Assembly (NCBI GenBank): GCA_030835405.1
Contig: JAURPG010000034.1
Coordinates: forward strand, 1 to 39,509
Source: Gammaproteobacteria bacterium
GTDB lineage: Bacteria; Pseudomonadota; Gammaproteobacteria; Eutrophobiales; Eutrophobiaceae
Direction of reading: 5' to 3'
Length of the DNA stretch: 39,509 nucleotides
Translations under genes and position numbers: made by a program
The notes under the pieces: model-generated
What the model was told of the DNA's origin: nothing
Databases searched by the model: none
What the model saw: only the letters and a program-made list of their open reading frames with translations
Shown here: positions 1-39,509 of the stretch, piece after piece
Position numbering within the stretch: the stretch's first letter is position 1
Layout of the letters: each line of letters begins with the position of its first letter

Positions 1-849
1 AATTCTGACCCCTCTATATTTTTCATTAGACAGAATTGAGGCCCTGGTCAGGCTTTGTCTGAGTTGCTCACGTTTTGCGACCACAAACGCTTGGTCAACT
101 TGTGGTATCACCCGATCATAATCTGGGAATTTTCCGTCTATTAATTTACTTGTAAAGGTCAACTCCTCAAATTCTACTCTAATATGATTACTGGTTATAA
201 CCACCTTAACCTCTTTTTCAACGCTGTCTAGTAGTCTGATTAGCTCAATAACACCTTTTCTTGGAACGATTATTTGGTGGGTTTGTTTTGTTTCTACCTT
301 TGTCTTTGTGTCGCATAACGCCAGTCTGTGGCCATCAGTGGCAACAGCCCTGATTTGTTTTTCCGTTATTTCCAACAATAAGCCATTTAGATAGTACCTG
401 ACATCTTGCTGCGCCATTGAAAAAGCTGTTTTTTCGAGTATTTCTTTTAAAATTGATTGTTGTAAGGAAAATTCTGCCAGTTTTTCTCCTACTTCAATTA
501 TTGGATATTCAATTGAAGGTAGTGTTGTTAAGGTAAATCGACTCTTTCCTGATCTAACTTGAGCCTTATCACCATTAATTTTAATTTTTATTTCAGCATT
601 TTCAGGCAAGGCCCTGCAAATATCCAGCAACTTTCTTGCTGGTAACGTTATTTCTCCTGTTTCTTTATTGGAAGATTTAATCCTGGATATCAACTCTACT
701 TCCATATCTGAGCCCGTGAGACAAATTTCATCTGTTGTCGCAGAAAATAGAAGATTTACTAATATTGGTAAAGGCTGACGCCTTTCAATAACACCATTTA
801 CGATTTGTAATGAGGGTAACAGTGATGATCTATTAATATTAATTTCCAT
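1..849 (-). CDS. dnaN: DNA polymerase III subunit beta (sliding clamp), 3' end cut by window
   Basis: This is the replication processivity clamp, which encircles DNA and tethers Pol III and other partners. The reading frame is open from the ATG at 849 to base 1, giving 283 codons. The N-terminus begins MEININRSSLLPSLQ, and the last visible residues, around ILSNEKYRGVRI, match the conserved start of the third clamp domain. The family is usually about 366 residues, so roughly 80 C-terminal residues lie outside the window; this is truncation by the window edge, not gene decay. It lies downstream of dnaA on the same strand, separated by 180 bases that contain DnaA boxes. recF and gyrB usually follow but are not visible. 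The ribosome binding site is weak. Identification is secure. Confidence 0.96.
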   Translation of the reverse strand, partial: MEININRSSLLPSLQIVNGVIERRQPLPILVNLLFSATTDEICLTGSDMEVELISRIKSSNKETGEITLPARKLLDICRALPENAEIKIKINGDKAQVRSGKSRFTLTTLPSIEYPIIEVGEKLAEFSLQQSILKEILEKTAFSMAQQDVRYYLNGLLLEITEKQIRAVATDGHRLALCDTKTKVETKQTHQIIVPRKGVIELIRLLDSVEKEVKVVITSNHIRVEFEELTFTSKLIDGKFPDYDRVIPQVDQAFVVAKREQLRQSLTRASILSNEKYRGVRI

Positions 850-1029
850 AGGTTATATTCACATATAGTTATTATTAGGGTTATTATTTACGGGGAGTAA
901 ATATTTATCTTTATTTTTCAATTAGTTATAATATTTTTTTGTGTTTTAATTTTGTGGATAAGTTATGCGCTACTGTGGATAAGATCTGAATTAATATTTT
1001 AAATTATATCTTAGCCTTGTTATCCACAG
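850..1029. other. oriC: Candidate replication origin (oriC) / dnaA-dnaN intergenic region
   Basis: This 180-base gap between dnaA and dnaN combines a very AT-rich stretch (about 864-950, runs of T and TTATTA-like units) with three perfect DnaA boxes at 953-1028. A near-match to the box consensus also lies at 855-863 (ATATTCACA, one mismatch). AT-rich DNA beside clustered DnaA boxes is the usual design of a bacterial unwinding element, and origins often sit next to dnaA. The same sites could instead, or also, control dnaN transcription. No comparable box cluster is visible in the rpmH-dnaA gap (2365-2553). GC skew over a larger region would be needed to confirm origin function. Confidence 0.6.
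953..1028. promoter_or_regulatory. Cluster of three perfect DnaA boxes
   Basis: Three exact matches to the DnaA consensus TTATCCACA occur. Two are in reverse orientation (TGTGGATAA at 953-961 and 974-982, starts 21 bases apart, i.e. two helical turns). One is in forward orientation at 1020-1028, just past the dnaA stop codon. The two-turn phasing places the first two sites on the same face of the helix, as expected for cooperative DnaA binding. Confidence 0.75.
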
Positions 1030-2364
1030 CTAGTTATTAAGTATATTATTAAGGTTGTTGTAATCTTCCTCAATCCTTTTTTCTTGCTGTCTCAGTTCTA
1101 CGATTTTACGACATGCATGTAAAACAGTCGTGTGGTCTCTTCCCCCAAACGCATCACCAATCTCCGGTAAACTATGGTTTGTTAGTTCTTTTGCTAGAGA
1201 CATTGCGATCTGTCTTGGTCTGGTAACAGAACGGCTTCGCCTTTTTGACAGGAGATCAGACACCCTTATCTTGTAATATTCTGCTGTTGTTTTTTTTATG
1301 TTATCTAAAGTTATTTGTTTATCCTGGAGTAATAAAAGGTCTTTTAGTGCTTGTTGGGTAAAATCAAGGGAAATTGACTGCCCCATGAGGTTTGAATTGG
1401 CTACAACACGATTTAATGCCCCTTCAAGCTCCCTTACGTTTGATCTAAATCTTTTTGCAATGAAAAATGCCACCTCGTTTGGCAGGTAAGTATTTGTTTG
1501 TTCAGCTTTTTTATTAATAATTGCCACCCTGGTTTCAAGTTCAGGTGGTTCAATAGCAACTGTCAAGCCCCAGCCAAACCGGGACTTTAATCTCTCTTCC
1601 AGTCCTTTTACCTCTTTTGGGTATCGGTCACAGGTTAAAACAATTTGATTTTGACCCTCCAGCAAGGCGTTGAATGTATGAAAGAACTCCTCTTGTGACC
1701 TTTCTTTTCCTGCAAAAAATTGAATATCATCAATTAGCAGGGCGTCAAGAGATCGATAATAACGTTTAAATTCGTTTATTGCGTTGTGCTGCAGGGCCCT
1801 TACCATATCCGCAACAAAACGCTCAGAATGCAGGTAGGCAATATTTGCTCCTGGTTTTTGTTGTAATATTGCGTGCCCAATGGAGTGCATTAAATGGGTC
1901 TTCCCCAAACCCACACCACCATAAATAAATAAAGGATTGTATGCGCCACCCGGGTTTTCAGCTGTCTGCATGGATGCTGCCCTGGCCAGTTGGTTGGACT
2001 TTCCTTCTACAAATGACTCGAATGTAAACAGTTGGTTGAGATAATTAGAGTAACGCTTTTGAGGTTTATTGGACTTTGGTTCCGGGCGCGAGGTGTTGCT
2101 GGGTTTGATGTGTTCTTTACTATTACTACCAACCTCGATACTAAGGGTACAATTATTGCCATTTAATATCTTTTCCAACAAGGTGCTTATTTTGTCGAGA
2201 TATTTCTCGTTAATCCAATCAAGGACAAAGCGGTTCGGGGCTAATAACTTTAGGTTATTGTCCTCTTCAATAGCCTGTAGCGGGCGGATCCATGTGTTGA
2301 ACTGCTGGGGGGTTAATTCACCCTCCAGCCTTTCCAGACATGATTCCCATATTGACATAGACAA
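1030..2364 (-). CDS. dnaA: Chromosomal replication initiator protein DnaA
   Basis: DnaA is the AAA+ initiator that binds oriC boxes and unwinds the origin. The 444 residues show the usual architecture: domain I at 1-80 ([17 protein letters not shown]), a short polar linker at about 80-108, then the AAA+ domain. Walker A (GGVGLGKTH) is at 149-157 and Walker B contains LLIDDIQFF. Domain IV carries the DNA-recognition signature [11 protein letters not shown]. The chosen ATG at 2364 is preceded by GGAG eight bases upstream and matches the family N-terminus; a second Met two codons in is possible. The gene diverges from rpmH, with 189 bases between the start codons. Identification is secure. Confidence 0.98.
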
Positions 2365-2484
2365 GCTCCGCGACCCCCCAAAAAAAGAATGATTTATAAA
2401 AATATCTGAAGAGGGATTAAAGTGTATACTTGTTTGGTCCGTATATCTATAACCACCTTTATGGTATTTAATTTTTGTTAAAAA

Positions 2485-2514
2485 TTGACATGCTAATTAC
2501 ATGGAAAGTAATAT
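2485..2514 (+). promoter_or_regulatory. Sigma-70-type promoter for rpmH-rnpA
   Basis: A perfect -35 hexamer TTGACA (2485-2490) is followed after 18 bases by TAATAT (2509-2514), one mismatch from the -10 consensus. It lies about 40 bases upstream of the rpmH ATG, which suits a strong promoter driving the L34/RNase P operon. The call rests on consensus match and position only. Confidence 0.6.
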
Positions 2515-2553
2515 GCACGGTCATTTTGAAACGGTAATAAACAGGTTTATGTA

Positions 2554-2688
2554 ATGAAACAGACTTTTCAACCAAGTAAGATTAAAAGAAAAAGAAAGCA
2601 TGGGTTCAGGCTGAGAATGAGAACGAAGGCAGGTAGGCAGGTAATCAATGCTCGAAGGGCAAAAGGCAGAAAGAGGCTGGCCGCGTGA
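2554..2688 (+). CDS. rpmH: 50S ribosomal protein L34
   Basis: L34 is a small, very basic protein of the large ribosomal subunit. The 44 residues begin [18 protein letters not shown] and continue through the conserved [19 protein letters not shown] signature, in line with the 44-46 residue family. It is first in the plus-strand cluster, directly downstream of a strong promoter, and rnpA follows within a few bases. The rpmH-rnpA pairing is nearly universal in bacteria. Identification is secure. Confidence 0.98.
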
Positions 2689-2692
2689 TGGT

Positions 2693-3040
2693 GTGAATTT
2701 AGAACACTTCCGATATCAAAATCAAAACAGGTTAAAGAAACCAGAACAATTCAGGGGGGTTTTTAACACTGGAAAAAGATCAATCGATTCTCTATTCACT
2801 GTTTTAGTAAAACAGAACAATCTTGGGTATTCACGCCTTGGTTTGGTGGTTTCTAAAAAAAAATTATCTTTAGCTGTACAGAGAAACTCTCTTAAACGAC
2901 TGGTTCGAGAAAGCTTTCGTAACAGCACGATAATAACAAAAGGTTATGATATTGTGGTTTTACCTCAAAAAACCGTAAATATTAATCATAAGAGCGCATT
3001 AAAAAACTCCTTGGATAGTCACTGGGAAAAATTTACTTAA
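2693..3040 (+). CDS. rnpA: Ribonuclease P protein component
   Basis: This basic protein assists the catalytic RNA of RNase P in maturing the 5' ends of tRNAs. The family signature is visible as QRNSLKRLVRESFR, after the strand motif RLGLVVSKKK. The GTG at 2693 is preferred as start: it gives 115 residues, typical for RnpA, and sits four bases after the rpmH stop. The frame also stays open upstream to an ATG at 2648 inside rpmH, which would add 15 residues unlike RnpA. The RNase P RNA gene is not in this window. The stop codon directly abuts the yidD start. Confidence 0.93.
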   Translation: MNLEHFRYQNQNRLKKPEQFRGVFNTGKRSIDSLFTVLVKQNNLGYSRLGLVVSKKKLSLAVQRNSLKRLVRESFRNSTIITKGYDIVVLPQKTVNINHKSALKNSLDSHWEKFT

Positions 3041-3262
3041 GTGAAAAACTTCATCTTAAAATTGATTGAGATCTATAGTTGGTTGATCAGTCCACTACTG
3101 GGGAGTAATTGCAGATTTTATCCAACGTGCTCATGTTTTATGCGGCAAGCTGTCGAAGAGTATGGTGTGATAAAAGGGATGCTGTTGGGGGTGGGTCGTA
3201 TTTGCCGTTGTCATCCATTTTCACCGGGCGGGGTAGACCTCGTGCCAAAAAAGCAGGGATAA
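3041..3262 (+). CDS. yidD: Membrane protein insertion efficiency factor YidD
   Basis: YidD is a small membrane-associated protein thought to help YidC-dependent insertion of inner-membrane proteins. The 73 residues carry the family core CRFYPTCSCFMRQAVEEYG and the C-terminal HPFSPGGVDLVP. The three cysteines and PTCS are the hallmark. An amphipathic N-terminus (ILKLIEIYSWLISPLLG) fits peripheral membrane attachment. The start is GTG, immediately following the rnpA stop, so translation is probably coupled. yidC follows after three bases. Identification is secure from sequence and position. Confidence 0.95.
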   Translation: MKNFILKLIEIYSWLISPLLGSNCRFYPTCSCFMRQAVEEYGVIKGMLLGVGRICRCHPFSPGGVDLVPKKQG

Positions 3263-3265
3263 ACA

Positions 3266-4924
3266 ATGGATACTGTAAGATTTATCCTGGTGATCACTTT
3301 TATTATGGTGTCCATGAAATTATGGACTAGTTGGGAAACAACGTACGGGACGCACCAACAAACACAAATACAAGAGGTTTCTGGGCAACAAGAACCCGGC
3401 ATAACAACAAATGAGATGCCGGTGTTTGTGGAACCACAAACCCAAGGTCAAATTTCCTCTTCATCGCAGGTTGGTGAGACAAGTTTATCAAACTCATCTG
3501 TTAGTATTAATACTGATATTTTTCGTTTGGTAATAAACAACCAGGGTGCTGGGATTACACAGGCTGCTTTAGTAGATTTTCCTGTCAGTCTGGACGAACC
3601 CGATAATCCATTTGTGCTACTTGAAGACACTATGGAAACAACCTTTGTTGTACAGGGCGGTTTACTGAGCGATCAGGCGTCTCCCACACAACAATCAATT
3701 TACACATCCCCCAATGATAGTTATGTAATGCAAGATGGTCAGGAGGTTCTCAGGGTCCCTTTTAACTGGGAGGAAAATGGTGTTAGCGTAACAAAAACCT
3801 ATGAATTCACCAGGGGCAGCCACCTTGTTAAGGTATATTACTCGGTAAAAAATGACACTCAACAAGTCTGGAGGGGAAGATCTTACGCACAGATAAAGCG
3901 TAATGATCCAGACACAGGGGGAATGAGGTTTATATATACCTATACCGGCACAGTCATTTCAAGCCCTGAGAACAGGTATAAAAAAATCGCTTTTGATGAT
4001 ATTGATGAATTACCACTTTCTACTCAGATTACCGATGGGTGGATTGCTGTAATACAACACTATTTTCTTACTGGTCTGGTGCCCACAAACAAGGAAGAGT
4101 CATATCACTATTACACCAAGTCACTTGGAAACAAATTATATACATCAGGCCTTATCTCTCCAGGCCGGGAAATTATTCCCGGGCAGGAGTTTGTGTTTTC
4201 TGAACAGATATACATCGGCCCAAAAGATCAGGAAAAATTGGCGGGCATTGCAGACGGGCTGGATTTAACAGTTGACTACGGGATGCTTTGGTTTATTGCC
4301 AAACCCTTGTTTTGGGGCTTAGAGGCAATACACGACAGGGTTGGTAACTGGGGTTGGTCGATAATTCTGGTCACAGTATTCTTAAAACTATTATTTTATC
4401 GATTATCAGCAGCAGGTTATCGATCGATGGCCAATATGCGCCGGGTTCAGCCCAGGCTCATGTCGTTAAAGGAAAGGTATAAAGACGACAGGGTAAAAAT
4501 GAACCAGGCTATGATGCAGATTTATAAAGAGGAAAAAATAAATCCATTTGGTGGGTGTTTTCCGATTCTAGTTCAAATTCCTGTGTTCATAGCCCTGTAT
4601 TGGGTGTTGCTGGAAAGTGTCGAGCTACGACAGGCCGGGTTTATGTTCTGGATTAAGGATCTGTCAACTCCGGATCCCTATTGGGTGTTGCCGTTAATTA
4701 TGGGCATCACTATGTTCATCCAGCAAAAGCTAAATCCAGCGCCCATGGATCCTGTACAAGCAAAAGTCATGATGACTCTGCCATTTGTATTCACTGTGTT
4801 TTTTGGTTTTTTCCCGTCCGGACTGGTATTGTACTGGGTAGCAAACAACTCACTATCCATACTTCAGCAGTGGCGAATCATGAAAAATCTTGAAAAGGCC
4901 GGTTTGGGACACAAATCAAATTGA
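3266..4924 (+). CDS. yidC: Membrane protein insertase YidC
   Basis: YidC inserts and folds inner-membrane proteins, alone or with SecYEG. The 552 residues are close to the Gram-negative norm of about 540-560. An N-terminal signal-anchor segment (FILVITFIMVSMKLW) is followed by a low-complexity linker rich in Q, S and T, then a beta-rich periplasmic domain to about residue 330. The conserved C-terminal insertase core has five membrane segments, with motifs such as NPFGGCFPILVQIPVFIALY and FFPSGLVLYWVANN. The basic cytoplasmic loop (RRVQPRLMSLKERY) is present. It lies between yidD and mnmE in the conserved order. Identification is secure. Confidence 0.98.
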   Translation: MDTVRFILVITFIMVSMKLWTSWETTYGTHQQTQIQEVSGQQEPGITTNEMPVFVEPQTQGQISSSSQVGETSLSNSSVSINTDIFRLVINNQGAGITQAALVDFPVSLDEPDNPFVLLEDTMETTFVVQGGLLSDQASPTQQSIYTSPNDSYVMQDGQEVLRVPFNWEENGVSVTKTYEFTRGSHLVKVYYSVKNDTQQVWRGRSYAQIKRNDPDTGGMRFIYTYTGTVISSPENRYKKIAFDDIDELPLSTQITDGWIAVIQHYFLTGLVPTNKEESYHYYTKSLGNKLYTSGLISPGREIIPGQEFVFSEQIYIGPKDQEKLAGIADGLDLTVDYGMLWFIAKPLFWGLEAIHDRVGNWGWSIILVTVFLKLLFYRLSAAGYRSMANMRRVQPRLMSLKERYKDDRVKMNQAMMQIYKEEKINPFGGCFPILVQIPVFIALYWVLLESVELRQAGFMFWIKDLSTPDPYWVLPLIMGITMFIQQKLNPAPMDPVQAKVMMTLPFVFTVFFGFFPSGLVLYWVANNSLSILQQWRIMKNLEKAGLGHKSN

Positions 4925-4936
4925 TCTGTAAGACAG

Positions 4937-6283
4937 ATGTCAAACTCCCGGGACACGATTGCCGCTATTGCCACAGCACCAGGTAAAAGCGGGATAGGAA
5001 TTATCAGAATATCAGGCCCTAAGAGCCTCGAAATAGCTGAAACAATCACCACAGCAAAAATAAAACCAAGGCTGGTCTATCACACAGGCTTTCTCGATCA
5101 AGATCGAGAGGCTGTAGATAAAGGTATTGTAATTTATTTTAAAGCGCCCGCTTCTTATACTGGAGAAGATATTGTTGAATTCCAGGGGCATGGAAGCATG
5201 GTGACATTAAACCTGATGTTGAAAGAAATTTACCGTCTGGGTGCAAGACCCGCAGCGCCCGGAGAGTTTTCTCAGCGGGCATTTCTAAACGGCAAACTGG
5301 ACCTGGTGCAGGCGGAGGCAGTTGCTGACCTAATTGCCAGCACTTCAGAAAAGTCTGCCAGACACGCAGTACGATCGCTAGAAGGCAGGTTTTCATCACG
5401 TATACACACCCTGGTAGAGGCCATGATATCTGTAAGGGTATATATTGAAGGCTCGTTGGATTTTCCCGAGGAGGAGATCGACTTTCTGGCGGATGCCGAG
5501 ATTCCCGAGAAAATAACAAACATTCTGAGTCAGCTAGACAGTTTGCTTAATGACGCTGTCGTGGGAAAGAAACTTCGCCAGGGCCTCAATGTGGTAATAG
5601 TGGGTCGCCCTAACGTTGGTAAATCGAGTCTATTGAATATTTTGTCTGGCTCTGAAAAAGCAATTGTTACGGGGCTTGCTGGAACCACGCGGGATATTGT
5701 CGAAGACACAATCTTTATTGCAGGACTGGCGATAACCCTTATTGATACCGCAGGGATAAGAACCCCTGAAAATGAGATCGAAGCAGAAGGCATAAAACGA
5801 AGTCGGCAACAGATCAAGGATGCTGATGTTCTGGTATTGGTAACTGATCTGGAAGAGATCACCAGGGAGGAGTTGGAATATACCCACGCGCAGCCGACGG
5901 CCCGTGTTTTTATTGTTCATAATAAAATCGATTTATATGGACACCCTGCAGAAATAAAAATACTGAACAACCTTCAGCATTTTTATCTTTCAACCATGAA
6001 TAACGAGGGGGTTGAAGCGTTGAAAAATGCACTTAGGGAGTTGGTAGCGGAAAACAACAACAATGAAGACATGGTATTGGCCAGAGAGAGACATGTTCAG
6101 CTATTAACAAAAACAAGAGATGTGTTAAAAGAAGGACTGGATATATTTCGCCAGCACCGGCACGGAGAAATTTTGGCAGATTGTTTGAAAATGGCACAGA
6201 AACACCTCGGAGAAATTACAGGGGAAGTGCATAGTGATGACCTGTTGGGTGAAATATTTTCTCGCTTTTGTATAGGAAAATAA
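4937..6283 (+). CDS. mnmE: tRNA uridine-5-carboxymethylaminomethyl modification GTPase MnmE
   Basis: MnmE works with MnmG to modify wobble uridine 34 of certain tRNAs. The 448 residues contain an N-terminal tetrahydrofolate-binding domain (TIAAIATAPGKSGIGIIRISG), a helical domain and an inserted GTPase domain. The GTPase motifs are G1 GRPNVGKS at 223-230, then TTRD, DTAG and NKID. The protein ends in FCIGK, keeping the catalytic cysteine at 446. It is last in the rpmH-yidC cluster. mnmG, which often lies nearby, is not in the window; a polysaccharide gene cluster begins seven bases downstream instead. Identification is secure. Confidence 0.98.
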   Translation: MSNSRDTIAAIATAPGKSGIGIIRISGPKSLEIAETITTAKIKPRLVYHTGFLDQDREAVDKGIVIYFKAPASYTGEDIVEFQGHGSMVTLNLMLKEIYRLGARPAAPGEFSQRAFLNGKLDLVQAEAVADLIASTSEKSARHAVRSLEGRFSSRIHTLVEAMISVRVYIEGSLDFPEEEIDFLADAEIPEKITNILSQLDSLLNDAVVGKKLRQGLNVVIVGRPNVGKSSLLNILSGSEKAIVTGLAGTTRDIVEDTIFIAGLAITLIDTAGIRTPENEIEAEGIKRSRQQIKDADVLVLVTDLEEITREELEYTHAQPTARVFIVHNKIDLYGHPAEIKILNNLQHFYLSTMNNEGVEALKNALRELVAENNNNEDMVLARERHVQLLTKTRDVLKEGLDIFRQHRHGEILADCLKMAQKHLGEITGEVHSDDLLGEIFSRFCIGK

Positions 6284-6289
6284 AAAGAC

Positions 6290-6676
6290 ATGAGTGTTTT
6301 ATTGGAAATTTCTATCGGGGATTTTCTTGACAGGCTGTCGATCCTTGAAATTAAGCTGGAGAAGATAGCTGACAAACAAAAACGACTGAATATCGAGAAA
6401 GAACACAGGGTTTATTTATCAAGGCTGGAAAATGCCCAGTATCCTAAAAATGAAGTCAAACAACTTTTGAATAAATTGCGCGAAGTAAACCTGAGATTAT
6501 GGGAAGTTGAAGACGAGATCAGGCTGAAAGAAAAACACCGGCAGTTTGACGAAAGGTTTATTGAGTTGGCGAGATCGGTGTATAAAACAAATGACCTCAG
6601 GTCAAAGCTAAAAAGGCAGGCGAATGAAACGTTTGGGTCTGAATTGGTTGAGGAAAAATCCTATCAGGACTATTAG
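6290..6676 (+). CDS. DUF6165 family protein
   Basis: This small, soluble, highly charged protein of 128 residues belongs to the family I recognise as DUF6165. Visible hallmarks are the N-terminal EISIGDFLDRLSILEIK, a central LREVNLRLWEVEDEIR and the C-terminal FIELARSVYKTNDLR with VEEKSYQDY at the end. Helical heptad patterns suggest coiled coil over most of its length. No catalytic motif or signal peptide is visible, and no function is established that I know of. It starts seven bases after mnmE and precedes a GT9 glycosyltransferase, which suggests a role linked to surface-glycan synthesis. That link is inference from position. Confidence 0.75.
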   Translation: MSVLLEISIGDFLDRLSILEIKLEKIADKQKRLNIEKEHRVYLSRLENAQYPKNEVKQLLNKLREVNLRLWEVEDEIRLKEKHRQFDERFIELARSVYKTNDLRSKLKRQANETFGSELVEEKSYQDY

Positions 6677-6698
6677 TACTTATAAGAGGCGATGATTT

Positions 6699-7613
6699 GT
6701 GAGCGAAGACGTGAAAACGATTTTACTGGTCTCTTTAAGTTGTGTGGGGGATGCGGTCATGACCACGCCTGTCATGCAGTCAATAAACGCATTATTCCCA
6801 CAAGCAAAAATAGATATAGTTTCCGACAGCAGATCTCACCAGTTGTATACTCACTGTCCTTATCTGGGCAGGGTCATTCTTAAAGATAAAAGCCGTTTTA
6901 TGCGGGGCGCACTGGAGCTTGTTACCTCCGTGCGAAAGAAACATTATGATTTGATCGTAGACTTAAGGACCGACGGTCTGGCCTATCTATTCAAGGGAAA
7001 AGCCCGACTGACAAAATTAACAAGCAAACCGTACGGGACACATTCCGTGGAAAATCTCATGGGGGTTATTAGTCGAATACATGGCGACAGAAAAATACCG
7101 GATACCCACATATGGCTAACAAGGCAGGAGGAAGAGTATGCAGAAAACTTGTTACGTCATTTGCCCATTGGCAACTGGTTGGTGGTTGTGTCAGACAACC
7201 TTGATAAAAGAAAAGTCTGGCCCGAAGAAAATTATGTCGATCTTATTAATACATTCAGCAAGTGGCTGGATGGTGTTGTTTTTGAGGGCAGTGAGGCCGA
7301 ACGCGAGTGCGCTGACAGGATTGCCACAAACATCAATGTTCCCTCCATCAACCTTGCGGGCAAAACAAACTTGTTGCAGGCCGCCGCAGTGATAAAAAAG
7401 GCAGCAATATTCATAGGCAGTGATTCCGGCCTTGGACATATTGCAGGCGCAATGCAAACACCTTCGATTTTGTTTTTTAGTACCGACAAACCAGAACGGG
7501 TTTTACCATGGCGGTCAAGGGCTGATTACCTGGTCAGTAAGGACAATAATGCCAGCAGTATTACCCTGACGGACACAGTGGTTAAATTTGAAGAGCTAAT
7601 TTCCAGAATCTAA
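6699..7613 (+). CDS. Glycosyltransferase family 9 (heptosyltransferase-like) protein
   Basis: GT9 enzymes such as WaaC and WaaF transfer heptose from ADP-heptose onto the LPS inner core at the cytoplasmic face of the inner membrane. The 304 residues show the GT-B features of the family: an N-terminal LVSLSCVGDAVMTTPVMQSI (the usual IGDxxxTTP-type loop) and a C-terminal nucleotide-sugar region FIGSDSGLGHIAGAMQTPSILFF. The start is a GTG at 6699 preceded by AAGAGGC. The gene converges with the next one, and the stop codons overlap by four bases. The exact acceptor and donor cannot be told from sequence, so I give no symbol. Confidence 0.82.
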   Translation: MSEDVKTILLVSLSCVGDAVMTTPVMQSINALFPQAKIDIVSDSRSHQLYTHCPYLGRVILKDKSRFMRGALELVTSVRKKHYDLIVDLRTDGLAYLFKGKARLTKLTSKPYGTHSVENLMGVISRIHGDRKIPDTHIWLTRQEEEYAENLLRHLPIGNWLVVVSDNLDKRKVWPEENYVDLINTFSKWLDGVVFEGSEAERECADRIATNINVPSINLAGKTNLLQAAAVIKKAAIFIGSDSGLGHIAGAMQTPSILFFSTDKPERVLPWRSRADYLVSKDNNASSITLTDTVVKFEELISRI

Positions 7614-8710
7614 GTTTCAAAGAATAACTTCGTATAATCTTTTATCCTTGCTGGCCAAAGACTTTCTCTTGCTTTTCTTCTGGCGCCATTGCCCAGCAGG
7701 TTTCGGCAGTCTTTATCTGAAATGAGTTTGCGCAAAGACCGTTCCAGGCAGCTCATGTCTGCCGGAACACAAACCAGCCCCGTTTTCTCGTGGTCAACAG
7801 CGTCACTGGCGCCACCCAGCTCGCTGGCTATACTGGGCACCCCGAAGTAGCCCGCTTCTATGTATGCGATGCCATATCCTTCTATATCATCACCCGCCTC
7901 GATGCCCGGCATCACAAAGACGTCACTGTTGTTCAAATAGGCATTTTTCTCCGCTCCCATAAGGGTGCCAACAAACTGTACATGGTCCTGTAGGGCATGG
8001 CTTTTTACCTGGGACACTAGGCCTGAATGACAGGGCCCTTCACCAACGATAATGTATACCAGGTCAGGGAAGTCCTTTATTAATGCAGGCAAAAGATCAA
8101 TTACCTGCTGGTGTCCCTTTCTTTTTTCCAGCCTGGCAATGGTAATCAGTACTGGTTTGTTTCCTCCAATTATTGATCGGGTCTGTTCATATAATATGGT
8201 GTCTTGTGCCGGCTCATCAATTCCCGGGTGAACAACAGCAATGTGTTTGTTACTGGTGTATAGGGCTACACGGCTGGCCGTGTAAGCTGAGTTTGCGATA
8301 ATCACATCAGCTTTAGCAAGGGCTCGGCAAATTCTCTTATGTTTTTGTCTGGAGGGTTGCCGTGGAAACTCAGATCCATGGGCCAGGCAGGCCGTTCTGG
8401 CTGCAAATGTGGTGTCCAAAAATTCAAGGCTTTTCCAGGTGTCAGCAAGAATGACGGGGTGATTGTTGTGTTGAGCAGTTAATTTTATACTTCTTGCCTT
8501 GGCTCTTCGGCGCATTGGCTTCAGGCCGCCACTGCGTAAAATTTTGAAGGTCTGGCTAGAATCGGACCATGATCCAGATTGATTTGGCCCCGCGTCAGCG
8601 TAGACCCAAACTTCTTCGCCCTGTTTACTGATTTCGTTTGCCAGATGATAAACCAACGATTCGATTCCACCCATGGTTGGCGGAAAACATTGTGTGGTTA
8701 TAATTAACAC
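7610..8710 (-). CDS. Glycosyltransferase family 4 protein
   Basis: This retaining GT-B glycosyltransferase probably adds a sugar to LPS core or another surface glycan. Its 366 residues start LIITTQCFPPTMGGIESLVYH, the typical GT4 N-terminal glycine loop. The C-terminal half carries ITIARLEKRKGHQQVIDLLP and the donor-binding EAGDDIEGYGIAYIEAGYFG region with the family's spaced acidic residues. There is no membrane segment. The start is GTG at 8710; an ATG upstream is out of frame, and no clear ribosome site is visible. It lies 30 bases downstream of another GT4 gene on the same strand. The substrate is unknown. Confidence 0.85.
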   Translation of the reverse strand: MLIITTQCFPPTMGGIESLVYHLANEISKQGEEVWVYADAGPNQSGSWSDSSQTFKILRSGGLKPMRRRAKARSIKLTAQHNNHPVILADTWKSLEFLDTTFAARTACLAHGSEFPRQPSRQKHKRICRALAKADVIIANSAYTASRVALYTSNKHIAVVHPGIDEPAQDTILYEQTRSIIGGNKPVLITIARLEKRKGHQQVIDLLPALIKDFPDLVYIIVGEGPCHSGLVSQVKSHALQDHVQFVGTLMGAEKNAYLNNSDVFVMPGIEAGDDIEGYGIAYIEAGYFGVPSIASELGGASDAVDHEKTGLVCVPADMSCLERSLRKLISDKDCRNLLGNGARRKARESLWPARIKDYTKLFFET

Positions 8711-8740
8711 GAGAGGTTTATGTGTGGCAGAATCATGTGT

Positions 8741-9859
8741 TTAGTCACAGGCCAATGATTCATATAGATCAAGAGTCTCGTCCTGCATCTTCTGAAGAAT
8801 ATATTTCTGTTGGGGCGGCACAAGCGGCGGGCGGCTAACGAATTCCAATATTAAGTCAGCCGTTTGTTTGTGGTTTCCCACCGGCACCAGGCCGCCGGGG
8901 AAGATGTTTCGGAGGACCTCGCCAGCGCCACCATGATTATATGCAATGACTGGAACCCCGAGTGACAGGGCCTCCAATGAGGTTCTACCAAAGGCTTCCG
9001 GCTCTTTTGCCAACGACAAAACCACGTCACACAGGCAATAGAGCTCTCGAACGTCGTCCCGGTGTCCGGTCATGGTAATTCGATCTATTAATCCTGAATC
9101 TTCAATCATGGACTTGAGCCTGGATGTATATGTTTGTTTTCCTGTTGCACTGCCACCGATAATCACGCCGTGTAATTCATGGTTATCCTTTAAAAGCTTA
9201 AAAATCTCAATAAAGTCCTCAAGGCCCTTTCTTTGAGTAATTCTCCCTGGCAAGGCAATCAGTTTTTTATGTCTTGTTTCAGGGTATTGCTTAAACCATG
9301 ATTTTAACCAATCACTGTCAGCCTTGAAGTTGTGATCATAGAACTCTGGATCCACGCCCCTGGGGATAACATGAATATTCTCAACAGGTGTCTCGGGATA
9401 ATTATCTAAAATATAGTTCCTGACAAAGTTCGAGATGGCGATTACTTTTTCACCCTTGACCATTATGCTGCTATAGCGACTAACACTATAAACCCCATGT
9501 ACGGTAGTGATAAATCGAGGGCGTGGCGTGGATTTCCAGCCACGTAACGCCAGGTAACATAGCCACGCCGGGAAACGTGATCTAACGTGAATAATGTCAA
9601 CATTGCTGGAACTGAAAGATGTTTTTAATGCCGGGATAAAACGAAGAGAAAAAGGAGATTTTTGTCCCACTGGAAGCGAAAGGTGTTCGCTGCCTTCGTC
9701 TTGTAATCTGGGCACCATTCTTCCTCCTGCAGAGACAACAATAGAACGGTGACCGCGCTTGACCAGTGCGCTGGCAATTTCTAGCGTTCCACGCTCCACA
9801 CCGCCGAATTCCAGGGCGGGCAATACCTGCATGACAGTTAATTTATTAGTATTGATCAT
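8741..9859 (-). CDS. Glycosyltransferase family 4 protein
   Basis: This second GT4-type enzyme has 372 residues from the preferred ATG at 9859. It opens VMQVLPALEFGGVERGTLEIA, the GGxE/R acceptor loop common in LPS core and O-antigen transferases. It also shows ALPGRITQRKGLEDFIEIFK and the donor-site EPEAFGRTSLEALSLGVPVIAY, where EAFGRTSLEA is the EX7E-type motif. The ATG is chosen because GAGG lies just upstream and the start falls eight bases after the ELM1-family stop. An upstream ATG at 9910 would overlap that gene by 43 bases. It is probably co-transcribed with its neighbours. The sugar and acceptor cannot be assigned. Confidence 0.87.
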   Translation of the reverse strand: MINTNKLTVMQVLPALEFGGVERGTLEIASALVKRGHRSIVVSAGGRMVPRLQDEGSEHLSLPVGQKSPFSLRFIPALKTSFSSSNVDIIHVRSRFPAWLCYLALRGWKSTPRPRFITTVHGVYSVSRYSSIMVKGEKVIAISNFVRNYILDNYPETPVENIHVIPRGVDPEFYDHNFKADSDWLKSWFKQYPETRHKKLIALPGRITQRKGLEDFIEIFKLLKDNHELHGVIIGGSATGKQTYTSRLKSMIEDSGLIDRITMTGHRDDVRELYCLCDVVLSLAKEPEAFGRTSLEALSLGVPVIAYNHGGAGEVLRNIFPGGLVPVGNHKQTADLILEFVSRPPLVPPQQKYILQKMQDETLDLYESLACD

Positions 9860-9867
9860 AACCAGCC

Positions 9868-10866
9868 TCAGGTCCGCTCTGTCAGGCTGGCAAATATTAT
9901 TTCGGCACACCTGTCCGCCTCGTTTATATTTGTTTTTGGGGCGTTTAAGCTGCTTCCTTCATACCAATCCTTATAGAAGGTGCATTGTCCTGTATAAGCC
10001 AGGATTTCCAGGGAAGATGAAATTTTATTTGGCTTTTTGTTTGGCACAGGAATTATCCCTGTGGGTGCTTCGGCGGTTAATGATTCATATAACATGGAAA
10101 CACTGTCTGCCGTCACCCAGACATTGGCGGCCTTTACGAGTTTTGTTTCCAGCGTGTCTCTTGAATTGTGTTGGTAGGGAAAGAATTGAAAGCCGGGAAC
10201 CTGGACGTCTTTTAACTGAGCCCGGGTTGTTTCAGGTGTTCGAGGCGAGTCAAACACTGCCCAAGTAGTAAGCCCCCGGGTAATGATGGTATGTATCATT
10301 GAAATAATGGCGTCATCGTGCCAATCAAAATATTTAGAAGGGCCACCAATCATAATAACGCCCAACTGAGGATCTTTTTTTGAGTCAGCAAAAATTGTAT
10401 TTAATGCTCCAGTTGTGGCTATAACGTTATTCAATACAGGCGGCGTATCATGATCCGGGACCAGACAATAATCATAATATGCATAAGGTAGTGTGGGGCG
10501 CATTAAAATCACCGACTTGCCACCGACAGCCTTTTTCGATGCCAATACAGGAAGATGTGTCCGCCTTCCTGCGCCAATAATTAACCCTGGCGAAGGCAGT
10601 GTAACATTTGCTGCGGGACGACCACGGGCAATGCAGCGTAGTGAAGAGATGGTTGAGGGCGCTTCGATATCATATACATCACAAATAGCGCGTTTGCCCA
10701 GGGCATTGATTAGCCCGAGGCTTTGCGAATCGTGTCCCGGCCGGCCATCAGAATAACGCCAGATAATCAGTTTGTTACTATCTGGCAACAAACCACTATC
10801 CGACTCATTCCTTAAGGATATATTCTGTACCACAGTAGGGGCATTTGGCTTCGCCTGTTTTTTCAA
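9868..10866 (-). CDS. ELM1 / DUF1022 family protein (GT-B-like)
   Basis: The 332-residue product belongs to the family named after plant mitochondrial fission protein ELM1 (formerly DUF1022). Visible hallmarks are IIWRYSDGRPGHDSQSLGL near the N-terminus, LIIGAGRRTHLPVL, VIMIGGPSKYFDW and the C-terminal WVTADSVSMLYESL. Bacterial members look like GT-B glycosyltransferases and often lie in LPS gene clusters, as here. The start is uncertain. The longest frame begins at a TTG (10866) with no ribosome site and overlaps the upstream zinc-finger gene by 62 bases. A GTG at 10833 or TTG at 10791 would reduce or remove the overlap, and the conserved region starts only after residue 30. Confidence 0.8.
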   Translation of the reverse strand: MKKQAKPNAPTVVQNISLRNESDSGLLPDSNKLIIWRYSDGRPGHDSQSLGLINALGKRAICDVYDIEAPSTISSLRCIARGRPAANVTLPSPGLIIGAGRRTHLPVLASKKAVGGKSVILMRPTLPYAYYDYCLVPDHDTPPVLNNVIATTGALNTIFADSKKDPQLGVIMIGGPSKYFDWHDDAIISMIHTIITRGLTTWAVFDSPRTPETTRAQLKDVQVPGFQFFPYQHNSRDTLETKLVKAANVWVTADSVSMLYESLTAEAPTGIIPVPNKKPNKISSSLEILAYTGQCTFYKDWYEGSSLNAPKTNINEADRCAEIIFASLTERT

Positions 10867-11002
10867 TTGGCAAATATACCCTGGGGTGTGAGTTCCATAA
10901 ACTCATCTCGGGCAGGGGGCAATGTAATGGTAACATGTCCTGGACCACATCATATTTATCTTTGTCGTTTGGTGTATTATTACCGGCCGCGCGTGTAATC
11001 AT
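10805..11002 (-). CDS. Small zinc-finger domain protein (zf-CHCC, NDUFS6-like)
   Basis: This 65-residue protein has a C-terminal zf-CHCC-type domain: LHCPLPEMSLWNSHPRVYLPI followed by CPYCGTEYIL. The spaced Cys, His and CPYC ligands suggest one zinc ion, as in the C-terminal part of the complex I subunit NDUFS6. Bacterial members are short and their role is unclear. A gene of this family next to ilvE is a recurrent arrangement in Gammaproteobacteria, as here with 18 bases between them. The start is the ATG at 11002. Domain assignment is firm; function is not. Confidence 0.85.
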   Translation of the reverse strand: MITRAAGNNTPNDKDKYDVVQDMLPLHCPLPEMSLWNSHPRVYLPIEKTGEAKCPYCGTEYILKE

Positions 11003-11020
11003 TATTTAAATTCCTGGTAA

Positions 11021-11941
11021 TTAAACAAATGATAACCAGTCTAAGTGGTCTTTTTGTTTTCCATAGACACAGTCAAAATAAGCCTGTTGTAAACTATTCG
11101 TTATAGGGCCTTTTGATCCATCGCCAATTAGTCTGTTATCAAGTTCTCTGATGGGGGCAATTTCTGCTGCGGTGCCGGTAAAAAAGGCCTCGTCACAGAT
11201 ATAGACTTCGTCCCTGGTGATGCGTTTTTCCGATACGCTGTAGCCAAATGTTTCAGCGAGGGTAATTATTGTCTCGCGGGTGATGCCTTCCAGTGCTGAT
11301 GTTCCATCAGGCGTGAATAATTTGTTATTGCGGGCAATAAATAAATTTTCCCCGCTTCCTTCAGAGACATAACCGTCTATGTCGAGCAACAGCGCCTCGT
11401 CATAACCGTCTTGCTGGGCCTCCTGTAAGGCAAGCATGGAATTTATATAATGACCATTCGCCTTTGCTTTACACATAGATATATTGACATGGTGTCTTGT
11501 AAATGAAGAGGTCTTGATTCGAATTCCCTTTTCCAGGCCTTCGCTGCCAAGATAGGTGCCCCATTCCCAGGCAGCGATCGCTACATGGGTTTTCAGGTTA
11601 TCGGCCCGCAGGCCCATGCCTTCCGAGCCATAAAAAACAACCGGTCTTATATAGGCTGACTCGAGATTGTTTTCACGGACTGATTCCAGGCACGCATTAA
11701 TGATTTCAGGCTTATCATAAGGAATATTCATGCGCATAATATGCGCAGAGTTAAACAACCTGTTGATATGATCTTCCAGCCTAAATATGGCGGTTCCTTC
11801 ATTGGTTTTGTAGGCCCTTATTCCTTCGAATACACCCATGCCGTAATGCAGGGTGTGGGTCAGCACGTGAATAGAGGCCTCTCTCCAGGGCACGAGCTTT
11901 CCATCAAACCAGATGACACCATCGCGGTCATCCATAGACAT
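11021..11941 (-). CDS. ilvE: Branched-chain amino acid aminotransferase
   Basis: IlvE is a PLP enzyme that makes the last step of leucine, isoleucine and valine synthesis and the first step of their breakdown. The 306 residues are the usual length for class IV aminotransferases. The N-terminus (DRDGVIWFDGKLVPWREA, THTLHYGMGVFEGIRAY) is typical, and Lys160 in CKAKANGHY is the expected PLP Schiff-base lysine. The C-terminal FFTGTAAEIAPI is the substrate and PLP phosphate region. AGGAG lies eight bases before the ATG at 11941. It is transcribed divergently from the rhodanese gene. Confidence 0.95.
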   Translation of the reverse strand: MSMDDRDGVIWFDGKLVPWREASIHVLTHTLHYGMGVFEGIRAYKTNEGTAIFRLEDHINRLFNSAHIMRMNIPYDKPEIINACLESVRENNLESAYIRPVVFYGSEGMGLRADNLKTHVAIAAWEWGTYLGSEGLEKGIRIKTSSFTRHHVNISMCKAKANGHYINSMLALQEAQQDGYDEALLLDIDGYVSEGSGENLFIARNNKLFTPDGTSALEGITRETIITLAETFGYSVSEKRITRDEVYICDEAFFTGTAAEIAPIRELDNRLIGDGSKGPITNSLQQAYFDCVYGKQKDHLDWLSFV

Positions 11942-12083
11942 TTTTTATACTCCTGAAATTATTATTTTGCTAAAGTGTATATTGCACCACATTTACTTCC
12001 ATGCGCCAAATGCTAGTGTAAAAAAATTTTAAGCCAGTTCATGCCGACAATGGCATTTAACCTTTTTGGAAACGTGAAGATCT

Positions 12084-12521
12084 ATGGATAATACAGATGA
12101 CGGATCAGGGGTGCCAGAGGTCTCCCCCCTGGAAGCCAATGAAATATTACAGTCGGATAATAGGGCAGTTCTGCTTGATGTCAGGTCTAAAATGGAGTTT
12201 GATTATGTTGGGCACCCGGTCGGGGCGCTGAATGTCCCCTGGCAGAGCCCGCCAAAGTGGCAATTAAACCCTGACTTTCTCGAAGATGTGCGTCGTGAAT
12301 TGAAATCCAGGGCGGCTAATCAGCGCCCGGAGGACATGGTGGTGTTGGCAATGTGCCGTAGCGGCAAGCGCTCTTTAGATGCTGCAACCTACCTGAAAGA
12401 AAGCGGTTTTCAAAAGGTAATCAATATTGGTGATGGGTTTGAAGGGGGCCTGGACAATAACAAACACCGTGGCAATCTGGCCGGTTGGCGATTTCATGAC
12501 CTGCCCTGGGAGCAAACCTGA
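12084..12521 (+). CDS. Rhodanese-like domain protein
   Basis: This is a single-domain rhodanese of 145 residues, a fold that carries sulfur as a cysteine persulfide. The domain runs from VLLDVRSKMEFDYVGHPVGALNVPW to the active-site loop MCRSGKRSLDAA, with the catalytic cysteine at residue 91. The loop CRSGKRS fits a sulfurtransferase rather than a phosphatase-like loop, which is longer. No signal peptide is present, so it should be cytoplasmic. It is the only plus-strand gene between ilvE and the tat genes and converges with tatC, leaving ten bases between. The physiological sulfur acceptor is unknown. Confidence 0.88.
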   Translation: MDNTDDGSGVPEVSPLEANEILQSDNRAVLLDVRSKMEFDYVGHPVGALNVPWQSPPKWQLNPDFLEDVRRELKSRAANQRPEDMVVLAMCRSGKRSLDAATYLKESGFQKVINIGDGFEGGLDNNKHRGNLAGWRFHDLPWEQT

Positions 12522-12531
12522 CCTATCTGGC

Positions 12532-13323
12532 TCAGGTATCGTCAGCAGCCTCTGTTTTTACAGAAACATCAGGCTCTTGTTCAGGAATAAAATTCTTGCT
12601 CATAAACAGACCTGCCTCAAATAACACCCACATGGGTAATGCCAGTAGAAACTGGGATATTACGTCAGGCGGTGTTAGAAACATTCCGATGACAAATGCG
12701 CCGACAATTATGTATGGCCGCTTACTTTTAAGGCTCTCATAATCAACAATACCTGAACTGACCAGCAGTATGGTGGCAACCGGGACCTCAAATGCCAGCC
12801 CGAAGGCAAAAAACATTTTGAGTATAAAATTCAAATAATGGCTGATATCAGTCATTACCGTCACCCCGATAGGCGCAACTGAAGTAAAAAAACCAAATAC
12901 CAGGGGAAATACGACATAGAAAGCAAAAGCAATTCCTGTATAAAACAGGACAATGCTGGAGATTAATAAGGGGACCGCAAACCGCTTTTCATTTTTATAT
13001 AGTCCCGGCGAGATAAATGCCCATAATTGATAAAGCAGATAGGGCATGCAGATAAAAATAGACAGAAAAGCGGTAAGTTTAAATGGCACAAAAAAGGGCG
13101 AAGCGACCTCGGTTGCTATCATGTTTGTCCCTTCAGGCAGCTTGCTGATCAAGGGCATTGCAATCATTGAGTAAAGCTGGGAATAAAAGGGAGACAATAA
13201 AATAAAAACAAACAATACGCACAACATGCTATGAATCAGTCGGGTCCGGATCTCCGCAAGGTGCGAAATGAGCGGCTGTTCAACATCACTTATATCATTT
13301 TGTGGTTGATTGTCACTACTCAT
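12532..13323 (-). CDS. tatC: Sec-independent protein translocase subunit TatC
   Basis: TatC is the polytopic receptor of the twin-arginine translocase and, with TatB, binds signal peptides of folded proteins. The 263 residues begin with a cytoplasmic stretch holding PLISHLAEIRTRLIHS, the family's HLxELR-type motif. Six hydrophobic segments follow. The conserved FISPGLYKNEKR loop contains the glutamate implicated in signal-peptide binding. The start overlaps the tatB end by eight bases, indicating coupled translation. The gene converges with the rhodanese gene and is last in the hisA-to-tatC run. Confidence 0.97.
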   Translation of the reverse strand: MSSDNQPQNDISDVEQPLISHLAEIRTRLIHSMLCVLFVFILLSPFYSQLYSMIAMPLISKLPEGTNMIATEVASPFFVPFKLTAFLSIFICMPYLLYQLWAFISPGLYKNEKRFAVPLLISSIVLFYTGIAFAFYVVFPLVFGFFTSVAPIGVTVMTDISHYLNFILKMFFAFGLAFEVPVATILLVSSGIVDYESLKSKRPYIIVGAFVIGMFLTPPDVISQFLLALPMWVLFEAGLFMSKNFIPEQEPDVSVKTEAADDT

Positions 13324-13633
13324 TTTCCGAAGTCTTTACTGGTTTTGCTTCCTGTGCGGGAGCATCATTATTGCGATCCGGGGCAATTTCCATCAGATCA
13401 TCAAGTTCATCAATGGCCTCATTAAGACTCTCTTTTTTTTGTTCGAGCCTTTGCCGTTCTTCTTCAAAGCTAAACTCACGTTCAAGCTCATACCTTGTTT
13501 GCGTAACGATTCTGCGCAATTTTCTGATGATCCTGCCAACATCACGCACCAGACCGGGGAGTCGTTCAGGGCCGACTACCAGCAGGGTTATAATGCCGAT
13601 TACTGATAGCTCCAAAAAGCTGACATCAAACAT
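13316..13633 (-). CDS. tatB: Sec-independent protein translocase subunit TatB
   Basis: TatB pairs with TatC to form the twin-arginine signal-peptide receptor. The 105 residues start MFDVSFLELSVIGIITLLVVGPERLPGL, a short membrane segment followed by the TatB-specific GPERLP turn. An amphipathic helix and a long charged coiled-coil-like region follow (about residues 50-85, many E, R and K). The acidic residue near position 8 and the GPERLP motif distinguish it from TatA. It lies between tatA and tatC, overlapping tatC by eight bases. Confidence 0.95.
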   Translation of the reverse strand: MFDVSFLELSVIGIITLLVVGPERLPGLVRDVGRIIRKLRRIVTQTRYELEREFSFEEERQRLEQKKESLNEAIDELDDLMEIAPDRNNDAPAQEAKPVKTSENE

Positions 13634-13686
13634 TTATCATTGCCTGGCGCTGTAAAGTTGAACGGGTTGGTAAAGCTTGAAATGGA

Positions 13687-13929
13687 TCAGGCGTTTTCTT
13701 CCTTTTGGGGAGCAGCCTGCTCTTTTTGTTGAACCTCTCCCTCGATGATTTTTCCTTCTTCGCCTTCTATATCTTCTGCCTTCTCGGCGGACTCATCTTC
13801 CTTCATGGCATTTTTAAACCCCTTGAGCGCGGAGCCCAGATCAGTCCCTATGGTGCGGAGTTTTTTCGTTCCGAATAAAAGCGCAACAATTAGTAGTATG
13901 ATTAATAATTGTGGAATACTGATACCCAT
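13687..13929 (-). CDS. tatA: Sec-independent protein translocase subunit TatA
   Basis: TatA oligomerises to let folded proteins cross the membrane once a substrate docks at TatBC. The 80 residues begin [25 protein letters not shown], a single membrane helix and the conserved FGxKKL hinge. The amphipathic helix contains [13 protein letters not shown]. The rest is an acidic, glutamine-rich tail, which is usually dispensable. Length is normal for TatA. It is 53 bases upstream of tatB and 42 bases downstream of hisE, repeating the hisIE-tatABC arrangement seen in many Gammaproteobacteria. Confidence 0.95.
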
Positions 13930-13971
13930 TTAATGCCTCCATTATCCCGTGTTGTATATTATATGCCCGAG

Positions 13972-14283
13972 TTAACCGGGCCTGTTTGCCTTTTCCGTCA
14001 GGCCGGATTCGCCAAAGCGACGATCCAATTCATCCAAAATATCCTGTGACGAAATGCCCTGGTGCGCCAGTAATACCAGTGTGTGAAACCACAGGTCGGC
14101 AACTTCATGCACTACGCCATCTTTATCTTTGGCGGCGATTATAACCTCAGAAGCTTCTTCGCCAATTTTTTTTAATATTTCATCCGTACCTTTGTGATAC
14201 AGATTAGCCACATATGAGGTATCTGGGCTTTGATCTTTTCTTTGCTCCAGTATTTTCTCGAGCCTGAATAAAATATCTGACAT
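13972..14283 (-). CDS. hisE: Phosphoribosyl-ATP diphosphatase
   Basis: HisE hydrolyses phosphoribosyl-ATP to phosphoribosyl-AMP and pyrophosphate, the second step of histidine synthesis. The 103 residues show the all-alpha NTP-pyrophosphatase signature: [15 protein letters not shown] (metal-binding glutamates) and [14 protein letters not shown]. It is a stand-alone protein here, unlike the fused HisIE of enterobacteria, and hisI lies 21 bases upstream as a separate gene. It is part of the hisA-hisF-hisI-hisE run that continues into tatABC. Confidence 0.96.
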
Positions 14284-14304
14284 TTCAGTATATATTAAAT
14301 CAAA

Positions 14305-14706
14305 TTAAGTTTCTGTTTTATATATCAAATCAGGGCTTTTGATAACAGGTTCAACCGCTTCCCACCTATTGTCCTGAAGTTTGAAATAAAAACAACTGTA
14401 TCTGCCAGTATGACATGCTATGTTGCCGGATTGTTTCACCATTAGCAGTATGGAGTCTTTATCGCAGTCGGTTCTGATTTCTTTAACTAACTGCTCATTT
14501 CCCGATGTTTCACCTTTTAGCCATAGTTTTCCCCGGGAACGAGACCAGTATGTTGCCTTTCCCCGTGCCACCGTTTGTTCCAGGGCCTGTTCGTTCATCC
14601 AGGCCTGTGTTAGCACGTTCCCTGTCTCAACATCTACTGCAATGGCGGGCACTAATCCGTCTTTGTTCCAGTTAATCGCCGTCAACCATTCGTTATTCTC
14701 AGTCAT
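14305..14706 (-). CDS. hisI: Phosphoribosyl-AMP cyclohydrolase
   Basis: HisI opens the adenine ring of phosphoribosyl-AMP, the third step of histidine synthesis. The 133 residues contain the expected catalytic and metal motifs: [32 protein letters not shown], the metal-binding DCDKDSILL and the zinc-binding [11 protein letters not shown]. The length fits stand-alone HisI. Its ATG overlaps the hisF stop by four bases (ATGA), so the two are probably translationally coupled. Confidence 0.97.
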
Positions 14707-15476
14707 GATACCAGCCGTACCGTAATTCCATTATCAGCCATTACATTTTTCGCCTGCTCCAGGGTATATTCACCAAAGTGAAAAATACTAGCCGCAAGTA
14801 CTGCATCGGCCTTGCCTTTGACAACACCGTCAGCCAGATGTTGTAGTTCTCCCACGCCGCCGGATGCAATAACCGGGATATTTGCCGCATCGCTGACTGC
14901 CCTGGTTAAAGGTAAATCGAAACCAATTTTGGTGCCGTCCCTGTCCATGCTGGTTAAAAGAATTTCGCCTGCACCGCGTGTCTCGACTTCCTTCGCCCAT
15001 TCAATAACATCAATTCCGGTTTGTTTGCGACCGCCATGAGTAAAAACTTCCCATTTGTCCGGGCTCGATGAAACCTGTTTTGCGTCGATAGCAACTACGA
15101 TGCATTGGGAACCAAATTTTTTTGCGGCAGTATTAATAATATCTGGGTTAACGAGGGCCGCGGTATTTATGCTCACCTTGTCTGCGCCCGCCATTAGCAT
15201 ATTACGCACATCTTCTATTGTCCGTATCCCGCCACCAACGGTTAGCGGTATAAAAACTTGTGCCGCCACATCACGGACCACCTGAATCATGGTTTGTCGA
15301 TTATCGCTGCTTGCGGTGATATCAAGGAAGGTAAGTTCATCGGCGCCTTGTTCATCATATCGTCTTGCTACCTCAACTGGATCTCCAGCGTCGACGATAT
15401 CAACAAACTTCACACCTTTGACCACACGCCCATTATCTACATCAAGACAGGGTATTACACGCTTTGTTAGATTCAT
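14703..15476 (-). CDS. hisF: Imidazole glycerol phosphate synthase subunit HisF
   Basis: HisF is the cyclase half of IGP synthase. It uses ammonia from the HisH glutaminase to form the imidazole ring and release AICAR. The 257-residue (beta/alpha)8 barrel starts [20 protein letters not shown], with the catalytic aspartate in CLDVD. It carries [14 protein letters not shown], the second catalytic aspartate region [14 protein letters not shown] and the phosphate-binding IASGGVG. It is ten bases downstream of hisA. The partner gene hisH is not in this window, which is unusual because it normally precedes hisA. Confidence 0.98.
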
Positions 15477-15486
15477 GGGGTTTTGA

Positions 15487-16224
15487 TCAATTAGAATTAT
15501 CTTTCACATATTTTTGAGCCGCTGCATGGTCCAGCGTACCTTCATATATTGCGCGGCCGGTAATTGCTCCCTCAATGCCTTCATCTGCAACTTCACACAA
15601 TGCCTTTATGTCCTCTATTCCGCTAATTCCACCGGAGGCGATCACAGGGACGGTAATTTGTCTGCACAGATCCAGGGTTGCTTCTATATTGACTGCGCTT
15701 AGCATCCCATCTCGACTAATGTCGGTAAAAATTATTGATGCCACACCCTCTTCTTCAAACCGCAGGGCGATATCAATCACGTCGTGGTTCGATAGTTTTG
15801 ACCAGCCTTCGGTAGCAAGTTTTCCATCACGCGCATCAAGGCCAACAATAATATGCCCTGGAAACTCGAGGCAAACATCTGACACAAAATGCGGTGTCGT
15901 TACTGCGCGCGTGCCGATAATGACGAAATTTACACCAGCGTTCAGGTAGGTTTGAATCGTATCTTCATCCCGGATCCCCCCGCCAACCTGAATGATTGTA
16001 TCAGGGAACTGCTCACAGATGGCATGGATGGCATCAGCATTTAACGGTTTGCCGGTCCTGGCGCCGTCAAGGTCAACGATATGAATTCGATTTGCCCCTT
16101 CATCAATCCAGCGCCGGGCGATCTCGATAGGCTTGTCACTATAAATGGTCTCATCTTCCATCTTCCCCTGACGAAGACGAACGCATTTTCCGTCCTTGAT
16201 ATCAATTGCAGGAATTAATAACAC
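15487..16224 (-). CDS. hisA: Phosphoribosylformimino-5-aminoimidazole carboxamide ribotide isomerase HisA
   Basis: HisA performs the Amadori rearrangement of ProFAR to PRFAR, supplying the HisF-HisH substrate. The 245 residues form the half-barrel-repeat TIM fold. They start [19 protein letters not shown] with the catalytic aspartate in AIDIKDG, carry [11 protein letters not shown], and have a second catalytic aspartate in [10 protein letters not shown]. The start is a GTG at 16224, with AAGGTAA upstream. It is the first gene of the minus-strand his-tat cluster; a 129-base gap separates it from polA upstream. Confidence 0.97.
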
Positions 16225-16353
16225 TTTTATTTACCTTGGTAAGTGGGGTTGGTTTGATAATATGTGATGCGGAAAATATTAAATGTGCGTAGTTATATTC
16301 TGATAAATATTAGCATATTAAACCAGATGCAGAAATATAATGTAACAATATTG

Positions 16354-19050
16354 TTAGTGTGCCTGGTCCCAATTTTGGCCGCTACCAGCATCAACCACCA
16401 GAGGCACGCTGATTTGTGGCACATCTGCCATTATCTCGATAATTTCCCCGAGTAATTTTTCAGCCTTTTTTTCCTCTATTTCGAACACCAGTTCATCGTG
16501 AACCTGCATTATCATCCTGACTTCAGGCTGTGCACGGACTATATTTTCATCAATTTCCACCATGGCGCGCTTAATGATATCTGCCGCTGTGCCTTGCATG
16601 GGGGCATTGATGGCGGTTCGTTCAGCGTACTGCCGTCTTGTTGCATTGCGGGAATTAATTTCCGGCAGATAAAGTCTTCGACCAAAAACGGTTTCAACGT
16701 ACCCGTCGGACTTGGCCTGTTTTTTAATCATATCCATGAACGATTTGACAGCGGTATATTTGCTGAAATAAAGATCAACATATTCTTTTGCGGTAGTAAC
16801 ATCTATCCCAAGCTGTCTGGACAGGCCAAAAGGCGACATGCCGTACATTAAGCCAAAATTGATTGCTTTGGCGGTGCGTCTTTGGTCCGGACTCACATCA
16901 TCACGACTACAACTGAAAATATCGCTGGCAGTTGCCCGATGTACGTCTTCATTGTTTGCAAATGCGTCCAGTAATGTTTGATCCTGTGACAGATGTGCCA
17001 TTATCCTTAATTCGATCTGAGAATAGTCAGCTGCAACGATAATGTATCCAGGTGGAGCAATAAATGACTGGCGGATCTTTCTGCCTTCTTCTGTTCGTAT
17101 GGGAATGTTTTGCAGGTTTGGATCGGCAGAGGACAGCCTCCCTGTGGAAGCAACGGCCTGATGATAAGAGGTGTGCACCCTGCCGGATTTATCGTTGATC
17201 AGGCCAGGCAATTTATCCGTATATGTGGACTTGAGTTTGCTTAACATTCTGTGCTCGAGAATAAGGGCGGGTAATTCATGCTCAACAGCAAGTTCTTGCA
17301 GGACGGATTCGGCGGTTGATGGTTGTCCCTTTGGTGTTTTGGAAATAACCGGCAGTCCCATTTTGTCAAATAGCACGACCTGAATTTGTTTTGGTGAGGA
17401 AATATTAAAAGATTCACCAGCAACCTCATGGGCACTAATCTCGATCTTTTCCATACGTGCCTTAAGCTCAACGCTTTGGGTTTCAAGTTTTTTTGCGTCA
17501 ATTAATACCCCGGTACGCTCAATACGAGACAGGACTGATATCAAAGGGACTTCAATATCTTCATAAAGTGTCCGTAAGTGTTTTTGCTCACATAATTTTG
17601 GCCATAGAACATCGTGTAGCTTAAAAGTTATGTCTGCATCTTCTGCTGCATATGGTCCTGCTGTGTCTATATCAACGAGGTTAAATCCGATTTGCTTTGC
17701 GCCTTTCCCAGCCACGTCTTCATAATGAATAGTCTCATGGCCAAGATATTTAAGTGAAAGGGAATCCATATCGTGACGGCTTGCCGTGCTGTCATATACA
17801 TAGGATTCAAGCATCGAGTCATGCTGGATGCCGCCTAATTCGATATCGTAATTGCCAAGCACATTCATATCGTACTTAATGTTATGGCCAAGTTTTTTAA
17901 TGCTCGATGATGAGAGGATTGGTTTTAGTTTATCCATGACTTTGTCCAGCGGGAGCTGTTTGGGCACGCCCTGATAGTCATGCCCCAGTGGGACATATGC
18001 TGCGCTACCAGATTCAACGGACAATGAAATGCCAACCAGCTCTGCATTCATATATTCCAGGCTGGTGGTTTCCGTATCAAATGCGAACAGGGCGGCTTGC
18101 TGGATCTTGTTTAACCAGTTATCCAGGTCTTTTTCCGTAAAAATAATTTCATAATTAACAGCATCAGAGCTACGTATGTCATCCGTGACCGGGTTTTTGT
18201 TGTCTAGCAGTTTCGATAACCAGCTGTTGAACTCCCAGCGCCTGAATGATTTTTCCAGGGTTTCCAAATCACCCTCCCCCTGTACCAGGTCCTCAATATT
18301 AACCTCCAGTTTCAGATCTGATCGCAGGGTCACCAGTTCTTTGCTGAGTGCCAATTGTTCAAGGTTATTTCTGAGATTTTCACCAACTTTCCCGCCTATT
18401 TTGTCGGCGTTATCAATAATGTTCTGCAGTGTGCCATATTCAGCCAGCCATTTTACTGCCGTTTTTGGGCCAACCTTTGGAATGCCCGGCACATTGTCGG
18501 CACTATCACCCACCAGGGCCAGGTAATCGATGATCCGCTCTGGGGGGACGCCGAACTTTTCCACGACACCTGCCGGGTCCAGGCGGACATTGGTCATGGT
18601 ATTTAGAAGGTTTATATTATCGTTGACGATTTGAGCGAGGTCCTTGTCGCCGGTGGAAATAATGGTTTTTATGCCTTTTTTTTCCCCGCATTTTGCAAGG
18701 GTGGCGATGACATCATCTGCTTCTACATTGTCGATCATGATTAACGGGATGCCTTCAGCGCGGATGATTTCATGCAAAGGGGCTATCTGGCATACCAGCT
18801 CATCAGGCATTGGCGGCCTGTGAGCCTTATAATCCGGATATATATCATTTCTGAAGCTTTTTCCCTTTGCATCGAATACCACCGCAAAATAATCAGGCAT
18901 ATAATTATCGTGTAATTTATGAAGCATATTAATGACGCCATATATTGCACCGGTGGGTTCGCCTGATGTATTTGTGAAAGCAGGCATTGCATGATATGCC
19001 CTAAACAAATAATAGGAGCCATCTACAATGACCAGAGAAGGTTTAGACAT
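16354..19050 (-). CDS. polA: DNA polymerase I
   Basis: Pol I removes RNA primers and fills gaps in replication and repair. The 898 residues contain all three activities. The 5' nuclease domain (about 1-290) has LVIVDGSYYLFRAYHA and a helix-hairpin-helix at ADNVPGIPKVGPKTA. The 3'-5' exonuclease (about 300-490) keeps the FAFDTETTSLE metal site. The polymerase domain has DYSQIELRIMAHLS (motif A), KAINFGLMYG (motif B, Phe retained) and MQVHDELVFEI (motif C). Proofreading therefore looks intact. The gene diverges from the LOG-family gene, with only 32 bases between start codons. Confidence 0.98.
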   Translation of the reverse strand: MSKPSLVIVDGSYYLFRAYHAMPAFTNTSGEPTGAIYGVINMLHKLHDNYMPDYFAVVFDAKGKSFRNDIYPDYKAHRPPMPDELVCQIAPLHEIIRAEGIPLIMIDNVEADDVIATLAKCGEKKGIKTIISTGDKDLAQIVNDNINLLNTMTNVRLDPAGVVEKFGVPPERIIDYLALVGDSADNVPGIPKVGPKTAVKWLAEYGTLQNIIDNADKIGGKVGENLRNNLEQLALSKELVTLRSDLKLEVNIEDLVQGEGDLETLEKSFRRWEFNSWLSKLLDNKNPVTDDIRSSDAVNYEIIFTEKDLDNWLNKIQQAALFAFDTETTSLEYMNAELVGISLSVESGSAAYVPLGHDYQGVPKQLPLDKVMDKLKPILSSSSIKKLGHNIKYDMNVLGNYDIELGGIQHDSMLESYVYDSTASRHDMDSLSLKYLGHETIHYEDVAGKGAKQIGFNLVDIDTAGPYAAEDADITFKLHDVLWPKLCEQKHLRTLYEDIEVPLISVLSRIERTGVLIDAKKLETQSVELKARMEKIEISAHEVAGESFNISSPKQIQVVLFDKMGLPVISKTPKGQPSTAESVLQELAVEHELPALILEHRMLSKLKSTYTDKLPGLINDKSGRVHTSYHQAVASTGRLSSADPNLQNIPIRTEEGRKIRQSFIAPPGYIIVAADYSQIELRIMAHLSQDQTLLDAFANNEDVHRATASDIFSCSRDDVSPDQRRTAKAINFGLMYGMSPFGLSRQLGIDVTTAKEYVDLYFSKYTAVKSFMDMIKKQAKSDGYVETVFGRRLYLPEINSRNATRRQYAERTAINAPMQGTAADIIKRAMVEIDENIVRAQPEVRMIMQVHDELVFEIEEKKAEKLLGEIIEIMADVPQISVPLVVDAGSGQNWDQAH

Positions 19051-19082
19051 AAATATTAATCCAACGACAGGTTTAACTTATT

Positions 19083-19784
19083 ATGAACGATAAAAATAAC
19101 AATTCCCATACATTGCCTAATGATCCCGAGTTGTCCTCTGAATCATGGCGAGTGTTTCAGATCATGGCGGAGTTTGTTGAAGGGTTTGAAAAACTTTCAG
19201 GGATCAGCCCTTATGTCAGCATGTTTGGATCCGCCAGAACATCGCCGGACAATGAAAACTATAAACTTGGTGAACGCCTGGCAAGAATGCTATCAGACGA
19301 AGGTTTTAGTATTGTTACTGGCGGCGGCCCAGGAATGATGGAGGCGTTTAATAAAGGTGCCTTCGCGGGGAAATCAAAGAGTGTTGGGTTGAATATTGTC
19401 TTGCCCAAAGAGCAAAAGGCCAATCATTACCAGGATCTCTCTTTAAATTACCGACACTTTTTCAGCCGAAAAGTGATGTTTGTCAAATATGCCTGTGCCT
19501 ATGTGGTATTTCCTGGTGGGTTTGGTACCCTTGATGAGATGGCTGAGATCCTTACTCTGATTCAGACGGGAAAGAGCAAGAAAATCCCTATTATCCTGGT
19601 AAATTCTGGGTTTTGGAAAGGCTTGCTGGACTGGATTGGCGAAACAATGATCGATGAAAAGACGGTCAGTTATAAAGACCTGGAATTAATTAAAGTTTTA
19701 GATGACCCAAATCACGTGGTGAGTGAAATTTTGAGCTATCATAAGAAAGCAGAATGGGATGCGCACGTAAAGATAGATGCCTGA
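19083..19784 (+). CDS. LOG family protein (TIGR00730-type Rossmann fold)
   Basis: This protein of 233 residues is related to LONELY GUY cytokinin-activating phosphoribohydrolases and to nucleotide 5'-monophosphate nucleosidases of the Rossmann-fold lysine-decarboxylase-like family. The signature motifs are GGGPGMMEAFNKGA and FPGGFGTLDEMAEI, which match the GGGxxGxMG and PGGxGTxxE patterns that define the active site. No signal or membrane segment is seen. It is divergent from polA, with DUF2782 downstream. The precise nucleotide substrate in bacteria of this subgroup is unsettled, so no symbol is given. Confidence 0.88.
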   Translation: MNDKNNNSHTLPNDPELSSESWRVFQIMAEFVEGFEKLSGISPYVSMFGSARTSPDNENYKLGERLARMLSDEGFSIVTGGGPGMMEAFNKGAFAGKSKSVGLNIVLPKEQKANHYQDLSLNYRHFFSRKVMFVKYACAYVVFPGGFGTLDEMAEILTLIQTGKSKKIPIILVNSGFWKGLLDWIGETMIDEKTVSYKDLELIKVLDDPNHVVSEILSYHKKAEWDAHVKIDA

Positions 19785-19816
19785 AATAATTACTATTATG
19801 GCAGTGAGGTTAGAAA

Positions 19817-20155
19817 ATGAAATTACTCGGTAAAATTATTTTGTTAGTTATGTTTAGCCATGTGGTTAGTGCTCAGAGCGGTGAGGAATTTCAGGAGGCA
19901 CTGCCCCCACCGGATCTGCCAGACCCTATTCAAAGCGGACAGCCTATTGAGCCAGAAGTCACTATTATTCAGGGCGAGGATAAACTCATTGAGGAATACA
20001 GGATTAATGGCAATCTTTATATGGTCAAGATTACCCCATCCGTAGGGCCGGCATACTATCTACTCGACCAGGATGGTGACGGCAAGTTAGAGTCAAGGAC
20101 CTCGCGACTGGGTAGTGACTCGACGGTACCACAATGGATATTATTCCAGTGGTAA
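19817..20155 (+). CDS. DUF2782 family exported protein
   Basis: This small protein of 112 residues has a clear signal peptide (MKLLGKIILLVMFSHVVSA, cleavage likely after VSA). The mature part is short and acidic. It carries the DUF2782 core EEYRINGNLYMVKITPSVGP, then YYLLDQDGDGKLES, a small beta-rich domain whose DxDGDG-like turn might bind a metal. Members of this family commonly occur near polA in Gammaproteobacteria, as here, two genes away. No function is known to me. It converges with mgtE, leaving seven bases. Confidence 0.85.
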   Translation: MKLLGKIILLVMFSHVVSAQSGEEFQEALPPPDLPDPIQSGQPIEPEVTIIQGEDKLIEEYRINGNLYMVKITPSVGPAYYLLDQDGDGKLESRTSRLGSDSTVPQWILFQW

Positions 20156-20162
20156 TGGCTGT

Positions 20163-21497
20163 TTAGCCCTTAAGATAAAATGTTGCCAGCCCAAGAAAAG
20201 TAGCAAAACCCACCACATCTGTTACCGTTATCAATAACACTCCGCCGGCAATGGCCGGGTCTATGCCAATTTTTTTAAGGAATAATGGTATGACTACGCC
20301 AGAGTAGGCTGCAACTATCAGGTTAATTACCATTGCAAGGCCGATGATGGCCCCCAGGGCATAGTTGTCAAACCAGAAAATTGCAACAACTGCGACAACC
20401 AATGCCCAGGTTAACCCGTTAAGGATACCTACCCCTACCTCTTTATTTATTAATAATCCGGAATTGACTTTGGTGATTTGTCCGGTCGAAAGCCCACGTA
20501 TTGTTATATTTAATGCCTGGCTTCCCGCAACCCCCCCCATGCTGGCGACGACAGGCATTAATACTGCCAGGGCGACAAGTTGCTGTATGGTTTCTTCAAA
20601 GCGTCCCACAACATAAGATGCCAGGAATGCCGCCATAAGATTAATTCCAAGCCAAAGCGCCCTGTATCTGGCACTTACCAGCAAAGGCGAAAACATATCA
20701 TCGTCTACCAGGCCGTCCATGTTTCTCATGGTTTGCTCCGCCTGTTCCTGAATAACGTCCAGGACATCATCAACGGTGATTACACCCAGCAGTTTATTGT
20801 TTACATCCACAACCGCGGCTGAAAATATATCCCGCTGTTCAAATACCCTGGCAACTTCCCGTGCAGGGTCGTCTGCCGGAAATTTGACTCCAGAATCCAG
20901 AAATTCCCCGACGGTAGCATCAGGACTTTTTGTCAGGACATCTATTAGCCGCAATACACCCAGATATGAATTTTCCCTATCGACCACCATAAGAGAAACT
21001 GTCTGGTCGGGCAGTTGGCCTTTTTGCCTAAGATATCTGGAAACAACATCCAGCGTAACATCTGCGCGAACCGAAATTATATCGGGGTTCATCAATCCTC
21101 CCGCAGAGTCTTCGGAATAGGAAAGTACGGATGCAAGACGTTGCCTGTCCTGTATGTCCATAGAAAAAAGCACATCGTCTACAACACTTTCAGGCAGGTC
21201 ATTTAGAATGTCGGCAATATCATCGGCGTCTAGAGATTTGGTTACATCAGCAACCTCTTCAGGCGGCATCTGCTCTAACAGGCCCGCCCTGACAGGGTCC
21301 TGGGCATGAGACAAAACGTCCCCTCTGTCGTTATGAGGAATAAATTCCCATATCAGGGTCCTGTCTTTTTTAGGCAGGCTTTCCAGTAAGTCCGCTATTT
21401 CTGATGGATGAAGAGCATCAAGTGCCCGATTTATTGTGTCAGGATCCTCTGCATTAATCGCATCGATCAGGATGTCTTGCGGGGTTTGTTCTTGCAT
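20163..21497 (-). CDS. mgtE: Magnesium transporter MgtE
   Basis: MgtE is a Mg2+-selective channel gated by cytoplasmic Mg2+. The 444 residues show all parts: an N-domain of helical repeats (PSEIADLLESLPKKDR onwards, residues about 1-135), two CBS domains (about 140-260), a plug helix and five membrane segments. The pore-lining region contains SMGGVAGSQALNITIRGLSTG, and the last segment has the conserved ITVTDVVGF aspartate. It lies 139 bases downstream of npr on the same strand, but a terminator-like hairpin between them suggests its own promoter. Confidence 0.95.
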   Translation of the reverse strand: MQEQTPQDILIDAINAEDPDTINRALDALHPSEIADLLESLPKKDRTLIWEFIPHNDRGDVLSHAQDPVRAGLLEQMPPEEVADVTKSLDADDIADILNDLPESVVDDVLFSMDIQDRQRLASVLSYSEDSAGGLMNPDIISVRADVTLDVVSRYLRQKGQLPDQTVSLMVVDRENSYLGVLRLIDVLTKSPDATVGEFLDSGVKFPADDPAREVARVFEQRDIFSAAVVDVNNKLLGVITVDDVLDVIQEQAEQTMRNMDGLVDDDMFSPLLVSARYRALWLGINLMAAFLASYVVGRFEETIQQLVALAVLMPVVASMGGVAGSQALNITIRGLSTGQITKVNSGLLINKEVGVGILNGLTWALVVAVVAIFWFDNYALGAIIGLAMVINLIVAAYSGVVIPLFLKKIGIDPAIAGGVLLITVTDVVGFATFLGLATFYLKG

Positions 21498-21612
21498 TAT
21501 TATTGCCTCGGTTACGATCAGTTTAACAGCCCTGGAGGCATTGAGTTAATCGGATTTACTCTGATAAAAAATTAATATAACAATCTTGTTAAAAAACGGA
21601 TCACACACGCGG

Positions 21613-21631
21613 AAAAAACTCAGAATTGAGT
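21613..21631 (-). terminator. Putative rho-independent terminator after npr
   Basis: Read on the minus strand, the sequence ACTCA-ATTC-TGAGT forms a short stem with a four-base loop and is followed at once by a run of T. It begins six bases after the npr stop. The five-base stem is weak, so termination may be partial, but position and T-tract fit the end of the Lpt-RpoN-PTS transcript. Confidence 0.5.
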
Positions 21632-21636
21632 GGTGA

Positions 21637-21906
21637 TTATTCCGCCTCGTCAAACTTGTTAGAAATAATATCCTTTATGGCTGCCAAGGCCTCTACTTCA
21701 TCAGGACCTGAGGTAAATAACTCAATGATATTCCCTTTAGAAGCAGCCAACATCATGATACCCATTATACTTTTACCATCAGCTTCTTTTTCATTAAAAC
21801 GAATGGAAATATCACAATTAAATTCAGAGGCAATTTGCACCAGTTTTGCTGCCGCCCGGGCATGAAGCCCAAGTTTATTTACTATTTCTATTTTTTCGCT
21901 AGGCAT
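21637..21906 (-). CDS. npr: HPr family phosphocarrier protein (NPr)
   Basis: NPr is the HPr-like carrier of the nitrogen PTS, passing phosphate from EI-Ntr (PtsP) to EIIA-Ntr (PtsN). The 89 residues match the family length. The phosphorylated histidine is His15 in KLGLHARAAAK, and Ser46 lies in ADGKSIMGIMML, the position regulated in some HPr proteins. It lies 11 bases after rapZ and last in the rpoN-hpf-ptsN-rapZ-npr order. That context favours NPr over sugar-PTS HPr. ptsP is not in the window. Confidence 0.93.
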   Translation of the reverse strand: MPSEKIEIVNKLGLHARAAAKLVQIASEFNCDISIRFNEKEADGKSIMGIMMLAASKGNIIELFTSGPDEVEALAAIKDIISNKFDEAE

Positions 21907-21917
21907 TTTATTTATAA

Positions 21918-22781
21918 TTATAGATCACGGTGTTTAACAATTAATTGTTCTCTGCTCGCAGTTAATGCCCGGGCCAATTTCTCAACGATATAGACAGAAC
22001 GATGGCGACCGCCTGTGCAACCTATAGCAATGGTCAGATAACTTCTGTTTTCTGCATCAAAATAACCGAGCCAATCTGAAAGGAACGCTTCCAGCTGTTC
22101 TGACATCTTATGGGCGGCCGGCTGTTTGTCGAGGAAATCAATTATCTCCTGGTCTCTCCCTGTAAGCCCTCTTAGTGATTTTTCCCAATAAGGATTTGGC
22201 AGGCAGCGAACATCAAAGATAAAATCGGCGTCATGAGGCGCGCCATATTTAAAACCAAAAGAAATTAGCTGAATAGACAAAGCTGAATCGTCTCTTTCTG
22301 CTATTCTACGCACCACCAGATCTCTTAGATCGTGAACGTTATATCGGGTAGTGTCAATTTTCAGATCCGCAGACTCGGCAACCGTAACGAGCAAGGTCCG
22401 TTCATTCTCAATCGCATCCTGCAATGATATATTTTTGTCTGAAAAGGGATGCTTCCTTCTGGTTTCACTGTAGCGTTTGGTCAGGGCATCATTGTCGGCC
22501 TCAAGATATAACAACTCCGGGCTTAGCCCATCTTGTAGTTTTGTTTCATTAATAATATTCAACAAATCGGCGATGACCGATTCCTGATTGTGGGCGTTTA
22601 TGCCAATGGCAATCTCAGTTGGATACTCATCAATATTATCAAAAAAGGTCGGCAACAATCTTATGGGAAAATTATCAACACAATAGAACCCGAGATCTTC
22701 AAGGGCATGTAATACAATGGATTTCCCCGCCCCTGAAAGGCCGCTAACAAATATAATTTTATGAGAGGTTGCAGGGGGCAT
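21918..22781 (-). CDS. rapZ: RNase adapter protein RapZ
   Basis: RapZ senses glucosamine-6-phosphate and, in enterobacteria, directs RNase E to the sRNA GlmZ, so controlling amino-sugar supply for the envelope. The 287 residues start with Walker A (GLSGAGKS at 14-21) and keep the C-terminal RNA-binding part with IGCTGGRHRSVYIVEKLA. A Walker-B-like region is present upstream. It is encoded between ptsN and npr, its standard position. Whether a GlmZ-like sRNA exists here cannot be judged from this window. Confidence 0.95.
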   Translation of the reverse strand: MPPATSHKIIFVSGLSGAGKSIVLHALEDLGFYCVDNFPIRLLPTFFDNIDEYPTEIAIGINAHNQESVIADLLNIINETKLQDGLSPELLYLEADNDALTKRYSETRRKHPFSDKNISLQDAIENERTLLVTVAESADLKIDTTRYNVHDLRDLVVRRIAERDDSALSIQLISFGFKYGAPHDADFIFDVRCLPNPYWEKSLRGLTGRDQEIIDFLDKQPAAHKMSEQLEAFLSDWLGYFDAENRSYLTIAIGCTGGRHRSVYIVEKLARALTASREQLIVKHRDL

Positions 22782-22816
22782 TATCTATGATTGAATACTG
22801 GCCGGAAGAAAGTCTT

Positions 22817-23269
22817 TTATGTGGAGCTGACCAGAAGATCAAAAAGCTGCTCATTATTTTTACACTCTCTGAATTTGTTCAATGCTTTCGCATCGCTGAA
22901 TTTCGCGGCAAGCTTGGACAGTATTTGCAAGTGTGCATCAGTTGACTCTTCGGGAACAAGCAAGGCGAATAAAAGATCAACAGGCTGATGATCTATCGCA
23001 TCATAAGTAACTCCCAGCTGCAACCTCATGAAGGCCCCGATAGTTTTTGTTGAACCTTTTTGTCTGCCATGAGGAATGGCGATACCATTGCCCAGGCCCG
23101 TGCTGCCCAATTTTTCCCTCGCTATTAAGCTCTCGAACACTTCAGGCTGTGTAAGCTCTTCGTCGGTATCAGCGATCATTCCGGCCAAAGCTTCCAGTGC
23201 AGCTTTTTTGCTGCTGACCGCAATATCGCACGTTACTCTGTCGGGCGTTAATATTTCTGATATTTCCAT
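22817..23269 (-). CDS. ptsN: PTS IIA-like nitrogen-regulatory protein PtsN (EIIA-Ntr)
   Basis: PtsN is the output protein of the nitrogen PTS; in relatives it tunes potassium transport and other targets according to its phosphorylation. From the ATG at 23269 it has 150 residues, the usual size. The phosphorylation site is His67 in GNGIAIPHGRQ, the conserved PTS EIIA type-2 motif. The frame is open upstream to an ATG at 23383, but the extra 38 residues would run back into the end of hpf and do not look like PtsN. AGAGG lies about 14 bases upstream of the chosen start. Confidence 0.95.
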   Translation of the reverse strand: MEISEILTPDRVTCDIAVSSKKAALEALAGMIADTDEELTQPEVFESLIAREKLGSTGLGNGIAIPHGRQKGSTKTIGAFMRLQLGVTYDAIDHQPVDLLFALLVPEESTDAHLQILSKLAAKFSDAKALNKFRECKNNEQLFDLLVSST

Positions 23270-23297
23270 TTGTATTGCATTACCTCTTATATATTTG

Positions 23298-23615
23298 TTA
23301 AAGACTGGCCTTGGGCTTGCCGCCAGATTTGTGGTTTGAGAGTTTTTCTTTATGTTTAATAACCTGGCGGTCAAGTTTGTCAATTAGCTTGTCAATTGCG
23401 GCATACATATCTTCAGATTCTGCCTCGGCAAAAATATTACCACGGTTAACATGGATGGTGGCCTCTGCCTTTTGCCAGCCTTTCTCCACAGTTAATATCA
23501 CATGAATATTGGTGATGTTTTCAAAATGCCTTTCCAGGCGCTCAAATTTTTCATCAACAAACGATCGTATTGCTGGCGTGATATCCATATGATGTCCAGT
23601 TAAATTTAATTGCAT
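23298..23615 (-). CDS. hpf: Ribosome hibernation-promoting factor (short HPF)
   Basis: HPF binds the 30S decoding centre in stationary phase and promotes inactive 100S ribosomes. The 105 residues have the beta-alpha-beta-beta-beta-alpha fold visible in sequence: MQLNLTGHHMDITPAIRSFV at the start, ATIHVNRGNIFAEAESEDMYAAID in the middle and a basic C-terminus. There is no long C-terminal dimerisation domain, so this is the short form, as in other Gammaproteobacteria. It lies 25 bases after rpoN. Confidence 0.95.
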   Translation of the reverse strand: MQLNLTGHHMDITPAIRSFVDEKFERLERHFENITNIHVILTVEKGWQKAEATIHVNRGNIFAEAESEDMYAAIDKLIDKLDRQVIKHKEKLSNHKSGGKPKASL

Positions 23616-23640
23616 GTTAACCTCCTGGTTTTATTTATCA

Positions 23641-25095
23641 TTATGCGAGTTTTTTTCGTTCATTAGATGGCGGAATAGAAAGTGCCTCGCGATATTTTGC
23701 TATAGTCCGCCTGGCAACGTTTATACCCTGGGAAGCAAGCAAGGCTGAGATCTTGTTATCGCTCAGGGGTTTTTGTGGGCTTTCTTCAGCAACCAACTTC
23801 TTTATTATTGCCCTGATGGCCGTAGAAGACGTAACGCCACTGCCGGCATTTCCCACGTGGCTGGAGAAAAAATATTTCAGTTCAAATATGCCTCTGGGTG
23901 TATGCATATATTTATTAGTGGTTACCCGAGAAATAGTTGATTCATGTAAATCCAGCTCTTCGGCAATATCATGAAGCACCATTGGCTTCATTGCCTCTTC
24001 ACCCAGTTCCAGAAAAGACTGTTGCCTTTCAATGATACAGGCAGAAACTTTTAGTAAGGTTTCACTGCGGCTTCGCAAGCTTTTGATTAGCCATTTTGCT
24101 TCTTGCAGGTGTTCTTTCAGGGAGCTGTTGTCACGACTGTTGTCAGCCCGCTTAATCATATTGGCATATGCTGAATTGATTTTAAGCTTTGGTGTGACAT
24201 CTGAATTCAATTCGACTAGCCAGCGCCCATTGTCTTTTTTAACAAACACATCCGGAACAATGTATTGGATTGGAGTGTCCTGTATCTGGTTACCAGGTCT
24301 TGGGTTGAGTGATTGAATTAAAGTTATGATTTCAGAAAGCTGTTCCCGGCTTACCCCAATTTTTTTCATGAGATTGCTGTATTCATGAGATGCCAGCATG
24401 TCAAGGTAGCTTGTTATGATCCTGTGCGCCTGTTCTAGCCACGGCGTTTCCTCTGGTAACTGATTAATCTGCAGCCCCAGACACTCACTCAAGTTGCGCG
24501 CACCAATGCCCGTGGGCTCCAGGGACTGTATCAATCGTAAAGTAGCCTCAAGCTCTTCAATTCCCACATCTTCCAGGTTATCGATTATGGGAAGCATCTC
24601 TTCCAGTGTTGATGTGAGGTAGCCATCACGATCAATAAAATTAACAATGGTTTCCGCCAATGTTCTGTCGGTATCTGACAACGGGATTAAATTCAGTTGC
24701 CAAAGCAGGTGGTCTGTAAGGCTGCGGGTTTGTACACTGTGATTTTCCAGGTAGTCGCTTTCAAATGATGATGTTGCAGAGCCAACAGAATAATTGCTTT
24801 GATATATGTCATCCCAGTCTGTATCCACCGGAATGTCTTCAGGAATTTCTATATTTTCAATATTGTCGCTTAGCTGTAGGTCAGAGGACTCTTTGGTGAC
24901 CGCCATTTCAGGCTCGTTATTAGAGGTCTTATCTTGATCTTCTTCGTCGACTTCCAGCATCATATTTGAATCGAGGGCGTCCTGAATTTCATTTTTAAGT
25001 TCCAGGCTGGAAAGTTGCAGCAGGCGAATTGCTTGCTGTAATTGTGGTGTCATGGCCAGATTCTGGCCGATTTTTAGTTGAAGGGATGGCTTCAT
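23641..25095 (-). CDS. rpoN: RNA polymerase sigma-54 factor
   Basis: Sigma-54 directs RNA polymerase to -24/-12 promoters and needs AAA+ activators. The 484 residues contain the glutamine- and leucine-rich region I (LAMTPQLQQAIRLLQLSSLEL), an acidic region II (about 55-105), the core-binding region (LEPTGIGARNLSECLGLQ), a helix-turn-helix and the C-terminal RpoN box ARRTIAKYRE. Length matches the family. Its place between lptB and hpf is the ancestral arrangement in Proteobacteria. No obvious -24/-12 promoter was recognised in the intergenic regions checked by eye. Confidence 0.98.
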   Translation of the reverse strand: MKPSLQLKIGQNLAMTPQLQQAIRLLQLSSLELKNEIQDALDSNMMLEVDEEDQDKTSNNEPEMAVTKESSDLQLSDNIENIEIPEDIPVDTDWDDIYQSNYSVGSATSSFESDYLENHSVQTRSLTDHLLWQLNLIPLSDTDRTLAETIVNFIDRDGYLTSTLEEMLPIIDNLEDVGIEELEATLRLIQSLEPTGIGARNLSECLGLQINQLPEETPWLEQAHRIITSYLDMLASHEYSNLMKKIGVSREQLSEIITLIQSLNPRPGNQIQDTPIQYIVPDVFVKKDNGRWLVELNSDVTPKLKINSAYANMIKRADNSRDNSSLKEHLQEAKWLIKSLRSRSETLLKVSACIIERQQSFLELGEEAMKPMVLHDIAEELDLHESTISRVTTNKYMHTPRGIFELKYFFSSHVGNAGSGVTSSTAIRAIIKKLVAEESPQKPLSDNKISALLASQGINVARRTIAKYREALSIPPSNERKKLA

Positions 25096-25132
25096 AAAGC
25101 TAGTTTAGCCTAATTCTTACAGATATTTATTT

Positions 25133-25858
25133 TTACATTTTGAATTGATTGCCAAGATAAATATCTCTCACGTGGTCATTGGCAAGAATCTGGTCCGGAG
25201 AGCCTTCAGCGATTATATGGCCATCATTTACAATGTACGCCCTGTCACAAGATCCCAGAGTTTCTCTTACATTATGGTCTGTTATTAAAATTCCCAGTCC
25301 ACGCTTACTTAAATAGCCTATTATTCTCTGAATGTCTGTGATGGAGATTGGATCAATGCCGGCAAACGGCTCATCAAGTAATAGAAATTCAGGATCCACA
25401 GCCAATGCCCGGGCAATTTCCACCCTACGGCGCTCTCCCCCGGACAAACTTTGACCAAGACTGTTTCTTAAATGTGCAATATGAAATTCCTGCAACAAGG
25501 CCTCTAACTGGTTGTTGGATTCTTCGTGTGAGAGGCTTTTTCTGGTTTCAAGGATCGCCATAATATTATCTTCAACTGTCAATTTTCTGAAGATCGATGA
25601 TTCCTGTGGCAAGTACCCTATTCCCATCCTGGCGCGTTTGTCCATCGTCAGGCTGCTAATGTCATGATCATTGATATAGATTTTTCCGCTGTCCGTGGGT
25701 ATCAACCCTACTACCATATGAAAGCTTGTGGTTTTGCCGGCGCCATTGGGGCCCAATAACCCCACAATCTCGCCAGTGTTCACGCTGAGACTGACATCTT
25801 TAACGACATGGCGTTTACGGTATTTTTTCGAGAGGTTTTGGACTGAAAGCAGACTCAT
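25133..25858 (-). CDS. lptB: LPS export ABC transporter ATP-binding protein LptB
   Basis: LptB is the ATPase that powers LPS extraction from the inner membrane by LptFG. The 241 residues carry Walker A ([15 protein letters not shown]), the Q-loop ([12 protein letters not shown]), the ABC signature [16 protein letters not shown], Walker B ([13 protein letters not shown]) and the H-loop ([11 protein letters not shown]). These match LptB rather than other ABC ATPases. It is 24 bases after lptA. Its membrane partners lptF and lptG are also in this window, at 34581-36715. Confidence 0.97.
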
Positions 25859-25882
25859 AATTTTTGTATAAAGCGAATGGCG

Positions 25883-26431
25883 CTATTCAGTAATTTGCTC
25901 ATCATCCTTGTCGCCTGGAATGATCAATCTAACTCGGTTATCTTCCTGATTATTGTTTTCTGTCTGACTGCCTTTTGCCCTGACCTGACTAAGTTCAGTA
26001 TCGTACTCTATATGCTCTGCAATCAGCCTTCTGTCGCCCTGGCTGACCTTTGCATTATTGGTAAGAATAATCATACTATTATCTTCATGATACTCCATCA
26101 TTAACGCCTCCGCCTCATCGTAAACAGAACTATTGTCTGGTAACTGGCGAAATGTTGCTGGAGTTCCTGTTATAATTATTTTGTCCAATTCGTTGTCATT
26201 TGTGTAATAGACTGTCAATTCCTCTCCTGTAATTCTAATGCTGCCCTGAAGGACAACCACATTGCCACTATAGACACCAAGGTTTTTCGTGTCATCCAGG
26301 TAAACAGAGTTGGATTCTATCTCTATGTCTTGATTTTTGTCAGTCGATAGCGCCATCGCTTGTGAGACAAAAGCGCAAACCAGAACAAAAAAACTAAATT
26401 GTATCGGGGTCATTAATAATCGTTTTATCAT
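25883..26431 (-). CDS. lptA: LPS transport periplasmic protein LptA
   Basis: LptA forms the periplasmic bridge that carries LPS from LptC to the outer-membrane LptDE. The 182 residues have a signal peptide (FSFFVLVCAFVSQAMA, cleavage probably after MALS or AMA), then the OstA-type beta-jellyroll with IEIESNSVYLDDTKNLGVYSG and VVLQGSIRITGEELTVYY. The start at 26431 overlaps the end of lptC by 38 bases; an ATG six codons in (26413) is an equally plausible start and reduces the overlap. Identification is strongly supported by position. Confidence 0.95.
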   Translation of the reverse strand: MIKRLLMTPIQFSFFVLVCAFVSQAMALSTDKNQDIEIESNSVYLDDTKNLGVYSGNVVVLQGSIRITGEELTVYYTNDNELDKIIITGTPATFRQLPDNSSVYDEAEALMMEYHEDNSMIILTNNAKVSQGDRRLIAEHIEYDTELSQVRAKGSQTENNNQEDNRVRLIIPGDKDDEQITE

Positions 26432-26963
26432 GGTTTATGATTTCCAGCCGGCTGTCCTTAAAATGGGCGCGCACACCTTGTCCGGTTATAGTCATATGTT
26501 TTCCCGTTATTGTCGCATTTTGGTCTGTTTCTGCATACTCCTCAAGCACGAATATTCTAACATCTGAGGTCTCGACGCTGAGAGTGGTGTCGCCATCTTT
26601 GTTTTCCTCCCACATGCGAACATTGCCTTGAAGGAATATCTCATCATTATCATCAGTTGCGCGGCCTTCATCGGCGATGATGAAAAACGGTTCGTTGTTG
26701 GTCCTGAAAATCTCAAATTTGGGGTTAACTAAAAATAATGAGTCATCTGCCGGGATATGTTCCATATATGTCGCATAAAGCGTGTTAAGTGGCAGGCCAT
26801 CTTCACCAATAGTGATAGTACTGAAATCCTCCATATAATAATCAGGCTCCTGGGATGATCCTGACAGGTAAACCGAGGGCGTTCCTGTGAGTCTGTCCAT
26901 CAACCATCCGCTGCTTAGGGCAAATAGGGATAGCGTAATTATTATGATTAGTCTTCCCGACAT
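26394..26963 (-). CDS. lptC: LPS export system protein LptC
   Basis: LptC is the bitopic inner-membrane protein that receives LPS from LptFG and passes it to LptA. The 189 residues have one N-terminal membrane helix (LIIIITLSLFALSSGWL) and a periplasmic beta-jellyroll with NPKFEIFRTNNEPFFIIADEG and DGDTTLSVETSDVRIF. The length agrees with the family. It lies 31 bases after kdsC and overlaps lptA by 38 bases, forming a tight kdsC-lptC-lptA-lptB unit. Confidence 0.94.
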   Translation of the reverse strand: MSGRLIIIITLSLFALSSGWLMDRLTGTPSVYLSGSSQEPDYYMEDFSTITIGEDGLPLNTLYATYMEHIPADDSLFLVNPKFEIFRTNNEPFFIIADEGRATDDNDEIFLQGNVRMWEENKDGDTTLSVETSDVRIFVLEEYAETDQNATITGKHMTITGQGVRAHFKDSRLEIINHDKTIINDPDTI

Positions 26964-26994
26964 TTATATACCTGTACTATTAAGCACTCATTAT

Positions 26995-27528
26995 TCAGCT
27001 AGTATATTCCTTAACCACGGAATCCAGTTTGCTTTGCGCCTTCAATATGAGGTCGCAGACTTCTCTTACCGCACCCTCACCGCCTTTGTTTGTCGTCACC
27101 CAGTCAGCAGCCTCTTTCACAAGAGGATGGGCGTTTGCAACAGCAATGGCCAGGCCCGAGAGCTTCATGGCGGACATATCAACAAGGTCATCGCCAGTAT
27201 ATGCAATATTAGAACGCTCAAGCTTAAACTTGTTCATTAATTCGATGAGTATGTTTGCCTTGTTATTCTGTTTCTGGTGAATTTCCTCAATACCCAGCTC
27301 CCGAAACCTTTCAGTCACAATTTCTGATTCTCGTGATGAGACGATAGCAATATTACAACCCGCTTTTTTGAGTAATTTCAGGCCCAGTCCGTCGTGTGCA
27401 TGAAATATTTTTATTTCCCCATAACCTGATGAGTAGATAATCGAGCCGTCCGTGAAAACGCCGTCAACATCAAAAACCGCGAGGCTGATTTGCCCCGCCC
27501 TGTCTATCGCATTATTGATATTAGACAA
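26995..27528 (-). CDS. kdsC: 3-deoxy-D-manno-octulosonate 8-phosphate phosphatase KdsC
   Basis: KdsC is a HAD-superfamily phosphatase that removes phosphate from Kdo-8-phosphate, giving Kdo for the LPS inner core. The 177 residues start with the HAD motif I LAVFDVDGVFTDG (nucleophile Asp20, acid/base Asp22). Motif II is seen at AIVSSRES and motif III/IV around YTGDDLVDMSAM. There is no cap domain, as expected for the tetrameric KdsC type. It overlaps kdsD by eight bases. Confidence 0.96.
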   Translation of the reverse strand: MSNINNAIDRAGQISLAVFDVDGVFTDGSIIYSSGYGEIKIFHAHDGLGLKLLKKAGCNIAIVSSRESEIVTERFRELGIEEIHQKQNNKANILIELMNKFKLERSNIAYTGDDLVDMSAMKLSGLAIAVANAHPLVKEAADWVTTNKGGEGAVREVCDLILKAQSKLDSVVKEYTS

Positions 27529-28495
27529 CGTTAGCCCTCAATAAATCATGCATGTTTATTATCCCGGCTAATAAACCATCTTTGTTGGTAACGGGAATAG
27601 CATTTATTTTAAAGTCATTCATCATTTTTAAAGCCTCTGCTGCTAAAGCATCTGCATTGATGGTTTTACAGTTTCTGGACATGTGTTCGCAGACCCTGAC
27701 GGATTTAATGTTAACATCTGCATCCAGCACTCTCCTGATGTCGCCATCGGTAAACACGCCTAGAATAGTTTTATCTTTTTCGGCTATGATCGTAACCCCC
27801 AGGCCTTTTTTGCTCATTTCAATCAACGCATCACTCAATATGGTGTTGCCATCAACAACAGGTATTTCATCTTCAACATGCATGATGTCAAATACCCGTA
27901 ATAGCAATCTTCTGCCAAGAACGCCCCCCGGGTGAGACCTGGCAAAATCATCCGAATTAAACCCCCGCTGTTCCAGTAAGGCTACTGCCAGGGCATCCCC
28001 CATGGCGAGTGCTGCCGTGGTGCTGGTGGTGGGTGCCAGCCCCAGTGGACAGGCTTCTTTTTCTACGCTGGTATCAATGAAGACAGTGGCATTTTTTGTG
28101 AGGGTTGAGTTGGGGGTTCCTGAGAGAACGATAAGCTTAACTCCCAGCCGTTTTATTACCGGCAGAAGGGTAATAATTTCTTCAGTTTCCCCTGAATTTG
28201 AAAGTGCAACAACTACGTCGTTTTCAGTGATCATACCCAGATCGCCATGGCTTGCTTCCCCCGGGTGGACAAAGAACGACGGGGTGCCGGTGCTGGCAAA
28301 AGTAGCGGCTATTTTCCCCCCCACATGACCGGACTTGCCCATGCCTGTGACGATGATCCTTCCTTCGCATTTCAGCACAAGTACACAGGCTTGATAAAAA
28401 GAACTGTTGAGCCTGTTGCTTAGGGATTTCAACGCCATAGCTTCTGTCTCTAAAACCGCCTTTCCCAGTGCGATGATCTTGTTCTTGTTAGCCAT
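27521..28495 (-). CDS. kdsD: Arabinose-5-phosphate isomerase KdsD
   Basis: KdsD converts ribulose-5-phosphate to arabinose-5-phosphate, the first step of Kdo synthesis. The 324 residues have an N-terminal SIS sugar-isomerase domain (IIVTGMGKSGHVGGKIAATF and FVHPGEASHGDLGMI) and two C-terminal CBS domains (about 205-324, MHVEDEIPVVDGNTIL onwards). It is the second gene of the yrbG-kdsD-kdsC-lptCAB order, 26 bases after the exchanger gene. Confidence 0.96.
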   Translation of the reverse strand: MANKNKIIALGKAVLETEAMALKSLSNRLNSSFYQACVLVLKCEGRIIVTGMGKSGHVGGKIAATFASTGTPSFFVHPGEASHGDLGMITENDVVVALSNSGETEEIITLLPVIKRLGVKLIVLSGTPNSTLTKNATVFIDTSVEKEACPLGLAPTTSTTAALAMGDALAVALLEQRGFNSDDFARSHPGGVLGRRLLLRVFDIMHVEDEIPVVDGNTILSDALIEMSKKGLGVTIIAEKDKTILGVFTDGDIRRVLDADVNIKSVRVCEHMSRNCKTINADALAAEALKMMNDFKINAIPVTNKDGLLAGIINMHDLLRANVV

Positions 28496-28521
28496 ATTAT
28501 TTAAAACTCAACGTCATTGCT

Positions 28522-29484
28522 TCAACTTCCAGACGCAGTAAAGAGCCACGATTGATAGCCAAGGAAACATGCCATTAACATGAATCCATAGATGCGGTGA
28601 AATTTTTTGTGTCTAAATATTATCCAGCCAAGTAGTAGCGATAACGATATCATGATTACAAAATCCCGGGTTATCACCTCTTTGGCAAAACTATCAGGAT
28701 GAATTAATACTGGTATGCTCAGCACAGCCAGCATATTGAATATATTTGATCCTATGATGTTTCCTATGGCCATGTCCGCTTCATTTTTTATGATGCTCAC
28801 TATGGAAGCGGCAAGTTCCGGCAGGCTTGTGCCAACGGCTATGATTGTCAGGCCAATGACCAGATCACTAATCCCCATAGACTGGGCAAATGTTACTGCC
28901 CCTCTCACCAGGACTTCTGCCCCGGCAATGAGGACTAATAGTCCGCCAACTAACAACAGCACAGAAACCCAGGGGCGGATTTCTCTTCCTGGCACATGTT
29001 CGCTGATTTCTTTTAGGTAAGGGTCTTTATGTTTAGGGTGCCTCGCTTGGTATACCGTCCAGGCTAAAAACCCGGCCAGAGCAAGCAGCAGTATGATGGC
29101 ATCCAGCCTGTCCAAACTATAATCCGACAAAATCACATATCCCAGCAAAAATAAGGCCATCATGATGAGGTATTCGCGCATCAGGGTCTTTGAGTCTATC
29201 AGGAACGGTCGGAATATCACCGCACCTCCAAGGACAAGACTGATATTCGCAATATTTGATCCAATCGCGTTACCCACAGCAATGCCGGTTTTTCCATCCA
29301 GGGCAGCAACTGAACCCACCAGTACTTCCGGTGCAGAGGTGGCCATACCGACGATGGTTAAACCAATAATGAGGGGGGAAACCCCCAGTAAGCGTGCAGA
29401 CTGAGCTGCACCGGTTACAAAGCGATCTGCGCCATAGATCAGAAGCGCCAGCCCGGAGATAATTTGTATCCATGCTGTTAGCAT
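28522..29484 (-). CDS. yrbG: Calcium/sodium antiporter, CaCA family (YrbG-like)
   Basis: This inner-membrane antiporter of 320 residues is made of two inverted halves of five membrane segments each. Each half carries the alpha-repeat: GMATSAPEVLVGSVAAL with GNAIGSNIANISLVLG in the first, and AVGTSLPELAASIVSI with GNIIGSNIFNMLAVLS in the second. These hold the ion-coordinating acidic and polar residues. It heads the kdsD-kdsC-lpt cluster, as yrbG does in E. coli, and diverges from murU. Ion selectivity (Ca2+ or another cation) is inferred from family only. Confidence 0.93.
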   Translation of the reverse strand: MLTAWIQIISGLALLIYGADRFVTGAAQSARLLGVSPLIIGLTIVGMATSAPEVLVGSVAALDGKTGIAVGNAIGSNIANISLVLGGAVIFRPFLIDSKTLMREYLIMMALFLLGYVILSDYSLDRLDAIILLLALAGFLAWTVYQARHPKHKDPYLKEISEHVPGREIRPWVSVLLLVGGLLVLIAGAEVLVRGAVTFAQSMGISDLVIGLTIIAVGTSLPELAASIVSIIKNEADMAIGNIIGSNIFNMLAVLSIPVLIHPDSFAKEVITRDFVIMISLSLLLGWIIFRHKKFHRIYGFMLMACFLGYQSWLFTASGS

Positions 29485-29610
29485 TATGTTGTCCTTAGTG
29501 TTTTGGGCTTTGAGTTGTTGACTAAATACGATTAACTATATTTTATTATTTTTGTATTGAGCACTGATATACCATCAGTCTATGGCAATTTATCAATTTG
29601 GGGAACTGAC

Positions 29611-30267
29611 GTGAGAGCAATGATACTGGCAGCTGGCAAGGGAGAGCGTATGTTGCCATTGACCAGAAGCATGCCTAAACCTCTCTTGCAGGCTGGTGGC
29701 AAGGCATTAATCGAATACCATATTGAATCCCTCAGTCGCGCGGGCATTACTGAAATTGTCATCAATACGGCTAAATTCGGCAACAAAATCGAAGCCTATC
29801 TTGGTAGGGGCGATCAATGGCGAGTCGATATACAGTATTCCCATGAGGGCGATGAACCGCAGGGTACAGGCGGTGGGGTACAAAAGGCATTACCATTAAT
29901 AGGTAAGGGTCCGTTTGTGTTGATAAATGGTGATGTCTGGACGGATTACAATTTTAAGGCACTAATAAGGGACTATAATTCACTTATCCATCTGGTAATG
30001 GTTAAAAACCCGCCACAACATTTACAGGGTGATTTTTGCTTGCGACACAATCGTGTACGGTTAACTGGTGGGGACCGGTATACCTATAGTGGAATCGGGG
30101 TATTTTCGTCTGAATTTTTTGCCCTTCCAGACAACTCAATGTTTTCTTTTGTCCCAGAACTAAGGTCCGCGATCAGTCGGGATCAGGTCTCAGGTGAGCT
30201 CTATAGCGGTCAGTGGGATGATATTGGGACGCCGGAACGGCTAGATAAACTCAATGCCCGGCTATAA
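29611..30267 (+). CDS. murU: N-acetylmuramate-1-phosphate uridylyltransferase (MurU-like nucleotidyltransferase)
   Basis: MurU makes UDP-MurNAc from MurNAc-1-phosphate and UTP in the cell-wall recycling route found in Pseudomonas. The 218 residues start AMILAAGKGERMLPLTRSMPKPLL, the sugar-nucleotidyltransferase signature with catalytic Arg and Lys. TGGGVQKALPLIG and LINGDVWTDYNF are diagnostic for the MurU branch. GTG at 29611 is preferred because GGGGAA lies upstream and the product then begins like MurU; an in-frame ATG at 29557 would add 18 residues. The kinase amgK, its usual neighbour, is absent here, so another sugar-1-phosphate substrate is possible. Confidence 0.85.
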   Translation: MRAMILAAGKGERMLPLTRSMPKPLLQAGGKALIEYHIESLSRAGITEIVINTAKFGNKIEAYLGRGDQWRVDIQYSHEGDEPQGTGGGVQKALPLIGKGPFVLINGDVWTDYNFKALIRDYNSLIHLVMVKNPPQHLQGDFCLRHNRVRLTGGDRYTYSGIGVFSSEFFALPDNSMFSFVPELRSAISRDQVSGELYSGQWDDIGTPERLDKLNARL

Positions 30268-30441
30268 AAGTATGCGCTTACTAACTTATTTTCTGGTAAA
30301 ACCGTATGTTTCCTTTTTTCAGTGTTTTCAGTGACCTATATACAATATTTAGTATTTATTCAATAATTACACCCCAATATATATATTTTATTAGTTTTTT
30401 ATCATAGAATCGCCCCCATTTAGAATAACCTGGAGATCAGG

Positions 30442-32592
30442 TTGCGAAAATACATCATCTCACCTGTTGCACTCTGTTCTACAATCGGTCTAATTGTTGG
30501 CCTTTGTGTTCTCATATCCCTGTCGCACAACCAGTCTCCACCGTCCGTTTCTGCCGTTGAGCCTCAGCGCCATGGGCTGCAAGTTGATTCCAGCACTAAC
30601 AACCAATCATTAAAAGTCGAGGCCGGGGGTAAAATTCGTGTGTTGAGACTGCGGCAGTCAATCAATGACTTGTTAGATAGAAAAGAAAGGGCGTTGTTGG
30701 ACATCTACGCAGAATCTGTTGGTCGCCAGCTCCAATGGATGACGGCCGTCAGCCAGGAAGCTGCCATTCAAATGCTTCAGGAAGGCCAGGCTGACCTGTT
30801 TGCCACACTGGACGAAAAAAATGCGGTAATGTTCGAAAATTCTCTTTTATTGACCATGCCTTTTGCCATATCAAAGCAGCAGGTAATTGGTCGGGCAGAC
30901 AGTAATGTAAATGATGCCACAATAAACCTGACTGTAAGACAGGTGGCGGTTAAAAAGTCGTCTCCATCCTGGGGCCAGTTATCCACGCTTGCAAGGGATT
31001 ATAAGACAATGGAATTACTGGTCATCCCTGAACATACGTCAGTTGAGTCAATTTTACACAGAGTCAAGACCGGCCAATATGACCTTGCTGTCATGGATAG
31101 TCTCGAATTACCCGAAGACCTGGAATTCAGGCATAGCCTTGAGATAGTCCTAGATATTTCGGATGAGTCTTTTCTGAGTTGGGGTGTCTCACACAATAAT
31201 TATGAGCTTCATACATCAATTAACCAATTTTTGTCAAAAAAAGGACTGGAATCAGAAATTGCCAGAAGCTACAAAGATGATTTTCCCCAAATTAAACAAC
31301 GCAAGCTGCTCAGGGTTATTACTTATCAAAGCCCCGTTAATTATTATTATGAAAATGGCAGGCTGAAAGGTTTCGAATACGATCTGGTTAACAAATTTTC
31401 AGAACACCATGGTCTAAGACTGGATGTGGTGGTTGCAGAGAGCCAGGAACAAATGCTCTCCTTATTGAATGAAGGCAAGGGCGATATCATCGCTGCCTCA
31501 GTTCCGGAATCAACCTTCAGCAACAAAAATAGTTTAAAACTGAGTCAGCCGTATAACTTTGTATCGCCGGTACTGGTGGGCAGGGGTGACGAACAGATTC
31601 TGGATGTTAGAGATTTGGCCGGCCGGACAATTCATCTATCCATGGAGAGTCCTTATGCCAGAATGCTATCAGAATTGAGAGAAAGGACAGGGGTAAACTT
31701 TTCATTAGAACAGTCCAGTGCTGGTACAAATAATGAAGCGATACTATATAGAATTGCCCAGGGTAGATACGATCTTACAGTTCTGAGCAGTCACGAGGCA
31801 AAGGCAGAACTGTCGCGCCAGATAGATTTGACAGCCCTGGTGACTCTGGACGAACCCAGGCCACTTAAGTGGGTTGTCAGGGATTCAAACACTCAATTGC
31901 TTAGTTCTATTAATGAGTACCTCAAGGATGAATACCGTAAGGGGTTTTATAATGTTATCCATGCCCGATACATAGATAAACCTGATGTAAGAATATTTAA
32001 CTCCAGCCTGATTGCGGGCACAGAGCAATTATCGCCTTATGATGAAATTGTTCATAAGTATGCCGATCTTTATGGCTTTGATTGGAGGTTGGTTGTTGCC
32101 CAGATGTATCAGGAAAGCAGGTTTAACCCCCATGCAGTATCGTATGCTGGTGCTGAAGGGTTGATGCAAATACTGCCGCAAACGGCGGAAATGATTGGCG
32201 TGACTGATTTGCGTGATCCGGATGCAAATATCAAGGGTGGACTCAGTTACATGCATCATATTCATAACCTGTTTGAAGATTCGCTAACTGTGGAAGACAG
32301 GACCTGGTTTACCCTGGCTTCATATAATGCAGGCTATCGCAGGGTGCAGCGCGCACGCAAACTTGCTGAATCTATGGGTTTGAACAAAAACACCTGGTTT
32401 AATAATGTTGAAATTGCCATGCTCAGAATGGCTATCCCCAGGCAATATAATGGATACACGGTGCGTCAATGTCGTTGCGGACAGGCCGTTGTATACGTTA
32501 GAGAAATTCGCACCTTGTACAATAATTACCTGAGGCTGACCAAAATCGCTAAAGCGGCCTACCGAGAACAGGTGCATAGCGATGAGAGCTAA
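30442..32592 (+). CDS. Membrane-bound lytic murein transglycosylase with two solute-binding-protein domains (MltF-like)
   Basis: This periplasmic peptidoglycan-cleaving enzyme of 716 residues is longer than MltF (about 518). It has an N-terminal signal or anchor helix (CSTIGLIVGLCVLISLS) with no obvious lipobox. A first solute-binding family 3 domain (about 63-280) is followed by a second, more canonical one (about 287-515, RVITYQSPVNYYYENGRLKGFEYDL). The SLT domain (about 533-680) has catalytic Glu558 in MYQESRFNPHAVS, then EGLMQILPQTAEMIGV and TLASYNAGYRRVQRA. The start is TTG at 30442 with GGAG seven bases upstream. The duplicated sensor part may bind muropeptides or amino acids. Confidence 0.88.
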   Translation: MRKYIISPVALCSTIGLIVGLCVLISLSHNQSPPSVSAVEPQRHGLQVDSSTNNQSLKVEAGGKIRVLRLRQSINDLLDRKERALLDIYAESVGRQLQWMTAVSQEAAIQMLQEGQADLFATLDEKNAVMFENSLLLTMPFAISKQQVIGRADSNVNDATINLTVRQVAVKKSSPSWGQLSTLARDYKTMELLVIPEHTSVESILHRVKTGQYDLAVMDSLELPEDLEFRHSLEIVLDISDESFLSWGVSHNNYELHTSINQFLSKKGLESEIARSYKDDFPQIKQRKLLRVITYQSPVNYYYENGRLKGFEYDLVNKFSEHHGLRLDVVVAESQEQMLSLLNEGKGDIIAASVPESTFSNKNSLKLSQPYNFVSPVLVGRGDEQILDVRDLAGRTIHLSMESPYARMLSELRERTGVNFSLEQSSAGTNNEAILYRIAQGRYDLTVLSSHEAKAELSRQIDLTALVTLDEPRPLKWVVRDSNTQLLSSINEYLKDEYRKGFYNVIHARYIDKPDVRIFNSSLIAGTEQLSPYDEIVHKYADLYGFDWRLVVAQMYQESRFNPHAVSYAGAEGLMQILPQTAEMIGVTDLRDPDANIKGGLSYMHHIHNLFEDSLTVEDRTWFTLASYNAGYRRVQRARKLAESMGLNKNTWFNNVEIAMLRMAIPRQYNGYTVRQCRCGQAVVYVREIRTLYNNYLRLTKIAKAAYREQVHSDES

Positions 32593-32616
32593 TATTTTTG
32601 TCAGCTTTTGATCAAG

Positions 32617-33579
32617 CTATCGTAAGGCCTTTTGACGTAATAATCTCCATAAGACTTTAAAGCCTAATAGTACAGGGTACTTTTTTAACGCCGGCGTTAT
32701 CTCTATCACTATTCCGGTATGCCTGTTGATTTTCCATACTGCATATTCAACACAATCATGAAAAGTAAATGTGGCCTTGATTAAGCGCAGGATAGATAGC
32801 AATTTTCCCTGCCAGCTTCTTATCTGCCAATAACGCTTATACTTTTTTGAGTCTGCATCCTTACAGTTTATTTCAAATTCATACGAGCCTTGAATTGGAC
32901 GAATACAAGCAAGGCAGGGTAGTGCCGCATTGGTAATTTTTTGTAGATCTTCCATTGACTCAGTGACTATTTCCTTGCTGCGGCCCTCAGGCTCCGGTCT
33001 CAATTCTGCGGCGTAGGAAAGACTCAGGGCATTTGTCCAGAGCTCTACGGTTGTATATCTTCCGTTACCTAACACTGGGGTGGTTTCGTTTAAATAACGC
33101 ACCACGGACCGACTAAGACCCAAATAAAATAAATTCTTAGCTTGATTATTTTTTGAGTAGATTAGCCTGACGGGCTGGGCAAACCTCGCCCATATATATG
33201 AGTGAAACCATTCATTAATGCCTTTTTTATAATCCTTTTCTGACAACACCGCATACTTGGCCCTGAGTATTTCTTTACCTGTATCGGCTTCTATATAAAA
33301 CACATTAGGCGCAAGTAATTCATTGAGTAGAGGGTAGAATTTACTTTTATAAGCATCTTTATAGTTATTAACAATGATATAAAAGTCCAGCACCCCGTCT
33401 GTGAAATTATTAGTCCTGAGGCAAGAGCCATAAAGCAAAATGAGACTGATCATATCTCCATATTGAGCATGTAACCTGGATGTCAAAGCAGACAAGTCAT
33501 AGTCAATGTTTCTTTCACATTGACTTTTCAGTTCAGTATCCAGGCCAACCAGTTGGGCGTTTTTATTGAATTGATTCAA
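32617..33579 (-). CDS. Nucleotidyltransferase-fold protein resembling Tam41-type CDP-DAG synthase
   Basis: This soluble protein of 320 residues resembles the mitochondrial Tam41/MMP37 family, which makes CDP-diacylglycerol from phosphatidic acid and CTP. The start of the nucleotidyltransferase fold is ILLYGSCLRTN (Gly51, Ser52) followed by GVLDFYIIV, with one aspartate (65) in the Tam41-style xxDFI position instead of the usual DxD. AKYAVLSEKDY, then WFHSYIWARFAQPVRLIY, matches the family's KYGV and AGRxxKPV region. It is 21 bases after the lipid-kinase gene and last in a five-gene run, so its likely substrate is the kinase product. The assignment is from motif recognition and needs a profile search. 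Confidence 0.6.
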   Translation of the reverse strand: MNQFNKNAQLVGLDTELKSQCERNIDYDLSALTSRLHAQYGDMISLILLYGSCLRTNNFTDGVLDFYIIVNNYKDAYKSKFYPLLNELLAPNVFYIEADTGKEILRAKYAVLSEKDYKKGINEWFHSYIWARFAQPVRLIYSKNNQAKNLFYLGLSRSVVRYLNETTPVLGNGRYTTVELWTNALSLSYAAELRPEPEGRSKEIVTESMEDLQKITNAALPCLACIRPIQGSYEFEINCKDADSKKYKRYWQIRSWQGKLLSILRLIKATFTFHDCVEYAVWKINRHTGIVIEITPALKKYPVLLGFKVLWRLLRQKALR

Positions 33580-33600
33580 GGTGGTTTACTATGATTGAAT

Positions 33601-34554
33601 TCATGGCACGATAAATGTTACCGGCGGTGAGGCGGATATCTTTATGGTGTTTATGTCTTGTAAATGGAAAATTTCTCCGTCAATTATATAGTAACCTTTA
33701 AAGCTCAAATCCAGGCATTTGCTGTCCTTGCTGATATAACCATCTTTTTCTTTTAAATGTACTCCGCGATTAGTGATGATCTTGTACAAAGATCGCCATA
33801 ATTGTTTTGCCGATGATTTAATTAGTGTAACGTGTAGCGGAGATAAATTTACACCCCAGTAGGGCTTGAGTCCAAACAGCAGGCGGTCTAATGTTGTTGC
33901 GAATAACACGGTGACATTGGTTTCATTCCTGTGCTCATCATCAATAATGAGCCCGCCAATTGATTGTCTGAGTTCGTTGTCATTCGGTGAAAAAAACAAT
34001 TTCAGCAAGTAAGGTGCTGCGGCGACAGCCGAAATCAATTCGCCAGTAACACCAGACTTTTTTACGTGCTGGTTAAAATAATTCACTGTACTGGCAATGG
34101 CACCCATGCCGAAAAAGAACCCGTAGTGGATATGCCCGTCTTGAGTAACAAGCTTAATCAACGATCTGTTTATTAATTTTCCAGATATCTCGTCATTGAT
34201 AAAAGCGGTTAAAAAATTCAGGCTTTTATTAATCCCCCGGATTCCAAGGTCCGTGGCGGTCATATTCGTCGTGCCGCCGGGAATCAGGATAATATTAGGT
34301 AATTTATGCTTTGGAAAATTGTTAAGCCAATAACTGAGGGCGGACTGCACCGTGCCATCTCCTCCAAATATTATCAGGTGTGTTATCTTTATATCGCTAA
34401 AATTTTCCAGCGCCGATATAAATTCTGAAGGTGATGAGGGTTCCCTGATGATTAATCCAGGAATTGCGGACAAGGAATTTCGTATGTGGTCAATTTGCTT
34501 TTTAATCTTTCCGCTTGCGGGGTTTAGCAACAGACCGAATTTATGATTTTGCAA
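33601..34554 (-). CDS. Diacylglycerol-kinase-family lipid kinase (DAG, ceramide or related lipid)
   Basis: This predicted soluble or peripheral lipid kinase has 317 residues. The DAGK catalytic domain opens LLLNPASGKIKK and holds the ATP-binding LIIFGGDGTVQSAL (GGDGT at 64-68) and IPGGTTNMTATDLGI (92-106). A C-terminal beta-sandwich ends with YYIIDGEIFHLQDI, the usual YegS/BmrU-type layout. It lies 26 bases after lptG and 21 before a Tam41-like gene. The bacterial ceramide kinase CpgB of Caulobacter belongs to this fold. With a ceramide-synthase-like gene in the same run, ceramide is a reasonable candidate substrate, but diacylglycerol cannot be excluded. Confidence 0.82.
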   Translation of the reverse strand: MQNHKFGLLLNPASGKIKKQIDHIRNSLSAIPGLIIREPSSPSEFISALENFSDIKITHLIIFGGDGTVQSALSYWLNNFPKHKLPNIILIPGGTTNMTATDLGIRGINKSLNFLTAFINDEISGKLINRSLIKLVTQDGHIHYGFFFGMGAIASTVNYFNQHVKKSGVTGELISAVAAAPYLLKLFFSPNDNELRQSIGGLIIDDEHRNETNVTVLFATTLDRLLFGLKPYWGVNLSPLHVTLIKSSAKQLWRSLYKIITNRGVHLKEKDGYISKDSKCLDLSFKGYYIIDGEIFHLQDINTIKISASPPVTFIVP

Positions 34555-34580
34555 AGTAATAAAATGGTCCTAATCTATAA

Positions 34581-35645
34581 TTAATTTACCCTGCTTAACC
34601 ATAGTCTTGATGCCCAGATCAATGTCGTTCCAGGCGCCAGGGCAACCAGCAGCGGGTTGAGATCCAGAAGCAGGCCTGCATTAGAAAAAATCTGGTCAAG
34701 CAGATAGACAACAATGCCGGTAACGCCAGCCATCACCAGACGATTTGCAAACCCGGTTCTTACCGAGCCAATGACAAACGGAACAGATAACAAAAGCATG
34801 CCCAGCATGGTGAGGACTTCGCCTACTTTTCTCCACAGCGTAAGCTCATAGACATCAGATTCCTGCCCAGTATTATCCAGGTACTTGATATAGTTAAATA
34901 GCTCTATGGGCGACAGACTCTCGGGTTGCTTGGTCAGAGTCGATATCTGATCGGGCTCAAGAAAGGTCTCCCATAACATGCTGTTGGTTCGTGATGAGAT
35001 GATTTCACTGTCAAGGATCAGTTTACTTGTAACATTGTACAAGGTCCATTCATCATCGCTGACAATTTCAAAGCCCTCTGCCGAGATATATTCTGATACC
35101 GAGCCGTCCTCATCGAGATTAATAATTTCAACGCCTGCAGTGGCGGTATCATGTTGAAGGTTTTCAATTCGAATAATGTGCTGATCATTTCTGGACCATA
35201 TCCCAAGATCAGAGCCGGCAACGGTACTTTGATCCAGCGCAGCTGCCCTGAATGCAATGGCGCGTTGTTGCAGGTTGGGGGCAACAACAAACTCAAGAGC
35301 AATTATCAGCAGCACCAGTAAAAAACCTACTTTCAGAGAGGCTGAGCTGATGTCCAATGCAGAAAAGCCTGCACTTCTCAATGAAATGAGTTCAAGGTGG
35401 ACAGCCAGCCGCCCGAGGGCAGTCACATTACCCATCAGTGCGATAAAAGGAGCAAGTTGTATAAACCTGCGTGGCATGGTTAATAATACATAAATGAAGG
35501 CATCTTCTGTTTGATAAAAGCCGGTTCCCACGTCATCCAGTTGTTCCACCAGGTCCAGAAAGCTGAATAATGGGATTAATACCAGGGTAGATACGACTAT
35601 ACCCATAGAAATCTGCTTCATCAGATACTGATCTAGTATTCTCAT
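34581..35645 (-). CDS. lptG: LPS export ABC transporter permease LptG
   Basis: LptG is one of two permease subunits that extract LPS from the inner membrane with LptB. From the ATG at 35645 it has 354 residues. MRILDQYLMKQI and the first membrane helix match LptG, followed by LGRLAVHLELISLRSAGFS (the coupling-helix region). A periplasmic jellyroll and NYIKYLDNTGQESDVYELTLW with YLLDQIFSNAG at the C-terminus complete it, all typical of LptG rather than LptF. This ATG overlaps the lptF stop by four bases. A longer frame from 35723 would run further into lptF and is not favoured. Confidence 0.95.
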   Translation of the reverse strand: MRILDQYLMKQISMGIVVSTLVLIPLFSFLDLVEQLDDVGTGFYQTEDAFIYVLLTMPRRFIQLAPFIALMGNVTALGRLAVHLELISLRSAGFSALDISSASLKVGFLLVLLIIALEFVVAPNLQQRAIAFRAAALDQSTVAGSDLGIWSRNDQHIIRIENLQHDTATAGVEIINLDEDGSVSEYISAEGFEIVSDDEWTLYNVTSKLILDSEIISSRTNSMLWETFLEPDQISTLTKQPESLSPIELFNYIKYLDNTGQESDVYELTLWRKVGEVLTMLGMLLLSVPFVIGSVRTGFANRLVMAGVTGIVVYLLDQIFSNAGLLLDLNPLLVALAPGTTLIWASRLWLSRVN

Positions 35646-36715
35646 CGCGATTGCAATAATTTTTGGACTTTTGGTGAAAAGATCAGAAATACCGCAATTA
35701 GCATAAGCAGATGTAACCACCAAACTCCCGGGAATCTCGGAACCAGTCCTTGTTCAACCCAGGTCTGTGCCAGGCCGCTTAAATTATAATAGATAGCAAA
35801 GATAACGGCCGCGGCGATAATTTTTTCGCTTTTGCCCTGTCTGGGGGACGACCTCGCCAATGGAATTGCAACCATGGCCAATAATATCGTTGAAAAAGCC
35901 CTGGTAACTCGCCACTGAAATTCGGCAATATCCTGGGTGTCTTCTGAAAAATTCAAATCCAAAGTCGATGCGGCCTTACGTTGATAGTCTCGGGCGATTT
36001 CCGGGCTGGGCATATAGACAAAGCGGGAAAACTTGATGATTGAGTCCCGGGTCGTTGAGCGGTCCATCCTGTACATATGCCCATCAAGCAGATGCAGTTT
36101 CGGGGGAGAATAGTCTTCCGCTGGCTCTTGGAAACCCTGCTTGGCAATAATGATATCGCTGGAGCTGTCCTTCCTCATGTAATGAAACACGCCTTGCAGG
36201 TCGGCATCATTGTTGCTCAATTTATTTTCTATATAGATGATGCTATCGCTTTGTTCGTCTCCATAAAAGCGTCTGGCCTGATAGCGGGAAACATCCAGCT
36301 GGGTGCTGGTACTCTCGTCTAGCCGGTAGATCATTTCATAGGCCCAGGGCCTGCCAAATATCGATAATAGGCCGACCATGATGCCGATGGGAATACATAG
36401 ATTGAGTATATTTTTAACAATAAAATTTTCGCTAATACCTGCTGATTTTAGGACAATCACTTCCTGATCCCGGTGTAATCTTCCAAGAGCAACAATGATG
36501 GCGGCGTACAGTGCTATTGGAAACAGGACCTCCATGGCGATAATGGTCTTTAAAATAATTAATTTTGTAATTAATACCATGCCCAGGGTTTCGGTGACTG
36601 TCTCTGCGAGATAGCGAGCCGCATTGAAGCTGGTAAATAACCCGGCAAGGATAAAACTGACCACCAAAAACGGCTTCAGTATTTCCATGGAGATGTAAAT
36701 ACTCAATCTGTTCAT
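35642..36715 (-). CDS. lptF: LPS export ABC transporter permease LptF
   Basis: LptF is the second permease of the LptB2FG extractor. The 357 residues have three N-terminal and three C-terminal membrane segments around a periplasmic jellyroll. Family features are ALGRLHRDQEVIVLKSAGIS (coupling helix) and LLAMVAIPLARSSPRQGK, matching the conserved VPLxxxxPRQGR stretch of LptF. It overlaps lptG by four bases. Upstream on the same strand, only 33 bases away, is an acyltransferase-like gene in place of pepA, which lies divergently beside lptF in many Gammaproteobacteria. Confidence 0.95.
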   Translation of the reverse strand: MNRLSIYISMEILKPFLVVSFILAGLFTSFNAARYLAETVTETLGMVLITKLIILKTIIAMEVLFPIALYAAIIVALGRLHRDQEVIVLKSAGISENFIVKNILNLCIPIGIMVGLLSIFGRPWAYEMIYRLDESTSTQLDVSRYQARRFYGDEQSDSIIYIENKLSNNDADLQGVFHYMRKDSSSDIIIAKQGFQEPAEDYSPPKLHLLDGHMYRMDRSTTRDSIIKFSRFVYMPSPEIARDYQRKAASTLDLNFSEDTQDIAEFQWRVTRAFSTILLAMVAIPLARSSPRQGKSEKIIAAAVIFAIYYNLSGLAQTWVEQGLVPRFPGVWWLHLLMLIAVFLIFSPKVQKLLQSR

Positions 36716-36748
36716 AGAATGCTTTTCACGGTTCCTTTAAACCATTTA

Positions 36749-37915
36749 TCAATTGGGATTAATCTCTTTTTCATAGATTCTGTAACGTTTATATTCATAA
36801 GCTAACAGGTTTTTCAGCATGCTTCGCATGCCTTTATTGTTGTCCAGGATCCAGGAGGCCTCCACACCTTCTATGCCTGAGCCGACAACCGGGTCACGAG
36901 CCTCCACACACATCATGTATGCCATCGCCATGCCAATAGGACTGTTTTGATATTCTTTACGCACTCCCATTAATGGAATTCTGCCCGTTTTAATATTATT
37001 TTTTCGTGTTGCACGTAAAATCTTTAACCACCCAAATGGAAGTAAACTGCCATTAAGTTCAGTTAATAATTCATTTAAATTCGGTAGCACCACCAGAAAC
37101 GCTGCAGGCTTTTGGTCAATTTCTGCTATTTGAATATAACCCTCCGGCACAAAAGGTTTAAGACCGACACCAAGCTCGGCAAACTCTTCCTTACTAAACG
37201 GGATAAATCCCCAATTGTTTGACCAGGCATCATTGAATATGTCCCGCATTAATTCCAGTTCCTGCTTAAAATTATTTTTTTTAAGCGGCCTGATTTGTAA
37301 CTTTTTGCCGTAGCGCTTCACCAGTTTACCCATAACCGGGTTTTCGCCAAATACTTTTGACTCCATCCAGTAAGCAAGCATGTCCATTGCCGGTCGATAC
37401 CCCTGGCCTTCGATTAAAGGTCCATACCATTGTCTGGAATGTGGCATCAGTACGGAAGGTGGAGTATCAAACCCTTCCACCAGGACCCCACACTCCTGGT
37501 TAACGGAAAAATTAAATGGCCCGGTAATATAAGTTATACCACTGTTTTTCAGCCATACTTCAACGGAGTCAAATAATTTTTTAAAGACCTCAGGATCATT
37601 TTCGGCATCAATAAAACCAAAATGACCACTATGGTCCCCATAAAATTTTTGATGAACCGTATCAATCTGGGCAGATATCCTGCCCACCGGGGTGTTGTTT
37701 CTGTAAGCCAGCCAGGCTTGCCATTTGGCGTTTTTCATGTAGGAATTGAAAGATGACAAGTGCAGCCTTCGTTCAAGTTTAATCGGAGGCACCCAAAACT
37801 TATCATCTGCGTATATCTTCCAGGGGAGATCAATAAATTTTTGCAAATCCCCTCTGGAAGTCACGGGTTCAACCCGTACGGGGGAGACAATTTCATTACC
37901 GGTGTCTGTTATCAC
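36749..37915 (-). CDS. GNAT-fold acyltransferase resembling bacterial ceramide synthase (bCerS-like)
   Basis: This cytoplasmic protein of 388 residues contains a GNAT-type fold. Recognisable stretches are FIDLPWKIYADDKFWVPPI near the start, VGRISAQIDTVHQKFYG, GVLVEGFDTPPSVLMPHSR, IFNDAWSNNWGFIPFSKEE, PFGWLKIL and RIPLMGVRKEYQ. These fit my memory of the family that includes the Caulobacter bacterial ceramide synthase, which N-acylates a sphingoid base. It is first in a run with lptF, lptG, a lipid kinase and a Tam41-like gene, and divergent from a fatty acyl-AMP ligase; both contexts favour lipid acylation. The family is broader than proven ceramide synthases, so the substrate is inferred. 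Confidence 0.65.
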   Translation of the reverse strand: MITDTGNEIVSPVRVEPVTSRGDLQKFIDLPWKIYADDKFWVPPIKLERRLHLSSFNSYMKNAKWQAWLAYRNNTPVGRISAQIDTVHQKFYGDHSGHFGFIDAENDPEVFKKLFDSVEVWLKNSGITYITGPFNFSVNQECGVLVEGFDTPPSVLMPHSRQWYGPLIEGQGYRPAMDMLAYWMESKVFGENPVMGKLVKRYGKKLQIRPLKKNNFKQELELMRDIFNDAWSNNWGFIPFSKEEFAELGVGLKPFVPEGYIQIAEIDQKPAAFLVVLPNLNELLTELNGSLLPFGWLKILRATRKNNIKTGRIPLMGVRKEYQNSPIGMAMAYMMCVEARDPVVGSGIEGVEASWILDNNKGMRSMLKNLLAYEYKRYRIYEKEINPN

Positions 37916-38050
37916 TATTCATGACAATATCATATAAAAAGTTACTTTAGGATATCACATAATTCCAGAATATTGCCCATAAAAACAATGAATTAGGGTG
38001 TTTTCTCACATCCGTTTGGGTGGTTTCTGTCACACCGGGGCCAGGCAAGG

Positions 38051-38092
38051 TTTGCATCGACAATTACTGGTTTCGGTGGATAAAGATGCAAA
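38051..38092. repeat. Inverted repeat TTTGCATC / GATGCAAA
   Basis: Eight-base arms, TTTGCATC at 38051-38058 and GATGCAAA at 38085-38092, are perfect complements separated by 26 bases. No T-run follows on either strand, so it is not a terminator. It could be a binding site pair or chance. Confidence 0.35.
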
Positions 38093-38113
38093 AGCACGAA
38101 AAAAGATCGCGAA

Positions 38114-38125
38114 TAGTACTAGCAT
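38114..38125. repeat. Direct repeat copy 1, TAGTACTAGCAT
   Basis: This copy of a 12-base motif recurs with one change 110 bases downstream. It embeds the 8-base palindrome TAGTACTA. A candidate operator half of the divergent promoter region; chance is not excluded. Confidence 0.35.
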
Positions 38126-38223
38126 CCATACCACATAATACTTTAAACTTCGCGTTTTATTTTTTGCATGCACCCTGAGTCCAGTCTTAGAGAAGGGTAT
38201 TTCTAGTTATAATTTGGGCCAAT

Positions 38224-38235
38224 TAGTGCTAGCAT
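38224..38235. repeat. Direct repeat copy 2, TAGTGCTAGCAT
   Basis: Second copy of the motif at 38114-38125, differing at one base. It embeds the palindrome TGCTAGCA and lies 64-75 bases upstream of the probable ligase start, a position suited to a regulator of that gene. Confidence 0.35.
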
Positions 38236-38298
38236 ACTACACAAATTTCTTTTATATTATCAGCGGGATAGAACACTTTTGTATGGGGAGTATGAACT

Positions 38299-39509
38299 CT
38301 GATCTCTAAAATAAGTAAAATAAGTGCAACCGCAACTGATGCAAGTGGTGATCAGCATACTGATAAAGAGCAGGTTGAATTAACGCCCACGGTGACACTC
38401 AATACCCAGTCCAAGCGCCTGGGTGATTTTGAGACGTTAACCGATGCTTTGGAATATGCTGCAACCGGTGAAACCGGTTACAATTTTTATGATGCACGCG
38501 GTAACCTGACATCAGTACTCGGCTATGCAAAGTTGCAACATAACGCGAAGCAGACTGCCAGGCGGCTTATGGGCCTGGGTCTTCAGCGCGGCGAGAAGGT
38601 TGCCATCATTGCAGACACAACCCCTGAATTTATAACCCTGTTCTTTGCGTGCAGGTATGCTGGTGTTGTGCCTTTTGCTATGCCTGTTCCAGTAAACCTT
38701 GGTAGTCATGACGTTTATGTTAAGCAGTTAAGTGGCATGATATCCGTTGGCAACGCTAGCGTAGCAATAGCAAACAAAGAATATATTTCATTTCTTGAAG
38801 AAGCTGTCGAAGGACTCGATAGCATTCGTTGGATAGGAACCCCAGAGACGCTGGACGAAACTCCTGAATCTGATCAGGATATTGTCAGGAACCAGCAGGA
38901 TGAAGTTGCATACCTCCAGTTTACTTCCGGCAGTACGCGCGCGCCACAAGGTGTTGTAGTTACAGAACATGCTGTGATGAGTAATTTACGCGGCATTGTT
39001 CGTGATGGCCTGAGAATGTATGAAAACGATCGATGTGCCTCATGGTTGCCTTTCTATCATGATATGGGTCTGATCGGCCTGGTGTTATCACCACTGGTCT
39101 CCCAGATGTCGGTGGACTTTTTAAGGACCAGGGATTTTGCCGTCCGGCCAATTCAGTGGCTAAGATTAATCAGCCGTAATAAATGTACCATAGCGTTCTG
39201 CCCGCCATTCGGACTGGAGCTCTGTGCAATGCGTGTTAGAACAGCAGACCTGGAAGGTCTGGATTTGAGTAGCTGGCGCGCTGCAGGAATCGGTGCTGAA
39301 ATGATCAACCCGGAAATACTCAAGGCATTCGCAGAAAGATTTAAACCAGTCGGATTTAACCCGGATGCATTCCTGCCTTGTTATGGTCTGGCCGAAGCCT
39401 CCCTCGCAGTGTCTTTCTCAGAAGTGGGTAGCGGCGTTGAAGTCATGAAGGTTGATACAGAAGCATTGGCAGACCGTGGCGTTGCTGTAAGAGTTGAAGC
39501 TGATTCCAG
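38299..39509 (+). CDS. Fatty acyl-AMP ligase (FAAL-type AMP-binding enzyme), 3' end cut by window
   Basis: This enzyme activates a fatty acid with ATP to acyl-AMP and normally hands it to an acyl carrier protein. The frame is open to the last base, giving about 403 of the usual 550-600 residues. Visible motifs are the phosphate-binding LQFTSGSTRAPQGVVV, the FAAL-typical SWLPFYHDMGLIGLV, IAFCPPFGLEL and PCYGLAEASLAVSF. The start is unclear. After a stop at 38293 there is no in-frame ATG until well inside the domain. A CTG at 38299 has GGGAG eight bases upstream; a GTG at 38392 has no ribosome site. Divergent to the bCerS-like gene, it could supply acyl-ACP for sphingolipid synthesis. Confidence 0.88.
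   Translation, partial: MISKISKISATATDASGDQHTDKEQVELTPTVTLNTQSKRLGDFETLTDALEYAATGETGYNFYDARGNLTSVLGYAKLQHNAKQTARRLMGLGLQRGEKVAIIADTTPEFITLFFACRYAGVVPFAMPVPVNLGSHDVYVKQLSGMISVGNASVAIANKEYISFLEEAVEGLDSIRWIGTPETLDETPESDQDIVRNQQDEVAYLQFTSGSTRAPQGVVVTEHAVMSNLRGIVRDGLRMYENDRCASWLPFYHDMGLIGLVLSPLVSQMSVDFLRTRDFAVRPIQWLRLISRNKCTIAFCPPFGLELCAMRVRTADLEGLDLSSWRAAGIGAEMINPEILKAFAERFKPVGFNPDAFLPCYGLAEASLAVSFSEVGSGVEVMKVDTEALADRGVAVRVEADS

Follow-up and report, generated by a model that had tools for sequence, protein, structure and literature searches.

The window (the whole stretch of DNA analysed here, 39,509 nucleotides in length) is one entire contig (C14) of a 2.8-Mb genome that was assembled in 136 contigs. 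In addition to a kdsC–lptC–lptA–lptB–rpoN run, from which the DNA can be read as gammaproteobacterial, it carries at its right end an operon of five minus-strand genes that encode, in gene order, a protein of the ceramide synthase (CerS) type, LptF- and LptG-family permeases, a lipid kinase and a Tam41-like nucleotidyltransferase. The first two genes lie 33 bases apart, the lptF and lptG genes overlap by 82 bases, the kinase gene follows lptG after 26 bases, and 21 bases separate it from the Tam41-like gene. The reading frames of these last two genes lie on the minus strand where a sequence-only reading of the DNA had placed them, and both start with TTG. The ceramide-synthase-like gene that the same reading had noticed in the run is the first gene of the operon. 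The features on which the analysis is based are as follows.

32617–33579, minus strand: Tam41-family nucleotidyltransferase of the CpgC (CC_1161) type, proposed ceramide-1-phosphate cytidylyltransferase (PF09139, predicted-structure matches, invariant residues)
33601–34554, minus strand: two-domain lipid kinase (DAGK_cat) of the CpgB (CC_1160) type, proposed ceramide kinase (PF00781 at 48.3 bits, GGDGT, fold, Tam41-like neighbour)
34581–35723, minus strand: LptG-family permease (TIGR04408, 293 bits)
35642–36715, minus strand: LptF-family permease, overlapping lptG (TIGR04407, 296 bits)
36749–37915, minus strand: protein of the bacterial ceramide synthase type (CerS, CC_1154), at the head of the operon (gene order as for CC_1154 in a Roseomonas plasmid; present in 75 of 100 Tam41-like loci)
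38392–39507, plus strand: fatty acyl-AMP ligase (AasR type), divergent from the operon and truncated by the contig end (PRK09192, 547 bits)

Another contig of the assembly (C104) opens within the aasR ligase gene, which is followed there by cerR, acpR and spt. The genome encodes CerS, AasR, CerR, AcpR and Spt, the products of all five ceramide genes known from Caulobacter, and its Spt is 74% identical to that of a congener. The LptF/LptG pair of the operon is one of two in the genome, the second being on contig C10. Outside the operon, the gene at 29557–30267 was counted as CpgD-like in an initial cluster tally and then rejected; NCBIfam identifies it as MurU (score 269.7, cut-off 250), and it stands apart from the CpgD group. 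The gene at 30442–32592 encodes an MltF-like lytic transglycosylase with two solute-binding-domain matches, which at 716 amino acids exceeds the usual length of MltF.

A Tam41 homologue and its kinase neighbour

The 320-amino-acid product of 32617–33579 is a true Tam41 homologue by Pfam, sequence and fold. PF09139 was the sole Pfam family matched (25.8 bits, above the cut-off of 24), and the best PDB sequence match was Tam41 of S. pombe (6ig2; E = 0.0015 with the single sequence and 8.5e-05 as a profile). An AlphaFold model (pLDDT 92.4, pTM 0.88) shows the two-domain fold of Tam41, a nucleotidyltransferase (NTase) domain with a winged helix, and all of the first five places in a Foldseek search with this model were taken by Tam41 structures. 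VIA-align matched it to Tam41 from a Firmicutes bacterium (FbTam41, 7ecd) with Z 19.9 over 229 residues (rmsd 2.9) and to SpTam41 (6ig4) with Z 17.4; both matches span two domains (218–229 residues), compared with Z 9.0 for the next-best family, whose match is confined to the NTase domain. The resemblance to Tam41 that had been proposed from the sequence was thus borne out by structure prediction, which put Tam41 on top and did not indicate a different nucleotidyltransferase subfamily. It is barely credible that the protein is a non-lipid nucleotidyltransferase, of the aminoglycoside, MNT or tRNA type, that lies in the operon by chance: the NTase domain is common to these families and gives matches of up to Z 9.0, but the Tam41 matches extend over both domains, Pfam and sequence concur, and relatives fuse the Tam41-like protein to a lipid kinase.

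The YGS motif, lone aspartate and W-x-R-F-x-Q-P motif picked out by the sequence-only reading proved to be invariant in 51 diverse homologues, in which Y50, G51, S52, D65, P91, W130, R132, F133, Q135, P136, Y189, E192, R194 and E196 do not vary and K108 has one exception. Yeast Tam41, when aligned, has matching YGS, Asp, Lys, Arg-Phe-x-x-Pro, Tyr and Arg positions. D65 is followed by F or L and then by Y or F in nearly all of the 51 homologues, leaving one acidic residue at this site; a lone active-site acidic residue, in place of the usual three of NTases, is a Tam41 trait (PMC11646218). The C-terminal part (residues ~251–290) is also conserved, with W251, R265, T272, Y279, K283, R286 and H287 invariant in the same set. 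This segment (~W251–H287) runs past the alignment with yeast Tam41, which ends at residue 251, and, as judged from the aligned homologues, it marks the family of the window protein.

The protein shares with Tam41 (6ig2/6ig4 and 7ecd) its domains, the lone Asp, the conserved Lys and the Arg-Phe-x-x-Pro and Tyr/Arg positions, but is about 18–20% identical to it, has a conserved C-terminal segment of its own and belongs to a family that is tied to ceramide genes and not to cardiolipin synthesis. The substrate of characterized Tam41 enzymes is phosphatidic acid. The family ranges over Alpha-, Beta- and Gammaproteobacteria, Nitrospirota, Desulfobacterota, Gemmatimonadota and Calditrichota. Among its members, one reading frame of 456 amino acids (L010, G114:C45) has a different C terminus, and in another locus (L105) the gene is divided between two frames.

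The neighbouring kinase (317 amino acids) belongs to the DAGK family, as had been read from its GGDGT motif: it matches DAGK_cat (PF00781) with a score of 48.3 bits (cut-off 23.6), has GGDGT at residues 64–68 and is predicted to adopt a two-domain lipid-kinase fold, for which sphingosine kinase 1 (SphK1) and DgkB/BmrU-type kinases are the best PDB matches. Seventeen of its positions are invariant in 35 homologues. It shares the fold and the GGDGT motif with the SphK1, DgkB and YegS kinases, but identity in the structural match is 11–19%, and it was assigned to the CpgB-type group by operon context. Its domain and motifs are those of the CpgB type; the translated protein has one Cys only and does not contain the CxxxCxxC motif of eukaryotic CERK.

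Related loci and the Caulobacter pathway

Across 100 related loci, a set in which some genomes were sampled twice and many loci come from one genus, the kinase gene is directly upstream of the Tam41-like gene on the same strand in 90, and LptG (86), CerS (75) and a CpgA-type gene (66) are frequent neighbours; in 8 loci no kinase was found on the stretch analysed, some of these stretches being short. The adjacency of the two genes is therefore not a matter of chance. In the congeners and in other gammaproteobacterial loci (among them L044, L046 and L124–L126), a gene of the aspartyl/asparaginyl beta-hydroxylase family lies just downstream of the Tam41-like gene; it is missing from that place in the window, and its product might act on the acyl chain. 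One of these loci (L046, CAMBTO010000001.1) is a metagenome contig titled Klebsiella pneumoniae, a title that looks wrong, as its content is that of the genus of the window. A near-complete cluster of ceramide and head-group genes (L179) is located on an IncP-typed plasmid, pPNP1 of Pseudomonas sp. JS425, together with a class 1 integron integrase and sul1, a location that suggests horizontal spread.

On the Roseomonas plasmid p546-2 the order is CpgD, CofC, CerS, LptF, LptG, HIT, metallophosphoesterase, CpgA, kinase, Tam41-like, Spt and AcpR. This order, which is also that of one further genome (G008), is the order of CC_1152–CC_1163 in Caulobacter, and it places the Tam41-like gene, which on p546-2 bears a hypothetical-protein annotation, between the kinase gene and spt. 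The window retains the kinase neighbour and the linkage to ceramide genes, not the full CC_1152–CC_1165 order. Caulobacter was not among the 80 loci returned by a named-genome scan for Tam41-like relatives, and PF09139 gave no match in the C. vibrioides control genome, an absence of little weight given that the model brings just 11 of 34 homologues to E 0.01. On the basis of homology and gene order, the pair in the window appears to be the counterpart of cpgB–cpgC (CC_1160–CC_1161, ccna_01218–ccna_01219). In each, a lipid kinase adjoins a Tam41-type protein within the same complement of genes for ceramide, Lpt proteins and head groups, the order of which is shared in the intermediate genomes. 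The loci differ in that, in the genus of the window, the pair shares an operon with lptF, lptG and cerS, and that this genus is without CpgA, CpgD, CofC-type and metallophosphoesterase genes near the pair.

What had been read as a new route matches a known part of the Caulobacter ceramide-phosphoglycerate (CPG) pathway. The ceramide kinase activity of CpgB has been assayed (PMC10331486). CC_1161 (CpgC), which carries a CDP-DAG-synthase InterPro domain, is required for CPG and CPG2, and ceramide is moderately increased in a cpgC mutant (PMC11324152). Subsequent papers, from 2025 and 2026, draw CpgC as the converter of ceramide-1-phosphate to CPG and term its mechanism unidentified (PMC12275187, PMC13228409). 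The sequence-only reading had held that CDP-ceramide is not an established bacterial intermediate. This stands as far as the term is concerned, as a literature search for bacterial CDP-ceramide found no paper that uses it, but the idea has a precedent: formation of an NDP-activated ceramide from ceramide-1-phosphate via CpgC was suggested in 2024 (PMC11324152).

Ceramide versus DAG as the lipid of the pair

In 11 loci of Nitrosomonas and relatives, isolates included, the kinase and the Tam41-like protein are fused in a single reading frame of 664–708 amino acids (L068, L073, L076, L078, L079, L080, L082, L084, L085, L086 and L092), with the GDGT motif of the kinase, the WARFAQP motif of Tam41 and the C-terminal motifs all intact. 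When two enzymes are fused, the product of one is usually the substrate of the other. In a phylum sample of 398 genomes, the Tam41-like protein is present in 27 and ceramide synthase in 43, and all 27 are within the 43; the hypergeometric probability of this co-occurrence (4e-30) ignores shared ancestry and therefore overstates the significance, but there were no exceptions in the sample. The co-occurrence, the conserved locus and the fusion together point to ceramide, ceramide-1-phosphate and CDP-ceramide. Because every sampled genome with the Tam41-like protein carries a ceramide synthase, ceramide is strongly favoured over diacylglycerol (DAG), as the sequence-only reading had preferred, and the fusion indicates that the Tam41-like protein probably acts directly on ceramide-1-phosphate and yields CDP-ceramide.

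Plain DAG recycling, in which the kinase would make phosphatidic acid and the Tam41-like enzyme would convert it to CDP-DAG, is by comparison highly improbable. It has in its favour that DgkB-type kinases make phosphatidic acid, that CDP-DAG synthesis is the known activity of Tam41, one bacterial enzyme included (PMC11646218), and that a separate CDP-DAG synthase, CdsA (PF01148), had no match in the assembly of the window, for which completeness is given as 100%. The search for CdsA, which had been proposed as a check, gave a different result in relatives: the gene is present in all four congeners and in 48 of the 53 genomes of the family, which argues against DAG recycling and indicates that its absence here is probably an assembly gap. 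A concatenated Frr–UppS–Dxr query had no match in the assembly either (as a combined query only), and the cdsA stretch may be missing. A role for the Tam41-like protein as the sole CDP-DAG synthase was considered and dropped, as CdsA also occurs in all four congeners. Beyond the ceramide synthase found in 27 of 27 genomes, DAG recycling is opposed by the Caulobacter counterparts: the kinase phosphorylates ceramide (PMC10331486), and loss of cpgC abolishes phosphosphingolipids (PMC11324152).

Proposed head-group activation and transfer

We consider it fairly probable that the pair forms the core for head-group activation in a bacterial phosphosphingolipid pathway that proceeds via ceramide-1-phosphate and CDP-ceramide. 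For its substrate, product, head group and role in export we infer the following. The CpgB-type kinase would phosphorylate ceramide to ceramide-1-phosphate, and the CpgC-type Tam41-like protein would transfer CMP from CTP onto the phosphate, yielding CDP-ceramide and pyrophosphate, in parallel to the chemistry of Tam41 on phosphatidic acid. A transferase of the CDP-alcohol type could next replace CMP by an alcohol, which in CPG-producing organisms would be glycerate or phosphoglycerate, and LptF and LptG from the operon may assist in moving the product to the outer membrane.

Neither the window nor the four congeners have CpgA, CpgD, CofC-type or metallophosphoesterase genes near the pair, and several further loci in alpha- and betaproteobacteria likewise have the core only. 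As these loci are without the CPG2 genes, the kinase/Tam41 pair is the core and the second phosphoglycerate is an addition. The sequence-only reading had proposed a search for a CDP-alcohol phosphatidyltransferase near homologues; a CpgA-type gene is found in 66 of the 100 loci, but none lies near the pair in the genus of the window. Four PF01066 CDP-alcohol transferases are encoded in the genome: PgsA, PssA, a protein of 370 amino acids in an apparent polysaccharide region and a protein of 219 amino acids on contig C29. The last has the best score against the CpgA profile, 38 bits compared with 206–658 bits for most cluster copies. None of the four is of the CpgA type, and the complete CPG2 gene set was not found in this assembly of 136 contigs, in which a gap is possible.

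A second reading of the pair has the Tam41-like protein itself as the CPG synthase, activating ceramide-1-phosphate with CTP and coupling it to glycerate or phosphoglycerate without build-up of free CDP-ceramide. We regard this as unlikely, although several observations are consistent with it: in the Caulobacter papers CpgC is placed at the step from ceramide-1-phosphate to CPG (PMC12275187, PMC13228409), no CDP-alcohol transferase is needed for CPG among the reported mutants (PMC11324152), the genus of the window has no CpgA-type gene near the pair, and much of the conserved C-terminal part (~251–290) is beyond the Tam41 alignment. The predicted fold, however, is that of a plain cytidylyltransferase. 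We know of no Tam41 that performs a second transfer. Returning to activation through CDP-ceramide, we tentatively extend it, with somewhat less than even confidence, to a Tam41-derived, ceramide-dedicated family that makes free CDP-ceramide and that, in this genus without CpgA, may feed another head group, for example through PssA, PgsA or the orphan transferase on C29.

In the known routes to complex sphingolipids, it is the head group that is activated or transferred. If the proposed pathway is correct, bacteria activate the lipid itself as CDP-ceramide, in parallel to CDP-DAG. Recognition of CpgC as a member of the Tam41 family that is fused to the kinase in Nitrosomonas provides a testable mechanism for an unexplained step of the pathway. 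The 2024 hint of an NDP-activated ceramide was already in print; new here are the test by structure, the fused proteins, the co-occurrence with ceramide synthase and the genus that keeps the kinase/Tam41 core without neighbouring CPG2 genes.

Two further loci of the genome encode nucleotidyltransferases. On contig C31 (L169, 8278–9831), a CofC-type nucleotidyltransferase, a relative of CC_1153, is fused to an HAD-IB phosphatase; this gene is not part of the sphingolipid operon and lies at a distance from it. Contig C133 (L170, 10539–15163) carries genes for a PEP mutase–NTP-transferase fusion, phosphonopyruvate decarboxylase, 2-aminoethylphosphonate transaminase and a second, free-standing NTP-transferase, which likely constitute a route to CMP-aminoethylphosphonate, a conceivable source of an alternative lipid head group.
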